Part shown: piece after piece, positions 1 through 64,000 of the stretch
Layout of the letters: each line of letters begins with the position of its first letter
Numbering within the stretch: position 1 is the stretch's first letter
DNA from: Nostoc carneum NIES-2107
GTDB taxonomy: Bacteria; Cyanobacteriota; Cyanobacteriia; Cyanobacteriales; Nostocaceae
DNA length: 64,000 bases
NCBI GenBank assembly: GCA_002368155.1
Contig: AP018180.1
Location: 4,797,007-4,861,006, forward strand
Reading direction: 5' to 3'
Made by a program: the position numbers and the translations under genes
The notes under the pieces: model-generated
What the model saw: only the letters and a program-made list of their open reading frames with translations
Databases searched by the model: none
What the model was told of the DNA's origin: nothing

Positions 1-635
1 CTAATGAAATTATGGATAATATGTGATGGGCAAGCTTTGTTGTGGAAAGAATGATTAAACACAAAACTGCCGCCTGGTTTCAGGATACGGAATATCTCAG
101 CTAATAAGTTTCTTAATTGTGCATCTGGTATATGCATAAAAACACAATTAGAAATTACTAAATCCACAGAATTATCTGCTAACGGTAAGATTTCTGCTGA
201 GTTACAAATTATATTAAATTCCGCACCTGGGAAAAAATCGTATTCTTGTTTTACTTTAATTAATCTTCTGAGTAAAGGTTCGGAAATATCAATAGCATAA
301 TATTTTTCACATCTCAGATTTTTATCTTTTGAAAGGTGTAATGGAGCGCGTCCATAACCACAACCAATTTCTAGAATAGAACCAACAGACTTATTCTCAG
401 GAAATTTATTCCATGTGCCGCCTGGTTTACCACCTAGCAAAGTGTAATCTTGTTTAATAGCTGATGTTGCAGCACCCTGCTCAATTTTTTGAGAACCATA
501 ATAAGTCTTACCAATTGCATCCCATTTCTGTTTATGTTCAGTGCTATTTAACTGTTCATAATTTTTGGGAAAATAAATACCATCCCGCAACTGAAAGTCA
601 CTTAGGCTATTTCTAGATTTTTCTAGTTGAGTCAT
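1..635 (-). CDS. SAM-dependent methyltransferase, 3' end cut by window edge
   Basis: An open frame runs from an ATG at 635 leftward off the window (211 codons visible). Class I methyltransferase signs are clear: motif I ILEIGCGYGRA at about residues 87-97, the acidic loop YAIDIS near 113-118, LPLADNSVDLVISN near 150-163 and the post-core LKPGGSFVF near 185-193. The enzyme would transfer a methyl group from S-adenosylmethionine; the substrate cannot be told. About 85 residues precede the fold. It diverges from the FAD oxidoreductase gene at 941. Family is sure, function is not. Confidence 0.85.
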   Translation of the reverse strand, partial: MTQLEKSRNSLSDFQLRDGIYFPKNYEQLNSTEHKQKWDAIGKTYYGSQKIEQGAATSAIKQDYTLLGGKPGGTWNKFPENKSVGSILEIGCGYGRAPLHLSKDKNLRCEKYYAIDISEPLLRRLIKVKQEYDFFPGAEFNIICNSAEILPLADNSVDLVISNCVFMHIPDAQLRNLLAEIFRILKPGGSFVFNHSFHNKACPSHIIHNFI

Positions 636-940
636 AATAAGATTCTTAATCAATAGCTAGCTATTTTTTCTGTTATACTCTTAACTAACTATTAAGTGCA
701 AGTGCTGTTTTATTCAGCTTAATTCATTAAAAATACATTAAATAATTAACAAAATGATTTCTTGTTTAAGAATTCCTTAAAAACGCGGTTGTTTAAGATA
801 AAACTTGTGCTAATTATCTAATTTCTGTGACTATTGCAGGCTAATATGATTGACATTTGTCAGTAATTTTACGATGAAATGTTAACATCGGTTTACAGAT
901 ACTTTAAATTTAATTATAGATAGCAATAGTCGGAGACTAG
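636..940. other. Divergent promoter region
   Basis: This AT-rich spacer lies between the leftward methyltransferase and the rightward oxidoreductase and should hold both promoters. I see no RNA gene, repeat or convincing operator in it. Confidence 0.5.
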
Positions 941-2458
941 GTGGAAATGACAGCAGAGTCACAACAAAAACGGGTAGTTGTTGTAGGTGCAGGTTGGGCT
1001 GGTTTAGGGGCTACCTACCATCTGGCAAAACAAGGATATGATGTGACGCTTCTAGAAGCTGGGCCTTATCCTGGGGGATTGGTTGCTGGTTGGAAAACAG
1101 CAGCCGGACGTTCTGTGGAAGCAGGTATACATGGCTTTTGGTATCCTTACAGAAATATTTTTGCACTCATTAATGAATTAGCAATTAATCCTTTTACAAC
1201 TTGGACTCGTTCTGCTCAATATTCTCCTGCGGGATTAGAAGTAGAATCACCAATTTTCCAAGACTTACCAAGGTTACCCACTCCTTTAGGAACTTTTCTC
1301 TACACTAAATTTCAACGGTTACCATTAATTGACCGTTTGAGTGCCTTACCTTTACTTTATGCTGTAGTTGATTTTGATAATTCTCCTGATGCTTGGCAGC
1401 GTTATGATTTTGTGACAGCGCGGGAATTATTCAAAGATTTTGGGGTCTCAGCGCGACTTTATAAAGAAGCTTTTGAACCGATGTTATTGGTAGGTTTATT
1501 TGCCCCTGGAGAACAATGCTCAGCCGCTGCTACATTAGGAATGTTGTACTTTTTTATTTTGGCGCATCAAGCTGATTTTGATGTTGTTTGGTGCCGAGGA
1601 ACTGTTGGCGAAAAAATATTTAGTCCTTGGGTAAACCGTATTGAAAAAGCAGGTGCAAAAGTATTATCTCAAAAACGAGTTACTGATGTAATTGTAGATA
1701 GTAATAATCGAGCCACAGGTGTAGTTTGTGGCGATGAAGTTTTTGAGGCTGATGCTGTAATTTTTGCTGTTGGTATCACTGGCATGAAGAAAATAGTGGC
1801 TAATAGCAGCAGCTTACAAAATCGCGAAGAATTTCGCAATTTAAATAATTTAGGAGCAATTGATGTTTTAGCAACTCGCTTATGGTTTGACCGTAAAATT
1901 GATATTCCTCGCCCTTCTAATGCTTGCTTTGGTTTTGATGCAACTACAGGATGGACATTTTTTGATTTAAACGCCATCCATGATGAATATAAAAATGAAC
2001 CAGGAACAGTAATTGAAGCTGATTTTTATCATGCTAATCAATTCCTCAATTTAAATGATGAGGAAATTGTGGCTATTGTTCAGCGTTATTTAACAACTTG
2101 TATCCCAGCCTTTCGAGAAGCAAAAGTGATTGATAGAAGTGTAATTCGCCTAGCCAATGCGGTGACTCATTTTGCACCAGGGAGTTATCGCTATATGTCA
2201 CCAGCTACAACTAGTTTTACCAATGTGTTTATGAGTGGTGATTGGATTGTCACCCCTCATGGTTCATGGTCGCAGGAAAAAGCCTATGTTACTGGTTTAG
2301 CTGCCGCAAATTCGGTAATTTCCTATTTAGGAGCAGGTCAGCCAGCTAAGATTTTACCAGTAGAAACAGATGAACCCCACATCCTAGCAGCGCGATCGCT
2401 CAATCAAACAGTCCGTCAATTGAGCAAATCTATCCTACCTAACTTTTGGTTGCCTTAG
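941..2458 (+). CDS. FAD-dependent oxidoreductase, carotenoid desaturase/isomerase-like
   Basis: The N-terminus carries the Rossmann dinucleotide-binding motif (VVVGAGWAGLG, residues 13-23) and the downstream EAGPYPGG typical of the amine oxidase/phytoene desaturase superfamily. Near the C-terminus FMSGDWIV and SQEKAYVTGLAAAN match the second FAD-contact motif. At 505 residues it is full length. The family oxidises or isomerises carotenoids and other hydrophobic amines or lipids at the membrane; the actual substrate cannot be read. Start: GTG at 941 follows GGAG by 5 nt, but the ATG two codons later (947) is also possible. It is a single gene followed by a heptamer-repeat island. Confidence 0.85.
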   Translation: MEMTAESQQKRVVVVGAGWAGLGATYHLAKQGYDVTLLEAGPYPGGLVAGWKTAAGRSVEAGIHGFWYPYRNIFALINELAINPFTTWTRSAQYSPAGLEVESPIFQDLPRLPTPLGTFLYTKFQRLPLIDRLSALPLLYAVVDFDNSPDAWQRYDFVTARELFKDFGVSARLYKEAFEPMLLVGLFAPGEQCSAAATLGMLYFFILAHQADFDVVWCRGTVGEKIFSPWVNRIEKAGAKVLSQKRVTDVIVDSNNRATGVVCGDEVFEADAVIFAVGITGMKKIVANSSSLQNREEFRNLNNLGAIDVLATRLWFDRKIDIPRPSNACFGFDATTGWTFFDLNAIHDEYKNEPGTVIEADFYHANQFLNLNDEEIVAIVQRYLTTCIPAFREAKVIDRSVIRLANAVTHFAPGSYRYMSPATTSFTNVFMSGDWIVTPHGSWSQEKAYVTGLAAANSVISYLGAGQPAKILPVETDEPHILAARSLNQTVRQLSKSILPNFWLP

Positions 2459-2460
2459 CT

Positions 2461-2553
2461 GATTGGGGATTGGGGACTGGGGACTGGGAAAAAGCAGGGG
2501 GGAAATAACAAACACCAATTACCAATTACCAATTACCCAATGACAAATGACAG
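2461..2553. repeat. Composite heptamer-repeat island (STRR type)
   Basis: Tandem GGGGATT/GGGGACT units, then a GAAATAACAAACACC block, then AATTACC units and ATGACAA units. The island fills the whole gap between two convergent genes. The same blocks recur in many gaps of this window. Confidence 0.85.
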
Positions 2554-3882
2554 TTAAGCCACTCGACTAACTTTTTGATGAATGGGAATTTGAATAATAA
2601 ATTCTGTTCCCTGTCCAGGTGTAGATTTACAAGAGAGACAGCCACCATGTTTTTCGACAATAATCTGGTGGCTGATTGATAAGCCTAATCCAGTGCCTTT
2701 ACCAGAAGATTTGGTGGTAAAAAATGGTTCAAATAGCTTTGCTAGGACTTCTTGATTTATACCAGGGCCGTTATCTGCAATGTGAATAGCTACTTGATTC
2801 TTGTCAATCATAGTAGTATGAATTTCTATGCGGCTTGGTTGCTGCTTAATTTCTTCCAATGAACGCTGCTGATTATATTCATCTAAAGCATCAATAGCAT
2901 TGGCAATAATATTCATAAATACTTGATTCAGTTGCCCAGCATAACAATCAATTAGTGGTAACTGACTGTAATCTCTGATTACTTCAATACTAGGATACTC
3001 TGGTTTAGACTTTAAGCGATAATTCAAAATTATCAGTGTGCTATCAATGCCCTCATGAATATTTACAGCATTCATATTGGCTTCATCAACACGCGAGAAA
3101 ATCCGCATAGACTGTACAATATCACGAATACGTTTAGCACCAATATTCATTGAGTTGAGCAGCTTTAATAAATCCTCTTGAATAAAAGTTATATCTACTT
3201 CATCAAGTCCTGTTTGAATACGGGGTGTAGGATGAGGATATTCTTCTTGATAAAGATTTAAAAGATGCAGGACTTCTTGAGTATATTCGTTAGCATGAAT
3301 GAGATTGCCATAAATAAAATTGACTGGGTTATTAATTTCATGGGCAATGCCAGCAACCATCTGTCCTAGGCTAGATAGCTTTTCACTTTGAATTAACTTC
3401 AGTTGCATTTCTTGTAAATCTTGATATGCTTGGCTGATTTCTCCAACTTTCTGCTCTAATAAAGCGTTTTTCTGCTCTAATTTTACTGATAAATCATGTA
3501 ATTTGAGGTGCAATTTAACCCTTGATAAAACTTCTTGCTGTTGGAAGGGCTTGGTAATATAGTCTACAGCCCCAACTTCAAAACCTTTGACTTTATTAGC
3601 TGTATCAGAAAATGCAGTCATAAAGATAACTGGAATATCTTTAGTCACAGGATTAGCTTTTAAGTGATTACAGGTTTCAAAGCCATCCATTTCTGGCATC
3701 ATGATGTCCAGTAAAATCAAATCTGGTATAACATATTTAATCCTTTCTAAGGCTATTTTGCCAGATTTGGCTACGCATACTTCTAAGCCAACTTGATCTA
3801 GGGCATCAGATAGGACACCTAAATTGGCAGAATTATCATCAACAATTAGAACTGTCGCCGTTTGTTCAGTTACCAGAGTCAT
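2554..3882 (-). CDS. Hybrid response regulator / histidine kinase
   Basis: Domain order from the ATG at 3882 (442 aa): receiver domain at residues 10-125 with acidic pair DD15-16, phospho-acceptor D59 in LILLDIMMPEMDGF and the conserved KPF at 111; a coiled coil at about 130-170; a histidine kinase core with H181 in GIAHEINNPVNF; and an ATPase with the NQVFMNIIANAIDAL N-box, DNGPGI and GTGLGLSIS. It has no membrane segment, so it is cytoplasmic. It follows the larger kinase at 3945 by about 60 nt, so the two are probably cotranscribed and may form a relay. An upstream ATG at 3921 is in frame but the extra 13 residues look unlike a receiver N-terminus. Confidence 0.92.
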   Translation of the reverse strand: MTLVTEQTATVLIVDDNSANLGVLSDALDQVGLEVCVAKSGKIALERIKYVIPDLILLDIMMPEMDGFETCNHLKANPVTKDIPVIFMTAFSDTANKVKGFEVGAVDYITKPFQQQEVLSRVKLHLKLHDLSVKLEQKNALLEQKVGEISQAYQDLQEMQLKLIQSEKLSSLGQMVAGIAHEINNPVNFIYGNLIHANEYTQEVLHLLNLYQEEYPHPTPRIQTGLDEVDITFIQEDLLKLLNSMNIGAKRIRDIVQSMRIFSRVDEANMNAVNIHEGIDSTLIILNYRLKSKPEYPSIEVIRDYSQLPLIDCYAGQLNQVFMNIIANAIDALDEYNQQRSLEEIKQQPSRIEIHTTMIDKNQVAIHIADNGPGINQEVLAKLFEPFFTTKSSGKGTGLGLSISHQIIVEKHGGCLSCKSTPGQGTEFIIQIPIHQKVSRVA

Positions 3883-3944
3883 ACAACCTCTAGGACGTGT
3901 GGGAACCCATAAAAGACACAATTAATTATGTCTTTTGGTGTTTG

Positions 3945-6185
3945 TCAAAGCTTTGACTTATCAGATTGAATGAGTGCCAAGATATCTTGGTCTTGATATC
4001 CTGTTGCTAGTTCATGCAGCTTTTTCGCAAAGGGGATATATTTTTTATCCATCTGCTCAATTAATGCTGCTTGTTTAATAATTCCCTTAAAGTTACCTTT
4101 CATTACCAACTTGCACAGAGTTTCTAGTTCTACTATGGGTGGAGCAATTAGCTCAGTATGATCTAGCTCTAGCTGATATTCATTTTTCTGCTCTTCATAA
4201 AGCCACTCTAGATGCAGATGTTGCTGCAATTTTTGCAAGAGAGTTGTTGCCTGTACTGGTTTAGGTAGAAAATCATTTCCGCCTACTTCAATGCTGCGAT
4301 GTTGATCGCTTTCAAACACACTTGCTGACGACACAATTATCACAATATCTTTGAATGTTTCTGACTTACGGATGCGCTGGATCAAAGTAAAGCCATCGAT
4401 TTCTGGCATTAATAAGTCAGTCAGGACAATATCTGGTTGAAATTCCCAAACTTTCAGCCAACCTTCTTGTCCATTGACGGCTTCCGCTACCTCAAAACCA
4501 ATGGGGCTGAGTAAATTCGCAATTACTGAGCGATTTGCCCATTTATCATCCACAATCAAAATTTTAGGACGACAGTTTTTAATACCAATAATTTGTCCCT
4601 TATCATCAATTTGAGATGTTTTTACCCACTCATCAGCTTCAGGTAAATTGACATCAAACCAGAAAATACTCCCTACATTGATTTGACTTTCAACCTCAAT
4701 AGTGCTTCCCATTAATTCGACAATTTTTTGGCTGATTGCCAATCCCAAACCAGTACCCTCTGTTTGTCGCCGATGATTGCCTACTTGTTCAAAGGGTTGA
4801 AAAATCACTTGGAGTTTTTCTTGGGGAATACCTATACCGCTATCACGGACTTGAAAGCGAATTTTTCCCTCTGAAGCATAGCTCACGGTCAAAGTTACGC
4901 TACCTGTATCGGTAAATTTAATAGCGTTGCTGAGAAGATTAATTAACACTTGCCGTAAACGTTTTTCATCAGCATGAATGCCAATAGGTAATTCCGCAGC
5001 TAATTGATATTGAAAGTGAATATTTTTGAGTTCGGCACGAATGCGGCACATTTCTGCTACGCCTTGCAAAAATGCTGGTAAGTGGAAATCCGTAGGTGTA
5101 AGTTCCAGTTTTTGGGCTTCGATTTTTGACAAATCCAAAATGTCATTAATTAAAGTCAGCAAATGCGAACCACATTGGTAAATGACATCAATACGCGATC
5201 GCTCTTTTTCATCTAAGTATTGGGAACGTTGCAGAATTTGGGCATAGCCTAAAATACCGTTGAGGGGAGTCCGCAATTCATGGCTCATATTGGCGAGGAA
5301 TTCGCTTTTGGCATAACTCGCTGCTTCTGCGGCTTCTTTAGCTTTAGCTAGGGCGATTTCAGATTGTTTGCGCTCAGTAATATTTCTTGTTATGGCAATA
5401 ATCCCTTGAATTGTGCCTTTAGCATCACGCCAAGGAGCCTTAGTAGTCAGAAAAATTCCCTGAAAGTTATCAGCAGACATTTCTTCTTCGTAAGTCTCTG
5501 TTACTCCTGTTGCCAAAATCTGGCGGTCTTTGGCCATGATTTCCTTAGCTGCATCAGGCGGTAATACTGCTGTATCGTCTTTACCAATAATCTCGTTGAT
5601 GGGCTTACCAAATAATTTAGCTAAATTGGTGTTGAGAGCAACATGACGACCTTGGCAATCTTTAACCACAATCAAGTCTGGTGTACTTTCCAAAATAGAA
5701 TGCAACAGCGTATTCCTAGCGCGGAGGTCTGCTTCAGTTTGTTTGCGCTGTGTAATATTTTCACTAAACATTACCAGCCCACCAATTTCACCACTAGCCT
5801 CATGCCAAGGACGTATTAACCAGCGTACCCACTCAATAGAACCATCTGCACGTAAATATTGGTCTTCATCTCGTTGTGCGATCGCCCCCGCTAAACACTG
5901 TTGATGAATCTGCTTCCATTCTTCGGGGATATCAGGAAACACATCGTAGTGACAGCTTCCAATTACGTCATCAGTTAGGTGATAACTTTCTAGCCATTTG
6001 CGGTTCACTGCCAAATAGCGCATTTCCCGATTTAAAATAACCATCGCGACAGGACTATAATCAATAGCCTGTTGCAAATAGGTTGTGTTCTCACAGGAAG
6101 CAATGTCTGTCAGATTACACCCAATCATATTAATGTTCGCTCCCAAAATTGTCTGGGGGTTGTCAGATGAGAATTGTTGGTTCAT
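3945..6185 (-). CDS. PAS-PAS hybrid sensor histidine kinase with receiver
   Basis: 746 aa from the ATG at 6185 (an in-frame start at 6245 would add 20 residues). Two PAS domains, about residues 30-150 and 158-275, each end in the NITxRKQ linker. Then come a dimerisation domain with H302 in NMSHELRTPLNG, an ATPase with NLLSNAIKFT, DSGIGI and GTGLGLAIS, and a C-terminal receiver with D590 in VLTDLLMPEIDGF. The last 80 residues (ELETLCKL...IPFAKKL) are the tail often seen on cyanobacterial hybrid kinases. There is no transmembrane segment. The signal sensed is unknown. It is the first gene of a two-gene leftward unit. Confidence 0.92.
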   Translation of the reverse strand: MNQQFSSDNPQTILGANINMIGCNLTDIASCENTTYLQQAIDYSPVAMVILNREMRYLAVNRKWLESYHLTDDVIGSCHYDVFPDIPEEWKQIHQQCLAGAIAQRDEDQYLRADGSIEWVRWLIRPWHEASGEIGGLVMFSENITQRKQTEADLRARNTLLHSILESTPDLIVVKDCQGRHVALNTNLAKLFGKPINEIIGKDDTAVLPPDAAKEIMAKDRQILATGVTETYEEEMSADNFQGIFLTTKAPWRDAKGTIQGIIAITRNITERKQSEIALAKAKEAAEAASYAKSEFLANMSHELRTPLNGILGYAQILQRSQYLDEKERSRIDVIYQCGSHLLTLINDILDLSKIEAQKLELTPTDFHLPAFLQGVAEMCRIRAELKNIHFQYQLAAELPIGIHADEKRLRQVLINLLSNAIKFTDTGSVTLTVSYASEGKIRFQVRDSGIGIPQEKLQVIFQPFEQVGNHRRQTEGTGLGLAISQKIVELMGSTIEVESQINVGSIFWFDVNLPEADEWVKTSQIDDKGQIIGIKNCRPKILIVDDKWANRSVIANLLSPIGFEVAEAVNGQEGWLKVWEFQPDIVLTDLLMPEIDGFTLIQRIRKSETFKDIVIIVSSASVFESDQHRSIEVGGNDFLPKPVQATTLLQKLQQHLHLEWLYEEQKNEYQLELDHTELIAPPIVELETLCKLVMKGNFKGIIKQAALIEQMDKKYIPFAKKLHELATGYQDQDILALIQSDKSKL

Positions 6186-6652
6186 GGTGAATCCTGACGT
6201 TCTGCGGTATAGAGCTTCTATGCGATCGCGCTGAGGATTGCACACCTGAAGTTTTGAACTTAAACCCTAGTTTGGGTGTTCTTCAAATAGAGTTTGCTGT
6301 CAACTCGCAAAGATAAGTCTATTTCCATTGAATCTAAATATACTGATGGTCGGGAACCGAGTAAAAACGGAAATAGTCAGATCTGTACTCTCATCTATGA
6401 CTATAAAACACCGATATTTTTAATTTTTCTGGGATTCAAGCACTGTAAATTTACGGCTATCAGCAAAATATCATATCAGCCTCATCCGTAAAATTTTGGA
6501 TTCAATATCCAGTAATACTATAAAATTATACCTATTTTTATCTGGAATTCATTCCCAGGTAGGATGGCACAGAAAAGGTATTGATGCCTGTTCATGATTT
6601 CTCGTTTTCTGCTGCACTCACTCTGCAAAGAGTAAAAATGCTTACAAAAACT

Positions 6653-6694
6653 CAGCAGTTTATCCCACCCTTGAAGACGTGGGATAAACTGCTG
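6653..6694. repeat. Perfect 16-bp inverted repeat (hairpin)
   Basis: CAGCAGTTTATCCCAC at 6653-6668 is exactly complementary to 6679-6694, with a 10-nt loop. No T-run follows on either strand, so it is not a classic terminator. It could be an RNA structure or part of a small palindromic mobile repeat. Confidence 0.8.
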
Positions 6695-6702
6695 TCCACA
6701 AA

Positions 6703-6749
6703 CTTGGGGCATGGAGAATAAAGCATTGGTAGCTTTTTCCATACCCAAG
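6703..6749. repeat. Second inverted repeat next to the first
   Basis: CTTGGG plus ATGGA at 6703-6715 pairs with TCCAT plus CCCAAG at 6738-6749, with a small internal loop. It starts 8 bases after the previous hairpin, making a tandem of two structures. Confidence 0.65.
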
Positions 6750-6773
6750 TTCCTATTTTTTCAGGCAGGAATC

Positions 6774-7220
6774 TTAAAGTTGTCTAACTCTTTGCCTTGT
6801 ATATCGCCCATCCAGTCCTAGTTTGATCCAACTCAGACATTCGTATTCTGAATTGAATAATTTTGGTGCTGCAATATTATTCAATAACTCTGGTGGGTAG
6901 TGGTCGTAAAAATATTTACCCTCCTGTTGGGAGACAATAATTAAATTGTGATGGTATATGTAGCGAGATTTAAAACTATCACCGCTACTGATAAACTCTG
7001 ACTGATTGTCAATATGTTCTTTGGCAATATCAATGATATTACTGATACTACTGCCATAAATTCCCGCTGGATTTTCTGTTTTGTGAAATTGGCTATTATT
7101 ACCGATCTCTGCCAATAGTTTATAGGAATAAATTTCGTAATTATCGGCTTTGCCAAAAACAAACGGAATGATGAGATATCCTTTATATGACACTGAGCTT
7201 TCATAAAGAAGACGACTCAT
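6774..7220 (-). CDS. Hypothetical protein
   Basis: I do not recognise this 148-residue protein. The start is well fixed: AAAGGAGG at 7226-7233 lies 5 nt before the ATG at 7220, a near-perfect ribosome binding site; a longer frame from 7265 would put that site inside the gene. The sequence is soluble and rich in Tyr, Ile and Asn, with no signal peptide, membrane span or known catalytic motif. It is a single leftward gene bounded by hairpins on the downstream side. Confidence 0.7.
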   Translation of the reverse strand: MSRLLYESSVSYKGYLIIPFVFGKADNYEIYSYKLLAEIGNNSQFHKTENPAGIYGSSISNIIDIAKEHIDNQSEFISSGDSFKSRYIYHHNLIIVSQQEGKYFYDHYPPELLNNIAAPKLFNSEYECLSWIKLGLDGRYTRQRVRQL

Positions 7221-8065
7221 CTCAACCTCCTTTGGTATAAGTGCTTCCTGATAACTTGCCTCCATTACATCCCTACTAACAGTCGGTATATTACTGTTAA
7301 TCAGCGGACTAATGTTTATATTTGATTTGTTGTTTTGCCAAGGGGGTTATCACCCCTTTTTTATAAAATTAGATGTGATAGAGGCTGCCAGAAAATTATT
7401 GCAACCTCAATTATCGCTTTTTTTGAAATGCATAATTATGAAATATATTGCAAAAGTCAAAAAATCATGAATATCATCCTTTAGATAGATATAGGATCTC
7501 AAGTTATATTGGATTTTTTAATGCTATGTATATATTTATTCTCTGATTTTCAGTCTTACAACCTCTGTTACCTATATAGATAAGTAATTTCTGCTAATTC
7601 AATCGGATTTCTATATACCTTTTTCAAGGTAAAATTTCAGCAGATTTTTTATTATTAGAGCTAAAAATTAAACACTCTTGTAGCTATAGCACATAAAGCT
7701 AACAATTGATTACTGATCATGATATCTGCGTTGAACTCAGCTAATCAGCATTTAATGCGTATCATTCGGACGAGCTGCCCACCTGACAAGATTTTCATTC
7801 AATTTCGAGGAATTGATTGCGATCGCTCTTGCTTAGCTGACTGTGGTGATGATTTGGCATTCTCCGCTTTTACCTTTAATCCCAGAGTCCTTAACTACAG
7901 AGTCTTGACAGCCTTGATCGGTAGCTAGGCAAAATTAATTACCACAATGCTCTTGCGAATACAGCATCAGAGCTGCTCTACGAGAGGCTGTGCCAATGCC
8001 TAGCGCGCATCGCCATGACTGTAAATATTTTTGCTCATCTACTGACCTGTATCTTCATACCAAAT
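7221..8065. other. Long spacer upstream of phoX
   Basis: About 850 bases without a supported gene. It holds a hairpin-plus-T-run at 7340-7362 and, near 7975-8020, a motif (CTACGAGAGGCTGTGCCAA) that looks like a dispersed cyanobacterial repeat. A 69-codon frame at 7719 has no ribosome site or recognisable product. Confidence 0.5.
7340..7362 (+). terminator. Rho-independent terminator without an obvious gene
   Basis: AAGGGG and CCCCTT enclose a 7-nt loop and are followed by TTTT on the + strand. Nothing coding on the + strand ends here, so it may close a short RNA starting near 7266; that stretch has a further AACAGT/ACTGTT hairpin. Confidence 0.6.
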
Positions 8066-8095
8066 CTTAACCAAGCCTTATTTATTTATTAAAAA
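8066..8095 (+). promoter_or_regulatory. Putative Pho box upstream of phoX
   Basis: CTTAACCA (8066-8073), CTTATTTA (8077-8084) and ATTAAAAA (8088-8095) are three octamers separated by exactly 3 nt. The cyanobacterial Pho box is described as tandem PyTTAAPyPy(T/A) octamers with 3-nt spacers: the first copy is a perfect match, the second 7/8, the third weak. It lies about 50 nt before the phoX start. Inference: SphR/PhoB-type control by phosphate starvation. Confidence 0.6.
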
Positions 8096-8141
8096 ACAAT
8101 TTTTATTTTTAGACCACTGGTATGTTGCTGAAGCGTTTCTA

Positions 8142-9530
8142 ATGAACTTATCAAGACGTAATTTCTTTAAGGTGGCTGGTGCAAGTGCTGTTGGTGTGAC
8201 GATGCTTTCTCCTTTAGAAGCCTTGTATGCAGGAGCAGCCAAAGGTAAAGTTGCTAACGGAATTGGCTATGGCCCCCTAGAGGCAAAGCTACCTCAAAAT
8301 GCAGATGAACTAGTTGATGTTGTGTTTGGTGGAATTAACTTAGGTAACCAACCACTGTTAGAACTTCCTCCTGGTTTTAAATACACTGCCATATCCTATA
8401 CAGGTCAACGTATGGATGATGGGGCATTGGTAGCAAGTAATCATGATGGAATGGCTGCTTTTGAGGGCCGTAATAGAAACAGCACAATTTTAGTACGAAA
8501 TCATGAGGTCAGCGCTAATGGTTCTAATCCGATCATTGGATTGCCACGATATGACCAAATTGGCGGGGGAACAACGACTATTATTGTTGGGCCTGATCGG
8601 CGAGTGAAGAAGCAATTTGTTTCTCTATCAGGAACTATTCGTAATTGTGCTGGTGGGCCGACTCCTTGGGATTCTTGGATTAGTTGTGAAGAGAATCTGA
8701 CTCTTCCTACACCTGGTGGAGCTAGCAAAAAGCATGGCTATAACTTTGAAGTTCCAGCAACAGAGAATATTCAGATTGCCGATCCGATTCCCCTAGTAGC
8801 AATGGGCCGTTTTAATCACGAAGCTGTTGCTGTTGATCCGAAGACTGGATGGATTTATCAAACAGAAGATGATGGAAGTAGTTGTTTTTATCGCTTCCGT
8901 CCTCATGTCCGTCCTACTAGATATGGTGATCTGCAAAAGCGTGGTGCGGGAGTACTAGAGGCGCTAGTAGTTAAAGGAAAACCTAGACTTAATACCAGCA
9001 AAGAGTTCCCTGTCACTCAATCAAAATCAGTTGAAGTTGAGTGGGTAACGATAGATAATGTTGACCCTAATGACAATTCTTTTGCTAGTTCCGTGCGGGG
9101 TCAAGGACAAGCTAAGGGTGCAGCCATTTTCTCACGCGGTGAAGGCGCTTGGTATGGTGATGGCAATATCTATTTTACCTGTACCAATGGTGGGGCTGTA
9201 GGACAAGGGCAGGTTTTTGCTTATAATCCCAGAAAAAACACTCTTACCCTAGTTGTTGAGTCTCCCGCAGAGAACATACTGAATTTCCCTGATAACATTA
9301 CCGTGGCTCCATTTGGGGATCTCTTTTTATGTGAAGACGGTAGCAATACTGAATACGTGATTGGCGTTAACCAAAAGGGCGAATTGTATCGCTTTGCCGC
9401 AAATGCTATTAACGGTAGTGAATTTGCTGGGGCTTGCTTCTCACCTGATGGACGTACAATGTTTGTCAATATCCAAGATCCTGGAATTACCTGTGCAATT
9501 TGGGGCCCTTGGAATAGAAAACGAGCATAA
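8142..9530 (+). CDS. phoX: PhoX-family (DUF839) phosphatase, Tat-exported
   Basis: The N-terminus SRRNFFKVAGASAVG (residues 4-18) is a twin-arginine signal, so the folded metalloenzyme would be exported to the periplasm. The body fits the PhoX/DUF839 beta-propeller family: NHDGMAAF, RNHE, the SCEEN segment, GRFNHEAVAVDP and the YQTEDD run are conserved metal- and phosphate-binding stretches. The reaction is release of phosphate from organic esters. At 462 aa it is in the short subclass of this family rather than the roughly 600-700-aa type. The Pho box just upstream supports a phosphate-scavenging role. A phytase-like or other propeller activity cannot be excluded. Confidence 0.85.
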   Translation: MNLSRRNFFKVAGASAVGVTMLSPLEALYAGAAKGKVANGIGYGPLEAKLPQNADELVDVVFGGINLGNQPLLELPPGFKYTAISYTGQRMDDGALVASNHDGMAAFEGRNRNSTILVRNHEVSANGSNPIIGLPRYDQIGGGTTTIIVGPDRRVKKQFVSLSGTIRNCAGGPTPWDSWISCEENLTLPTPGGASKKHGYNFEVPATENIQIADPIPLVAMGRFNHEAVAVDPKTGWIYQTEDDGSSCFYRFRPHVRPTRYGDLQKRGAGVLEALVVKGKPRLNTSKEFPVTQSKSVEVEWVTIDNVDPNDNSFASSVRGQGQAKGAAIFSRGEGAWYGDGNIYFTCTNGGAVGQGQVFAYNPRKNTLTLVVESPAENILNFPDNITVAPFGDLFLCEDGSNTEYVIGVNQKGELYRFAANAINGSEFAGACFSPDGRTMFVNIQDPGITCAIWGPWNRKRA

Positions 9531-10358
9531 AGTATTTGTCACAATTTTAACTTCGAGCAAGCCTTGTTAGAAGTTTGAGGCTGATTTTTATCAGCTTAAT
9601 AATGCTAGATTTTTATGTACTTTCAAAAATAAAATGAAGGCAGTTAGTCACCCTAAAAACACGCTTAGCTGAAGCAATACATAGAGTCAGATGAAAAGTT
9701 AGATAGGACTAAATTTTGCTGCCTATATCCCCAATTTTTCTAAAAATTCGGGGATATAAATGCCATTGCTAACTCTAAATATGGGCTTGCATTTCAAGTA
9801 AATTGGCAACATCAAGTAGTATCAAACTGGATATTTAAAATATTTAATCACGTGTAATTTTTCTACTTAATTAGATGTTTAATTATTTCATCCCTATCCA
9901 AATAAAATCCTGAATTTTAATTTTTAGAGAATTTTAAGTAGAATCTCCCTTCCTAGAGATTGCAGCCAGACCCAGAAATTACTCAGATTTTATTACCTCA
10001 TTGCAACAAATATTTGGTACAATTGCTATCAATACTAATAATTTTAGTCAACCAACTGAGTAGATATTGGGATCGCAAATCATTTTCCAGCCTCATAAGA
10101 TACCTAAAAGCCAGCGTTAAGTACAGATAATCACTAATTGGCTAATTTTCAACTACTCTGATAGACTGGATGAGCAAATTATAGGTAAAAAAGCAATTTC
10201 CCTGAAAGTATATAAATATTTAAATAACTTCACTATCAGCTATCTGATTGCATGACAACTAGTAGCTGCTCAATTGCTTAAAACCAAATTAACAGTGATT
10301 AAATATTTAATTTCCAAGCTAACAATCTCTTGAAAACTTAAATTCCCCGGTTGATAAT
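9531..10358. other. Long AT-rich spacer with hairpins
   Basis: About 830 bases with no supported gene. After phoX there is a small hairpin at 9580-9595 (GCTGAT/ATCAGC) and a larger one at 9724-9758, where TATATCCCC pairs with GGGGATATA and the inner AATTTTT with AAAAATT. The remainder is AT-rich and should include the promoter of the next gene. Confidence 0.5.
9724..9758. repeat. 16-bp hairpin with one bulge
   Basis: TATATCCCCAATTTTT pairs with AAAAATT(C)GGGGATATA around a 2-nt loop. The stem is stable but no T-run follows on the + strand, so its role is open. Confidence 0.65.
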
Positions 10359-11948
10359 ATGACTCAGCATTTAATTTCTTCTGATACTTCATCAGAAAAT
10401 TTAGCTAATATCAAATCTGATAACTACCCACCAGCAGTAAACTCTGATGATTGGGAATTACGGATGGCTCAATTAGTTGGGTTAGAAGTAGAGTCAATAT
10501 CTCCTGAGCCGGAGGAATTATTAGAATCATCCGCTAACGTACAGCCATTACCATCTCAACCAACAGCAGAGAAAACTGAGCAATCACTATCATCAAATCC
10601 TTTTGCTAAATTAGGTGTGGTTGGTAGTGGGACTTTATTGATAGTTTTATTTGCTGGTGGGTTTTTATCACAATTGATGAGTAGTAATCAAACCCCAAAA
10701 AAGAAGATTGTTGCTCAAGAAGTTCAACCATCAGTACAACCAGAATCTAGAGAAGAGAGTTTAGCAGAAACAGTAGATACTTTAAAAACAAAATTGGCTT
10801 TAACTGAACAAGCTGTAGCTGTGAAATCAGCACAACAACAGTTAAGAAGTGGCAGAATGAGAGTAGTTGCACCAAATTCACAGCTAGATACTTCTCAATC
10901 TGAAAGAATGGTGGTGACAAGAATACCAACACCAAGGTCAACAGTTTACGTACCAAGGACAATTACAGTTGAGCGTATGGTTAGATACCCTAATTCTCAA
11001 CAACCTGTTGCTCAATCTTCATTATTACCCCAACCGTTTATTAACCAACCACCAACTCAACCATTGGTAACACCATCAGTAAATGTAACTCCAATCTCTA
11101 CACCAAACCCACTTCAAGATTGGGAAAAGATGGCAAAGTTAGGTAGCTATGGACAGGTTGCGGCTGCTGATAAATCTAATCAAAATGTCAGGACTTTAGA
11201 AGAAAATAATCATCAAGAAGAACAACAAATAAGTAATAATCAGCCTGAAAAAATACCGAATCAGTCACCTTCTGTAGTAGGTCAAGGATTACAAAAAAGT
11301 CCCAAAGCTTTAGCAATTGGTAGTCATGCTAAAGCTGTGTTGGCAACAGCTATATTTGGAGAAACAACTAAATCAAAAGATAGCGATGACAACAATATCT
11401 TTGTAGTCAGGTTAAAGGAACCCTTAAAAGCTGCAGATGGTGCGATCGCTCTTCCCGCAAATACAGAATTATTAACTGAAATCAACTCTATTTCTGAGCA
11501 AGGTTTGATTCAGCTAAACGTAGTGAAAATTATTCAGAGAAATCAAGGGCAACTTACAGAAAGAAGTTTATCAGAAAATGCACTGGTCATTCGTGCTCCC
11601 CAAGGTAAACCCTTAATCGCCAATCGATTTCCTAATAGCGGTTCCTCGATTGCTAGTATGGATTTAGGGTTATTTGTGTTAGGTGGTCTTGGTAAAGCAG
11701 CTGAGTTATCTAACCGTACTGAATCTCAAGTTGTAACTACAACTGCTGGTGGTACTATCGTCAGTAATACTAATCCTCAACGCAACATCTTAGCCGGAGT
11801 TTTAGAAGGTGGGATCAATACTGTAGTTCCCCAAATTGTTCAACGCAATCAGCAAGCAATTTCTCAAATGAGCCAACGAACCAATGTTTGGTTTTTACCT
11901 GCGGGTACAGCAATTGAAATCTATGTTAATCAAGCAATGCAATTTTAG
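10359..11948 (+). CDS. TrbI/VirB10-like membrane protein, orphan
   Basis: 529 aa. An acidic cytoplasmic head (1-80) is followed by one membrane span at about 85-107 (LGVVGSGTLLIVLFAGGF), a short coiled coil (about 130-165), a Pro/Gln/Thr-rich linker (about 190-320) and a C-terminal beta domain. That domain ends in LPAGTAIEIYVNQAMQF, very like the end of VirB10/TrbI proteins, which span the envelope in type IV secretion. No other secretion gene is nearby, so a conjugation role is not supported. More likely it is a cyanobacterial envelope protein with a VirB10-like fold. The only close rightward neighbour is a small disordered protein. Confidence 0.75.
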   Translation: MTQHLISSDTSSENLANIKSDNYPPAVNSDDWELRMAQLVGLEVESISPEPEELLESSANVQPLPSQPTAEKTEQSLSSNPFAKLGVVGSGTLLIVLFAGGFLSQLMSSNQTPKKKIVAQEVQPSVQPESREESLAETVDTLKTKLALTEQAVAVKSAQQQLRSGRMRVVAPNSQLDTSQSERMVVTRIPTPRSTVYVPRTITVERMVRYPNSQQPVAQSSLLPQPFINQPPTQPLVTPSVNVTPISTPNPLQDWEKMAKLGSYGQVAAADKSNQNVRTLEENNHQEEQQISNNQPEKIPNQSPSVVGQGLQKSPKALAIGSHAKAVLATAIFGETTKSKDSDDNNIFVVRLKEPLKAADGAIALPANTELLTEINSISEQGLIQLNVVKIIQRNQGQLTERSLSENALVIRAPQGKPLIANRFPNSGSSIASMDLGLFVLGGLGKAAELSNRTESQVVTTTAGGTIVSNTNPQRNILAGVLEGGINTVVPQIVQRNQQAISQMSQRTNVWFLPAGTAIEIYVNQAMQF

Positions 11949-12263
11949 TCATGATGCCAACTCTACAAGCAATGGCTAAAATTTCATTGGCAAAGTTACA
12001 TCTATTTTAGCTGAGGGAATTTTGCATTTTTAATTGAGTAGTCAACAATTTTCTGGTTACTTTAGGTAAAGATAAATCACAAATTTTATTTAGGCGATCG
12101 CACTATACCCTCACAGTTAAAATAAGCAATAATTAGTCAATAGCAATCTCACATATTTTTGAACTACGCAATTGCATTGAGTACAAAAGCTAAAAACCAT
12201 GCTCAACCAATTGATAATCTCTAAACTGATGTATCATAAAAAATACCTTTACAAAAATCAACA
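11949..12263. other. Spacer
   Basis: AT-rich intergenic DNA with one HIP1-like site near 12095. I see no gene, RNA or clear regulatory site. Confidence 0.4.
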
Positions 12264-12551
12264 ATGGTAGAACGCCCAATTAAGAAATCAGAACGTCAGT
12301 CCCAAGCAAATGCTGATAGTAGTTCTGAAAATTTGGATTCTGTGACCCCAAGAGAGTCCAATCCGAAAAAATCAAAACCCAGCGGTAATGGCTCATCTGG
12401 TAAAGGAAAAAAAGGATCTTTTAAAGAAGAAACTAAGCCACCGGTCAATCCTGCTCTAGTGCGTGGCCCTAAACCAGTTAAACCTAAAATTGAGCTAAAA
12501 ACCGACTCTGAAACAGAATCAGAACCTATTTCTGAAGAGTCTCAAGATTAA
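12264..12551 (+). CDS. Small disordered charged protein
   Basis: 95 residues made almost wholly of Lys, Glu, Ser, Pro and Asn, so predicted to be disordered. There is a basic patch (KPSGNGSSGKGKKGSFK) in the middle, a conserved-looking PALVRGPKPVKPK segment near 65-77 and an acidic Ser/Glu tail. No catalytic motif, signal or membrane span is visible. The ATG at 12264 opens the only plausible frame. Function unknown; binding to nucleic acid or an acidic surface is only a guess from composition. Confidence 0.65.
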   Translation: MVERPIKKSERQSQANADSSSENLDSVTPRESNPKKSKPSGNGSSGKGKKGSFKEETKPPVNPALVRGPKPVKPKIELKTDSETESEPISEESQD

Positions 12552-12953
12552 GGTATTGGTCATTACAGGTTAAATACTTAATAAGTTAAGTGCCAGGGAA
12601 GCCAGCGTGTTAGGCGGGTTTCCCAACTTGTTGCTAGTATCGCTAGGCGGAAGGCGGAAGTCAAAAGTCCAAATCTCCATATATCAAAGCTTTTAACTGT
12701 TTTAAAGGGTAGCTTTATTGACGTGACGTTGTACCAGGCTGAGGGTCTAGATAAGAAAGCGGAGTGAAACACAACATCTACAGGGTTTTTAGGCGTTGGG
12801 TTGAGGTATTAAAACCAACTTATATCTGTAGCAATTATTCTTCAAATTAGTACAATTTCTAGCTCCTGCCGATTTTGGTTTGTATGCCATATTATGCTTA
12901 ATCCTTGGGAGTTCGCTATATTGTATATATTTGGATTTTCTTGACACCGAACA
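12552..12953. other. Spacer before XRE gene
   Basis: About 400 bases with no supported gene. Short minus-strand frames here have no recognisable product. The last 60 bases are AT-rich and probably hold the promoter of the next gene. Confidence 0.4.
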
Positions 12954-13373
12954 ATGCCAGCAAGGTTGCAAATAAAAGCTGAAGATTGCTCCCCCTTAGG
13001 ACGATTCATTCTCCAATATTTGGAAGAACAGGGTATCAGTATGAACCGTCTGGCGGATTTGTCTGGTGTCCCTCAACCACGACTTAGAGGTGCTTGCTTT
13101 AAGGGAACTTGTCCTACGCCAGAAACTTTGAGGAAACTTGCGAGAGTGATGGGGAAACATCACTTAGAGCTTTATACACTTGCATACGAGGCGAGAATTG
13201 AGAAGCTACCGGAAGATGCAGATGATACTTCCCTCGATATCTTAATGCGAGATTTGTTTGAGACTGCTAGAGAGTTGCGGTTAGCGGTTCCTAAAGTCCG
13301 TCCTTCTAAAGCTAAAATCCGCAAAGCCCTACTAGAGTTAGGATTTAGTGAAGAGAATGATGAATGTGCTTAG
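12954..13373 (+). CDS. XRE-family helix-turn-helix regulator
   Basis: 139 aa. A Cro/CI-type DNA-binding domain covers about residues 15-78: LGRFILQYLEEQGIS, then NRLADLSGVPQPRLR as the helix-turn-helix, then PTPETLRKLARVMG closing the domain. The C-terminal 55 residues are helical and charged with no known ligand domain. It stands alone, so its targets cannot be read. The ATG at 12954 precedes the domain by a normal distance. Sure of the family, not of the role. Confidence 0.85.
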   Translation: MPARLQIKAEDCSPLGRFILQYLEEQGISMNRLADLSGVPQPRLRGACFKGTCPTPETLRKLARVMGKHHLELYTLAYEARIEKLPEDADDTSLDILMRDLFETARELRLAVPKVRPSKAKIRKALLELGFSEENDECA

Positions 13374-13617
13374 GGTAATTTCAAAATTCTCAATTCCAGC
13401 AGATGTATAAAATTTAGCTGTTCTTGATTTGAGAATGAGTGGCAAGATTATCAGATCTTGTCTCTATTTCCTATTACTCATTCCCTACGTTAATGCACGA
13501 ATTGCTATAGTTGATCTGAATTAAAGCCCAAGCAGCGTATGTCATATTTATATAAAATACGACAGCTGTATTTTTATATAAATACAACATACGCTTTGAT
13601 TAAGTTGTTATTTCAAC
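13374..13617. other. Convergent spacer
   Basis: This lies between the end of the XRE gene and the end of cpcG. It contains the repeat pair TTATATAAAATACGACAG / ATTTTTATATAAATAC near 13550-13590, which could fold, but no clean terminator. Confidence 0.4.
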
Positions 13618-14373
13618 TTATTTACGGCGATAGGGAACGGCTTTCTCAATATCAATGTTCTGTACTGAGAGCTGCTGAGGTGCATTACCTCTAGCGTTGA
13701 TGCTTTTCGCCATATCAAGGAAGAGAGCGGGGTTACCAGCTGTAGGCTTCTTCTCTTGGGGGGTAAAGCCACGAATGGTAGTTTGCCAAATGACTTGGGG
13801 GAAGCCCAACTTAGCACGATGGTAGGAATCGTAGCGAGGAGACTTGATGTTGAAAGGTGTTTCACCGGCTACACGACCAGGTAGTACCCGACGACGTTGG
13901 TAAGGTACGGTGTCGTAGCCAAAGGCTTGGAGGTACTCATCAGAATTTAGTAGATCGTCAACAAAGCCTTTAATACCCTTTGTTGCTACCACAATTGACC
14001 AAGCAATCTTTTCGCGCTCGTTGTATACATCGCGGCCAAGAACGCGCTGTACTGTCTGTTCAACAAAACGATAGTTGCTGTTCAGATCGTAGAAACTACG
14101 TTTGTAAGTATTAGAGAGCAACAAGCCGCGAATGAAGTCACGCACTGTGATCTGACCGTTGCGGAGTTGGGACTCTAGGAAACGCTCGCGATCGGAAGCA
14201 AATGCATGGAAGAAAATCTGACGATAAGCTGCTTCAATCAGAACATCTAAATCTGTTGCGGAAAGTATGTTGTCAGTAGAGAAAGTCCTTGGTTGCTCAT
14301 CTCCAGGAACTTCAAGACTTGCTACCCGCTGGTTTTGAGAAATAGGGGTATATTCTAAAAGAGGAATTGCCAC
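13618..14373 (-). CDS. cpcG: Phycobilisome rod-core linker CpcG
   Basis: 251 aa. [17 protein letters not shown] is the conserved N-terminus of CpcG linkers, and the PBS-linker domain fills about residues 20-190 ([45 protein letters not shown]). It attaches phycocyanin rods to the allophycocyanin core. The C-terminus is charged and has no hydrophobic anchor, so it is the core-attaching CpcG1 type rather than the membrane-anchored CpcL type. The start is GTG at 14373. It lies 286 nt downstream of cpcD on the same strand, outside any visible cpcBA operon. Confidence 0.93.
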
Positions 14374-14659
14374 GAATACAAAATCTCCCTTTCCTTAATG
14401 AAATCTTACAAAGTTATCATAATCATAAAGGAGAAGAGGGAGAATTATTCGATTTGGTTTGATAAACATTACATAACTTAATTCATTTGTTCAGTAATGC
14501 TGAAACGCCTTGTCCAAGGGGTTTAGAGAGTCAAACAATTGATATTGGCAAGTGCCACACCACCGGGAATATAGGGAAAGTAATGGTTTTCAAACCTACC
14601 ACAATCAGCCTGCAATCAGACATTATGAGAAAACTTGGTGCAACATTTCTTTGCAATTC
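14374..14659. other. cpcD-cpcG spacer
   Basis: 286 bases between two leftward linker genes. GGGAG lies about 12 nt before the cpcG GTG. The gap is long for a tight operon and may hold a cpcG promoter. I see no clear terminator. Confidence 0.4.
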
Positions 14660-14941
14660 TTAGCGTCTACCACCACCACGGTGAGGTACTGCGCTGGGTT
14701 GAGCGATCGCTACATTTAAAGGCTCAATGTTGACAATCTTACCACCTAGACGGCTAATCCGTTTCATTTCTTGATTCATGCGATTGTAGGGGACATTGAT
14801 AAATACGCTGCCACTATGCCGAATGTCGTATTGATTGTTGTCGCTTTCGGAGGTTTGCCGCAAACCTACTACTTCGTAACGAAATACTCGGCTATTGGAT
14901 GAAGGGTTGCTACCACCATCAAGTTCAGTTTGACCTAACAT
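14660..14941 (-). CDS. cpcD: Phycobilisome small rod-capping linker, CpcD-like
   Basis: 93 aa. The CpcD-type domain runs from about residue 18 to 78: VFRYEVVGLRQ, then SGSVFINVPYNRMNQEM and ISRLGGKIVNIEPL. These proteins cap the distal end of phycocyanin rods and limit rod length. A Gly/Arg tail (RGGGRR) ends the protein. AGGAG lies about 13 nt before the ATG at 14941. It is followed by cpcG. The phycocyanin subunit genes are not in the window, so this is a separate linker locus. Confidence 0.9.
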   Translation of the reverse strand: MLGQTELDGGSNPSSNSRVFRYEVVGLRQTSESDNNQYDIRHSGSVFINVPYNRMNQEMKRISRLGGKIVNIEPLNVAIAQPSAVPHRGGGRR

Positions 14942-15134
14942 GAGTTTTACGCGCTCCTAATATATGAGTTGTTTGGCATACTACTTACTGATAAGCAAAA
15001 GGTCAAAAGAAATACTAGCAAATCGATACTATATGTTGATATCAGCCAGAAATCATGGATTTTCACCATTGCATATCTGGCTATCAAGTCAGTAGACTGT
15101 CATTAAAATGACTCCAGGATATTTTAACCAAGAA

Positions 15135-15167
15135 TATAAAAATTGCCATCCTTTAATTTGGGGATGG
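15135..15167 (-). terminator. Terminator of the 15278-16045 gene
   Basis: Read leftward: CCATCC, a 10-nt loop, GGATGG, then CAATTTTTATA. The placement just after the stop of the leftward membrane protein gene fits factor-independent termination. Confidence 0.55.
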
Positions 15168-15277
15168 TTAATTGGTAATGGCTTAAAGGGATTTTGGGAC
15201 TTTTGAACCCCAGTTCACTCAACGGAAACTTCCCTACCCCAGGGAACGCTTTCAGCAAATAGTTGCATCTTTAACCC

Positions 15278-16045
15278 CTACTCAACTTTCAATTGACTGT
15301 TAATTTTTGCAGATACAGGGATAAACAGGGGTGTTTTGCTAGATGGCGTTTCGGAGTTATCTAAGGTTTGCAAACTTGTAAAAGCTGCGTCACGAATGAT
15401 AGATTCTTCTTCCTTTGTGAGTAACAGTTGCAAACATTCCACTACATTTTGTTGCACGGAAGCATCAACGCGCTTGCGTGTGATTAATTTGGTGAGTTGC
15501 CTAATCGCATTTAAGCGCTTGAGTGGGTCTGGTTCTGTTAAGTTGTTCAACAGGCGATCAAGATAGTCTTCGTCTGTGGTGCCATAAAAATTGACGATTT
15601 GGCAGACTAATAAAATTAAGGTTAATACTGTTCCTATACCTTGGGTAATTACTCCCGCAGCTATCCAAGGACTATGGGAGTCAAACCAAATTGTAGCTGC
15701 TATGTAAGTGCTAAAAGTGGCGATTCCACCACTACTGACTGCCAATAGTAAGCGACGGTTGGGTTCGTTGAAAAACCTCTGCATTTGTGACCAGCGTTGT
15801 TGCCAGTCCCACTTTTGCATGGAGTAGACTGATAACATGATCCCAATGCCAATGCTCAAGGCTAACAGCAGCTTCCAGTTCCACAACAGCATTGCAACGA
15901 CGATTGTCAGGAATCCTAGAACGCCTCCAGGCCCAGAGAAACGCTGAAAATTTCGCTGCTTTGTGGCTCCTGTCTTAATATCTGGAAGCGACCAGTGGGA
16001 AAGCTGGTTGATAAATTGCTGCCACGAAGACGAAGCCTGTGCCAC
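15278..16045 (-). CDS. Membrane protein with helical-repeat tail
   Basis: 255 aa. Two membrane spans sit close together at about 38-75 (FLTIVVAMLLW, LLLALSIGIGIML) and two more at about 95-150 (LLLAVSSGGIATFSTYIAATI, GTVLTLILLVCQIV). The C-terminal 95 residues form an armadillo/HEAT-like helical tail (DPLKRLNAIRQLTKLI, SIIRDAAFTSLQTL). No enzyme motif is visible. It resembles conserved cyanobacterial inner- or thylakoid-membrane proteins of unknown role. It is upstream of the cpc linker genes on the same strand but with a terminator between. Confidence 0.75.
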   Translation of the reverse strand: MAQASSSWQQFINQLSHWSLPDIKTGATKQRNFQRFSGPGGVLGFLTIVVAMLLWNWKLLLALSIGIGIMLSVYSMQKWDWQQRWSQMQRFFNEPNRRLLLAVSSGGIATFSTYIAATIWFDSHSPWIAAGVITQGIGTVLTLILLVCQIVNFYGTTDEDYLDRLLNNLTEPDPLKRLNAIRQLTKLITRKRVDASVQQNVVECLQLLLTKEEESIIRDAAFTSLQTLDNSETPSSKTPLFIPVSAKINSQLKVE

Positions 16046-16375
16046 GGTGTTTACCTACTAAAATTACAAGATTGTTTAGTTTATAAGTTGTACCCCAAAT
16101 TAGGGAAGGATGTAGACACCCAATCTCTTGAAGGCATAGCTATTAGTTAAGTTTATAGTTTGATAAACTCCAATGCTGATGCCAGAAGCGTGGGTTTCTC
16201 CAGGTTAAGGGCTGACCAAAAACTCAAATAAAGGGTGAGATTTTATACTCCGCCCTGAATGTTCGGTGATTTTCCATTTACCTGAGGCTGAATTGAGAAT
16301 CAACAATACCCTATTAAGAATACCTGAACTTCGGTAAAACAGAGTGATTTAGTTATGGAGTTTTGAAGACTGTAT
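16046..16375. other. Spacer
   Basis: About 330 bases between two leftward genes. No gene, repeat or clear signal seen. Confidence 0.4.
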
Positions 16376-16960
16376 TTAAGCACAAAAACGAAAGTTATCT
16401 AGGGTGAATAAGCCATTAAAAACGCTGAAGGTCACCGAATAAATTTCCGTCGCGGCTACGGATAATTGAGCGTTGGGGGTAATCGCGGAGTCAGAGTTAG
16501 CTAGATTCGCAACGGGTAGCACTGTTTGGGCGATAAGTTGGCGATCGCATCCGTAAGCTGAAAGTACTAATCGCTGTGAACTGGTTACCAAGGCGCTGAT
16601 TTGCTTCACAGGACGTAAAAAAGTGACTTCTAACAATTCAGTTTGAGGCGATCCCATCAATACTATCGAGCCTGAGTGGGTGGGGAAGGCTGGATTTGAT
16701 GGTTGAATTGCTAGACATTCATGAAAAATTACGCCCAAGGACTCATATTGGCGCTCTACTGGTTCAAAACATTTTAAGTCTTCAAAGTTTAAACAGATAC
16801 AGTTATGTAAATTTTCCTGCGTAGTATCCGCTACTGCTTCGACTTGACCCTGCCATTCGGAAGCTAACACTTGGTTCTGAAGATGAAAGTTCTCCAGGTT
16901 CAATCCAGTGTCTTTAAACCTCGGAATTATATCTGATTGAAGAATAGCCTCCTTAACCAT
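16376..16960 (-). CDS. Hypothetical beta-rich protein
   Basis: I do not recognise a named family with certainty. The 194 residues have no signal peptide. From about residue 50 the pattern LNFEDLKCFEPV ... YESLGVIFHE ... GSIVLMG ... EVTFLRPVKQISAL ... FTLDNFRFC resembles the beta-sandwich domains, often in exported cyanobacterial proteins, that end in a FxLDNFxF strand. Binding of a carbohydrate or surface ligand is a guess. Start is the ATG at 16960. It stands alone. Confidence 0.65.
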   Translation of the reverse strand: MVKEAILQSDIIPRFKDTGLNLENFHLQNQVLASEWQGQVEAVADTTQENLHNCICLNFEDLKCFEPVERQYESLGVIFHECLAIQPSNPAFPTHSGSIVLMGSPQTELLEVTFLRPVKQISALVTSSQRLVLSAYGCDRQLIAQTVLPVANLANSDSAITPNAQLSVAATEIYSVTFSVFNGLFTLDNFRFCA

Positions 16961-17520
16961 GACTCCCCACTTTACAGTTACTTATAGAAAATTAATTTAG
17001 TAATTTCATCAACATCTATTGTTTCTAAGTACAAAACTAGAATTAATAGTGGTTTTGGATGAGCGTTTTGACGCTCTGATTTATCCGTAATCTTTCTGAT
17101 AGATTACCATACAAAATTCTTACGAGAATTCTGATCTCAGTTATCTTATCTACAGACTCAAATCCTTATATGGCGGTAAATACCAGGAAAAACTCCGGCA
17201 ATACTTGTGTAAAAAAAACACAATATCTTTACAGACAATAGAGCAATTTTACATCTACTTAATCTGACGTTAGTATGAAGTCTCAGAATAGTAGATTCAC
17301 TGATAATAGTAGGGAGTTTACAGCCAACAGGTAAAACAAAGTTGCGCTCTGAGATAGATGTTAGGGGATCGAGGAATCAAAGAGCAATGAACAGCAGAAT
17401 TTCAGTTCATTACATATTGATTTCTAGATCCTATATCTGAAGACAACTTAGTATAAATACTCTATAGAGACCTGGCTGTCATCTAGACCAAGCAAACACA
17501 ACAATGAATAAAATATACTT
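16961..17520. other. Divergent promoter spacer
   Basis: About 560 AT-rich bases between a leftward and a rightward gene. TTGTGT and ACACAA flank an A-run at 17205-17223, a symmetric site that might bind a dimeric regulator but matches no motif I know. No RNA gene seen. Confidence 0.4.
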
Positions 17521-18417
17521 ATGTTTCAACCACTAGGATTTGAGCAACGTTCGATTATTACCTCACTCGGTAGGATAGTGTACTATACAAACACTGGTTT
17601 CCTTTGGCAGGATGATTTGACTGCAAAGAATGAAAAAGAAACTTTGTTGTTTCTTCATGGCTTTGGTGGTGGATCTTCTGCTTATGAGTGGTCAAAAGTA
17701 TACCCGGCTTTTGCGAGTGAGTACCGAGTAATCGCACCAGACTTACTCGGTTGGGGTAGATCTGAGCATTTAGCGCGCAATTATCAGATTGGAGATTATT
17801 TGAACACAATTACGGAGTTTATCCAGCAGACTTGTACGGAACCTGTGACTGTCATCGCCTCTTCCCTCACAGCGGCGATGACAATTCGAGTTGCGATCGC
17901 TCATCCTGATTTATTCAAGTCGCTGATTCTCACGACTCCCGCCGGACTTGCTGATTTTGGCGAAGATTACTCTCGCAGTTTCTTTGCTCAGTTAGTTAGC
18001 ATTCCTGTATTTGACCGCTTGCTGTACAGTACAGGAGTAGCTACCAGCAACGGTATTCGCAGTTTTTTAGAGCAAAGACAATTTGCCCAACCTAACCGGG
18101 TATATCAAGAAATAGTTGATGCTTATCTGCAATCGGCACAGCAACCTAATGCTGAATATGCAGCGCTATCTTTTGTCCGTGGCGATTTGTGCTTTGATTT
18201 ATCGCTATTTATTGACCAGCTAATCACCCCGACAGCGATTATTTGGGGACAAAAATCACAATTTACTGGGCCAGAAATTGGTCATCGCCTTGCTGAGATG
18301 AATCCCCAAGCCATCAAATTTTTTCAACCACTAGAAGATGTGGGGTTAACACCACAGCTAGAACTACCAGCAGTAACTATTGGGTTAATTCGCCGCTTTT
18401 TAGCTTTATTGAATTAA
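17521..18417 (+). CDS. Alpha/beta hydrolase-fold protein, catalytic residues partly missing
   Basis: 298 aa with the fold's landmarks: LLFLHGFGGGS (oxyanion loop, about 41-51), YRVIAPDLLGWGRS, and the elbow VIASSLTAA where a Ser would be the nucleophile. The usual acid position (WGxxD) reads WGQKSQF, and the usual His position near the end reads DVGLTPQLELP, so Asp and His of the triad are replaced. It is therefore a degenerate member that may bind rather than hydrolyse, or use other residues. It resembles a conserved cyanobacterial/plastid lineage of the fold. An IS630 element sits 180 nt downstream. Confidence 0.8.
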   Translation: MFQPLGFEQRSIITSLGRIVYYTNTGFLWQDDLTAKNEKETLLFLHGFGGGSSAYEWSKVYPAFASEYRVIAPDLLGWGRSEHLARNYQIGDYLNTITEFIQQTCTEPVTVIASSLTAAMTIRVAIAHPDLFKSLILTTPAGLADFGEDYSRSFFAQLVSIPVFDRLLYSTGVATSNGIRSFLEQRQFAQPNRVYQEIVDAYLQSAQQPNAEYAALSFVRGDLCFDLSLFIDQLITPTAIIWGQKSQFTGPEIGHRLAEMNPQAIKFFQPLEDVGLTPQLELPAVTIGLIRRFLALLN

Positions 18418-18450
18418 TCAAAGTCAACAGCCAATCAGAAAGAAGCTGAT

Positions 18451-18473
18451 GATTTAGTAACTCTTACTAAATC
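18451..18473 (+). terminator. Perfect 10-bp hairpin after the hydrolase gene
   Basis: GATTTAGTAA and TTACTAAATC enclose a 3-nt loop, 34 nt after the stop. There is no T-run, so it may be an mRNA 3' stabiliser rather than a terminator. Confidence 0.5.
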
Positions 18474-18600
18474 TCAACTTCATATCAATAAAGAGGTCGT
18501 CCGACACAATTATCTAACTACGATTAAAGAAAAATTTGCCAAAACTTTATAAAAAATTAATTCTTTCTTTAAAATGATGTGCTTGTCAATCGCTATTATA

Positions 18601-19639
18601 GCGTTTCTCAGGCTAGTGGAGTACGCTTATAACTTAGACTGTAAGATTAAATCTGAGCATCTCCTCAAGTATAAAAATGAAACCATATTCCCTAGACTTT
18701 CGCCAAAAAATATTTGATACCTATAAGATAGGTGAAATATCACAACGTGATTTAGCCAAAAGATTTTGTGTCAGTTTAAGTTTTATTGAGAAACTACTAA
18801 AACAATATAGAGAAACAAACAATATTGCTCCAAAAACCAGAACTAAGCAAACTCCACCAAAGTTAAATGAGGAACAATTGGATGTTCTTTTTGAAATAGT
18901 AGAAGCCAAGAACGATGCCACTTTGGAAGAAATTCGTGAGAGCCTCTTTGATAAAATAGGGATAACGATTAGTATCGCTACAGTAGACCGAATGCTCAAA
19001 AAAATGGAAATCAGCGTCAAAAAAAAACATTGCACGCTGACGAAAAAGAGACTGAAAGAGTTCAATCATTAAGAGTAGAATTTTGGCTTAAAATTAATGG
19101 TATACCCACTGAAAACCTTATATTTCTTGACGAAGCAGGAGCTAATCTATCTTTAATAAGACATTCAGCCCGTGCCAAAAAGGGTAAAAGAGCGCATGGC
19201 TCACGACCTCAGAAGCGTAGTAAAAATGTCTCTATAATTGGTGCAATTGGTCTTTGTGGTTTGATTAGTCAATATAGCATTTTAGGTGCAACTGACGGGC
19301 TGACATTTGAAGCTTATATTTCTCAAAAATTAGTTCCAAAACTGTGGGAGGGTGCCTACGTAGTCATGGACAATTGCTCAATTCATAAAGGCAAAGAGGT
19401 TGAAAAACTAATCGAGTCCGCCGGAGCAAAATTGATTTATTTACCACCATATTCTCCTGATTTTTCGCCAATAGAAAATTGTTGGTCAAAAGTTAAAAAT
19501 CTACTCCGTTCTATTGGAGCTAGAAGTTATCCAGATTTAGCAAAAGCGATTGAAACTGCTTTTAATCAAGTTTCATTGAATGATATTTATAATTGGTTTA
19601 CCCATTGTTGCTACTGTACTTCACCAGACTGAGAAACGC
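18601..19639 (+). mobile_element. IS630-family insertion sequence, complete
   Basis: Terminal inverted repeats: the left end from 18601 (GCGTTTCTCAGGCTAGTGG) and the reverse of the right end at 19639 (GCGTTTCTCAGTCTGGTGA) match at all but about 3 of 24 positions. TA dinucleotides flank both ends, the IS630 target. Length is 1039 bp. It contains one transposase gene spread over two frames. It lies between a hydrolase gene and era and breaks no visible gene. Confidence 0.9.
18677..19632 (+). CDS. IS630 transposase made by -1 frameshift
   Basis: The first frame (18677-19072) holds the helix-turn-helix half (YSLDFRQKIFDTY, SQRDLAKRFCVS). The second (to 19632) holds the DDE catalytic half: FLDEAGANL, VVMDNCSIHKG and PPYSPDFSPIENCWSKVK. 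They overlap at a run of nine A (19019-19027). A -1 slip there gives KKTLHADEKE, the continuous sequence expected in this family. The second frame alone would need a TTG start at 19030, which is less likely. A programmed frameshift is therefore inferred, as known for other IS630 members. Confidence 0.85.
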
Positions 19640-20339
19640 TATAGCAGATGGTGAAACATTACAGGCAAGACATAGGCTGAAGGTATAAAATTTTTGGTTT
19701 TACTACAAAAAGTAAATTAACAAAACGACTTATTAATTTTTAGATAATTATCTATTTGCATAATTGATTCTAAAACTAGGATAGTTCTATGATTAAAAGC
19801 TGAAATTCATTGATTTTTATGTAATAAGGAAGTGGTAAAAAATCAATTCTTGAGAATATGAGTCAGCAATTGCATATCACCTAATTACCATAAGTAGCTA
19901 AGTTATCTAGGTTACTAACTAAGTTAAAAAATCGGATATTTTTATTGATTGGAAGTCTCTGAGGTTGACTACCCTAAAACTAAAAATCTCAGCCATATTT
20001 CGTTTTCTGAACATGGAAACCTCAGGTGATCGCACTTCTCTGTGCATATAGGAGTAGAAGCAGGAATACTATGTTGCTAAACTCCCAATAATCACCATTT
20101 TTAGGTATTATAGTCAAAAAACCAGGCAATTGCAGCACAGTGTTATCATTAAATCAATACCCTAAAAGAAAGAGAGTTTTTCTAACTAGCTGTGATGCCA
20201 TCTCCTGATTTTGGTGTGCGAACACAATATATTTAGTAGTAGATTAAACTTAAGCAAGGCAATCACCAAAAAGTGCCAGGGTGATCTTTATGTTTGTTAT
20301 GTATCTCGCTGAAAAGACAATCTATCCCAACAATCAACT
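19640..20339. other. Spacer upstream of era
   Basis: About 700 bases of AT-rich DNA between the IS and era. I found no open frame with a recognisable product, no RNA gene and no clear hairpin. The era promoter must be here. Confidence 0.4.
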
Positions 20340-21314
20340 ATGACGGTGGAGCTAAAGGTGACTAGTATTGATAATCACATCTTCTCTTTATCAGGAGAAG
20401 TATCGATTCCACAAGCTCCTCCTGAATTTAAATCGGGATTCATCGGCATTATCGGTCGCCCTAATGTCGGTAAATCTACTTTAATGAATCAGTTAGTAGG
20501 ACAAAAAGTTGCCATTACATCTCCGGTAGCACAAACAACAAGAAATCGGTTAAGAGGAATTTTAACCACCCCAGAAGCACAGCTAATTTTTGTAGACACA
20601 CCAGGGATTCATAAACCCCATCATCAATTAGGGGAAGTGCTGGTGAAAAATGCCAAAATAGCAATTGAGTCTGTGGATGTAGTGCTATTTGTAGTAGATG
20701 CATCTGTAGCTTGTGGTGCAGGCGATCGCTTTATTGCAGAGTTATTGAGTCGTAGTCAAACCCCAGTAATTTTAGGTTTGAATAAAATCGACCAACAAGC
20801 TACGGATTCCCAGTTGATAGATGATAGTTATACACACTTAGCTGAGTCTTATAAATGGCAAACAGTGAAATTTTCTGCCAAGACTAGCGAGGGATTGCCG
20901 CAACTGCAAAACTTATTAATCGAACATTTAGAGACAGGGCCATATTACTATCCCCCTGACTTGGTAACTGACCAACCAGAACGCTTTATTATGGGCGAAT
21001 TAATCCGCGAGCAAATTTTGTTATTAACTCGTGAGGAAGTTCCCCATTCAGTAGCGATCGCCATTGACCTGGTAGAAGAAACTCCCAGCATTACCCGTGT
21101 ACTCGCCACCATCAATGTTGAAAGGGATTCTCAAAAAGGAATTCTGATTGGCAAAGGTGGATCGATGCTCAAATCTATTGGTAGTGCAGCTCGCGAACAA
21201 ATTCAAAAATTAATTGCTGGGAAAGTTTACCTAGAGTTGTTCGTAAAAGTGCAACCCAAATGGCGGCAGTCTCGCGTCAGTTTGGCAGAGTTAGGATATC
21301 GCGTGGAAGAGTAA
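20340..21314 (+). CDS. era: GTPase Era
   Basis: 324 aa. The G1 motif GRPNVGKST (about 39-47), the G2 Thr in the QTTRNR loop, G3 DTPGIHKP and G4 NKID are all present, and the C-terminal KH domain has the RNA-binding loop GILIGKGGSMLKSIG (about 265-279). Era binds the 3' end of 16S rRNA and assists 30S assembly at the inner membrane. An N-terminal extension of about 30 residues precedes the GTPase domain compared with enterobacterial Era, common in cyanobacteria. It is followed by a heptamer-repeat island. Confidence 0.96.
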   Translation: MTVELKVTSIDNHIFSLSGEVSIPQAPPEFKSGFIGIIGRPNVGKSTLMNQLVGQKVAITSPVAQTTRNRLRGILTTPEAQLIFVDTPGIHKPHHQLGEVLVKNAKIAIESVDVVLFVVDASVACGAGDRFIAELLSRSQTPVILGLNKIDQQATDSQLIDDSYTHLAESYKWQTVKFSAKTSEGLPQLQNLLIEHLETGPYYYPPDLVTDQPERFIMGELIREQILLLTREEVPHSVAIAIDLVEETPSITRVLATINVERDSQKGILIGKGGSMLKSIGSAAREQIQKLIAGKVYLELFVKVQPKWRQSRVSLAELGYRVEE

Positions 21315-21344
21315 GAGACTTCCAATATACTATCGCTTTCTGGG

Positions 21345-21446
21345 CAGGGGGCAGGGAGCAGGGGAGAACTAAACAAATACCCATTACCCATTACCCATTA
21401 CCCATTACCCATTACCCATTCCCCATTCCCCATTCCCCCTTCTCCT
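21345..21446. repeat. Heptamer-repeat island with TTACCCA tract
   Basis: A GGGGGCAGGGAGCAGGGG block is followed by about six tandem TTACCCA heptamers (21379-21420) and then TTCCCCA units. It fills most of the gap between era and the response regulator gene. Confidence 0.85.
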
Positions 21447-21587
21447 TTTCCCCTCTTTTAAGCGATAAGTGGTAAAACAAATTTGAAAAATGAATGTGAC
21501 AGATGGGTTCACACAAAAAAATCTAAAATCTAAAATTTAAAATCTAAAATCTAAAATCCAAAGTCCAAAATGGTATGAGCGATCGCA

Positions 21588-22265
21588 ATGTCTCCAGATA
21601 ATGGCTTTTTCCTAAATCTACCAACCGATGCGCCACCGTTGCGGGTCTTGATTGTTGAAGATGATCCGATGATGCAACTGGGATTAGAACAATCATTGAT
21701 GATTCATCCCCAATTGGAGATAGTTGGACAAGCAGAAGATGGCTATTTAGGCGTACAAGCAGCGCTCAAACTCAAACCAGATTTAGTAGTTATGGATATT
21801 GGCTTACCGCGATTAGATGGGATTGCGGCGACACAGCAAATCAAAGCCGCATTACCGGATACTCATGTAGTCATGCTGACATCCCATCAAACAGAGACAG
21901 AAATCATTGCAGCGCTGTCTAGTGGTGCCGATGCCTATTGTATCAAAGGTGCCAGTGTAGAAAGATTATTGAGTGCGATCGCAGCTGCTGTTGATGGCGC
22001 AACTTATCTCGATCCCCAAATTGCGCGGCGAGTTATTGAACACCTCCGTCCCCCCGCAGTTAAGGGAAACGCCGCTAACTTATCTGGGAGAGAGTTAGAA
22101 GTATTAAAACTGATGGTAGAAGGATTGAGTAACCCAGAAATTGCCGAAAAACTTTATCTCAGTCCCAATACCGTAAAAACTCACGTCCGGGGGATTATGA
22201 ATAAATTAGCAGTAGACGATCGCGTACAAGCTGCAGTTGTCGCGCTGCGTTCCGGCTTAGTTTAG
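21588..22265 (+). CDS. NarL/FixJ-family response regulator
   Basis: 225 aa. The receiver domain at about 18-135 has acidic ED24-25, phospho-acceptor D65-66 region (LVVMDIGLPRLDG) and the switch Lys in YCIKGAS. A LuxR-type helix-turn-helix covers about 158-220 (LSGRELEVLKLMVEGLSNPEIAEKL, NTVKTHVRGIMNKL). It binds DNA when phosphorylated. No kinase gene is adjacent, so its partner is unknown. Its stop overlaps the stop of the convergent gene by 4 nt. Confidence 0.92.
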   Translation: MSPDNGFFLNLPTDAPPLRVLIVEDDPMMQLGLEQSLMIHPQLEIVGQAEDGYLGVQAALKLKPDLVVMDIGLPRLDGIAATQQIKAALPDTHVVMLTSHQTETEIIAALSSGADAYCIKGASVERLLSAIAAAVDGATYLDPQIARRVIEHLRPPAVKGNAANLSGRELEVLKLMVEGLSNPEIAEKLYLSPNTVKTHVRGIMNKLAVDDRVQAAVVALRSGLV

Positions 22266-22885
22266 GGGGATATAACTTCTAGCCAATGAGGGTAAGCGTA
22301 AGAATTAGCGATGGCTAAGGGAAAATTGCGATCGGTATGAAATACCCATTTAGCTGTAGCTTGCAGATTTTCCCTAATACAGCTATCTTCGCCAAAAGCT
22401 TCAAAAGCAATACTCCACCAAGCATTTTCTGCAACTACCAAATTAGTAATTTCTACACTACAACCATTATTCAGACGTTCTTTAGTGGTAACAGGTTGGA
22501 TGGCATAATCGGCAAAGACTTGAAAAAGTTGGGAATAACGCACTTTCTTGACACTCACCCATACTGGGTTACCTAACACCATTGCTGGTTGAAAACTTTC
22601 CGCATTCGTGTCTTCACACAACCATTTACCCCATTTTTCAGCTTTACCTGTAATTAAATCGCCAAAAGACATCACACCAAGTTCTGCTTGTCGCCATTTC
22701 ACCTCCAGCCTTCCCTGACGCAATTTAATTCCCAAATAATCACATCCCGGCGAATAGAGATAGACATCTTCCCTTGCTTCTGGTGGCTGTGATGGATTCA
22801 CCAAACAATGCTGTTGAAACCACATCTGCATATTTTCTGGAAGTTTACCAGGATAAAACCAGCGCAATTCATTACTGATCAACAT
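22262..22885 (-). CDS. Hypothetical protein
   Basis: A 207-residue protein that I cannot place in a family. It is soluble, Trp-rich and mixed alpha/beta. LRWFYPGKLP at the N-terminus followed by YLYSPGCDYLGIKLRQGRLEVKW, and FEAFG with paired acidic residues later, are loosely like the triphosphate-tunnel (CYTH) pattern, but the diagnostic ExExK is absent. The 1504-bp IS lies 20 nt upstream of the start and may have displaced its promoter. The 3' end overlaps the response regulator gene tail-to-tail. Confidence 0.65.
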   Translation of the reverse strand: MLISNELRWFYPGKLPENMQMWFQQHCLVNPSQPPEAREDVYLYSPGCDYLGIKLRQGRLEVKWRQAELGVMSFGDLITGKAEKWGKWLCEDTNAESFQPAMVLGNPVWVSVKKVRYSQLFQVFADYAIQPVTTKERLNNGCSVEITNLVVAENAWWSIAFEAFGEDSCIRENLQATAKWVFHTDRNFPLAIANSYAYPHWLEVISP

Positions 22886-22905
22886 AGATTATTTAATCTC
22901 AGAAT

Positions 22906-24409
22906 CTTGAGTTTAGACTAGGCAGCAACAAATGACCCAGCAGTGCTGAGTTCATAAAACACAACCTTCAAGAATGAAGATATTTGAGATTAAGCAGATT
23001 TTTGTTCCTCTTTCCGTGGTTTAGAAGCAGTCTTTTTAACAATTGGATATCGTATTTTCCGGTTACGGGCTTTACCTGGTGTCCACCCAAGGGACTTTCC
23101 ACGAGGTTTGGGTGGAGAGGTAGGAGTACCAATCGCAGCGAAAACTCCACCCATAGCTTGAGCAACTCGTCCTGGGGTCAATTTATCCATTGACTTTTGC
23201 CAGGGAAGAGGATTATCAGCAACTATATCACGAGCTAACCATAACTCCCAGGTCATTAACGGCATTAAGTCACTCCAATGTTCACATTGTTCTGGAGTAC
23301 TGAATTTTGGTACTGTCCAATGTAAGCGTTGCTTGAGAAAGCGATACCAATGGTCAATCGTGAATCGGCGCAAGTACAATCGCCAAACTTCATCCAATGG
23401 TGGCATTTGTTCCCCAACCCAAGCTAACCACAAGGGTCTTAATACTCTCAAATTGCCATCAAGATCAAGACGTTCCACCCTCAGTAGCGTCATGGGGCGT
23501 GTAGCAGCTTTGCGAAAATGCAAATCTTCCCACAGACTGACTTTAACTCGTCCCAATTTTGGGTCATTTACTTCCAGCACAGATGCCACTTCGCCCCAGG
23601 TTGAGGGTTCATTGAGTTTAAATTGAGCACCATGCTTGCGAGGACGACCCTTGCCAGAGTAAGCAGGTGGTGCGCCCCATAGACACAGATTTGAACGTAG
23701 TCTAACTAAGATATCGGCTTTTATACTAGCTGTCTTTAACACAAAAGGCGCACAACCATATTCACTGTCCCAAAGCGAAATTGGTCGAACAGACATTGAT
23801 TCACATACCTTTTTGAGTTGTTCAACTGCTTTCTCAATCGGATTGTCCCAACTGGTAATCCGTTCATGCCTCAGCGGTAGTGCCCAACTTCCTGAATCCT
23901 CTGGTATCCAAGCTATAGTACTATATCCCTGCCCAATCGTAATCGGTTTATTTCCCGCGATCTCTGTGCTACTGTGTTCTATTGTCCGTTCTTTGAGTGT
24001 CACCGCATCTGGGCGTGACCAAGCTGTATGATCTCCTGCCAACAATATGCGTTTTTCTGTTGGTATTTGCTTGATATATAACTCCATTAATTTCTCGCGG
24101 TCTGGTTTGGTATCTTGTATCGCTTCATAGATACTCGGCCATTTGCGTCTAAACACTGGCGATAAAGATAAATCTGCCAGACTGTAGACATTACGGGTCA
24201 ACAGTATCGCATCTGTTAGTTCAAATGTTGCATCATGTGCTTTGCCTAGATGCGTATAGGCTGCTTGACGAAATTCTTCGAGTCTGGCACGTTTCATATT
24301 GGCAGATAAGAGTAGGTGATTCTCTCTTAGCTTCTGCCGAAAGGGGGACTGTCTTCAATCAGACATCCCCTTTTTCTCTTTCATCTCTCCCATTTAGTCT
24401 AAACTCCAG
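22906..24409 (-). mobile_element. 1504-bp insertion sequence, copy 1
   Basis: Ends CTTGAGTTTAGACTA and CTGGAGTTTAGACTA (reverse of the right end) form a 14/15 inverted repeat. A 7-bp direct repeat, TCAGAAT, flanks it (22899-22905 and 24410-24416). The same 1504 bases recur at 38572-40075 in the same orientation with no difference that I could see, so transposition is recent. No HIP1 octamer lies inside, unlike the host DNA. Confidence 0.92.
22990..24297 (-). CDS. DDE transposase of the 1504-bp IS (IS4/IS701-like)
   Basis: 435 aa. Candidate catalytic acids lie in LLAGDHTAWSRP, SLWDSEYGCAPF and the FTIDHWYRFLKQRL segment. That last segment resembles the (D/E)HxxRFxKQ signature of a transposase group related to IS4/IS701, where the third acid is often Glu and here is Asp. 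A basic Lys/Arg-rich C-terminus (KARNRKIRYPIVKKTASK) could bind DNA. The exact IS family needs a search. It is identical to the second copy at 38656. Confidence 0.85.
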   Translation of the reverse strand: MKRARLEEFRQAAYTHLGKAHDATFELTDAILLTRNVYSLADLSLSPVFRRKWPSIYEAIQDTKPDREKLMELYIKQIPTEKRILLAGDHTAWSRPDAVTLKERTIEHSSTEIAGNKPITIGQGYSTIAWIPEDSGSWALPLRHERITSWDNPIEKAVEQLKKVCESMSVRPISLWDSEYGCAPFVLKTASIKADILVRLRSNLCLWGAPPAYSGKGRPRKHGAQFKLNEPSTWGEVASVLEVNDPKLGRVKVSLWEDLHFRKAATRPMTLLRVERLDLDGNLRVLRPLWLAWVGEQMPPLDEVWRLYLRRFTIDHWYRFLKQRLHWTVPKFSTPEQCEHWSDLMPLMTWELWLARDIVADNPLPWQKSMDKLTPGRVAQAMGGVFAAIGTPTSPPKPRGKSLGWTPGKARNRKIRYPIVKKTASKPRKEEQKSA

Positions 24410-24548
24410 TCAGAATGAATAAAGTATAAAAGCAGACGTTAGAAGCAACTTTACTAGATTGTGTATTGCCCTAAGCGTCCCTGTTGATGGGACAATGAGA
24501 AATTGTGCTTGGCTTATTTTGCTGCCAGGCCAAAGGAATTTATAAAAA

Positions 24549-25094
24549 ATGTGGAAACGAATTGCATTCATTTTGCTATTGGTATTAACCTTCAGCCTGA
24601 ATAATCCTGATGTAGCTGCTGCTGCGGGAGTCAAAAGTTTTGTAAATACTTCTAATGGCTACGAGTTCTCATATCCTAACGGCTGGGTGCAAGTTAAAGT
24701 AGCCAACGGCCCTGATGTGGTATTTCATGATTTGATTGAATTCAGTGAAAATGTCTCAGTTGTCATCAGTCCGGTTCCCGAAGGTAAATCTTTAGTAGAA
24801 CTAGGAACACCTACAGAAGTAGGATATAAATTGGGTAAAGCTGCTCTTGCACCTGCTAATTCTGGTCGTTCTGCGGAATTAGTCAATGCTTTTGAGAAAG
24901 AATCTGATGGTAAGACATATTACATTCTAGAATATGAGGTGAAATTGCCCAATCAGCAAGAACGGCATAACATCGCTAGCGTTGCGGTCAGTCGTGGTAA
25001 GCTGTTCACTTTTAACGCCTCGATTCCTGAAAAACGCTGGACAAAAGTCAAATCTGCTATGGAAGAAGTTGTCAATTCTTTCTTAGTTTATTAA
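24549..25094 (+). CDS. psbP: PsbP-family photosystem II protein
   Basis: 181 aa. A Sec-type signal (residues 1-26, hydrophobic IAFILLLVLTFSL then AAAA) sends it to the thylakoid lumen. The PsbP fold follows: NTSNGYEFSYPNGWVQVK near 33-50, FSENVSVVISPV, and EYEVKLPNQQERHNI to the C-terminal VKSAMEEVVNSFLV. Unlike the CyanoP form of some species there is no lipobox Cys. PsbP-like proteins help assemble or stabilise the oxygen-evolving complex. It is followed by maf on the same strand after a 200-nt gap. Confidence 0.9.
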   Translation: MWKRIAFILLLVLTFSLNNPDVAAAAGVKSFVNTSNGYEFSYPNGWVQVKVANGPDVVFHDLIEFSENVSVVISPVPEGKSLVELGTPTEVGYKLGKAALAPANSGRSAELVNAFEKESDGKTYYILEYEVKLPNQQERHNIASVAVSRGKLFTFNASIPEKRWTKVKSAMEEVVNSFLVY

Positions 25095-25213
25095 GCTGTT
25101 ACGCATTTATATATTTCGCCATAATTTGAGAGTCCAGAGTTAAATACTTTTAATTTTGGACTCTTGCTGATTGACAAGGGAACTTCAAAAAATAAATTAT
25201 TCCTCTTCAAGTT

Positions 25214-25254
25214 GTTGACTGTTGACGATTCACAGTTAACATTCAACAGTCAAC
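25214..25254. repeat. 12-bp perfect inverted repeat upstream of maf
   Basis: GTTGACTGTTGA (25214-25225) pairs with TCAACAGTCAAC (25243-25254) around a 17-nt loop, 40 nt before the maf start. It may terminate the psbP message weakly or regulate maf; there is no T-run. Confidence 0.6.
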
Positions 25255-25295
25255 AGTTAACACCAACCCTAATATTCATAATTCATTAAGTCTCT

Positions 25296-25892
25296 ATGAC
25301 AATTCCGCAATTTGTTCTGGCTTCTGCTTCACCAGCGCGACGGCGTTTGCTGCAAACTGTTGGGATTGAACCCATAGTTTACCCTAGCGACTTTGATGAA
25401 TCGCAAATCCAGTTAAACGATCCCAATCAATTGGTGCAAACTCTGTCTCTGCAGAAGGCGGAAACTGTAGTTCCGCAGTTTGAATCAGCTTTGATTATGG
25501 GTTGTGATTCAGTATTGGCTTTAAATGGAGAGATTCATGGTAAACCAGCCAATGTTGACGAAGCGATCGCACGCTGGAAAATTATGCAAGGTAGCTTTGG
25601 TGATTTATATACTGGCCATACCTTAATTGATTTAACTCAAAACCGCACCGTCGTTAAATGCCAAGTAACTAGAGTTTACTTTGGTAAGATGAGCGATCGC
25701 GATATTCAAGCTTATGTGGCTACAGGTGAACCACTTAAATGTGCTGGTGCTTTTGCAATAGAAGGTTTTGGTAGCTTCTTTGTGGAAAAGATTGAAGGTT
25801 GTCACAGCAACGTCATCGGCCTGAGTTTACCCTTGCTGCGCCATATGCTAGCCGAACTGGGATACAACGCTGTTGATTTTTGGTCAGCGTGA
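25296..25892 (+). CDS. maf: Maf-type nucleoside triphosphate pyrophosphatase
   Basis: 198 aa. The N-terminal [12 protein letters not shown] (about 8-19) is the Maf phosphate-binding signature, followed by DFDES, the [17 protein letters not shown] segment with the catalytic Asp, and [18 protein letters not shown]. The C-terminus [16 protein letters not shown] is diagnostic. Maf proteins hydrolyse non-canonical or modified nucleoside triphosphates. Start ATG at 25296. A strong terminator follows at 25966. Confidence 0.94.
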
Positions 25893-25965
25893 AAAAACCC
25901 TTATCTGCCACAATGCAGCAAGGGGATTATAGAGTAATTGAAGTGATGAGCACTAATCTTTAGGT

Positions 25966-25999
25966 AAAGCCAATGATAAAGGTACCATTGGCTTTTTTT
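25966..25999 (+). terminator. Rho-independent terminator after maf
   Basis: AAAGCCAATG (25966-25975) pairs perfectly with CATTGGCTTT (25986-25995) and runs into seven T. It is 74 nt after the maf stop. Confidence 0.85.
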
Positions 26000-26167
26000 A
26001 AATAACCGAAACATTAGAGGGTAGAAGCGCTGACAACTGTTGTTAGGGTAGCATTAAAAAATACTCTCTGCTCAGGGTAATAACACTGATTTTGGATTTC
26101 ATAAAATCATCAAATCTTAAAACCAGAATCTATCTCAATCCCTAGTGATCAGTACACAAGTCCATAG

Positions 26168-27076
26168 TTAATTGTTGATAGATAATATTCCCTGTTCGGC
26201 ATCTAAAGTTACCAATGTACCCACTGGCAAAGCTGCATTACAAATATCGTGACCAAAGGGTAAGTCAGCCACAATTGGAATCCCCAAATCACCTAAGCGA
26301 TCGCGCAATACTTCCTCAACGCTAAAACTCGGTACATTTGCTGGAGGTTCACAGCCTGTAAAATTACCTAAGGCAATTCCCTTAACTTTTGATAAAGCAC
26401 TGCTTAACCGCCATTGCGTCAACATCCGGTCAATGCGATAAGGTGCTTCCGAAACATCCTCAAATCCCAAAATCACACCATCGAAATCTGGCTTGAAAGG
26501 AGTAGCAAAAAGATGAGTTGCCACCGTAAGATTACCAGGTAGTAAAATCCCCGTAGCTATACCACCACCCCAACCATTACCCTTGAGCGCTTCCAGAGGA
26601 CGACCTTCCACCAAATTGAAAAACCGCTCAATTGACCAATCTGGCTCTTTAGCGAGAGTTGTTAATACAGGGCCGTGAACGCTAGCAATTCCTTCGTTGT
26701 AAAGACTCCATAACAGCGCCGTGATATCAGAAAAGCCAATTAACCATTTGGGATGTTGTAGAGGCGATAATTTAGCTTGCCAATGCCAATCCTCTAAAAC
26801 CCGGGTACTACCAAAACCGCCTCTAGCGCAGAGAATACCCCGACAATTGGGATCTTCCCATGCATCTGCCAGTTGAGTGCGACGTTGATCGTCTTTTCCT
26901 GCTAGATAACCCCATTTATCGCCGATTGCTGCAGGTACTTCCACTTTATAGCCACGCGATCGCCAAATTTCGATACTCTGGTTAAATGCCTCAAATTCTC
27001 GCAAAGCACCACTAGGAGCAATAACACGCAGTAAATCACCTGGTTTGAGAGGCGGGGGTAAAATTTTTGCTTGCAT
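26168..27076 (-). CDS. S66-family LD-carboxypeptidase
   Basis: 302 aa. The serine peptidase S66 pattern is complete: nucleophile Ser in LIGFSDITALLW (about 115-125), Glu in LGFEDVSEAPYRIDRM (about 205-220) and His in LPFGHDICNAALPVG (about 270-284). CARGGFGSTR matches the oxyanion region. LdcA-type enzymes cut the terminal D-Ala from murein tetrapeptides in recycling; MccF-type relatives cleave microcin-like adenylates, which cannot be excluded. Start ATG at 27076. It is divergent from the DUF2141 gene. Confidence 0.9.
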   Translation of the reverse strand: MQAKILPPPLKPGDLLRVIAPSGALREFEAFNQSIEIWRSRGYKVEVPAAIGDKWGYLAGKDDQRRTQLADAWEDPNCRGILCARGGFGSTRVLEDWHWQAKLSPLQHPKWLIGFSDITALLWSLYNEGIASVHGPVLTTLAKEPDWSIERFFNLVEGRPLEALKGNGWGGGIATGILLPGNLTVATHLFATPFKPDFDGVILGFEDVSEAPYRIDRMLTQWRLSSALSKVKGIALGNFTGCEPPANVPSFSVEEVLRDRLGDLGIPIVADLPFGHDICNAALPVGTLVTLDAEQGILSINN

Positions 27077-27139
27077 AAATAACTTATTTACTAGTAATAA
27101 AAATTACTAACTTTGTAGAGATAACAATGTAATCTAAAG

Positions 27140-27631
27140 ATGAGACTTTTATTTGTTTTCGCCAGAAATAATTTTATGCTCAAAGGAATGAAAGTGAGTA
27201 TGCTGCTCTTAGCAGTAGTGGGAAATTTAGCTTGGTCTTTCAGCGCCAAAGCCAATTTCAACGGCAACCTAACAGTAGAAATTGATGGCTTAAAAAATAA
27301 ACAAGGACAAGTTTGTGCCAGTATTTTTGCCAATAGTCAAGGATTTCCCAATCAACGCGATCGCGTCATCCAAAAGCAGTGTACCAATATTACTGACATT
27401 CCTGTAAAGCTCACTTTTGAGAACCTCAAAGCAGGTAGTTACGCCGTTGCTGTCATGCACGACCAAAATAAAGACTTAGTTCTCAATCGCAATAGCTTGG
27501 GAATGCCAACCGAAGGCTTTGGATTTTCCAAAAATCCTGAAGTCCGAACCAGCGCGCCTAAATTTGGCGATGCAGCAATTGTTTTAGCAGGCCCCAACAC
27601 CGAAATTAAAATAAATTTGAAATATTTATAG
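27140..27631 (+). CDS. DUF2141-domain exported protein
   Basis: 163 aa from the first in-frame start; the ATG 12 codons later (MLKGMKVSM) is equally plausible. A signal peptide follows (VSMLLLAVVGNLAWSFSAKA, cut near residue 38). The DUF2141 domain spans the rest: LTVEIDGLKNKQGQVCASIF, LKAGSYAVAVMHDQNKD and RNSLGMPTEGFGFSKNP. These are small beta-sandwich exported proteins of unknown function. It is followed directly by a heptamer-repeat island that touches the next gene. Confidence 0.85.
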   Translation: MRLLFVFARNNFMLKGMKVSMLLLAVVGNLAWSFSAKANFNGNLTVEIDGLKNKQGQVCASIFANSQGFPNQRDRVIQKQCTNITDIPVKLTFENLKAGSYAVAVMHDQNKDLVLNRNSLGMPTEGFGFSKNPEVRTSAPKFGDAAIVLAGPNTEIKINLKYL

Positions 27632-27632
27632 G

Positions 27633-27751
27633 TGGGTTATGGGGCATTGGTAATGGGTAATTGGTAATTGGTAATTAGAATTTCTTCCTCATTCCCAATC
27701 CCCAGTCCCCAATCCCCAGTCCCCAATCCCCAGTCCCCAATCCCCAGTTCC
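27633..27751. repeat. Heptamer-repeat island
   Basis: GGTAATTGG-type units pass into a TTTCTTCCTCATT block and then into CCCCAATCCCCAGT 14-mers repeated about four times. It ends exactly at the stop codon of the leftward gene (27752). Confidence 0.85.
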
Positions 27752-28903
27752 CTAACCATCCTTCTCCCTCTGTTCCGGTAAACTCTCTTGCTCTGATAAA
27801 ACACGGATGCGATTCAGTTGGTTCAGTGCATACCTTGCTGTGGACTGAACTTCCGGATCTGCATCTTCCAACGCATGGCGTAGGATGGGGGTAATTTGAG
27901 ACATCATGTCATACACGCGAGTTAAGTCACGGATGGCATTTTGCCGGACTTGAGGATTTTGATTTTGCATTGAGATTGCTAAAGCACGGTTGATAGGTTT
28001 GAAGGTGCGAATAGCTATTTCCCCTAAAGCTGACAAAATTAAGCTGTGTTGTTGGGAGTCCGCATCAATGATCAAATCTACTAATGGCTCAATTGCTCGT
28101 GAATCTCCCTGCTGACCTAAATCCCAAATCGCCTTGTGCCGTTTTGTGGGGTCAGCGCTGTATAAGTCGTTCATCAATTCGTCAACTATACTAAATTTCG
28201 CTAAACGAGAAGTTGTTTCTGCTGGCAACAATTTAGGTGTGGATGGTGTGACGCTGGGAGGATTAGACGCAGATACGGAATTATTGCTTGATTCTGGTAA
28301 CTGCGGTAGGTTTCTGTGTCTGTCTGCTTCAGTTTTAATTTCGCTATTTGCAGCTTGAGATTGTTGCATTTTTTTGACTTGATGCAACCATCTGAGACAG
28401 TAAATTACTGCTACAAGATTTCCCAAAGTTCCCAGCCCTAATACTGACCACCAAATGAGATTTTTTTTACTAGGCTGAGGTTCAACACGGGGTTTGGAAG
28501 TAGGTACAGGAGCGGTAATTATTGGCGGTTTCGCAGCAATTGCTGCTTGCAGCTTTTTCCAAGTTGTACTGCCAACAATACCGTCTGCTAGCAAACCCTG
28601 TGCTGTTTGAAATTGAGATACAGCGATTTTTGTAGGTTCCGTGAACTGCCCATTAACCGCACCATTGTAATATCCCAACTCTTTCAATTGGGTTTGCAAA
28701 GTCTGCACATCCGGGCCTGTACTACCGGGTTTGAGCATTAGTGGGTCAAGTTTTGGGGTACTGGTTTGTGCCAGTATCAATATTTTTGGGTTTAACTCAG
28801 GTATCGCAGGCTTCGCGGGGCTCTGGTACAAACCCAGGCATATACAAAAGGTAAATATAGAGATTGAGGGGTAACATAGCCTCATATTACTAACTTTAGG
28901 CAA
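27752..28903 (-). CDS. Peptidoglycan-binding and HEAT-repeat membrane protein
   Basis: 383 aa. An N-terminal signal or anchor (about 10-30), a PG_binding_1 domain (about 56-115: GSTGPDVQTLQTQLKELGYY, GIVGSTTWKKL), a Pro-rich linker, a membrane span (about 150-172, WSVLGLGTLGNLVAVIYCL) and a cytoplasmic HEAT-repeat region (about 245-365: RHKAIWDLGQQGDSRAIEPL, VRQNAIRDLTRVY, VQSTARYALNQL). It could link cell wall binding to an internal partner. No enzyme motif. It is a single gene with the repeat island at its 3' end. Confidence 0.82.
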   Translation of the reverse strand: MPKVSNMRLCYPSISIFTFCICLGLYQSPAKPAIPELNPKILILAQTSTPKLDPLMLKPGSTGPDVQTLQTQLKELGYYNGAVNGQFTEPTKIAVSQFQTAQGLLADGIVGSTTWKKLQAAIAAKPPIITAPVPTSKPRVEPQPSKKNLIWWSVLGLGTLGNLVAVIYCLRWLHQVKKMQQSQAANSEIKTEADRHRNLPQLPESSNNSVSASNPPSVTPSTPKLLPAETTSRLAKFSIVDELMNDLYSADPTKRHKAIWDLGQQGDSRAIEPLVDLIIDADSQQHSLILSALGEIAIRTFKPINRALAISMQNQNPQVRQNAIRDLTRVYDMMSQITPILRHALEDADPEVQSTARYALNQLNRIRVLSEQESLPEQREKDG

Positions 28904-29222
28904 TAGTTGCTTTTAATTTATTCGATACCACCATAACTTCAACTAGTCTAAAAGTTAACTCTTCCTGAAAGAAATAATTACTTCCCCATCCTCAGCCTGA
29001 TATGAGAATAAATTCATAGCCTGGCGTGCCGATCTAAAACTTGTAGTATTTATTCACAAATCTCTTCTAAATCAGTATCTATCCCAATGACATCAGACAT
29101 TTCTCGGCTGATACTTGGGTTATTAGATACCTGATTATAGGTTTCCAGGTTCGTCATCTGGGCAGCTATTTAGGGATGGGTGATTCGCAAGCGTGTCATC
29201 TATCCCTTTTATTAATTTTGGA
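28904..29222. other. Spacer with a possible 35-codon frame
   Basis: About 320 bases between two leftward genes. A frame from ATG at 29157 to a stop at 29050 would encode 35 residues (acidic, starting MTNLETYNQ). I see no ribosome site strong enough to call it a gene. Confidence 0.35.
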
Positions 29223-30899
29223 TTATAGTGATACCGCTTCACGAACTTTTTGTTGAATGGGGATTTGAATTACGAACTCGGTTCCTTGACCAATGGTAGA
29301 AAAACACTGCAGCTTACCGCCGTGTTTTTCCGTGATGATTTGATAACTGATAGACATTCCCATACCTGTTCCTTTGCCAACAGGCTTGGTTGTAAAGAAC
29401 GGATCGAAGATGCGTTGTTGAATATGTTCGGCAATACCAACACCGTTGTCAGCGATCGCAATTTCTATGCATTGTGCATCAATGGCTGATGTGCGAATCT
29501 TAATCTGGCTGGGTTGGGCTTGAATCCCCGCTGCTGTTCGCTTAGTATTATTTTCTTCTAGTGCATCAATGGCATTAGACAGAATATTCATAAAAACCTG
29601 ATTGAGTTGCCCAGCATAACACTCGACTGGGGGCAAGGTGCCATAGTCCTTAATTACTTCAATGGCGGGATAATTTGATTGGGCTTTGAGGCGATGTTGT
29701 AAAATCAGCAGCGTACTGTCGATACCTTCATGAATATCCACAGTCTTAAAATCGGCTTCATCCATACGCGAGAAATTACGCAGCGACAACACAATCCGCC
29801 GAATGCGATCGGTTCCTAGCTGCATAGAATCAAGCAGCTTCATCAAATCCTGCTGCAAAAAGTCCAGGTCAATTTCTTCTGCTTCCGCTTGAATTTCTGG
29901 TGGAGCTTTGGGGTAAAACTTCTGGTAAAGTCTGATGAAGGTGAGAAGATTGTGAGAATACTCATGCAGATGAGTGAGGTTACCGTGGATAAAATTAACT
30001 GGGTTATTAATTTCGTGAGCAACCCCAGCTACAAGTTCTCCCAAACTCGACATTTTTTCGCTTTGTACTAATTGCAACTGAGCTTTTTGGAGATTATCTA
30101 GGGTCAGTTGTAACTCCTCGGTTTGCTGCTGTAACAGAGTTTTGGCTTGCTGTAGTTCTGTAATAGACTTTTCTTTCTCTAGGGCATCTGATTTCATTTT
30201 TTGAGCTAGTTTATGCCCATACAATGTAATACCACCGACTATGAAGAGCATAGCAGCTGCGATCGCCACCTCATAATGTCGAAATACGCTGGCGGCTATC
30301 TGTTGTTGCTGTAAGAGTTGTTGCTGAATCTGGCTCACATTCCCGCGAAATGTCGCCAGCGCCTGATTAACTTGGTGATATTTACGATCCATCGTTGCCA
30401 TGCGTTTGCCAGCCATTTCCGGCTGATTCTGGCGGAAATAAGAAAAAATCAGTTTCGCCTCCGCAACCATTTCTGTTGTTGCTGTTTGCACTGCATCCAG
30501 GTCTTTGAGCAAATGTGTAGACTGTGCTGAATCTACCTGCGTTTGTAGTTCTTGTCTAACTAAGTTAAACTTTCTCTGAAAGATATCCTGGGCAGATTCC
30601 AATCTCCTTGACTCCAGGCTGACATTGTGAGAATCAAAAACATCATTACCAGGAGCATTAACCTCAGCTAGAAGTTGACCCAGTTCAGAATAGGTTTCTA
30701 GTCGCGCCGCCCACTCATGATTTACCTCTATGGACTGAGTATAAATGTCCATAATCTTGTGGTTGAGGTACAGACTGCTGGAGATAGTTAGTAAATCAAA
30801 AGCCGCTAAAGCATAGTAAACATACTGCCACTTGGCGATTGATAACCATTGAACAAAAGTTGGAAACCTTTTTTGCAGAAATATTGCGAATCTTTGCAT
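29223..30899 (-). CDS. Membrane-bound histidine kinase
   Basis: 558 aa. A first membrane span (about 27-47), a helical extracytoplasmic sensor of about 160 residues (four-helix-bundle style), a second span (about 211-228, VAIAAAMLFIVGGITLYG), a coiled coil rich in Gln, and a kinase core with His in GVAHEINNPVNF, N-box NQVFMNILSNAIDAL, DNGVGI and GTGMGMSIS. It has no receiver, so it would pass phosphate to a separate regulator. The core is strikingly similar to that of the hybrid kinase at 2554-3882, though the input modules differ. Start ATG at 30899. Confidence 0.92.
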   Translation of the reverse strand: MQRFAIFLQKRFPTFVQWLSIAKWQYVYYALAAFDLLTISSSLYLNHKIMDIYTQSIEVNHEWAARLETYSELGQLLAEVNAPGNDVFDSHNVSLESRRLESAQDIFQRKFNLVRQELQTQVDSAQSTHLLKDLDAVQTATTEMVAEAKLIFSYFRQNQPEMAGKRMATMDRKYHQVNQALATFRGNVSQIQQQLLQQQQIAASVFRHYEVAIAAAMLFIVGGITLYGHKLAQKMKSDALEKEKSITELQQAKTLLQQQTEELQLTLDNLQKAQLQLVQSEKMSSLGELVAGVAHEINNPVNFIHGNLTHLHEYSHNLLTFIRLYQKFYPKAPPEIQAEAEEIDLDFLQQDLMKLLDSMQLGTDRIRRIVLSLRNFSRMDEADFKTVDIHEGIDSTLLILQHRLKAQSNYPAIEVIKDYGTLPPVECYAGQLNQVFMNILSNAIDALEENNTKRTAAGIQAQPSQIKIRTSAIDAQCIEIAIADNGVGIAEHIQQRIFDPFFTTKPVGKGTGMGMSISYQIITEKHGGKLQCFSTIGQGTEFVIQIPIQQKVREAVSL

Positions 30900-31131
30900 G
30901 GAAATTGTGAGCGCACCTAGCTAGAGAAGAGTAGTCATCAGTGATTGCACAAAATTATTCACACATCAGTTTCTCATCTGCATCAGAATTTTAGGTCTGA
31001 ATTTTGCGTAATAATCTGGAATAAATTGTGTCTGACTACTTATAGCTCAGTTTTCCCCAACTAAACATGATATGAACAGGAGTGCGATCGCAATTGTCAT
31101 TTCATTATCTGTTCTTTGCAGTTAGTTAAAA
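30900..31131. other. Spacer
   Basis: Intergenic DNA between the kinase promoter and the kinase-fragment repeat; it holds one HIP1-like site near 31085. Nothing else seen. Confidence 0.4.
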
Positions 31132-31313
31132 TTACTTCCCTGCTAATCTCTGCAACGCCAATAAACCAGCGCCATAAGCAGGTTCATGCTTCGGAAAAAT
31201 CACTTTTACTCCCGGAAACTGCTGTACAAGAGATGCGGTAAACTTCTCATACATCTTCGATTTACCTTGCCACACACTTCCGGTAGTCACTACTTCTAAA
31301 ATTGGGCGATCGC
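31132..31313 (-). pseudogene. Displaced 3' end of a BadF-type kinase gene
   Basis: Read leftward from a HIP1 site (31306-31313) the DNA encodes DRPILEVVTTGSVWQGK, then about 40 more residues in frame to AYGAGLLALQRLAGK and a TAA. This matches the C-terminal 57 or so residues of the intact kinase at 34245-35216, with several synonymous and few amino acid changes and a different last six residues. There is no start and no upstream body. It is a diverged duplicate, not a recent copy, and together with the intact gene it brackets the mcrBC pair. Confidence 0.88.
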
Positions 31314-31388
31314 AAAATGAATTATTGAATCATTTAAGTGTGTGATTTTTAGAGTAGTTGTAGTTTCGTAGTAAAGCTTTATAACAAT

Positions 31389-32594
31389 TTACTTTCCAAT
31401 TGTAGAGAATAGTTTTTTTAAGAAAGTTTGACCCGCACACTCAAGGTTATTATCTAAGGAAAAAGTAAGACTGCGTACATTAATATCATGACTTTGAATA
31501 CTTAGTTCTTGTTTCAAATCTACTGGATATACTAATAAAGCCTGTTTACAATTTGTTGTGTTAGCGTAGCTAATCATTTGATGAATATCGCTATTTGCAG
31601 CTTTTTCAGGAGATTTATATTTAGTATCTAAAACTGCTAATGCTTTGCCAGTAGCAGCATCACAAAGTAAGATATCTAAAATAAATTGCCGATTTTGTCC
31701 CACTTCTATTTGATGCTGCTGTTTAAAACTATAGCCTGGAGGTGTATTTTTCTTCAGCCATTCGGCAACAAAAAGTTCGTATAAACGTGCCATATCAACG
31801 AGGAAAGGCAAAGTTTGATGATTGCCCATCTCATGACTTGGACTACTGTTATCTAAAAAGAATCGGCAGAGAATATGTAATATTTGATAGTCTTCATTGA
31901 GGCGATTGTACTGTCTACCAATACAATCTTCTGCACGATAAGGTTTTGACGTTACTAATCCTTGGAGAGCGTGATAAGCTTTTCTTACTGTTGGTGATAC
32001 TCTATCTGAACAAAAACCACTGTGACCAATAATATAAAGTGTCCAAGCAAGAATTTGATTTTCTGCAATATCAGCAGTATGTTCTTCGTAGTGGCATTTG
32101 AGTTTAACATCCCAAGGCTTTTGAATTAACTGTTGCATATTCAGCCGCCCTCTTACATAGGCAAGCTGCTCTGTTTTAGGCAAGTAAGTACGATATAATC
32201 CCTTACGGCATCGTTCTATAATTTTCTGTGCTAGTAAATGAGCCAGATAATTATAAAATTCTTGCAGAGATTCACAATTCATCAGCCCATCAAGAAAGCG
32301 AAAATCCTTCAAATTATAGGCATATTCCAGCATCCCGAAGAGGTTTTTGATAGGAACTTTGGGATTAATTTTTAAACCAAACTCAGGATTGACAGGAATA
32401 TAACCAACCCATCCTTTAGATTTTAGCCGCCACTGATTTCTTGTTTTGTAGCTAGGAAATTCTATCTCTATTTGCGTTTTATAGTTATCATATAATTCTT
32501 GTCCTATTGAGTCTGGTATTTCTTGATGTGTAAATAGCTTATCTTGATATTCTGTTATTTTAATAATTCGGTGTTTTACTGGGTTTATATCCAT
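31389..32594 (-). CDS. mcrC: McrC-like nuclease subunit of a type IV restriction system
   Basis: 401 aa. An N-terminal beta region (WVGYIPVNPEFGLKINPKVPI, about 62-82, then LFGMLEYAYNL) is typical of McrC, and the C-terminal nuclease carries the PD-(D/E)xK residues: Asp in FILDILL (about 310) and DTKYK (about 333-337). McrC is recruited by the McrB GTPase and cuts DNA bearing modified bases. Its ATG lies inside the mcrB stop region (10-nt overlap, TTATGGATATAA), so translation is coupled. No HIP1 site lies in the gene. Confidence 0.9.
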   Translation of the reverse strand: MDINPVKHRIIKITEYQDKLFTHQEIPDSIGQELYDNYKTQIEIEFPSYKTRNQWRLKSKGWVGYIPVNPEFGLKINPKVPIKNLFGMLEYAYNLKDFRFLDGLMNCESLQEFYNYLAHLLAQKIIERCRKGLYRTYLPKTEQLAYVRGRLNMQQLIQKPWDVKLKCHYEEHTADIAENQILAWTLYIIGHSGFCSDRVSPTVRKAYHALQGLVTSKPYRAEDCIGRQYNRLNEDYQILHILCRFFLDNSSPSHEMGNHQTLPFLVDMARLYELFVAEWLKKNTPPGYSFKQQHQIEVGQNRQFILDILLCDAATGKALAVLDTKYKSPEKAANSDIHQMISYANTTNCKQALLVYPVDLKQELSIQSHDINVRSLTFSLDNNLECAGQTFLKKLFSTIGK

Positions 32595-33964
32595 AAACTT
32601 TGCTTTATTTTATCCCAGCAAAAATTTTCTACCTTCTCTGGTTGGTTAAAGAAGTATTCTTCTAAATAAGGTTCAATTTCCATACGCCAGATATCTTCAA
32701 TATCTTCCCGTAGGTTATCTGTTAAAAAGAAGGAAATACCAATTTCGTAATTTTTATCGGCAATAGCTTGATTTAATTGCTGAATAACCTTAATTAATCT
32801 CTCTACTAAAAGACCTGTTTTTTGGTGATAACGTCGCAATACATCATAATTTGGACGAATTTCAATGAATGCAAAGCGGCGACGTAATGCATGATCCATG
32901 AGGGCAATAGACCTATCTGCTGTATTCATTGTGCCAATAATGCGGACATTTTTTGGTATGCGAAAAGTGTTACCACCAGCTAAGGGAATTTCTTTATCAC
33001 GATACTCTAGTAAGTACATCAATTCCCCCAAAACTTGAGCTAAATTTGCACGGTTTATCTCGTCTATTATCAAAACGCAAGTGTCTTGGCAAAACTCTGC
33101 TTTTTTGCAAAATTCTAAAAAGCGTCCGGGTACAAGCGGATATGTTAATTTTCCGTCTTCACTTTGGGGACGGATACCTTGAATAAAGTCTTCATAAGTG
33201 TAAGCTGGATGGAATTGTACAAGTTCTAAAAAACCATCACCACCACCTATTAGATGTTTGGCAAGATGTTCAGCAATGAAGGTTTTTCCTGTTCCAGGTG
33301 AACCGTATAAAATAGCTTGTGCTTTTCGATTAATAGAGTGTACCCAACAATCTAGGTTTTCTTTACTATAACCAGTATCCTTAGAGCATTGAGATAGACT
33401 ATATTCAGAATTATGCTTATCAATGATTGGAGTATCAACATAAGGAATAGAGAGTGTTACTAAAAGAAGATACTGTTTCAACCAATCCAAAATTTCGCTT
33501 TCTAAATCATTGGAAAAACTATCATATATAATTTTGTGTGCATCAAAACATATATAATTCTCTACAGATATTAATAACTCTGGTTGATTAGCAATTATTT
33601 TGTTCAGGTTTTTATAATTATATTGAGCTAATTTTTGAAATAGCAAGTAGTATTTTTCTCGAGAAAAGCCAATATTTATCTCGTAATAAGACATTTGTAT
33701 ATAAAATAACGAAAGTATACCAAAATTAACTTGTACACCTATGGGAAAGTTTTCGTGTTCAAATCTTATAAATTCTAACTTTTCGTGACAACAATCATTA
33801 TTTATTATTTGAGCAGTAAGTTCAAGTGGTAATTTTTTAGATACTAGTTGGCAGAAATTAAATAAAGATTTTTCTACATATTTAATAAAATTATCTTTTT
33901 GAGGAGAAGTATAAATAAGTGAGGGGTCATTTGCGTATGCATTTAATTGTATAAACATTCGCAA
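32585..33964 (-). CDS. mcrB: McrB-like AAA+ GTPase subunit with unknown N-terminal domain
   Basis: 459 aa. The C-terminal half is a clear McrB AAA+ motor: Walker A GSPGTGKTF (about 222-230), Walker B VLIIDEINRANL (about 287-298), the McrB signature MNTADRS and the sensor/arginine-finger DHALRRRFAFIE. The N-terminal 200 residues, where McrB proteins carry the domain that reads modified DNA, match no domain I know; they are AT-rich, rich in Tyr, Asn and Ile, with FIRFEHENFPIGVQVNFGIL as the most distinctive stretch. First gene of the mcrBC pair. An alternative start two codons later (MFIQLN) is possible. Confidence 0.9.
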   Translation of the reverse strand: MRMFIQLNAYANDPSLIYTSPQKDNFIKYVEKSLFNFCQLVSKKLPLELTAQIINNDCCHEKLEFIRFEHENFPIGVQVNFGILSLFYIQMSYYEINIGFSREKYYLLFQKLAQYNYKNLNKIIANQPELLISVENYICFDAHKIIYDSFSNDLESEILDWLKQYLLLVTLSIPYVDTPIIDKHNSEYSLSQCSKDTGYSKENLDCWVHSINRKAQAILYGSPGTGKTFIAEHLAKHLIGGGDGFLELVQFHPAYTYEDFIQGIRPQSEDGKLTYPLVPGRFLEFCKKAEFCQDTCVLIIDEINRANLAQVLGELMYLLEYRDKEIPLAGGNTFRIPKNVRIIGTMNTADRSIALMDHALRRRFAFIEIRPNYDVLRRYHQKTGLLVERLIKVIQQLNQAIADKNYEIGISFFLTDNLREDIEDIWRMEIEPYLEEYFFNQPEKVENFCWDKIKQSLWI

Positions 33965-34244
33965 AGTATTTTGTGGAGAAAAAATGGCTTTACAATATCT
34001 CTCATAAATTTTACATCTACAATATAATGCTTTTCAAATGATTCATGTAATTAATATTGCGAGCATTGCTAATTCGTATTCTTTAGATACTTCCTGTATT
34101 GAGAAAACACAAAGATATAAGGAATATTCAGAGGCTAAAAACAACTTGGTCAAAAGTTGTTTTACCTTCAAAGTTTATTTCTTATGTGTTAGTAACAGCT
34201 AATTAGCTGTGCCTTTACTTAGTATTCCCGTGATAAGTGGAAAA
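33965..34244. other. Spacer between kinase and mcrB
   Basis: 280 AT-rich bases. It contains the mcrB promoter region, a 16-bp palindrome ACAGCTAATTAGCTGT (34195-34210) and the terminator listed separately. Confidence 0.5.
34137..34163 (-). terminator. Terminator downstream of the BadF kinase
   Basis: Read leftward: AAAACAACTT, a 6-nt loop, AAGTTGTTTTT. It is about 80 nt past the kinase stop and would separate it from mcrB. Confidence 0.6.
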
Positions 34245-35216
34245 TCAACATAAATTACTCAACGCCAATAAACCAGCACCATAAGCAGGCTCATGCTTAG
34301 GAAAAATCACTTTTACTTCGGGAAACTGCTGCACAAGAGATGTGGTAAACTTCTCATGCATCTTGGATTTACCTTGCCACACACTTCCTATAGTCACTAC
34401 TTCTAAAATTGAGCGATCGCTAAAAATTTGCTCAATTACTGTGGAAGTAGCTTTGACAAAATATTGCACTGCATCATCAATAATCTGATTCGCTACTTTG
34501 TCGCCTAAAGCTGCAGCTAAATCTACAATTTCTGCTAAAGCTGCTATTTCTGTAACTCCCCATCCTCTCCGATAGATTAATTCTACTAAAGCTTCTAAAT
34601 TAGGCAATTCTAAATAAGCTTTAAAAATATCTACCAAACTCGTTGGCATTCCACTGCCATCATAAGCTTTTAACGCTGCCTGTATACCTGCGATCGCAAT
34701 TTGATAAGCGCTACCTTCATCACCTAGAAGATATCCCCAACCACCAACGCGTTTGGTAACTCCCTGATGATTATGCCCAAAAACTATTGAACCTGTACCT
34801 GCAGCTGCAACAATTCCCACATGATTACCAATTCCCCCTACTAAAGCTATTAAAGCATCATGACAAATTACAATATTAGATGCAGATAATGCCCAGTTAA
34901 TTGGCAGCAATTCACTATTTTTTAATGCTTGTACTAAATCTTTTACTACTTCAATATCCTCTGCACGCCCTACCCCAGCTAACCCCAAACAAATCGCTGT
35001 AATTTTAATTGGCTTAGTAATATTTACGGCTTGATCTGTCGCCGCCATAATTGCAAATTCAATAGATTGCCGCGCTGCATCTACACCTATACTTTGATAA
35101 TTAGATGCTCCTGCTTTTCCACGGCTGATAACTTGGCGCGTTTCGTTCATTAATACGCAAACAGTCTTACTACCGCCACCATCAATCCCTAAAACATAAT
35201 TCATGGATAAATTCAA
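34245..35216 (-). CDS. BadF/BadG/BcrA-type ATPase, probable N-acetylglucosamine kinase
   Basis: 323 aa. The ASKHA fold is shown by phosphate-1 motif LGIDGGGSKTVCVL (about 8-21), LGLAGVGRAED, phosphate-2 AAGTGSIVFG and the GWGYLLGDEGSAY loop characteristic of the N-acetylglucosamine kinase branch. Likely reaction: ATP-dependent phosphorylation of an amino sugar in cell wall recycling. The start may be the ATG at 35204 (MNYVLGID) rather than 35216. The 3' 175 bases recur, diverged, at 31132-31313, so the present C-terminus may be partly of foreign origin. Confidence 0.85.
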   Translation of the reverse strand: MNLSMNYVLGIDGGGSKTVCVLMNETRQVISRGKAGASNYQSIGVDAARQSIEFAIMAATDQAVNITKPIKITAICLGLAGVGRAEDIEVVKDLVQALKNSELLPINWALSASNIVICHDALIALVGGIGNHVGIVAAAGTGSIVFGHNHQGVTKRVGGWGYLLGDEGSAYQIAIAGIQAALKAYDGSGMPTSLVDIFKAYLELPNLEALVELIYRRGWGVTEIAALAEIVDLAAALGDKVANQIIDDAVQYFVKATSTVIEQIFSDRSILEVVTIGSVWQGKSKMHEKFTTSLVQQFPEVKVIFPKHEPAYGAGLLALSNLC

Positions 35217-35397
35217 AACTCGCTATTTTATACATTAGTATATGTATGGATTGGCAGGTAATAAAATATCAAATTTTTCAAAATAATGTGGATGAAGAAG
35301 AATTCATCAGCAGCAAAATTTAGAAGTTTACTACATCTAATTCACCAAAGATAATTTAATAAATTGATGTTTTCTTACTTCCTAAGAGATGATCAAT

Positions 35398-35490
35398 TAC
35401 CCCCCTGCTCCCTGCTGTTGGGAACTGGGAGATGAGGTAGAACAGGTGAAATAACAAACACCCATTACCCAATGACAAATGACAAACCCC
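35398..35490. repeat. Heptamer-repeat island
   Basis: CCCCCTGCTCCCTGC, then GGTGAAATAACAAACACCC, CATTACCC and ATGACAA units. The IS630 element at 35498 is inserted at its right edge. Confidence 0.8.
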
Positions 35491-35497
35491 AACTATA

Positions 35498-36618
35498 GCA
35501 ATCCTAAATCATTTGTGAAAAATCACAGTTGTTGATATGGTGAACATTAGAAGTCATTGATAGGGTGCATGGCAGCACAAATGGAAGAGTTGATAGAGTT
35601 CATTCAGGCTACCTCAGACTCCAGAGAACTAAAACGGGCACTGGCAGTACAAATGGTGATGCAAAACTATAAACATTCAAAGATTGGAAATATTCTCGGA
35701 GTGTCTGTTGGTTTTGTAAACAAATGGAAATATATATTTATAGAACAGGGTATAACCGGATTGAGGCTAAAATACAAAGGGTCAAAAAGTTATCTTGACT
35801 CTGCACAAAGACAAGTAGTATTAAACTGGCTTCAACAGAAAAACTATTGGCATTTATCAGAATTAAAGGAGTACGTAGAAGATAATTTTGATGTTGTATT
35901 TGAGTCAAATCAAAGCTATTACGATCTCTTTAAAGACGCTAATATAAGTTGGAAAAAAACACAAAAAAAGAATCCTAAAAAAGACGCAGAACTAGTAGCT
36001 AAAAAAAAACTAGAAATAACCGCATGGCTGACGGCACATGAGCGTGAGATAGTATCTGGGGAACTCATAGTTTTTTTTGAAGATGAATGTCACCTATTAT
36101 GGGGAGATATTTGTGGTTATATTTGGGGAAATACGAAAGAACGGATTGAAGTTCCAGTGATCAATGAACGACAAAGACAAACCTATTTTGGCGCTCTAAA
36201 TTATTACACACAAGAGTTTCTAATTAAGCCTTGTAAAAAAGGTGATTCTAGCAACGCGATTGCTTTTGTACAATATTTAATTTCCCAGTATCCAAAAAGC
36301 CGTATTGCTTTAATTTGGGATGGAGCTAGTTATCATCGTTCTGCTGAATTTAAAGCTTACTTAGATAATCTGAATCAAGGATTAAGTGAAGATGAATGGA
36401 AAGTTACTTGTATGAGATTTGCACCCAATGACCCAACGCAAAATCCTGTAGAAGACATCTGGTTGTACGCTAAAAAATTTATTCGAGAGTTTTACCACTT
36501 ATGTAAATCCTTTTCTCAGGTCAAGAGATTATTTGAACTCGTTACTAATCATCAAGTTTTTAATTTTCCCAAAATATTTATGTATGGTTCATTTTTTTCA
36601 CAACTCATTTAGGATTGC
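35498..36618 (+). mobile_element. Second IS630-family element, complete
   Basis: Ends GCAATCCTAAATCATTTGTG (from 35498) and GCAATCCTAAATGAGTTGTG (reverse of the right end at 36618) match at 18/20 and are flanked by TA. Length 1121 bp. It differs from the 18601 element in its ends and transposase. It lies on the stop codon of the leftward acyltransferase gene. Confidence 0.9.
35569..36612 (+). CDS. IS630 transposase, single frame
   Basis: 347 aa from the ATG at 35569 (an in-frame TTG four codons earlier is less likely). An N-terminal helix-turn-helix (HSKIGNILGVSVGFVNKW) and a second winged domain (SELKEYVEDNF) precede the DDE core: FFEDECHLLWG, IALIWDGASYHRS and FAPNDPTQNPVEDIWLYAK, giving D, D and E. 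The reading frame is unbroken and reaches into the right terminal repeat, so the element looks active. Confidence 0.9.
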   Translation: MAAQMEELIEFIQATSDSRELKRALAVQMVMQNYKHSKIGNILGVSVGFVNKWKYIFIEQGITGLRLKYKGSKSYLDSAQRQVVLNWLQQKNYWHLSELKEYVEDNFDVVFESNQSYYDLFKDANISWKKTQKKNPKKDAELVAKKKLEITAWLTAHEREIVSGELIVFFEDECHLLWGDICGYIWGNTKERIEVPVINERQRQTYFGALNYYTQEFLIKPCKKGDSSNAIAFVQYLISQYPKSRIALIWDGASYHRSAEFKAYLDNLNQGLSEDEWKVTCMRFAPNDPTQNPVEDIWLYAKKFIREFYHLCKSFSQVKRLFELVTNHQVFNFPKIFMYGSFFSQLI

Positions 36619-38014
36619 TATACCCAATCAATCGGTCTAATTCAGTTTTTAAATCCTTGGTTAACTGACTGACAGCTTGTCTAGATGCTTGGCGATCGCC
36701 TTGGGACTTAAAATAGCGATCGCTTACCGAAATTGGTTGTCCGATAGTGATTTGGGCTTTTCGCCATCCTAATCGCGGACGGGCGGGCATTTTTTGGCGA
36801 TCTCCAATTCGAGATAGCATATCGAAGATGATTAATAATGTCTCGGCAAATCGTTCAGCAGTTGGCTGTTCTTGAATATAGTTAGCGGTAACAGCAACAA
36901 AACTTTCCACCAAGCGCATATGTCGCATCCGCAAATCTGCTTCCTCAGCAATCCAGTCTGCTAATCCCCGTTTGAAGGGTGGTAAAGCATGAATATCAGC
37001 TATATCTTCCCGGTAAATATAACTCCAGCCTACTTCTTCCAAGCGGCGACAGCGATCAATAAAATTTCCCTGCGACTGGATATTAAAATATTGCTCAGTT
37101 ACTTTTAAACCAGTATCCATGAGTCGATGTAGTCGCTCAATTATTTCTAATTCGGGTGTAGGTGGAAGATTTTGGTGATAAAAACGGCGATAAAACTCTT
37201 CCATCTCGGAAATCACATATTCCGCTACCCTACATAGGCGTTGATAATCAATTTCTTGCAGTTGATCGCCACTTAATTGATCAACTGGTTGTACTGATAA
37301 ACCACTATCAATTTCTAATTTTCTCAACAGCCGATGCAGTTTTTCCCAAGGTGGATTAACGAAGCGATACTGAACAGAAACCGGGACAATAAAAACAGTC
37401 TCAGAACGTTGGGCTTTGAGTAAATCTTCTACACACCAAAACCCTAATTGAGCCACACCAGGTTCTAAGGGACTAACAATCTGGCTATGACCATTATTTC
37501 CACCTTCCGGTGCTACTGCGATCGGTATATTGCTATTAGCAAACAACTCCCTTGCTGTTTGGATAGCTTGTCTATCTAATCGCCTACCCCGACGAATTGG
37601 CAAACCTCCCATGCGCGAAAAAAACCACCCCAGCCAGTCCCCAGCCCACAAAGTCATACCGCGATCATAAAGAAAATGGGAGTGAACGGGGTATTGCAAC
37701 GCAATCCCTTTGTCTTTCGCAACCTTGGGTACAATCCGAGACAGTAAATAGAACATACAGAGAGGATCGTCCACCTCTGGATGTCGAAACGCCAACAAAA
37801 AGCGAACTTTACCAGCTTGAAACTGTTGATAAAGCTGGGCTAACACCTCAGCATTCTTCGCTTCAATCTCAACAATACCTGCAACTAACCAGGGGCGAGT
37901 CCGAAACCGTAGAAAAAATGGTAACAACCACTGAGAAATCTGGAGGACAATACGGTTCAAGCGTTGGGGGATAAACTTAAGCGGTGGTTGAACAGATTGA
38001 ATCGATTTAGGCAA
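36605..38014 (-). CDS. PlsC-like acyltransferase, C-terminus altered by IS
   Basis: 469 aa. The glycerophosphate acyltransferase signature is FRHPEVDDPL (H-x4-D, about 77-86) with the second block VAPEGGNNG (about 166-174), which corresponds to the EGT motif. It probably transfers an acyl chain to lysophosphatidate or a related lipid. The long C-terminal half is helical and unassigned. The last five residues (YSNPK) and the TGA are read from the IS630 terminal repeat; removing the IS restores GGG-TAG, so the native protein ended in LIG. Activity is unlikely to be lost. Confidence 0.82.
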   Translation of the reverse strand: MPKSIQSVQPPLKFIPQRLNRIVLQISQWLLPFFLRFRTRPWLVAGIVEIEAKNAEVLAQLYQQFQAGKVRFLLAFRHPEVDDPLCMFYLLSRIVPKVAKDKGIALQYPVHSHFLYDRGMTLWAGDWLGWFFSRMGGLPIRRGRRLDRQAIQTARELFANSNIPIAVAPEGGNNGHSQIVSPLEPGVAQLGFWCVEDLLKAQRSETVFIVPVSVQYRFVNPPWEKLHRLLRKLEIDSGLSVQPVDQLSGDQLQEIDYQRLCRVAEYVISEMEEFYRRFYHQNLPPTPELEIIERLHRLMDTGLKVTEQYFNIQSQGNFIDRCRRLEEVGWSYIYREDIADIHALPPFKRGLADWIAEEADLRMRHMRLVESFVAVTANYIQEQPTAERFAETLLIIFDMLSRIGDRQKMPARPRLGWRKAQITIGQPISVSDRYFKSQGDRQASRQAVSQLTKDLKTELDRLIGYSNPK

Positions 38015-38571
38015 TTTACCCTCCAGAGTTTGCCTTGAGGAACAGTGCGATCATAGAAAATTGCGATCGCTTCCTTGATTCTGGCACTTTTTCCCCTGAG
38101 CGGAGACTATCAATAGGGAGGACAGCTAAGAGGTGGATCGCTCCCCACACTCCACTAAACTAGAAAGTAAGATGTTGAGGTAAGTTTATGAACGCTGCTA
38201 CACTCACTTTGCCTACTAGCCTCATATTGAAAATTGACTTGACTGACGAGCAATTTTTTCAGTTGTGTCAGAAAAACCGCGATTATCGATTTGAGCGCAC
38301 AGCATCAGGGGAGTTATTAATTATGCCACCTACAGGTAGCGATACTGGCAATCGTAACTTTGATATAGTTGTTGAGTTAGGAATCTGGAATAAACAGACT
38401 AAATTAGGCAAAGGTTTTGACTCTTCAACTGGCTTTACTCTACCTAATGGCGCAGAACGTTCTCCCGATGTTTCTTGGGTAAAGATTGAGCGCTGGAATG
38501 CTTTAACCCCAGACCAACAAGAAAAGTTTGCCCCCATTTGTCCTGATTTTGTAATTGAGTTGCGCTCTCCT

Positions 38572-40075
38572 CTTGAGTTTAGACTAGGCAGCAACAAATG
38601 ACCCAGCAGTGCTGAGTTCATAAAACACAACCTTCAAGAATGAAGATATTTGAGATTAAGCAGATTTTTGTTCCTCTTTCCGTGGTTTAGAAGCAGTCTT
38701 TTTAACAATTGGATATCGTATTTTCCGGTTACGGGCTTTACCTGGTGTCCACCCAAGGGACTTTCCACGAGGTTTGGGTGGAGAGGTAGGAGTACCAATC
38801 GCAGCGAAAACTCCACCCATAGCTTGAGCAACTCGTCCTGGGGTCAATTTATCCATTGACTTTTGCCAGGGAAGAGGATTATCAGCAACTATATCACGAG
38901 CTAACCATAACTCCCAGGTCATTAACGGCATTAAGTCACTCCAATGTTCACATTGTTCTGGAGTACTGAATTTTGGTACTGTCCAATGTAAGCGTTGCTT
39001 GAGAAAGCGATACCAATGGTCAATCGTGAATCGGCGCAAGTACAATCGCCAAACTTCATCCAATGGTGGCATTTGTTCCCCAACCCAAGCTAACCACAAG
39101 GGTCTTAATACTCTCAAATTGCCATCAAGATCAAGACGTTCCACCCTCAGTAGCGTCATGGGGCGTGTAGCAGCTTTGCGAAAATGCAAATCTTCCCACA
39201 GACTGACTTTAACTCGTCCCAATTTTGGGTCATTTACTTCCAGCACAGATGCCACTTCGCCCCAGGTTGAGGGTTCATTGAGTTTAAATTGAGCACCATG
39301 CTTGCGAGGACGACCCTTGCCAGAGTAAGCAGGTGGTGCGCCCCATAGACACAGATTTGAACGTAGTCTAACTAAGATATCGGCTTTTATACTAGCTGTC
39401 TTTAACACAAAAGGCGCACAACCATATTCACTGTCCCAAAGCGAAATTGGTCGAACAGACATTGATTCACATACCTTTTTGAGTTGTTCAACTGCTTTCT
39501 CAATCGGATTGTCCCAACTGGTAATCCGTTCATGCCTCAGCGGTAGTGCCCAACTTCCTGAATCCTCTGGTATCCAAGCTATAGTACTATATCCCTGCCC
39601 AATCGTAATCGGTTTATTTCCCGCGATCTCTGTGCTACTGTGTTCTATTGTCCGTTCTTTGAGTGTCACCGCATCTGGGCGTGACCAAGCTGTATGATCT
39701 CCTGCCAACAATATGCGTTTTTCTGTTGGTATTTGCTTGATATATAACTCCATTAATTTCTCGCGGTCTGGTTTGGTATCTTGTATCGCTTCATAGATAC
39801 TCGGCCATTTGCGTCTAAACACTGGCGATAAAGATAAATCTGCCAGACTGTAGACATTACGGGTCAACAGTATCGCATCTGTTAGTTCAAATGTTGCATC
39901 ATGTGCTTTGCCTAGATGCGTATAGGCTGCTTGACGAAATTCTTCGAGTCTGGCACGTTTCATATTGGCAGATAAGAGTAGGTGATTCTCTCTTAGCTTC
40001 TGCCGAAAGGGGGACTGTCTTCAATCAGACATCCCCTTTTTCTCTTTCATCTCTCCCATTTAGTCTAAACTCCAG
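38572..40075 (-). mobile_element. 1504-bp insertion sequence, copy 2
   Basis: Same ends and length as the element at 22906-24409, and the same orientation. It is flanked by a 6-bp direct repeat TCTCCT (38566-38571 and 40076-40081), which is proven by frame restoration of the interrupted Uma2 gene. No base differences from copy 1 were noticed. Confidence 0.93.
38656..39963 (-). CDS. DDE transposase of the 1504-bp IS, copy 2
   Basis: 435 aa, identical to the product at 22990-24297 with the same candidate catalytic acids (LAGDHTAW, LWDSEYG, TIDHWYRF) and basic tail. An intact frame in both copies suggests the element can still move. Confidence 0.85.
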   Translation of the reverse strand: MKRARLEEFRQAAYTHLGKAHDATFELTDAILLTRNVYSLADLSLSPVFRRKWPSIYEAIQDTKPDREKLMELYIKQIPTEKRILLAGDHTAWSRPDAVTLKERTIEHSSTEIAGNKPITIGQGYSTIAWIPEDSGSWALPLRHERITSWDNPIEKAVEQLKKVCESMSVRPISLWDSEYGCAPFVLKTASIKADILVRLRSNLCLWGAPPAYSGKGRPRKHGAQFKLNEPSTWGEVASVLEVNDPKLGRVKVSLWEDLHFRKAATRPMTLLRVERLDLDGNLRVLRPLWLAWVGEQMPPLDEVWRLYLRRFTIDHWYRFLKQRLHWTVPKFSTPEQCEHWSDLMPLMTWELWLARDIVADNPLPWQKSMDKLTPGRVAQAMGGVFAAIGTPTSPPKPRGKSLGWTPGKARNRKIRYPIVKKTASKPRKEEQKSA

Positions 40076-40379
40076 TCTCCTAGCGATTCTTTAAAGGATT
40101 TGCAGGATAAAATGCGGGAATATCTTGAAAATGGTACGCGACTAGGTTGGTTAATTGATCGCAAAAATAAGCGCGTAGAAATTTATCGCCCAGGAAAAGA
40201 TGTAGAAATATTAGATAACCCTGAAAGTTTATCTGGAGAAGATGTACTACCTGGATTTGTCTTGCATTTACAGCAGATTATGTAATTGAATTATAAATGC
40301 GATCGCCATCAATATTGGACGCTCAAGCAATCACGAGAATATTCTATATAGGAACGTATTAGCTGATTTAACTTAGTAT

Positions 40380-40925
40380 TTACTCTATTAATAAAGCGAA
40401 CTCAGATTTAATATTCCATCTTCTACCGTCATGCATTAATAGTGTTAACTTGTCAGCAATAAATTCAAAATGCAATTGACGATTTTCAAATTCTGGCCAA
40501 GCTGCTTTAAAGTTCTGCCTTGTTAAGTCCCGAAATGCAACTGTCATGTGGGGTGCAAAGGGGCGAGTTTTACCAACCTCATCCACAATACCTAATGTTG
40601 CTTCGACATGAGCCATTAAATCGGCTTGCAAATTCAATAATTCTGGAGTTCTCAATACATTTATATATATGACACGGGGCGCAAAGGCAGCAAACCCACT
40701 GAGGGTAATCGGTACTGGCTGTTTTCTCATCGCCAATTCTGCCACAGATGCTTCTAAGTGTGACACATCGCTATTAGCCCATTTAAAGGGTGGTTGCAAA
40801 GTAATATGTGGGGGCGACTTTTGCGCGTGTCGGCTGGCATAATTATCAGCAAAATATTGCTTGATTTGGTTCGCGTAATCTTGAATATCTTGCGGTGGTA
40901 GTAAAGCAATAAAAAAGAGATTCAT
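40380..40925 (-). CDS. 2'-5' RNA ligase / cyclic phosphodiesterase family protein
   Basis: 181 aa with the two HxT motifs of the 2H phosphoesterase superfamily: PPHITLQPP (about 38-46) and FAPHMTVAF (about 122-130). Members open 2',3'-cyclic phosphates or join 2'-5' RNA ends (ThpR/LigT). The spacing of about 85 residues between the motifs and the total length fit. Start ATG at 40925 (MNLFFIALLPP). A heptamer-repeat island lies just upstream. Confidence 0.88.
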   Translation of the reverse strand: MNLFFIALLPPQDIQDYANQIKQYFADNYASRHAQKSPPHITLQPPFKWANSDVSHLEASVAELAMRKQPVPITLSGFAAFAPRVIYINVLRTPELLNLQADLMAHVEATLGIVDEVGKTRPFAPHMTVAFRDLTRQNFKAAWPEFENRQLHFEFIADKLTLLMHDGRRWNIKSEFALLIE

Positions 40926-40951
40926 TTACAAGAGTCAAAAGTCAAAGGTTA

Positions 40952-41100
40952 TCGGGCATGGGGCATGGGGCATGGGGCATGGGGCATGGGGCACTGGGTA
41001 ATGGGTAATTGGGTGTTTGTCATTAATTATTTCTCCCCCTGCTCCCTGCCCCCTTGCTTTTTCCAGTCCCCTTCATCCCTTGTCCCCAATCCCCAATCCC
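40952..41100. repeat. Heptamer-repeat island with GGGCATG tract
   Basis: About five perfect tandem GGGCATG heptamers (40957-40992) pass into GGGTAAT units, GTGTTTGTCATTAATTATTTCTCC, CCCTGCTCCCTGCC and CCCCAATCCC. It lies between divergent genes. Confidence 0.88.
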
Positions 41101-41141
41101 TACTAGATTACGATACAGAAAATTCTAGAGGTCGCAAGCAA

Positions 41142-41408
41142 ATGCCCACTTTTGTGAAGATTGAAGAAGGTACAGTTGATAAACCTACCTTTGATCAATA
41201 CGTTCCTGCCCATAAAGCTTATGTTCAGGATTTAATTGCCAAAGGACACAAAGCCAAGACAGGTTATTGGGCAGAATTGGGAGGCGGAATGATGGTGTTT
41301 GAGGCAGAATCGATGGCGGAAGCTCAAGCTATTGTAGCCCTTGACCCCTTGGTAAAAAACGGCTGTGTGAAATATCAGTTACACGAATGGCGAATTGTTA
41401 TGGAATAA
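41142..41408 (+). CDS. YCII-like protein
   Basis: 88 aa from the ATG at 41142, preceded by AGAGG (41127-41131). An upstream in-frame start at 40965 would translate the repeat island and is rejected. The YCII fold is suggested by YVPAHKAYVQDLIAKGHKAKTGYW (about 19-42, His-Asp region), GGGMMVFEAESMAEAQAIVALDPLVKNG and a final YQLHEW. Small dimeric ferredoxin-like proteins of this family are of mostly unknown function. It is followed by the SRP RNA gene. Confidence 0.82.
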   Translation: MPTFVKIEEGTVDKPTFDQYVPAHKAYVQDLIAKGHKAKTGYWAELGGGMMVFEAESMAEAQAIVALDPLVKNGCVKYQLHEWRIVME

Positions 41409-41432
41409 CATTAAATTACTAAATTTTGATGT

Positions 41433-41438
41433 TATGAT
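41433..41438 (+). promoter_or_regulatory. -10 box of the SRP RNA gene
   Basis: TATGAT lies 8 nt before the predicted first base of the RNA at about 41447. No strong -35 is visible. Confidence 0.5.
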
Positions 41439-41446
41439 GATTTATA

Positions 41447-41540
41447 GACCTGGATCTATGCGACTTCAACGCCCAAATCTTGTCAGGACCGGAAGGTAGC
41501 AGCAATACGGGATGCTTGTAGTAGGCGTAGTCTCCGGGTC
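41447..41540 (+). ncRNA. ffs: Signal recognition particle RNA (4.5S/ffs type)
   Basis: The conserved apical core is plain: GTCAGGACCGGAAGGTAGCAG with the GGAAG tetraloop at 41491-41495, then GGGATGCTTG. The ends GACCTGG (41447) and CCGGGTC (to 41540) pair to close a hairpin of about 94 nt, the small bacterial SRP RNA. It binds Ffh for membrane targeting of nascent proteins. GCCCTATTTTTAG follows and may aid termination. The order YCII - ffs - phasin-like gene is compact. Confidence 0.93.
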
Positions 41541-41568
41541 GCCCTATTTTTAGGAGTCTTCAGCAGCA

Positions 41569-41961
41569 ATGCCTGGTTTTGGAGATATTGTTCAAAAAGC
41601 TTTTTACCTCGGTGTTGGGTTAGCTTCTTACGCAGGTGAGAAAGCAGGAGGAAAATTAGCGGAACTGCGATCGCAAGTCCAAAAACTGGCAGATGAAATG
41701 GTGGCAAAGGGCGAAATGACGACAGATGAAGCCCGTCGCTTTGTCGAAGATATGATGAAGCAAGCTCAACAGCCGCCTACATCTGGTGCAGATGCAGAGC
41801 AAAAACCACCTGCTGAACCCCGCCGCATAGAAATTTTAGAAGATGATGAAGAGCCAACGGTGAAAAATACCGCAACCTCTGCAACTAATGATGTAGATGG
41901 ATTGCGCGCTCAAGTCCTAGAATTACAAGAAGAGTTAAAACGACTGCAACGTGACGAGTAA
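41569..41961 (+). CDS. Phasin-like coiled-coil protein
   Basis: 130 aa. The amphipathic N-terminus (GFGDIVQKAFYLGVGLASYAGEK) and the AELRSQVQKLADEMVAKGEMTTDEARRFVEDM stretch resemble phasin/PhaF-like proteins that coat polyhydroxyalkanoate granules. A Pro/Glu-rich acidic linker follows, then a terminal coiled coil (RAQVLELQEELKRLQ). A general cell-surface or granule-associated role is inferred. It begins 29 nt after the SRP RNA, so it may be cotranscribed. Confidence 0.72.
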   Translation: MPGFGDIVQKAFYLGVGLASYAGEKAGGKLAELRSQVQKLADEMVAKGEMTTDEARRFVEDMMKQAQQPPTSGADAEQKPPAEPRRIEILEDDEEPTVKNTATSATNDVDGLRAQVLELQEELKRLQRDE

Positions 41962-42097
41962 AAATAACTCGTAAGCAGTTGATTAATAAAGCAAAACATA
42001 GCAATTTTTTGAATATACTTGGCCTAGGGTATAGCCTATTGCTTTCAGTAAAGCTGTACTAAATGCTCTATTTATAGCCAGAAAAGATATAAAGTTT

Positions 42098-42490
42098 ATG
42101 GATCAGTGGCAAAAAGATTTAATTGACATCATTGAAACTGTGGCTGTTGAAGTAGAGCACTTTTTCCTAGGAATGAGTGAAATGGTAGACGCTTTTCTGG
42201 AAATGACAGAAGAAATTACAGAACAAGTACAGACTACAATTGCCACTGAAGTTGACCAGTACTTACATGACTTGGCTGAACCCATGATGGAAGTTTATTG
42301 GGAATTAGAAGATGTCATGGCTGATGTAGATCCCGGTTTTCCTTATCCAGTAGAACCCACACCCGAAAAAAATCCCGCCTGTATTGGTTGCACTAACTAC
42401 CACGGTCAAGTTTATGGTGGTAACTTATTAGTCTGTGCCATGCACCCTCACGGCTGGGATGATAATAATTGTCCAGACTGGGAACAGTAA
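42098..42490 (+). CDS. Conserved protein with C-terminal Cys/His cluster
   Basis: 130 aa, strongly acidic. A long helical N-terminal part (about 1-75, rich in Glu, Met and Val) is followed by a compact C-terminus with CIGCTNYHGQ (about 94-103), VCAMHPHGW (about 111-119) and NNCPDWE. The four Cys plus His residues suggest a zinc or iron-sulfur site. I recognise the pattern as a cyanobacterial protein of unknown function, not a named family. Start ATG at 42098. No partner gene is tightly linked. Confidence 0.75.
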   Translation: MDQWQKDLIDIIETVAVEVEHFFLGMSEMVDAFLEMTEEITEQVQTTIATEVDQYLHDLAEPMMEVYWELEDVMADVDPGFPYPVEPTPEKNPACIGCTNYHGQVYGGNLLVCAMHPHGWDDNNCPDWEQ

Positions 42491-42497
42491 TGAAGAT

Positions 42498-42620
42498 GAG
42501 AGGGATAAGGGAGACTGGGAAAAGCAAGGGGGCAGGGAGCAGGGGGAGAAATAATTAATGACAAACACCAAACACCCAATTACCCATTACCAAATGACAA
42601 ATGACAAATGACCAATGACA
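42498..42620. repeat. Heptamer-repeat island reaching into the queF start
   Basis: GGGATAAGGGAGACTGGG, a GGGGGCAGGGAGCAGGGGG block, AATTAATGACAAACACC, ATTACCC units and then tandem AATGACA heptamers that contain ATG at 42601, 42608 and 42615. Confidence 0.85.
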
Positions 42621-43010
42621 AATAACACTACAGAAATTAAATACGGCGAACGCGAGATTGCGGAAGGACAGCTGATTACATTTCCGAATCCGCGTGTGGG
42701 TAGAAGATATGACATTAGTATTACGTTACCTGAATTTACTTGTAAATGTCCGTTTTCAGGGTATCCGGATTTTGCCACAATTTATATTAGCTACGTACCT
42801 GATGAACGTGTAGTGGAATTGAAAGCACTCAAGCTTTACATTAACAGTTACCGCGATCGCTATATTTCCCACGAAGAATCTGCTAATCAAATTCTTGATG
42901 ATTTTGTGGTAGCTTGTGACCCTTTAGAAGCTAAAGTAAAAGCAGATTTTACTCCCCGTGGGAATGTGCATACAGTAGTGGAAGTGCGTCATCAAAAGCC
43001 AGCAAAATAA
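42615..43010 (+). CDS. queF: NADPH-dependent preQ0 reductase QueF
   Basis: 131 aa. The short, type I QueF is recognised by LPEFTCKCPFSGYPDFATIYISYVP: the catalytic Cys lies in CPFSG (about 45) and the Asp in YPDFA (about 52). VELKALKLYINSYRD matches the preQ0-binding and NADPH region, and ESANQILDDF the Glu loop. It reduces 7-cyano-7-deazaguanine to preQ1 in queuosine synthesis. The start codon lies inside a tandem heptamer repeat; of three ATGs spaced 7 nt apart only this one is in frame. No Shine-Dalgarno site precedes it. Confidence 0.95.
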   Translation: MTNNTTEIKYGEREIAEGQLITFPNPRVGRRYDISITLPEFTCKCPFSGYPDFATIYISYVPDERVVELKALKLYINSYRDRYISHEESANQILDDFVVACDPLEAKVKADFTPRGNVHTVVEVRHQKPAK

Positions 43011-43015
43011 TATCT

Positions 43016-44068
43016 TTAGTGAGATATTTTCTTTGCTGCTGACTTAACTTGAACTACAACTTTTTGAGACAGAGGAATATATCCCAGTTTTCCACTAGAC
43101 TTTTGCCCTTCAGTCACAGCCCAGTCAACAAAATTTTTCATTGCTTGGGCTTTGGCTGAGTCTTCATAATGTTTATAAGTTAACAGCCAAGTATAAGTGA
43201 CAATTGGATAAGACTGAGGATTTCTTGGATCGGCGATAAAAGCAATTAATGTATCACTGGGCAATTTTACCGATTCTAAAGTTTTAGCTACTGACTCAGG
43301 TGTGGGCTGAATGTAATTCCCAGATTTATTTTCTAAAGTCGCTACAGATAATTTATTTTGTATGGCATAGACATACTCGACATAACCAAAAGCTCCTGGG
43401 GTTTGTTGTATCTGAGCAGTAACGCCTTCATTCCCCCTAGCTGCAATCCCTACTGGCCATTGTATAGATTTACCAGCCCCAACTTTGTTTTTCCATTCTG
43501 GGCTAATATCGCTGAGATGTTGTGTTAAGACGCTAGTTGTACCGCTACCATCGGTTCGGTGGATAACTTGAATTGGCAGATTCGGCAAATTTACTCCTGG
43601 ATTAGCTATTGCTATTTTTGGATCGTTCCAATTGGTAATTTTTCCTAAAAAGATATCTGTGTAGACTGAACGTGATAGCTTCATCTGAGTTGGCAAATTC
43701 GGAATATTGTAAGCTAACACTATTGAACTGGCAGTCATGGGTAAAGCAACCACTTCCCTTTTGACTTGAGCGGCTTGTTCATGTGTAATTCCTACATCAC
43801 TGGCGGCAAAGTCTACAGTACCTTGGATGAGTTGTTGTATTCCTACACTGCTTCCTAAAGACTGATAGTTAATTTCTATATGGGGATTTCGTTGGTGGTA
43901 ATCTGCAATCCAGCGCTGATATAAAGGTGCAGGAAAACTGGCCCCAGCACCCACAACAGAAACAGCTTTGACGCTTTTAGAATCAGCCGCGCAGGAAGAA
44001 ATACTCAACGAAACAGCAATTAGGCCTAACAAAGGAGCCGATCGCTTAAATTGAAGTTGAGCAGACAT
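43016..44068 (-). CDS. pstS: Phosphate ABC transporter substrate-binding protein PstS
   Basis: 350 aa. A lipoprotein signal ends in SLSISSC (Cys26). The mature protein has the PstS hallmarks: VVGAGASFPAPLYQRWIADY, GTVDFAASDVGIT, TGSGTTSVLT in the form HRTDGSGTTSVLT, and AFGYVEY. It delivers phosphate to a PstCAB permease, which is not in the window, so this is a stand-alone pstS. I looked for a Pho box upstream and found none convincing. It is convergent with queF, 5 nt apart. Start ATG at 44068. Confidence 0.93.
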   Translation of the reverse strand: MSAQLQFKRSAPLLGLIAVSLSISSCAADSKSVKAVSVVGAGASFPAPLYQRWIADYHQRNPHIEINYQSLGSSVGIQQLIQGTVDFAASDVGITHEQAAQVKREVVALPMTASSIVLAYNIPNLPTQMKLSRSVYTDIFLGKITNWNDPKIAIANPGVNLPNLPIQVIHRTDGSGTTSVLTQHLSDISPEWKNKVGAGKSIQWPVGIAARGNEGVTAQIQQTPGAFGYVEYVYAIQNKLSVATLENKSGNYIQPTPESVAKTLESVKLPSDTLIAFIADPRNPQSYPIVTYTWLLTYKHYEDSAKAQAMKNFVDWAVTEGQKSSGKLGYIPLSQKVVVQVKSAAKKISH

Positions 44069-44421
44069 AGAAAAGTGAGTTTTTAGCTTGAATGAATAGT
44101 TTAGCCAATTCTCGTGATGTGTAGCTGACTATTCAAATGGAGATTAATACTGAATTTGATAATTAGCTGTCAAAGATGGTGTAGAGTCAATCAATTTTGG
44201 ATTTTAGTTCAGTAATGAATCAACCTGCTAATTTTGTCAGGTAAACTTAGACAACAAAAAACCAATTTAAAGTCAACAAATACCTGAAGATCTCATGTAA
44301 TTTCATGGATTTTACACAAATCAAACTAAATCGGTCTAATCTCACCGATTTAGCAATTTTTGCATAATTACTTTCTACTCACCAAAATATACAGGCTGGG
44401 CGCAATTTTGGCGACTAACTA
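44069..44421. other. Spacer upstream of pstS
   Basis: About 350 AT-rich bases holding the pstS promoter and, at 44326-44353, the terminator of the leftward gene upstream. No RNA gene seen. Confidence 0.45.
44326..44353 (-). terminator. Terminator hairpin downstream of the 44422 gene
   Basis: CTAAATCGGT and ACCGATTTAG pair perfectly around an 8-nt loop. Read leftward it is followed by TTTGATTT; read rightward by CAATTTTT, so it could work in both directions. Confidence 0.7.
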
Positions 44422-44970
44422 CTAATTGCTGATTTCTTGATAAGATGGTCGACAATTTTGGGTGAAATTCTTTCTGGAACGATTTCCACTTAAACATTGC
44501 ATTTGAGAACCAGCCCAGACAATTTGCCACACAGGGGGCGAAGTGACTAATAGCGATCGCCCGAAGGTAGTCATCTCAAATCGGTATTTAACTGCACCAA
44601 CTAAATTATTACTATGGGAAATTTGCGTAACGGTTACTAAAGCCTGGTTGCGTTGTGGATAGACTACCTCTACTTTACGTGTGCCGACAGCTGATGCTGT
44701 CTCCTCAAATGCATTCAGAGCCAATGTAGCCGGATCGCTACCTTGAAGATTAGAGTTAATACTTTCAAGGGGTATAGTTTTATAGTGGATACGCTCTGAT
44801 TCGGTTGAAATATTTTGAGATATCTGAGTTGCTGCTACCTGCTGAGTTTGACGATGACTTATATCAATACTGGTTGCAAATGGCTGGTTTTGGGAGAGAT
44901 AAACTCCAGCGCCAGCAGTGGCAAACATACTGAGTATCAAAATCAAGAACAATTTCCACTTTACTGACAT
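44422..44970 (-). CDS. Hypothetical exported or membrane-anchored protein
   Basis: 182 aa from the ATG at 44970 (MSVKWKLFLILILS); a longer frame from 45006 is possible. One N-terminal hydrophobic stretch (about 5-25) acts as signal or anchor. The rest has a polar region and then a beta-rich C-terminus (RKVEVVYPQRNQALVTVTQIS, YRFEMTTFGRSLL, WQIVWAGSQMQC) with two Cys. I do not recognise the family. It is a single gene with a clear terminator. Confidence 0.7.
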   Translation of the reverse strand: MSVKWKLFLILILSMFATAGAGVYLSQNQPFATSIDISHRQTQQVAATQISQNISTESERIHYKTIPLESINSNLQGSDPATLALNAFEETASAVGTRKVEVVYPQRNQALVTVTQISHSNNLVGAVKYRFEMTTFGRSLLVTSPPVWQIVWAGSQMQCLSGNRSRKNFTQNCRPSYQEISN

Positions 44971-45455
44971 AAAATCAAACAAAAATTTCAAACAGTAAAT
45001 TATCAATTTTGAATTGTAAATGGAAGCCTAACCGCTAAGCTTCTATCTTGAGATTATGGGCAGTCTCCTTGCTCCCCTGAGCGATCCCGCAGAAAGTTAA
45101 GATATATCACCAACTCAGGCGATCGCAATTGCATCATACAGGAACCCTTGAGAATTGCATTAACATATAGACCTTCATCTTGGTTTTAAGTTCCTGGATT
45201 TGGGAATGGGTAATTGGTGTTTGGTGTTTGTTATTTCCCTTTGTCCCCTTGTCACCCTCATCCCCCGCCCTGCGGTACTCCTACTCTGCAAGAAGGGCTA
45301 CGCAAACGGAGAACTCGCACAGTAACCGCTACACGTCTACATCTCCCCAATCTCCAATTCCACAACTTGTAAAGACTCTCGGAATATCTGACCCTGAAGC
45401 AGATATAGCAGCGCATAATAGCCAAAGAATACACTCTAGTTAGGAGAAAACTGCA
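44971..45455. other. Spacer with heptamer repeats
   Basis: It contains GGGTAATTGGTGTTTGGTGTTTGTTATTTCCC-type blocks at about 45204-45270 and a dispersed motif CTGCAAGAAGGGCTACGCAAA near 45288-45308. An 87-codon frame across this region is only repeat sequence. AGGAG at 45440-45445 serves the next gene. Confidence 0.6.
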
Positions 45456-46163
45456 ATGGTTGATGATAACGGCTCAATTCGCACTTTATCAGTTGATATT
45501 GGTGGTAGTGGTGTAAAGACAATGGTATTGGATATTACAGGTCATCCCTTAACGGAAAGGGCGCGTTTAGAGACACCGCAACCTGCGAAACCGGATACTG
45601 TAATTAATGCGATTGTCGTTTTAGCTGCCTCTCAAGGTGAATATCATCGGGTTTCTGTGGGTTTTCCGGGTGTAGTGCGCTATGGAGTGACGGAAACAGC
45701 AGTAAATTTAGATCGTGATTGGATTGGGTTTGATTTACAGACAGCTTTGTCGCAACAGTTACACAAACCTGTCAGGGTAATTAATGACGCAGATATGCAA
45801 GGGCTAGGGGCGATCGCAGGTAAAGGCTTAGAATTAGTAATTACCTTGGGTACAGGCTTTGGTTCGGCGTTATTTATCGATGGCAAACTAGTGCCGAATA
45901 TGGAAATGGGACATCATCAGTTCCGCAAAGGCGAGACTTACGAAGAACAGCTAGGGCGTGCGGCGTTAGAAAAAATTGGTGAGAAAAAATGGAATCGGCG
46001 TTTAGAAAAAGCGATCGCATCTTTGCAGCATCTTTTCAATTATGATTGCCTCTACATTGGCGGCGGTGAAGCTGTAAAAGTAAATCTCCAGCTACCCTTA
46101 AACGTCAAACTCATCCCTAATATCACTGGTTTATTAGGTGGAATTGCTTTGTGGCGAAATTAA
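45456..46163 (+). CDS. ppgK: ROK-family kinase, polyphosphate glucokinase-like
   Basis: 235 aa. The N-terminal phosphate loop LSVDIGGSGVKTMVLD (about 10-25), SVGFPGVVRYG, NDADMQGLGA and the second phosphate motif ITLGTGFGSALF (about 130-141), with GHHQFRKGETYEEQLGRAAL, fit polyphosphate/ATP glucokinases of the ROK superfamily. It would phosphorylate glucose using polyphosphate or ATP. TAGGAG precedes the ATG by about 10 nt. The product is shorter than many ROK kinases but near the length of this subfamily. The phosphoryl donor is inferred, not shown. Confidence 0.85.
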   Translation: MVDDNGSIRTLSVDIGGSGVKTMVLDITGHPLTERARLETPQPAKPDTVINAIVVLAASQGEYHRVSVGFPGVVRYGVTETAVNLDRDWIGFDLQTALSQQLHKPVRVINDADMQGLGAIAGKGLELVITLGTGFGSALFIDGKLVPNMEMGHHQFRKGETYEEQLGRAALEKIGEKKWNRRLEKAIASLQHLFNYDCLYIGGGEAVKVNLQLPLNVKLIPNITGLLGGIALWRN

Positions 46164-46287
46164 TTTGTCATTTGTCATTTGTCATTTGGTAATGGGTAAT
46201 GGGTAATTGGTAATTGGTAATAAATATTTCCTCTTGTCTCCCTACTCCCCAGTCCCCAGTCCCCAATCCCCAATCCCCAATCCCCTA
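46164..46287. repeat. Heptamer-repeat island
   Basis: Starts at the stop of the glucokinase gene: three TTTGTCA heptamers, GGTAATGGG/GGTAATTGG units, TATTTCCTCTTGTCTCCC, then CCCCAGT and CCCCAAT heptamers. It spans most of the gap to the SDR gene. Confidence 0.88.
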
Positions 46288-46365
46288 CCTAAGCCTACCG
46301 AGGGATGAAGCAATCACGAAACACACCTATTGATTAAAAGGAAGGTAAGTTAACAATAATTAACC

Positions 46366-47379
46366 ATGCAATTAAAGCCAATTAGTCAGCAGGTGGTAGC
46401 CATCGTTGGTGCTTCTAGTGGGATTGGGCGTGATACAGCGCTAAAGTTTGCCCAGCGTGGTGCAAAGGTTGTAGTTGCTGCGCGTAGCGAACCAGGGCTA
46501 AAGTCCCTGGTGAAAGAAATTCAGAGTTTGGGCGGTGTGGCTAAGTATGTAATTGCTGATGTTAGCGATTTTGAGCAGGTAAAGGCGATCGCAGATCAAA
46601 CTGTAGCAGAATATGGACAGCTTGATACTTGGGTTCATGCTGCTGCTACAGGTATGATTGCTCCTTTTGAGAAAATTACACCAGAGGAATTTGCTAGAGT
46701 TGTCGATGTCACCTTGATGGGACAGGTTTATGGTGCAATGGCGGCGCTACCTCATCTCAAACAAACGGGACGTGGGGCATTAATTCATATTTCTTCAATG
46801 GAAGGTAGGCGCAGTCTCCCGCTACAAAGCCCTTATTCTTCAGCCAAGCATGGTTTAGAAGGCTTCCTAGATGCTTTACGGGTGGAATTACAACACGAAC
46901 AATGGCCCATCAGCGTTACCTCCATCCTGCCTGCAACAATCAATACACCTTTTTATAATAAAGTTGCCACTAAACTAGGAGTTAAGCCGACAGGAGTACC
47001 CCCATATTACCAACCTAGTTTGGTTGCCGATGCCATTCTGTATGCGGCGGAACATCCTACCCGTGATTTTGTAGTTGGAGATGCGGGTAAGATATTAGAT
47101 TTTATACAACGGATTTCCCCACCTTTAGCTGATTCTCTGTTATTGGCGATCGCTTTTCAAGGACAGCGTACCAACGAACCAAAATCTGAAGATGCGCCAA
47201 ATAACGTTTTTGAGCCAATTACAGGCTATGACAAAGTTGAAGGCGACTTTAGGAACTTATCTATACCCAGTTTCTTGGAAAGTTTAGATATGAATCCACC
47301 GCTAAAATGGGGTGCGTTAGCATTTGCAGCCTTGGGTATTGCTGCACTTGTAGGTTTATGGGGTAGGAATGATATTTAG
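46366..47379 (+). CDS. Short-chain dehydrogenase with C-terminal membrane segment
   Basis: 337 aa. SDR signs: cofactor motif VGASSGIG (about 14-21), VAARS suggesting NADP preference, HAAAT in place of NNAG, catalytic Ser in HISSMEGRR and YSSAK (about 164-168). The classical domain ends near residue 240. About 95 further residues include PPLKWGALAFAALGIAALVGLWG, a membrane segment close to the C-terminus, so the enzyme is probably membrane-attached. Substrate unknown. The start ATG at 46366 follows GGAAGG weakly. A MITE-like repeat begins right after the stop. Confidence 0.88.
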   Translation: MQLKPISQQVVAIVGASSGIGRDTALKFAQRGAKVVVAARSEPGLKSLVKEIQSLGGVAKYVIADVSDFEQVKAIADQTVAEYGQLDTWVHAAATGMIAPFEKITPEEFARVVDVTLMGQVYGAMAALPHLKQTGRGALIHISSMEGRRSLPLQSPYSSAKHGLEGFLDALRVELQHEQWPISVTSILPATINTPFYNKVATKLGVKPTGVPPYYQPSLVADAILYAAEHPTRDFVVGDAGKILDFIQRISPPLADSLLLAIAFQGQRTNEPKSEDAPNNVFEPITGYDKVEGDFRNLSIPSFLESLDMNPPLKWGALAFAALGIAALVGLWGRNDI

Positions 47380-47380
47380 T

Positions 47381-47516
47381 AATACCATTTTGAAAAAAGA
47401 ACGCGATAGATGGGTAGGGGTACGGCACCAGTAAGATATTTGATATGCCAAAAGATTGCGGATGCCGTGCCCTTACAAAGAATTTATCTGTCGCAAATAT
47501 TATTTGAATTGGTATA
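47381..47516. repeat. MITE-like palindromic repeat, copy 1
   Basis: Starts AATACCATTTTGAAAAAAG and ends in CAAATATTATTTGAATTGGTAT, an imperfect inverted repeat. An inner arm GTAGGGGTACGGCA pairs with TGCCGTGCCCTTAC. It starts 1 nt after the SDR stop codon. A relative lies at 50282. It has no coding capacity. Confidence 0.78.
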
Positions 47517-47583
47517 AGTTCGTAGTTAGGATTTTAGTTCTTAATTTTCTAGCCTTAATTTTCTGACTACGAACCAAATTAAA

Positions 47584-48720
47584 TTAATTTAATGTAGCTC
47601 GATACTTTTTCAGTAATTCAACAGCTGCCGAATTATTACGAGACAAAGCTAATTGTAGTGGCGTTTTACCTTCTTTATCTTTAATATTTACCTTGGCTTT
47701 CTTACTCAGTAAATATTCGACAAAATCAAGGGTGTAATAATCTTCTGCCAAAATTGCTGTATGTAATGGTGTTCTACCAAGCTTATCTTTAGCATTGATA
47801 TTCGCACCTCTTTCAACCATGATTTTACCCGCTTCTTTCATAGCGTAGTGTAATGGTATTCTACCTAAATTATCTTTGGCGTTAATTGCAGCACCTTTAG
47901 TAATCAATAGCTTAGTAAACTCTGGGTTTCTCGCATGGTGGTGCAGTGGAGTTTTACCATCATTGCTTCTGAAATTAACATTTACTTTCTTAGCAATCAG
48001 TAATTCTAAAATTTCTTTATCTAGAGATTGCTGGTGAATGACCGCCATGCCATTATTATCTTTAATATAAAAATTAGCTCCTTTATTAATTAGTAATTTT
48101 GCTAATTCTGGTCTATTAATAGCATAATGAAGCGGTGTAAAGTTGATGATAGTTCTTGCATTGATATCTGCACCTTTGGCAATCAATAGCTCTGCCACTT
48201 CCAGCTTTCCTTGAGCTACTGTCAAATGCAAAGGTGTTAGCTGTTCATCACTCCTAACATTCACCTTAGCCCCTTTATTGATTAAAAGTTGTGCTACTTC
48301 CTTAGTTAATTGACCATAAAGATTATGCAGAGGTGTCAATTTATTAGTATTTGTAGCATTAACATCTAGTCCTTTTTCAATCAACAAATTTACTAGCGTT
48401 AATGAACCACCAACGAAGTGTAAAGATGTCTCACCTTTAGAGTTTTTAGCTTTGACATCTGCTCCTTTAGCAATTAATAATTTTGCTAGTTCTTCATTAC
48501 CAGCAGCAATAGCAGCGTGAAGCGGCAGAAAACTTTCTTCTCCTATCATACAAATTTCGTTAGGATTTGCACCGCTTTCTACAATCTGTTTAACTTCATC
48601 ATATTGTTGAAACATTAGCGCTCGGCACAAAGAAGTTGATTCTGATGCTCCTAAAGATACTGTAGGCATAATTGTGATTGCAACTGCGGAAAGTGTAACA
48701 AAGGATGATAATAACTTCAT
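47584..48720 (-). CDS. Exported ankyrin-repeat protein
   Basis: 378 aa. A signal peptide (about 1-23, VTLSAVAITIMPTVSLGA) is followed by about ten ankyrin repeats of 30-33 residues, each with the PLH and LLI-KGA pattern (LPLHAAIAAGNEELAKLLIAKG, TPLHLTVAQGKLEVAELLIAKG). It would act outside the cytoplasm, in periplasm or beyond, as a protein-binding scaffold. The repeats degrade slightly in the middle (YIKDNNGMAVIH). Start ATG at 48720. It is a single gene. Confidence 0.9.
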   Translation of the reverse strand: MKLLSSFVTLSAVAITIMPTVSLGASESTSLCRALMFQQYDEVKQIVESGANPNEICMIGEESFLPLHAAIAAGNEELAKLLIAKGADVKAKNSKGETSLHFVGGSLTLVNLLIEKGLDVNATNTNKLTPLHNLYGQLTKEVAQLLINKGAKVNVRSDEQLTPLHLTVAQGKLEVAELLIAKGADINARTIINFTPLHYAINRPELAKLLINKGANFYIKDNNGMAVIHQQSLDKEILELLIAKKVNVNFRSNDGKTPLHHHARNPEFTKLLITKGAAINAKDNLGRIPLHYAMKEAGKIMVERGANINAKDKLGRTPLHTAILAEDYYTLDFVEYLLSKKAKVNIKDKEGKTPLQLALSRNNSAAVELLKKYRATLN

Positions 48721-48867
48721 GTAATTTGCTGCAAATCTAGCTTAATTTATTGAGAAAAATATTTGTCGCTAGGATGTTGTTATAGCCAAATACAACACCT
48801 AAATGCAACATTACGGAATTTACGTCAAAATAATTGCAGTTAATCGCAGCAATAGCAAATACAGGGT

Positions 48868-50280
48868 ATGGAAGAAAAGCCAAACTACCATATGTCTTCC
48901 GCAGAATTTCGCCAGTGGGGATATAAAACTATTGATTGGATAGCTGATTATTTAGAGAATGTAGAAAAACTGCCTGTACTATCTAAAGTTGCACCTGGGG
49001 ATATCAGAGCAAAATTACCAAATTCTCCCCCGCAACAAGGGGAATCTTTTGCAGAGATTTTAAAAGATATCGATGAAATCATTGTCCCAGGATTAACAAA
49101 TTGGCAATCGCCTAACTTCTTTGCTTTCTTTCCTACCGGGATTTCTGCACCTTCAATTTTAGGTGAATTACTCAGTGCAGGCATGGGCGTACAAGGGATG
49201 TTATGGGCTACTTCTCCCGCTTGTACAGAGTTAGAAACCCATGTTCTCGATTGGCTAGTAGATATGCTGGCGCTACCCTCGCATTTCAAATCTAGCCAAA
49301 CAGGGGGAGGAGTAATTCAAGATTCAGCCAGCAGTGCTAGTCTTGTGGCTTTGGTAGCAGCTAGAGAACAAATTACAGCAGATATTAATCAACTGGTTGC
49401 TTACACCTCAAATCAAGCGCACTCTTCTATTGAAAAAGGATGCAAAATTGCGGGAATCAGCAGTGAAAATTTGCGTTTAATCGAGGTTGATGCAAATTAC
49501 GCCATGCGTCCAGATGCGCTACAGCAGAGTATTGAACAGGATATTGCAGCTGGGTTAACGCCTTTTTACTTAGCTGCTACTGTGGGTACAACTTCATCAA
49601 ATGCAATTGATCCTTTACCTGAGTTAGGAGCGATCGCACAAAAATACAATATCTGGTTTCATGTTGATGGCGCAATGAGTGGTACAGCAGCGTTATGTCC
49701 TGAGTACCGCTGGATTCATCAAGGTTTAGAGTTAGCCGATAGCTATTGCTTTAACCCCCACAAATGGATGCTGACTAACTTTGACTGCACTTGCTTTTAC
49801 GTGCGAGATAGAAGCAAGCTAATTCAGTCTCTCTCCATCGTACCGGAGTATCTAAAAAATCAAGCCAGTGAATCCGGTGCAGTAATTGACTACCGAGATT
49901 GGCAAATTCCTTTAGGAAGAAGATTCCGCAGCCTCAAACTTTGGTTTGTAATTCGCCATTATGGGATTGAAGGCTTACAGCATTATGTTCGTAAGCATAT
50001 AGCCTTAGCCCAAGAGTTTGCGGAGTGGGTAAAATCAGATTCACGCTTTGAATTAGCTGTGAACCCACCATTAAATTTAGTATGTTTCCGCCACAAAGGA
50101 GGCGATCGCATCAACCAAGCCATAGTCAACAGCCTCAACTCTTCCGGTAAAATTTATCTAATTTCCACTAAGCTTGACCAAAAAGTTACTTTAAGAATGT
50201 CGATTGGACAAGCAACAACCGAAAAGTTAAACGTGCAGCAAGCCTGGGAATTAATTTGCCAAATAGCTGATGCCAATTAA
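48868..50280 (+). CDS. Aromatic-L-amino-acid decarboxylase (PLP, group II)
   Basis: 470 aa. The pyridoxal phosphate Lys lies in NPHKWMLTNFDCTCFY (about 305-320), and upstream are FHVDGAMSGTAALCPEYR with the cofactor Asp, and GGGVIQDSASSASLVAL, the family's glycine/serine phosphate loop. NWQSPNFFAFFPTGIS matches the substrate pocket of DOPA/tryptophan decarboxylases. It would release CO2 from an aromatic amino acid to give an amine. The preferred substrate (Trp, Tyr or Phe) cannot be read. Start ATG at 48868. A MITE-like repeat starts at its stop. Confidence 0.92.
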   Translation: MEEKPNYHMSSAEFRQWGYKTIDWIADYLENVEKLPVLSKVAPGDIRAKLPNSPPQQGESFAEILKDIDEIIVPGLTNWQSPNFFAFFPTGISAPSILGELLSAGMGVQGMLWATSPACTELETHVLDWLVDMLALPSHFKSSQTGGGVIQDSASSASLVALVAAREQITADINQLVAYTSNQAHSSIEKGCKIAGISSENLRLIEVDANYAMRPDALQQSIEQDIAAGLTPFYLAATVGTTSSNAIDPLPELGAIAQKYNIWFHVDGAMSGTAALCPEYRWIHQGLELADSYCFNPHKWMLTNFDCTCFYVRDRSKLIQSLSIVPEYLKNQASESGAVIDYRDWQIPLGRRFRSLKLWFVIRHYGIEGLQHYVRKHIALAQEFAEWVKSDSRFELAVNPPLNLVCFRHKGGDRINQAIVNSLNSSGKIYLISTKLDQKVTLRMSIGQATTEKLNVQQAWELICQIADAN

Positions 50281-50281
50281 T

Positions 50282-50383
50282 AGTACCAAATTGAAAAAAG
50301 AATGCGACAGACTGTAGGGGCAAGGCACTGCCTTGCCCTCTAGAATATATTGATGTATCGCCAAAATTATTTGATTTGGTATT
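50282..50383. repeat. MITE-like palindromic repeat, copy 2
   Basis: Ends AGTACCAAATTGAAAAAAG and CAAAATTATTTGATTTGGTATT are imperfect inverted repeats related to the copy at 47381. The centre GGGCAAGGCACTGCCTTGCCC is a strong hairpin. It fills exactly the gap between two convergent genes, from the decarboxylase stop to the dnaE stop, and may serve as a shared terminator. Confidence 0.78.
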
Positions 50384-53300
50384 ACTCCGGTAAATGGGGA
50401 ACTTGCAAAAAATCTAATCCTCGTTCAAAAATTTCATCAATGGGTAACATTTGACCATCAGTAGTCATAAATTTATGGTCTTTTGTTGCCCGAATAATCG
50501 CACCATCTTCTAAAGCATATTCAAAAACTTCTTGTTTACCGCGATTATGCCACTGTGCTATCGGTTGAGTATAAACATTACCATTATCATCAACACTATA
50601 AACCCTGCATTCCAGGCGTTTTTCTACAATTTCGCCAATAGGAATTAAGCCATATTCTACCGTTAAAACTTCTGTATCATAGCTTAAGCAATATTCGGCG
50701 AACTTCAACATATCGTCAAATAATTTCTCAGCTACTTGCTTTTTCACCCCATTTTTAGTTGCACCATCAATAAACTTTTCTTGCTGCTTTTGCATCTCCG
50801 AAACTTTCTTTTTACCCATTGCGCGCCGCAGCAAGTCAGCTTGTCCTAGGGAATATCCAGCCATATCTTGAGCAATTTTCATAATTTGCTCTTGATAGAC
50901 CATAATGCCATATGTTTCATTTAATATCGGTTCTAAAATCACACTTTCATAATCAATTGCTTCCCGTCCGTGTTTACGGTTAATAAACTTAGGAATTAGC
51001 CCTGCATCTAATGGGCCGGGTCGATACAGTGCCAAAATAGAAGAAATATCCTCAATATTAGAAGGTTTTAAATCGCGTACTATCTGTTTCATCCCAGAGG
51101 ATTCTAACTGAAATACTCCTTCTAATTCTCCTGCTTCTAATAATTCATAAGCCTTTTGTACATCTTTAGGTAAAGTACTATGCTCACCTTTAGCTAATAT
51201 TCTTTGAGCTTTTCTTTCTTGACCTGTAATTTCATCTGGATCAACACGATAACCTTTGGTTTCTTCAATCAAATCCAAAGTTTTTTGAATTAGAGTTAAG
51301 TTCCGCAGACCCAAGAAGTCCATTTTTAACAAACCCATTGATTCCAGGTCTTCCATGAAATACTGGGTAATTACAGAACCATCGTTATTTCTTTGTAACG
51401 GTACAATTTCATCAAGCGGATCGGCAGAAATTACCACACCTGCAGCGTGAACACCAAAGGTTTTGTTTGTACCTTCAATTCGCATCGCCATATCAATCCA
51501 GTGGCGAACTTGCTCATCATTATCATATCTGGCTTTAAATTCTGGTTCTGGGGTGTCATCAGAAATCATCACTTTTAACTTAGTTGGTTTCCCCCGCACC
51601 ACAGGAATTAATTTTGCCATTTTATCTGCTTCCCCGTAGGGAATATTTAATACTCTGGCTACATCCTTTAATACAGCTTTGGAAGTTAAACGGTTAAAGG
51701 TAATAATTTGAGCAACTTTATCAGCGCCATATTTCTCAGTTACATATTCAATAACTTTATCTCTTTTTTCAATGCAGAAATCCGTATCAATATCAGGCAT
51801 GGATTTCCGTTCTGGATTTAAGAACCGCTCAAATAGTAGCCCATGATGTACGGGGTCAATGTTAGTAATTCGCATGGCATAGGCGACTAATGAACCTGCG
51901 GCTGAATTATGGATAGCAATTGAGTTTCCTATATAGGAAGTATCCCCTGGGACAGTAATATCATAAACATAACCATGATAGTTTAATGTCTTGATATCTT
52001 TTATTTTGAGATAAATATAATTATCATCTACATAAAAACTATCATTCCTGTAAAACTTTTGAGTTTTGATACCTATAGGAAAATCGATAAAGTCACTATT
52101 CCAATTTAGCAGTTGTTTTCCTGCTAACTTTACCGAATACTCTGTAGACCAATGAGCTTTTTGTGTACGCCTTTTAATGATAGAAGCCCAGTAGCCGAAA
52201 CGTGCTAGTAGTAGTCTTAATTGTGAGGCTAAGTTGCTAGAGGTGGTTGTATATTTTAAACTGATAGTTTTAGCTTTTGTCCCTGGATGACCATCTCCTC
52301 GCAAAAGATAGGCAATTAAAATTTTGAGATATTCTGACTTGCCTTTGGTCACAATGTCACTATGTATATGCTTATTGTTAGCACCTTTACCACATAAAGC
52401 GGCTAAAAATTCTCCCACTATTCTGGAATAACAGATAACTTGTATCGAGTACTTTTTCGGATGCGGGAATATCTTACTTTCTAAACCAAAAACTTTATTG
52501 ATAAGGCTGCAAATTTCCTGGCCATAATTCATCTCATCTTTGGATAATCCGAAACCAACAGCACACTCTCTTTCTCCAAGTCTTGACCATCCTTCGGCAA
52601 TATAATAACCAAGAATTTTGGCAAGGTCTGCATTAAATGATATATATCGAGGAATTTTCTTGGTTATTAAATGATTTGTTCCTATTTCATACCAGATAAA
52701 TTCCTGATCAAATTTCAAATGAGATTTGATTTCTACAAAATTAACTAGGTCAAAGACAATATCTTGTTCAGTAGATTTAACTCTGGGAAAGACAACAAAA
52801 TCATTCTTTCTTAGCTTTCCTGCTGCTGTCCATTTTAATTGGTAATGCTGATAAGGTTTTTCCGAACAGTATCTAGTACAACTTGGTTTACAAACATTTG
52901 CCTGTTTGACACCCATAACAACACATTCATCAGTCTGAACTGCCCAGATTTTATGGTCTTTGGTTAAATATAATTCTTCATTAGCAACCTTAATTTTGAC
53001 GATTTCTTCATTACATGGATATTCATGTTTATGAGTAACAGGTAATATATTTCCTTGATGAGTAATTACCTGTTGCCCAACTTGAATATCTTTGATAAAT
53101 ATTTGTTCTCCGTGGGCAAGCATGACCTTAGTATCTGCCAGGACACATCCACGTCCAGGCCCCACAGGAATATTGTTATCTCTAGCAAATTTGATATAAT
53201 CCCAAACAACTAAAAAGTATTTGGAAAATCCCATTTGTTGAATCATTTTGAGTTCGTATTCCAACCTTTCTTTGTAGGTTGAATCGACTTCGTTGCGGGA

Positions 53301-54254
53301 TTTGCGATTTAATCTTTCTAAAAGTCCGTTCCATGCAACTTCTTCAGCGTAAGTATCAGCAGTATGACCAGAGGGAATTGGTGGAGTGGGAATTTGCGGC
53401 TCACCCATAATCTGGTATGGCTCAACTTTATCTGCTACTTCTTCAGTAGTCGCCACAGCTTCGGCAATTACATCATCTGGTAAATGGTCACGAAATAGCA
53501 GATGCATTTCTTCGGCAGATTTGAGATATTCTGTGCCGCTATAACGCATCCGATTTTCTTCAATTATCAGCTTCCCTGTTTGAATACATAATAAAGCATC
53601 GTGTGCTTCGACATCGTAACAAGAAATAAAATGCGAATCATTAGTAGCAACAAATTTAATGCCTAATTCCTTGGCAATTTTAATAATTTCTACATTAACA
53701 ATTCTGTCTTCTTGGGAACCGTGGTCTTGAATTTCTAAATAATAGTCATCACCAAATACATCTTTATACCATTGAGCAACTTTACGGGCTGCATCTGGTC
53801 TACCACTCATAATTGCTTGGGGAACTTCTCCTCCTAAACAAGCACTAGTAACAATCAAACCTTCATGATATTCTTTTAATAATTCTTTGTTGATGCAAGG
53901 GCGAGAAAAAATGCCTTTTCCTTGTACACCTTTGAGGTGAGAAATAGTAGTTAATTTGACTAAATTTTTGTAACCTTTAGTGTTTTTAGCTAAGACAACT
54001 TGATGATAACGGGGGCGGCGTTCTTGCTTTTCAATATCGCCATTAATGATATACATTTCGTTGCCAAGAATGGGTTTAATATTCTTGCTACGACAGATTT
54101 TGATCAATTCCACCGCGCCATACATCACACCATGATCGGTGAGGGCGATCGCTTTCATCCCCAGGGCGATCGCGCGGTCAACCAACTCTGGCAGCTGACT
54201 GGCACCATCAAGCAAGCTATAGTCACTGTGAATATGCAAAGGGACAAAGGACAT
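50382..54254 (-). CDS. dnaE: DNA polymerase III alpha subunit, N-terminal half, with two inteins
   Basis: 1290 aa from the ATG at 54254, which follows GGAG by 6 nt (a TTG 18 nt earlier is rejected). The PHP domain starts [11 protein letters not shown] with TDHGVMYG, and the polymerase catalytic Asps lie in MPDIDTDF. The extein is broken twice: a complete intein with homing endonuclease sits inside [17 protein letters not shown], and the protein ends in a split-intein N-half after KFAEY. The mature replicase subunit therefore needs one cis splice and one trans splice to a DnaE-C half encoded elsewhere. The split is standard in cyanobacteria; the extra intein is not. Confidence 0.95.
50385..50690 (-). 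other. Split intein N-half (DnaE-N intein)
   Basis: 102 residues from Cys ([19 protein letters not shown]) to the stop, with [15 protein letters not shown] as block B. It is very similar, residue by residue from memory, to the Nostoc punctiforme DnaE N-intein. The matching C-half gene is not in this window. Confidence 0.95.
51906..53147 (-). other. Complete intein with LAGLIDADG endonuclease inside dnaE
   Basis: 414 residues. Intein signs: Cys1 ([14 protein letters not shown]), block B LTKDHKIW with the conserved His, block [25 protein letters not shown], and Ser as the first extein residue. The endonuclease has both dodecapeptide motifs, [10 protein letters not shown] and [11 protein letters not shown], each with its acidic residue, so it may still be active. 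Removal joins GPGRG to SAAGSLV, a conserved polymerase segment. Confidence 0.95.
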
Positions 54255-54424
54255 ATCAGTCTCCAACCACAAGCCAACAATATCTCTCAGGGAATAAAAA
54301 ATACCCCTAGAGTAGGATTCACTAAAGAAAGCAATGGGATCTTAGATTAACGCGTTTGCAGAATTTTCACTTCCGCAAGTGATGTTTAAATAGTTACAGC
54401 AGTAGAGTTACCCCAAATTAAGCA

Positions 54425-55717
54425 ATGACTGAACCAGAGAGCATTACTTCTCTAGAGACCAAAACCCGTCCTTGGTGGCTGCGTATCCCTCTGACATTGC
54501 AGATTGTCGTCGCCCTAGCGCTTGCTGTCGCTTTAGGAATTGCCCTAGGTGCGGGGAATCCTAGCCCCAGTAATGCTACTTTAATTACTAACTTAGCAAT
54601 TCCTGCGGAATTGGTACTGAAGGCTCTACGCGCCCTAGCTACACCCCTCATTTTGGTAGCAGTGCTGCATACCTTCATGACTACAAATATCCCTGGAACA
54701 GCCGGTAGACGGCTAGCAGTACTACTGTTAACTAATACTACCGCAGCGATTTTAATCGGGCTGCTGGTAGCCAACATCTTGCATCCTGGTAGTTGGGGAA
54801 ATCTAACAGCCCCAACCGATGCACAAGCACCTGCTCAAAGCCTTGACCCTTGGGGTTTATTTAAAGATGCTGTCCCCGATGCTATCCTCAAACCACTAGT
54901 TGATAATAACGTTATCCAATTAATTGTAATTGCCCTATCCTTTGGAATTGTACTGCGGGCATTAAAATCAGAACAAATCGCTGAAGGTAAAGCAGCATAC
55001 CAACCGATTGAAGATGTCATCGGTATTTTATTTGAGGCGGTAATCCGCATTCTCAACTGGGTAATAGCTTTAATTCCCTTGGCTGTGTTTGGAATTGTGG
55101 CTAAAACTGTTGCCGAAAAAGGTTTTGCGCCCTTCCAATCTTTAGCAGCCTTTATCGTCGCCGTACTAGTCGCCTTGTTTTTACAAGCTTGCTACTATCT
55201 CACTAGAGTACAAATCGGCTCTTGGGTCAACCCGATCGCATTTCTCAAGGGTGGTTCCGACGCATTTTTGACAGCTTTTTCCACCTCTTCTTCAACAGTG
55301 ACAATGCCCATCACCTTTGAAGTGTTGCAAACTAAAATCGGTTTAAGAGAATCTTCGGCTTCTTTAGGCGCATTAGTAGGGGCAAACTTTAATAATGACG
55401 GTACTGCGCTTTATGAAGCGATGTCTGCATTATATATTTCCCAAGTATTGGGTCAGCATTTAGGTTTAGGACAGCAGTTAATAGTTGTTTTAACATCTAT
55501 TTTTGCATCCGTCGGCGCTGCAGGTATTCCTAATGCCGGACTTGTAACGATGACCTTGGTATTTACTTCCGTTGGCTTACCGACCCAGTATATAGCTTTG
55601 TTAGTTACAGTCGATTGGTTTTTGGATCGCTGTCGTACAGCCCTCAATGTCATGGGCGATATGACTGTCAGTGCTTTACTAGACGGCAAAAAGCCTCGCC
55701 ACTTAGACGAGGCTTAG
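54425..55717 (+). CDS. Dicarboxylate/glutamate:cation symporter (DAACS family)
   Basis: 430 aa, hydrophobic throughout with about eight spans and two re-entrant loops. Family motifs: SSSTVTMPITFEVL (the serine-rich tip, about 282-295) and GANFNNDGTALYEA (about 319-332), where the usual NMDGT reads NNDGT, then GAAGIPNAGLVTMTLV. It imports C4-dicarboxylates or glutamate with sodium or protons across the inner membrane. Divergent from dnaE. The start ATG at 54425 is preceded by no strong ribosome site. Confidence 0.92.
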   Translation: MTEPESITSLETKTRPWWLRIPLTLQIVVALALAVALGIALGAGNPSPSNATLITNLAIPAELVLKALRALATPLILVAVLHTFMTTNIPGTAGRRLAVLLLTNTTAAILIGLLVANILHPGSWGNLTAPTDAQAPAQSLDPWGLFKDAVPDAILKPLVDNNVIQLIVIALSFGIVLRALKSEQIAEGKAAYQPIEDVIGILFEAVIRILNWVIALIPLAVFGIVAKTVAEKGFAPFQSLAAFIVAVLVALFLQACYYLTRVQIGSWVNPIAFLKGGSDAFLTAFSTSSSTVTMPITFEVLQTKIGLRESSASLGALVGANFNNDGTALYEAMSALYISQVLGQHLGLGQQLIVVLTSIFASVGAAGIPNAGLVTMTLVFTSVGLPTQYIALLVTVDWFLDRCRTALNVMGDMTVSALLDGKKPRHLDEA

Positions 55718-55769
55718 TTTCAACTGTAGCGCTGAGTGCTGAGTTTTTCTACCTTACCCTCTTGATTTG

Positions 55770-55813
55770 CAATTCCTAATTCCTAGTACCCAGTCACCAG
55801 TCCCCAGTCCCTT
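55770..55813. repeat. Short heptamer-repeat island
   Basis: TTCCTAGTACCCAGTCACCAGTCCCCAGTCCC, a small version of the STRR blocks, between the symporter and a small minus-strand frame. Confidence 0.6.
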
Positions 55814-55993
55814 TTAATGCTGTTGCGGGCCCTTAGCATCACACTCTTTATTCCAGCATCTTTCTAGAAGCTGAATTCGCCAGATAGCGGCGAAGATATA
55901 AGGATTCCATATTAATTTAGTGTGGTTACAAAATAAGGGCTGATTGAGATAATGCCAAAGTGGAAATTTAATCTTGTTAAACTTAGGAGCCAT
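55814..55993 (-). CDS. Small hypothetical protein, 59 aa
   Basis: A complete 59-codon frame from ATG (55993) to TAA (55814). The product is rich in Trp, Asn and Lys (KFPLWHYLNQPLF, WNPYIFAAIWRIQLLERCW) and has four Cys. Codon use and composition look coding, and it resembles short Trp-rich proteins that I associate with filamentous cyanobacteria, but I cannot name it. No Shine-Dalgarno site is visible. It could be chance. Confidence 0.45.
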   Translation of the reverse strand: MAPKFNKIKFPLWHYLNQPLFCNHTKLIWNPYIFAAIWRIQLLERCWNKECDAKGPQQH

Positions 55994-56359
55994 AGGAGGA
56001 GTTACTATACAAGCGTGCTAGCAGTATAGTTAAAGATTAAACAATCTGCACGCGATCGTCCTGGTGACAATTGCGGAAAATCACCAGTTTTTATGGCAAA
56101 AGTTATATTAAAGGCTTTTAAGGAAAAAATTGCTTGAAAAAGCTGATTTTGGCGGCAATTATCTCCTAGCAGTCATTTACAAGATTACTGATAGTTATTC
56201 CACAGTAGATAACAACACCTGAGCAAACATCTTTCTAGGGATAGATTTCGGCGTTTTGCTTCTTCTCCAAATCTTTTATATTTACTGAAGAATCTGTTAC
56301 ATTCTTTTTTATTATTGACATCATTCTAAATATTAGATTTTATAAACACGTAATAATAC
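55994..56359. other. Spacer with candidate small RNA
   Basis: Non-coding DNA upstream of the caspase gene. The left part holds the structured stretch listed next; the right part is AT-rich with no clear feature. Confidence 0.45.
56004..56092 (+). ncRNA. Candidate small RNA
   Basis: Two nested hairpins (ACTATAC/GTATAGT at 56004-56030 and GCGTGC/GCACGC) are followed by a terminator: CTGGTGA (56061-56067), TCACCAG (56081-56087), TTTTT. No gene on this strand ends nearby. A transcript of about 90 nt is an inference only. Confidence 0.35.
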
Positions 56360-56500
56360 TTAGGGCATTGGGCATTGGGCATTGGGTAATTGGTAATTGC
56401 TGTTTCTCCCTCATCTTCCTTATCTCCTAATCCCCATTACCCCTAATCCCCACTCCCTCCAGTCGTGGGGGCCCCGAGTTCCCCAATCCCCTCATCTCCC
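56360..56500. repeat. Heptamer-repeat island
   Basis: GGGCATT heptamers (three copies from 56364), GGTAATTGG units, CTGTTTCTCCCTCATC, then CCCCATTA/CCCCTAAT units and a GC-rich GTGGGGGCCCCGAG segment. It ends about 80 nt before the caspase gene. Confidence 0.85.
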
Positions 56501-56582
56501 TTTTATGAGGCTAATGGGATAAATTACTGTGATTTTTTAGTCTTATTGCTAAGAAATCAAAATTCCATGAGAGGAGTGAATA

Positions 56583-58844
56583 ATGGCTGAGATGAAACGC
56601 CGGCACTTTTTGCAATTTGCTGGGTCTGCTTTAGCAACGCTGGGTTTAAGCCAGTGGGATATAATGCAGCAAGGCGATCGCTATCACCAAGCCCTAGCCC
56701 AAAGTACAAAGCGTAAGTTAGCCCTACTCGTAGGAATTAATGAGTATAAGGGTATACCAGAACTCTATGGTTGTGTGAATGATGTACAGTTGCAACGCGA
56801 ATTATTAATTCACCGCTTTGGCTTTAATCCTCAAGATATTTTGACTTTGACCGACCAACAAGCCACACGGAAAGCGATGCTGACCGCATTTGAAGAACAT
56901 TTGATTAAGCAAGCCAAGCCTGGGGATGTGGTGGTATTTCACTTTTCAGGACATGGTTCGCGAGTACGCGATCGCGATCGCGACACGGAAGATGGACTCA
57001 ACAGCACTTTGGTTCCGATTGATGGCAATTTACCACCAGGCTATCCCCAGCAAGGAGGCCAGGTGCAACATATTATGGGGCATACATTGTTTCTACTAAT
57101 GTCTGCATTGAAAACCGAGAATGTGACTGTGGTATTAGATAGCTGTCATGCGGGTGGTGCAAAGCGGGGGAATTTCCGGGTGCGTTCCATCGATGGTGGT
57201 GAAAAACTCCTACCAAGTACGGCGGAATTGGAATATCAACGCCAATGGTTAGGAAAACTGGGACTGTCACCACAAAAATTTATCGAACTGAGGAGAAAAG
57301 GCGTTGCTAAAGGCGTAGTCATCGCCAGCGCTAAACGCGATCAATATGCAGCTGATGCTTCTTTTGATGATTTTAATGCCGGGGCTTTTACTTATTTATT
57401 CACTCAGTATCTTTGGCAACAACCAGGAGATGAACCGATTAATCGCGCGATCGCTAATATTAGCCGCAGTACCACTATCTTCGCTAGACAATCAGGCAAT
57501 TTTCAAGAACCAGAATTAGAATCAAACTTTAGCAAAGAAAATACTCGGGCACCTATTTACTTTACGCGCACACCCACTGTCTCGGCGGAGGCGGTAGTAA
57601 CTCAGGTCAATGGTGAGCAAGTAAAATTGTGGCTGGGTGGGCTAGATTCCGAAAGCCTGGAAGCATTTAAACAAGATGCGATTTTCACAGTTTTAGATAG
57701 TAAAGGTGGCGATCGCGGATTAATTCAGTTACAGTCTCGTCAAGGATTAACAGGACAAGGTAAACTCCTGAAAGCTACCCAAAAAAAGCAACCACTCCAA
57801 CCAGGCGCACTTTTACAAGAACGGATTCGCAGCATTCCTAATGATTTAACTTTAAAAATTGGGCTAGATGACTCTCTAGGAAATAACACTCAACAAGCTA
57901 AACAAGCTTTACAAGCGATTCCCCGCATTGAAGCTAAAGCTTTGGGAAGACAAGAGGTGCAATATATTTTTGGTCGCATGACTGAAGCCAAATCTCAGGA
58001 ATTACAAAAAAGTCGCCTCCCGAATTTACCTACGGTGGGTAGTTTTGGTTTATTTCTACCAGGACTGACACAAATTATTGCCAGTTCTTTTGGTACGAGT
58101 AACGAAACGGTGAGTGCTGCTGTCACTCGCTTACAACCTAAACTCAAGTCCTTACTAGCAGCACGGATTGTCAAGCAAATGCTGGGCAATACTAATTCAT
58201 CGCGAATTAATGTGACTGCGACGATGAATGTTGTGGGTAGTCAAGAAATACTAGGGGAAACTTTCCCCATTCGCGGAGTTCAAAAAGTAGATTTAGAACC
58301 AAAGCCTAGCAAAACTGCTAACTCAGGTTTGCAAAAGTTACCCCTGGGTACACAACTTGCTTTTCAAATTCAAAATAACGAATCGCAACCACTATATATA
58401 AGTATTTTGGTAATTGATGCCCAAGGCGAAATGGCGATTATCTTTCCTAATAATTGGTCAGCTGCGGAAGATGCAGCTTTGGTAGAAGGTAAACAAAAGT
58501 TAGTCATTCCTTCTGCTGGCGATACCTTTAAACTCGTGATTGGCGAACCTTTAGGAGTATCAGAAGCTTTAATTGTTGCTAGCACTACACCACTGCGAAA
58601 TTCTCTCAAAGCCTTAAAAGAAATTGCCAAATCTCGCGGAGTCGAAAATACGCGTGCGCCCATAGCTGTAACTAATGAATTATTAGATGTAACAAATAGT
58701 TTACTTAATGACCTAGATGCCGGGACTCGGGGCGCGATTAATGTTGAAGGGATTCAACTCCCTAACGGTGTACGGGGGATTGATACTAAGAAATTAGCAG
58801 CAATGGCGATCGCATTTGAAGTGGTTGGTACGGCAAACAGCTGA
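56583..58844 (+). CDS. Tat-exported caspase-family peptidase (orthocaspase)
   Basis: 753 aa. A twin-arginine signal (KRRHFLQFAGSALATLGLS, residues 5-23) precedes a C14 peptidase domain: ALLVGINEYKGIPELYGCVNDV, catalytic His124 in HFSGHGSRV and catalytic Cys188 in VLDSCHAGG. The domain ends near residue 330. The long C-terminal part includes a DUF4384-like beta domain (about 590-690: LPLGTQLAFQIQN, PLYISILVIDAQGEMAIIFPN). Orthocaspases cut after Arg or Lys. Export to the periplasm is inferred from the signal. Start ATG at 56583 with GAGAGGAG about 7 nt before. Confidence 0.9.
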   Translation: MAEMKRRHFLQFAGSALATLGLSQWDIMQQGDRYHQALAQSTKRKLALLVGINEYKGIPELYGCVNDVQLQRELLIHRFGFNPQDILTLTDQQATRKAMLTAFEEHLIKQAKPGDVVVFHFSGHGSRVRDRDRDTEDGLNSTLVPIDGNLPPGYPQQGGQVQHIMGHTLFLLMSALKTENVTVVLDSCHAGGAKRGNFRVRSIDGGEKLLPSTAELEYQRQWLGKLGLSPQKFIELRRKGVAKGVVIASAKRDQYAADASFDDFNAGAFTYLFTQYLWQQPGDEPINRAIANISRSTTIFARQSGNFQEPELESNFSKENTRAPIYFTRTPTVSAEAVVTQVNGEQVKLWLGGLDSESLEAFKQDAIFTVLDSKGGDRGLIQLQSRQGLTGQGKLLKATQKKQPLQPGALLQERIRSIPNDLTLKIGLDDSLGNNTQQAKQALQAIPRIEAKALGRQEVQYIFGRMTEAKSQELQKSRLPNLPTVGSFGLFLPGLTQIIASSFGTSNETVSAAVTRLQPKLKSLLAARIVKQMLGNTNSSRINVTATMNVVGSQEILGETFPIRGVQKVDLEPKPSKTANSGLQKLPLGTQLAFQIQNNESQPLYISILVIDAQGEMAIIFPNNWSAAEDAALVEGKQKLVIPSAGDTFKLVIGEPLGVSEALIVASTTPLRNSLKALKEIAKSRGVENTRAPIAVTNELLDVTNSLLNDLDAGTRGAINVEGIQLPNGVRGIDTKKLAAMAIAFEVVGTANS

Positions 58845-58875
58845 TCTCGCTGCGCTTTCATTGTACTATTTAAGA

Positions 58876-58904
58876 CAAGGGGCAAGTTTCACCCTTACCC
58901 CTTG
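58876..58904 (+). terminator. Hairpin after the caspase gene
   Basis: CAAGGGG (58876-58882) and CCCCTTG (58898-58904) pair around a 15-nt loop, 32 nt after the stop. No T-run follows, so termination is uncertain. Confidence 0.45.
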
Positions 58905-59095
58905 CGAGCAATCACTTTCAGCTTGTTACCTGTTATCTATCCGCTTAATATCAATATGTAACTAATGAACACAGATATACAATTTTGTCAATGAAATTAC
59001 TAATATTTCTGAATCCAAAGTTGCACTCTTGACTTTGGAGGATGAACTAAACTAGTTATTTGTAGTCTTGTACAAATTGGTTGATTAACTGTTTT

Positions 59096-59401
59096 ATGGT
59101 GACTAGACTTTCAACAACACCAACTATAGCTCCTGAACGGTCTAATCAAGTTACCCGCAAGCATTATCCAAATTACAAAGTAATCGTTTTGAACGATGAT
59201 TTTAATACATTTCAGCACGTGGCGGAGTGTTTGATGAAATATATTCCGGGAATGAGCAGCGATCAAGCGTGGGACTTGACCAACCAAATCCATTTTGAGG
59301 GTCAAGCGATCGTTTGGGTAGGGCCCCAAGAACCAGCGGAACTCTATCACCAACAACTACGGCGGGCGGGTTTAACAATGGCTCCTCTAGAGGCAGCTTA
59401 A
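59096..59401 (+). CDS. clpS: ATP-dependent Clp protease adaptor ClpS
   Basis: 101 aa from the ATG at 59096; an earlier in-frame start at 59081 lacks support. The core YKVIVLNDDFNTFQHVAECLMKYIPGMS has the conserved NDDFNT N-degron-binding loop, and the second half AWDLTNQIHFEGQAIVW ends in the helix ELYHQQLRRAGLTM. ClpS delivers N-end-rule substrates to ClpAP/ClpC. The Asp-Asp pair and His expected in the pocket are present. It is followed 5 nt later by the DUF2103 gene, so the two are one operon. Confidence 0.94.
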   Translation: MVTRLSTTPTIAPERSNQVTRKHYPNYKVIVLNDDFNTFQHVAECLMKYIPGMSSDQAWDLTNQIHFEGQAIVWVGPQEPAELYHQQLRRAGLTMAPLEAA

Positions 59402-59406
59402 CTAGA

Positions 59407-59700
59407 ATGGGCAAACCCAATGATGGTAGACTCGTCTGGAATCACTCAACCCATATAGATGGCCTCATCCCCATATTAGAACGTCTGTGTCAGCAGCCAG
59501 GAATTCAAACTGTTACCCCAGGCGTAATTGGGCGAGTTAGAGGTCATGCTCCTAAATTACAACTGCGTATATCCGTACCCATCCGCGGGGGTTATAAAGT
59601 CATTGCCCGTCAAGGAAAAACTGTACAGGAGGTATTTATCTTGACGACTTTAGATCAAGATAGCCTCTTAGAAGCGATCGCGATCGCAATGAAAATTTAA
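59407..59700 (+). CDS. DUF2103 protein (putative metal-binding)
   Basis: 97 aa from the ATG at 59407; the longer frame beginning at 59314 overlaps clpS and is rejected. The domain reads GRLVWNHSTHIDGLIPILERLC, then TVTPGVIGRVRGHAP, LQLRISVPIRGGYKVIARQGKTVQEVF. The His residues at about 11 and 14 are the metal-ligand candidates described for DUF2103. Function unknown; it commonly follows clpS in cyanobacteria. The stop is TAA at 59700. Confidence 0.88.
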   Translation: MGKPNDGRLVWNHSTHIDGLIPILERLCQQPGIQTVTPGVIGRVRGHAPKLQLRISVPIRGGYKVIARQGKTVQEVFILTTLDQDSLLEAIAIAMKI

Positions 59701-59755
59701 TCGTCTTAGTAGTCAATAGTCCATAGTTAATCGACTATGCACTGTTGGCTCTCAA

Positions 59756-60076
59756 CTATTCTTCTACTTGATGTACCGCAAATCTGTGAAGTGGCAAGCT
59801 GAGGATACAAGAAAATGTTAAAAAATATGACAAAGCTGTAGTAATTTTTAAAGTCATCAGCATTGGTTCCCAGCTAGGGAGCATAATTTTTTCTACAGCA
59901 AAAGCAATACAGTAGACCAACCAATAAGAAAAGCTCATTCTAAAGAGAATTTGCTCTGTTTCTTCCATCTCATTTTTATACTGTTTGCAGTCCCCAAGTA
60001 AAAAAAGACCCGCAATACAAGCGACAAAGGAAACAGCAACAACAAACTCGTGACAAAAGATATTTACCGAATGCAT
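59756..60076 (-). CDS. Small hypothetical membrane protein
   Basis: 106 aa from the ATG at 60076 (a longer frame from 60100 exists). Three membrane spans are likely: about 8-27 (VVAVSFVACIAGLFLLG), 45-65 (FSYWLVYCIAFAVEKI) and 75-98 (ITTALSYFLTFSCILSL). A charged loop (CKQYKNEMEETEQ) separates the first two. No family recognised. It is alone, about 50 nt from the convergent DUF2103 gene. Confidence 0.6.
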   Translation of the reverse strand: MHSVNIFCHEFVVAVSFVACIAGLFLLGDCKQYKNEMEETEQILFRMSFSYWLVYCIAFAVEKIMLPSWEPMLMTLKITTALSYFLTFSCILSLPLHRFAVHQVEE

Positions 60077-60372
60077 TTGTCTTGAACCCAATCTTTCCAA
60101 TTGAGATTCAGTCTAAAGGAATAGGCCTTGGGGTTGCACAAAATAGTTACAAACTGCAATAGAAAAGGTGCAAGCTTGTAACTAATTGCAACAATAATGT
60201 TAAATATGTGGTGATGAAACCGAAAGGTTAATATCTATAAAACATCTGTTACTGTAGTGCATTCTACTTAGTAACAAAATGTTTTTTGATGTAAAAATCT
60301 CAGTTTTGTAAATTTACAATTGCATCTCTGTGAATCACGAATTAGCCAAAAATAGCCAGTAAATATGAGATT

Positions 60373-61452
60373 TTAGGCTTTAGCACTATGATTTAGTATA
60401 TTTGCAAACCATTGTTCCATGCGATCGCCCATCGCCTCTACAGAATACTGTGTTTCGGCTTGTTGACGACAAGCTTGGCGGTCAGCTTCGTCTAAACGTT
60501 TAATAGCTTCCACTAAACCTTGTACGCTATCTGGTTCTACTAAAAAGCCAGTTTTACCTTCTTGGACAATTTCTGCTAAACCACCGCGACGATAACTAAT
60601 TAACGGTACGCCGCAAGCCAAAGCCTCTAACGCCACATTAGGGTAAGCTTCTATCCATCTGGGAGTGACTAATAATGCTCGACACTGACCTAATTCCTGT
60701 TGCAATTGATGTGTAGGCAAAAATCCTCTGTATTCAATAGGAGCATCAGGATATTCTTGTAGAATTTTCTCCCAGTAAGGTACATCCTGTATTAATCCAA
60801 AGATTTTCAATGGAATATCGGTAATTTTTGCTGCTGCTACAGCATCTTCTATCCCTTTTTCTGGTGCTATCCGACCTACCCAAGCTAAGTATTCAGCAGG
60901 TTGAGGACAAAACTGATACAAAGATAAATCCATACCATTCACTAAAACTCTACATTTATCTGCAAATGTAAAAGTCTCAGCTTGGGTTTTACCATGAACA
61001 CCAATCGTACCAGGAAATTGATTGGCTACTTTTTCAATAATGTGATCCATTGTATTAGTTAAAGAACCCATACTAATTAAATGAGCAATGGGAGTATGAA
61101 AAAATGGTGTTAAATACAATGGCAGCCAATCATAAGCAAAATTAACAATGACATCATAATTTGCTTGTACTTGGCGAGCATAATCCCACATATTTGTTAT
61201 CACAGCATTTGTAGGTATAAAAATCGGATCGGTACGAGTTTGATTTTGCGCTGGTATTTGCAGTTCTCCAGGTATTTCGATAATTGGTAATGAATTACTC
61301 AAAGACCCTTGTGGCGCAACAATTTCTAATTTGTGTCCTCGCCGCAGCATCTCTTTAGCAATATTAGAGAGTGTCAATTCTACTCCACCTCCCAACCCTG
61401 AACCCAGCGCACCAATGGGGGTGGACATGAACAATAATTTATACTCCGGCAT
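60373..61452 (-). CDS. Glycosyltransferase, GT4/GT-B type
   Basis: 359 aa. The N-terminal donor loop GSGLGGGVELTLSNIAKEMLRRGH (split here as GSGLGGGVEL and NIAKEM, about 17-35) and the C-terminal signature WIEAYPNVALEALACGVPLIS (EAxxxxxxEAxxxGxP, about 270-290) are classical for GT4. LAWVGRIAPEKGIEDAV marks the nucleotide-binding half. It transfers a sugar from a nucleotide donor to an unknown acceptor, likely in surface polysaccharide or glycolipid. The start ATG at 61452 is good. The methyltransferase upstream on the same strand is 79 nt away. Confidence 0.9.
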   Translation of the reverse strand: MPEYKLLFMSTPIGALGSGLGGGVELTLSNIAKEMLRRGHKLEIVAPQGSLSNSLPIIEIPGELQIPAQNQTRTDPIFIPTNAVITNMWDYARQVQANYDVIVNFAYDWLPLYLTPFFHTPIAHLISMGSLTNTMDHIIEKVANQFPGTIGVHGKTQAETFTFADKCRVLVNGMDLSLYQFCPQPAEYLAWVGRIAPEKGIEDAVAAAKITDIPLKIFGLIQDVPYWEKILQEYPDAPIEYRGFLPTHQLQQELGQCRALLVTPRWIEAYPNVALEALACGVPLISYRRGGLAEIVQEGKTGFLVEPDSVQGLVEAIKRLDEADRQACRQQAETQYSVEAMGDRMEQWFANILNHSAKA

Positions 61453-61530
61453 GATATTGAATTGCTGCTACATTTACATTACTTAAAGATAATAACGCTT
61501 AACAGAGGTGTTATGAAAGTTTAATTCTAT

Positions 61531-62274
61531 TTAATGTTGCTTCTTGTAGCAACGCGCTGTAATTAGATAAGGTTGAAATACTTCTAAAAATTTATTCTGC
61601 AGTGTGAAAAAAAACTTATCTATAACTTGAGGCTCATCTAAATGAAAAGGGTGTTCTTGATTAAAACCCTTAAAGAAATACCAGTTCAATATCATCTTAC
61701 CTTCCCATGTCAGCGCTTGATAGAAGTTTAGTAATTGTTGGCTTGGGTCTGGCAAATGTTCTAAAACATCAAAGCACAAGATTGTATCAAATGTTTCTGC
61801 AGCAGGTAATTCTAGATAACAAATAATTTTTTTACTTAATCCCATTTGTTCAGCTCGATACTGGACAAAGTCTCGATTGACAGGATTAAGATCGCAATAG
61901 ATTACTTGCTCAACTTGAGGACAAAGCGCCGCACCAAGAGTATGAGTCCCAATCCCACCACCAAAATCTAACACCCGACCTTGAGCATGATCTGCAATTA
62001 ACCGCAATGTATCACTAATATATTCATGGCTTGCCAAATGCCAAGCACCTAATTCAAACAAATATAGTTCTCCCACTTTCTCACTATAAAAGATGCTGGC
62101 TTGTTCCCAATCAAAATCTTTATGTCCTAACTCTGCGATTTCTTGATGCTTGGTCGATAAGTTATTCTCCAATGTTTCGCGATCGCAATTTAAAAATTCT
62201 TGGAGATGCTGTTTTAAGTTAAACGAATTTTGCAAATAGCTGGTTAAGAAAGATGGTGTAGGAAACTGTCTCAT
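61531..62274 (-). CDS. Class I SAM-dependent methyltransferase
   Basis: 247 aa from the ATG at 62274 (MRQFPTPSFL); a longer frame from 62322 adds 16 doubtful residues. Motif I is VLDFGGGIGTHTLGAAL (about 100-116), with YCDLNPVN as the acidic loop and FDTILCFDVLEHLPDP as motif II/III. An N-terminal helical extension of about 80 residues precedes the fold. It probably forms a short leftward operon with the glycosyltransferase, suggesting methylation of a glycan or lipid precursor, but the substrate is unknown. Confidence 0.87.
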   Translation of the reverse strand: MRQFPTPSFLTSYLQNSFNLKQHLQEFLNCDRETLENNLSTKHQEIAELGHKDFDWEQASIFYSEKVGELYLFELGAWHLASHEYISDTLRLIADHAQGRVLDFGGGIGTHTLGAALCPQVEQVIYCDLNPVNRDFVQYRAEQMGLSKKIICYLELPAAETFDTILCFDVLEHLPDPSQQLLNFYQALTWEGKMILNWYFFKGFNQEHPFHLDEPQVIDKFFFTLQNKFLEVFQPYLITARCYKKQH

Positions 62275-62382
62275 GCCTTTTATGTAAAAATTAAATAGAT
62301 GCAATTTTATGATACTATGCAACTGATATTTTTATTGAATAAGATGTATCAATAAAATTCTTTATTTGTATAAATAATTAGC

Positions 62383-63714
62383 ATGAAAATTACCATTGTG
62401 ATATCCAAAACTAGAGCCTTGCTGCAGAATTTTTTCTGTTCTGGTTGGCAGCTTTCTTTTTTTGGAATTACCTTAAGCCTCTGTTTGATATTATCTGGTT
62501 GTGACAATCTGGTAAAGAAAAATACTGGAGTAATTCACCTTACCCTATGGCAAGGAATTAATCCCCCAGTCAATCGTGATGTATTTCAGAAATTAGTAGA
62601 TAAATTTAACCAAACTCATGATGATATTCAAGTTGAATCCATCTTTGCTGGTGACTTAGAACTACAACTACCAAAAATCTTAGCAGCAGTTGTCGGCAAT
62701 GTACCGCCTGATATTTTGTCCTTTTATCCACAAATTACTGGCCAGTTAGTAGAATTAGGGGCAGTTCAACCTTTAGAAGATTGGCTCAATCAATCACCAA
62801 TTAAGTCGGAGGTTCCATCCAACTTATTTGAGGAATTAGAATTAAATGGTCATTTATGGTCAGTTCCATTGTACACCGCTAATCTGGGCATTTTTTACCG
62901 ACCTGATTTATTTAAAGCGGCAGGAATCACCACAACTCCTAAAACCTGGGAGGAATTACGACAAGTTGCCAAAAAGCTGACCATAGACCGTAATGGTGAC
63001 AATCGACCAGAACAGTACGGCATTCTACTACCTTTAGGCAAGGGAGAATGGACTGTTTTTAGTTGGTTTCCCTTCTTGTTAAGCCATCAAGGAGAGGTAG
63101 TCAAAAATAACCAACCTAATCTGATGAATTCAGGTGCGATCGCGGCCTTACAATTTTGGGAAAATCTGTTAAAAGATGGTTCAGCAACGCTGTCTCTTCC
63201 AGAAAGAGGCTATGAGGAGGATGCTTTTATGGCTGGCCGAGTAGCGATGCAGATTACAGGGCCTTGGACATATATAGCTAAATCTAACGTTAATTATGAT
63301 GTCTTCCCCATACCTGCAAGCGTGAAACCTGCGACAGTTACAGCTACCGGGAATTTATTTGTGATGAAGACTACACCCGAACGCGAAAAAGCCGCCATGA
63401 AGTTTTTGGAATATGTTCTAACTGAAGAATTCCAAACAGAATGGAGTATGGGGACGGGTTTTCTACCTGTGAATAATAAATCTGCTGCAAGCCAAGTTTA
63501 TCAACAATATCTCAACCAAAAACCTTGGTTAAAAGTATTTATGCAACAAATAGCAGTAGCCAATGCCAGACCAACTATCGCTGGCTATAGCCGATTATCT
63601 GATAGTCTTGGTAGAGCTATTGAGTCTACATTATTGGGTAAATCTACTGCTGAACAAGCGTTAAAAACAGCTCAAGAACGGTTAGAACTAATTTGGGATA
63701 ATAATAAAAATTAG
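62383..63714 (+). CDS. ABC transporter sugar-binding lipoprotein
   Basis: 443 aa. A lipobox LILSGC ends at Cys40 after a hydrophobic stretch. The mature part is an extracellular solute-binding protein family 1 (MalE/UgpB type): ITLWQGINPP in the form LTLWQGINPP, FNQTHDDIQVE, PPDILSFYP, YRPDLFKAAGITTTPKTWEELRQVAKKL, FMAGRVAMQITGPW and TGFLPVN. It captures a sugar or glycerophospho-compound for an inner-membrane permease not in this window. Start ATG at 62383. Confidence 0.9.
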   Translation: MKITIVISKTRALLQNFFCSGWQLSFFGITLSLCLILSGCDNLVKKNTGVIHLTLWQGINPPVNRDVFQKLVDKFNQTHDDIQVESIFAGDLELQLPKILAAVVGNVPPDILSFYPQITGQLVELGAVQPLEDWLNQSPIKSEVPSNLFEELELNGHLWSVPLYTANLGIFYRPDLFKAAGITTTPKTWEELRQVAKKLTIDRNGDNRPEQYGILLPLGKGEWTVFSWFPFLLSHQGEVVKNNQPNLMNSGAIAALQFWENLLKDGSATLSLPERGYEEDAFMAGRVAMQITGPWTYIAKSNVNYDVFPIPASVKPATVTATGNLFVMKTTPEREKAAMKFLEYVLTEEFQTEWSMGTGFLPVNNKSAASQVYQQYLNQKPWLKVFMQQIAVANARPTIAGYSRLSDSLGRAIESTLLGKSTAEQALKTAQERLELIWDNNKN

Positions 63715-63804
63715 ATTATTGGGTGTTTGTTATGAGTCAAGGGTCTAGAGTCAAAAGTCAAATGAAATTTGTTATTTCTCTCTAGTCTCTAGACCCTTAA
63801 AATT
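63715..63804. repeat. Degenerate heptamer-repeat spacer
   Basis: TTGGGTGTTTGTTATGAGTCAAGG and AAATTTGTTATTTCTCTCTAGTCTC recall the STRR blocks, with AGGGTCTAGAG / CTCTAGACCCT as an inverted repeat (63739-63794) that could fold. Confidence 0.55.
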
Positions 63805-64000
63805 TCACTTTGATAAACCCAATCTATCCAAAATAAAAGCATACTCAAAAGCCAATTCGCGCAAGCTTTCATAACGCCCAGATGCGCCACTATGTCCTGC
63901 ACCCATATTGGTTTTTAAAAGCAGAATGTTGTTATCGGTTTTGAGTTCTCGCAGCTTGGCTGTCCACTTAGCTGGTTCCCAATATTTGACACGAGAATCA
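63805..64000 (-). CDS. ptrB: Oligopeptidase B, C-terminal end (cut by window edge)
   Basis: The last 65 codons of a leftward gene. [20 protein letters not shown] followed by [18 protein letters not shown] and [14 protein letters not shown] match the end of S9A oligopeptidase B; the His in MGAGHSG is the catalytic His of the Ser-Asp-His triad. The enzyme cleaves short peptides after Arg or Lys in the cytoplasm. Start and nucleophile lie outside the window. Confidence 0.88.

Follow-up and report, generated by a model that had tools for sequence, protein, structure and literature searches.

A putative bifunctional intein inside a split dnaE-N gene of Nostoc

The dnaE-N gene, its cis intein and its trans partner

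The window, by which we mean the whole 64-kb stretch of DNA that was analysed, contains a dnaE-N gene that reads as a single uninterrupted open frame from ATG to stop (Table 1). Two inteins lie in this frame: a cis intein between the extein residues GPGRG and SAAGS, and a split N-intein at the end of the gene. Domain models for PHP, DNA_pol3_alpha (in two pieces), the finger domain, Intein_splicing, LAGLIDADG_3, and the N- and C-terminal intein regions all scored over their cut-offs. The coordinates and lengths given in a preliminary description of this DNA proved exact when the frame was read, and the strand, absent there, is minus. The G+C content of the intein is 34.0%, against 38.8% for the exteins.

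Table 1. Parts of the dnaE-N gene, in positions of the window
Feature	Position	Strand	Basis or remark
dnaE-N, DNA polymerase III alpha, N-terminal part	50382..54254	-	ATG at 54254, stop at 50384..50382; cis intein and split N-intein
N-extein, 369 aa, PHP domain and start of polymerase domain, ending GPGRG	53148..54254	-	frame reading, Pfam
cis intein, 414 aa, Cys1 to His413-Asn414	51906..53147	-	frame, Pfam, NCBIfam, predicted structure
LAGLIDADG homing-endonuclease domain, ~residues 170-357	52077..52640	-	Pfam LAGLIDADG_3; model against I-DmoI over 169..356
E185, catalytic-acid position, first LAGLIDADG motif (LGYYIAEG)	52593..52595	-	invariant in 16 of 16 copies
D285, catalytic-acid position, second motif (IAYLLRGDG)	52293..52295	-	invariant in 16 of 16 copies and 29 of 29 rows of a wider alignment
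+1 Ser of C-extein (SAAGS)	51903..51905	-	frame reading
middle extein, 405 aa, rest of polymerase domain and finger domain, to FAEY	50691..51905	-	frame, Pfam
split DnaE N-intein, 102 aa	50385..50690	-	frame, NCBIfam

The cis intein carries the residues by which inteins are recognized: Cys1, a TxxH motif (T62 and H65), His413-Asn414 and the +1 Ser. Its endonuclease motifs read LGYYIAEGW, with E185, and IAYLLRGDG, with D285. Scores were 61.9 bits for Pfam Intein_splicing (cut-off 35.8) and 37.9 for LAGLIDADG_3 (cut-off 22.5), while the NCBIfam models intein_Nterm and intein_Cterm reached 71.6 (cut-off 24.5) and 27.6 (cut-off 15.6) on dnaE-N. Frame and family models thus bear out the 414-residue intein with Cys1, terminal HN, +1 Ser and both LAGLIDADG motifs that had been proposed.

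The predicted structure of the insert (pLDDT 87.7) combines a Hint splicing domain with a two-repeat LAGLIDADG endonuclease, whose predicted helices span residues 173-185 and 271-285 with the acids E185 and D285. An earlier prediction from 16 close rows reached a pLDDT of 58.9 and was set aside. The structures nearest to the model are TliVMA and PI-PkoII. Over its whole length the cis intein has this two-part fold in common with TliVMA (7qsu), PI-PkoII (2cw7) and PI-SceI (1vde), although identity to them is only 16-21%. By their entry titles these three sit in host proteins other than DnaE, and their target sites are presumably other too. The insert is most likely a bifunctional intein of the splicing and LAGLIDADG kind.

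The partner of the split N-intein lies outside the window. A DNA pattern for the C-intein junction gave no match in the search for it, and a full-length DnaE family search of the own genome instead recovered a DnaE-C gene at G000:C1:4994028-4995266 (-), ~143 kb off and on the same strand. Its frame of 449 residues starts with a C-intein whose last residues are ASN; CFN comes next and supplies Cys+1. Ser occupies the penultimate position instead of His, consistent with the passages on cyanobacterial DnaE inteins in PMC5874633. A terminal N-intein closes DnaE-N and a C-intein followed by Cys+1 opens DnaE-C, so the pair looks like the cyanobacterial split DnaE inteins, of which Ssp and Npu DnaE are examples. 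The 102-residue split N-intein (50690 down to 50385) was as described beforehand. With the partner present in the genome, a complete polymerase would result from one splicing event in cis and another in trans, and the proposed need for both events is upheld. A search of the own genome for a further copy related to the cis intein returned a single match, the intein itself, and none besides at E 0.1.

Two further observations concern the surroundings of the gene. A 25-base self-complementary element, GTAGGGGCAAGGCACTGCCTTGCCC, lies directly past the dnaE-N stop at 50314..50338; allowing up to 3 mismatches, the 64-kb window holds no other copy, the search pattern having been derived from this place itself. 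Short stretches of the window at ~2.5, 27.6, 42.6 and 56.4 kb align out of order to the dnaE-N locus of the close relative G006, which hints at small dispersed repeats.

Distribution and conservation of the same-site intein

A search with the whole protein covered 58 genomes, the own genome among them. It found dnaE-N in all 58 and the insert in three: the window genome, a second genome of its genus and one from another family. In the remaining 55, both matched pieces of the gene abut at the insertion point (rows were read singly), so the insert is not a chance artefact. A search of close relatives for the site with and without the intein had been set as a check beforehand, and it found the site mostly empty. 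The intein is present in 2 of 8 genomes of the genus and at GPGRG^SAAGS in 6 of 217 of the family, both counts including the own genome; a third match in the genus search, at 30% identity, sits at another locus. One of the carriers, Nostoc sp. TH1S01 (L034), has a 414-aa intein at the same site that is 85% identical to the window copy, with the same split N-intein. Its row, NosTH1S01, was removed before counting and taken as genome G536, with which it shares identical intein residues and the same contig coordinates.

In a draw of 388 genomes from the order, nine carry the intein at 65-72% identity, one of them (G746) in two copies. Ten weaker matches (26-30%) are something else; the one that was read, G597, is an intein in another protein. 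This 26%-identical intein (G597:C176, L109) lies in what appears by eye to be a DNA methyltransferase-like protein, directly after a DPPY-like motif. Across a phylum draw of 386 genomes, high identity was seen in the window genome only, with one other match at 28%. The insert is therefore uncommon, as had been supposed.

A query spanning the site matched in 374 of the 388 order genomes. At least 11 genomes, read off the genome table by best E-value and match number, have an interrupted or fragmented site. Nine of those 11 are the intein carriers; of the other two, G701 has a frame break without an insert and G803 a contig end. All resolvable interrupted sites in the order draw are thus occupied by one intein family, and the idea of another intein family at GPGRG^SAAGS was rejected. 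Two nearly complete genomes, G140 and G738, are among the 14 of 388 without a match to the site-spanning DnaE query (E 1e-6), and another kind of interruption may be present there. One of the nine carriers, G749 (78% complete), has an empty dnaE beside the invaded one, and its assembly may combine more than one strain.

We found no close relative of the intein among possible vectors. Matches were distant in phage records (22-26% identity, 7 of 50,697), in plasmid records (23%, 1 of 72,556) and in viral contigs, which were searched with two short peptide patterns only (19-29%, 24 loci). Phage or plasmid carriage was accordingly dropped as an explanation.

In total, 16 copies from 15 genomes were compared. 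All frames are open and the ends identical (Cys1, IAIHN, +1 Ser); lengths are 414 residues in eight copies, 415 in six, 429 in G681 and 440 in G640. A split N-intein follows downstream in 14 of the 16, as judged for G560 and G743 from the printed frame tail. In the G749 copy the contig ends too early to show one. The element is not bound to the split gene: in G680:C40:164500-171000 (L105), the same cis intein lies inside an unsplit DnaE, whose frame has 1609 codons. The combination of cis intein and split N-intein had been called uncommon in the preliminary description. The insert is indeed rare, but a split N-intein accompanies it in most copies and the combination is in print.

The endonuclease may be inactive, with the intein persisting through vertical descent or recombination as an element that only splices, and the wording of IAYLLRGDG, which deviates from canonical LAGLIDADG, would fit this. 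Against it, both acid positions are invariant in all 16 copies (E185 and D285; Table 1), the GDG of the second motif is kept in 15 distant inteins also, and the modelled domain is complete. Mean dN/dS over five Nostocaceae copies (10 pairs) was 0.099 for the intein, 0.110 for the endonuclease part and ~0.05 for the exteins, ratios that are rough because silent sites are far diverged (dS ~0.8). The endonuclease value of 0.11 also falls within the 0.07 to 0.12 of the other intein parts. We regard an inactive endonuclease as unlikely. By its sequence, the endonuclease appears undecayed in the copies found, and intactness is the rule in this intein family. It had been put forward as a distinguishing mark of the present copy, which does not hold when 16 of 16 copies keep both acid positions and an open frame. 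As none of these copies shows signs of decay, intactness alone gives no date for the insertion. The opposite picture, an intein in nearly all relatives with degenerate motifs, was not what we saw either: the intein is rare and its motifs are kept.

Other DnaE frames of the order offer side observations on a second site. The DnaE-N of G628:C7:5124500-5131500 (L104) has cis inteins at GPGRG^SAAGS and at LLRR^CMGKKK, followed by the split N-intein, for a total of three. The second site of G746:C308 (L108) reads LLRRCMGKKK with no intein, while the frames of G640, G680 and G746 C122, also intein-free there, read otherwise. The Cys in G746:C308 may be a trace left by an intein since lost, or may predate an invasion. 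In G579:C32 (L124, L126, L130), a DnaE frame of 1636 codons has the GPGRG site intact and a ~1.3 kb gap near the second site, which suggests an intein there.

Phylogenetic evidence on the origin of the insertion

The close relative G006 aligns to the window at ~95% on both sides of the insert, and the alignment breaks at 51906 and at 53155, the latter a few bases from the insertion point. For the extein tree we used 43 rows, 15 with the intein and 28 without, the latter comprising 25 from the whole-protein search and 3 others; G749, whose gene is cut by a contig end, was excluded from this tree and from the AU test. The window gene falls within a clade of four empty-site relatives of its genus that are 98-99% identical to it at the protein level. 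Its branch length is 0.0016 in the extein tree compared with 0.086 in the intein tree. At least 8 state changes are required on the extein tree, 7 of them forced by well-supported branches. For the 15 copies, the intein and extein topologies reject each other (AU p 2.5e-45 and 1.1e-5, LG+G4), which places horizontal movement in the history of the intein family. By eye, the conflict comes mainly from carriers outside the Nostocaceae, and within this family the intein tree is poorly resolved (bootstrap 42, 59). Both features expected of a mobile intein, patchy presence at one site and an intein phylogeny that differs from that of the host, were thus observed.

It is also conceivable that the intein is ancient in the family, was inherited vertically here, and was precisely and repeatedly lost elsewhere. 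Two observations would fit an old element: among the carriers compared, the inteins differ from one another at silent sites about as much as the exteins do, and the deepest division in the intein tree roughly matches the host groups. With the intein at the midpoint root and no regain, 16 precise losses would be required on the sampled tree, several of them among relatives that are 98-99% identical, and the conflicting topologies argue against vertical descent as well. We consider such an ancient origin improbable. The nested position of the gene among empty-site relatives of such high identity favours recent gain, and the sequence comparisons support a putative horizontal gain by homing. The recent invasion that had been suggested is therefore the favoured reading. 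No near-identical donor was found among the genomes searched, the best intein relative of the window copy being 86% identical.

We also looked at the bases flanking the site. Compared with four close empty-site sisters, the window gene has 18 private changes, of which two fall at -10..+21 (permutation p 0.019, in an interval chosen after viewing the data). These lie at -1 and +2 of the site; within 30 bases the sisters have 0, 0, 0 and 1. Within 150 bases, the intein-free sister G006 has 8 private changes versus 5 in the window gene. Across the family, carriers and empties differ at three positions (Fisher tests, relatedness ignored): A at -1 in 5 of 6 carriers vs 4 of 25 empties (p 0.004), C at +5 in 5 of 6 vs 2 of 25 (p 0.0007), and A at +8 in 5 of 6 vs 6 of 25 (p 0.013). 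The 25 empties are a subset of the 27 family empty loci from the whole-protein search, with G033 and G029 omitted. At -1, +5 and +8 the window gene has bases like those of the Nostoc carriers, and the empty relative G032 has the same bases at +5 and +8. Counts are small and the intervals post hoc, and any apparent co-conversion signal beside the insertion site is weak. A co-conversion tract as proof of recent homing was dropped, given the larger number of private changes in G006 and the bases shared by G032.

Proposed mechanism and relation to known systems

We propose that the insert is a bifunctional intein that is excised in cis before the polymerase halves are joined in trans, that it homed into dnaE, and that it was gained recently from an unsampled donor; we give this reading as a whole a probability of roughly 0.86. 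Judging from its sequence, Cys1 would form the N-terminal thioester, Ser+1 would accept the chain and Asn414 would cyclise, so that the intein would excise itself in cis. The split N-intein would then pair with the C-intein of DnaE-C, joining the halves in trans into a full-length polymerase. The predicted endonuclease would cut intein-free dnaE alleles at GPGRG^SAAGS, and repair from an invaded copy would spread the intein. Acquisition in this lineage would have been recent, by homing from an unsampled donor that was probably of the same family. We infer the occurrence of splicing, cutting and homing, as well as the donor, from what was observed: the anatomy, predicted fold, partner gene, conserved catalytic positions, patchiness, nesting among empties and tree conflict. 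In the passages cited, inteins are described as lying preferentially in conserved host sites (PMC2814812), as following a homing cycle of invasion, decay and loss (PMC7765530), and as showing invasion and co-conversion of neighbouring inteins (PMC10643990).

That the double insertion instead serves the host for regulation, the amount of replicase being set by the cis and trans events together, is very improbable: conditional splicing is in print for some inteins (PMC6195587), but the presence of the cis intein is rare and patchy, close relatives live without it, and no sign of conditional splicing emerged in this analysis.

The architecture of dnaE-N has a likely parallel in the DnaE inteins labelled 'Ter'. 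We take the label to stand for Trichodesmium erythraeum, the organism that Liu and Yang 2003 reportedly dealt with. PMC3620165 counts Ter DnaE-1 and DnaE-2 as contiguous inteins whose endonuclease sequence is complete or partial, and Ter DnaE-3 as a natural split intein. Contiguous inteins of endonuclease type are thus combined with a split one, as in dnaE-N here; Ter DnaE has two contiguous inteins, whereas the window gene has one, and the likeness is one of description. On this account the dnaE-N architecture is of a known kind, and the statement that extra DnaE inteins are known in cyanobacteria agrees with print. A literature search for a cis DnaE intein at GPGRG^SAAGS, in which subscription journals were thinly covered, found no paper. 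Mobile elements of this kind were known before, and the cis intein is a well-supported further case.

Finally, the intein may be homing now, with the endonuclease cutting dnaE of living Nostocaceae in the codons that surround the polymerase active site and the invaded dnaE converting the remaining chromosome copies; we rate this at a little under even odds. If true, the genus would provide, in an invaded strain and an empty sister, a natural pair for watching homing into a split essential gene. General knowledge of inteins is unchanged by the finding, which is of moderate use as a homing system. As a natural system it is clean: two of eight genomes of the genus have the intein, four of the six non-carriers share 98-99% identity with the window genome in the host protein, and the endonuclease seems intact. 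Direct tests in this genus could address homing, host cost, and which of the two splicing events, cis or trans, comes first in a single essential enzyme.
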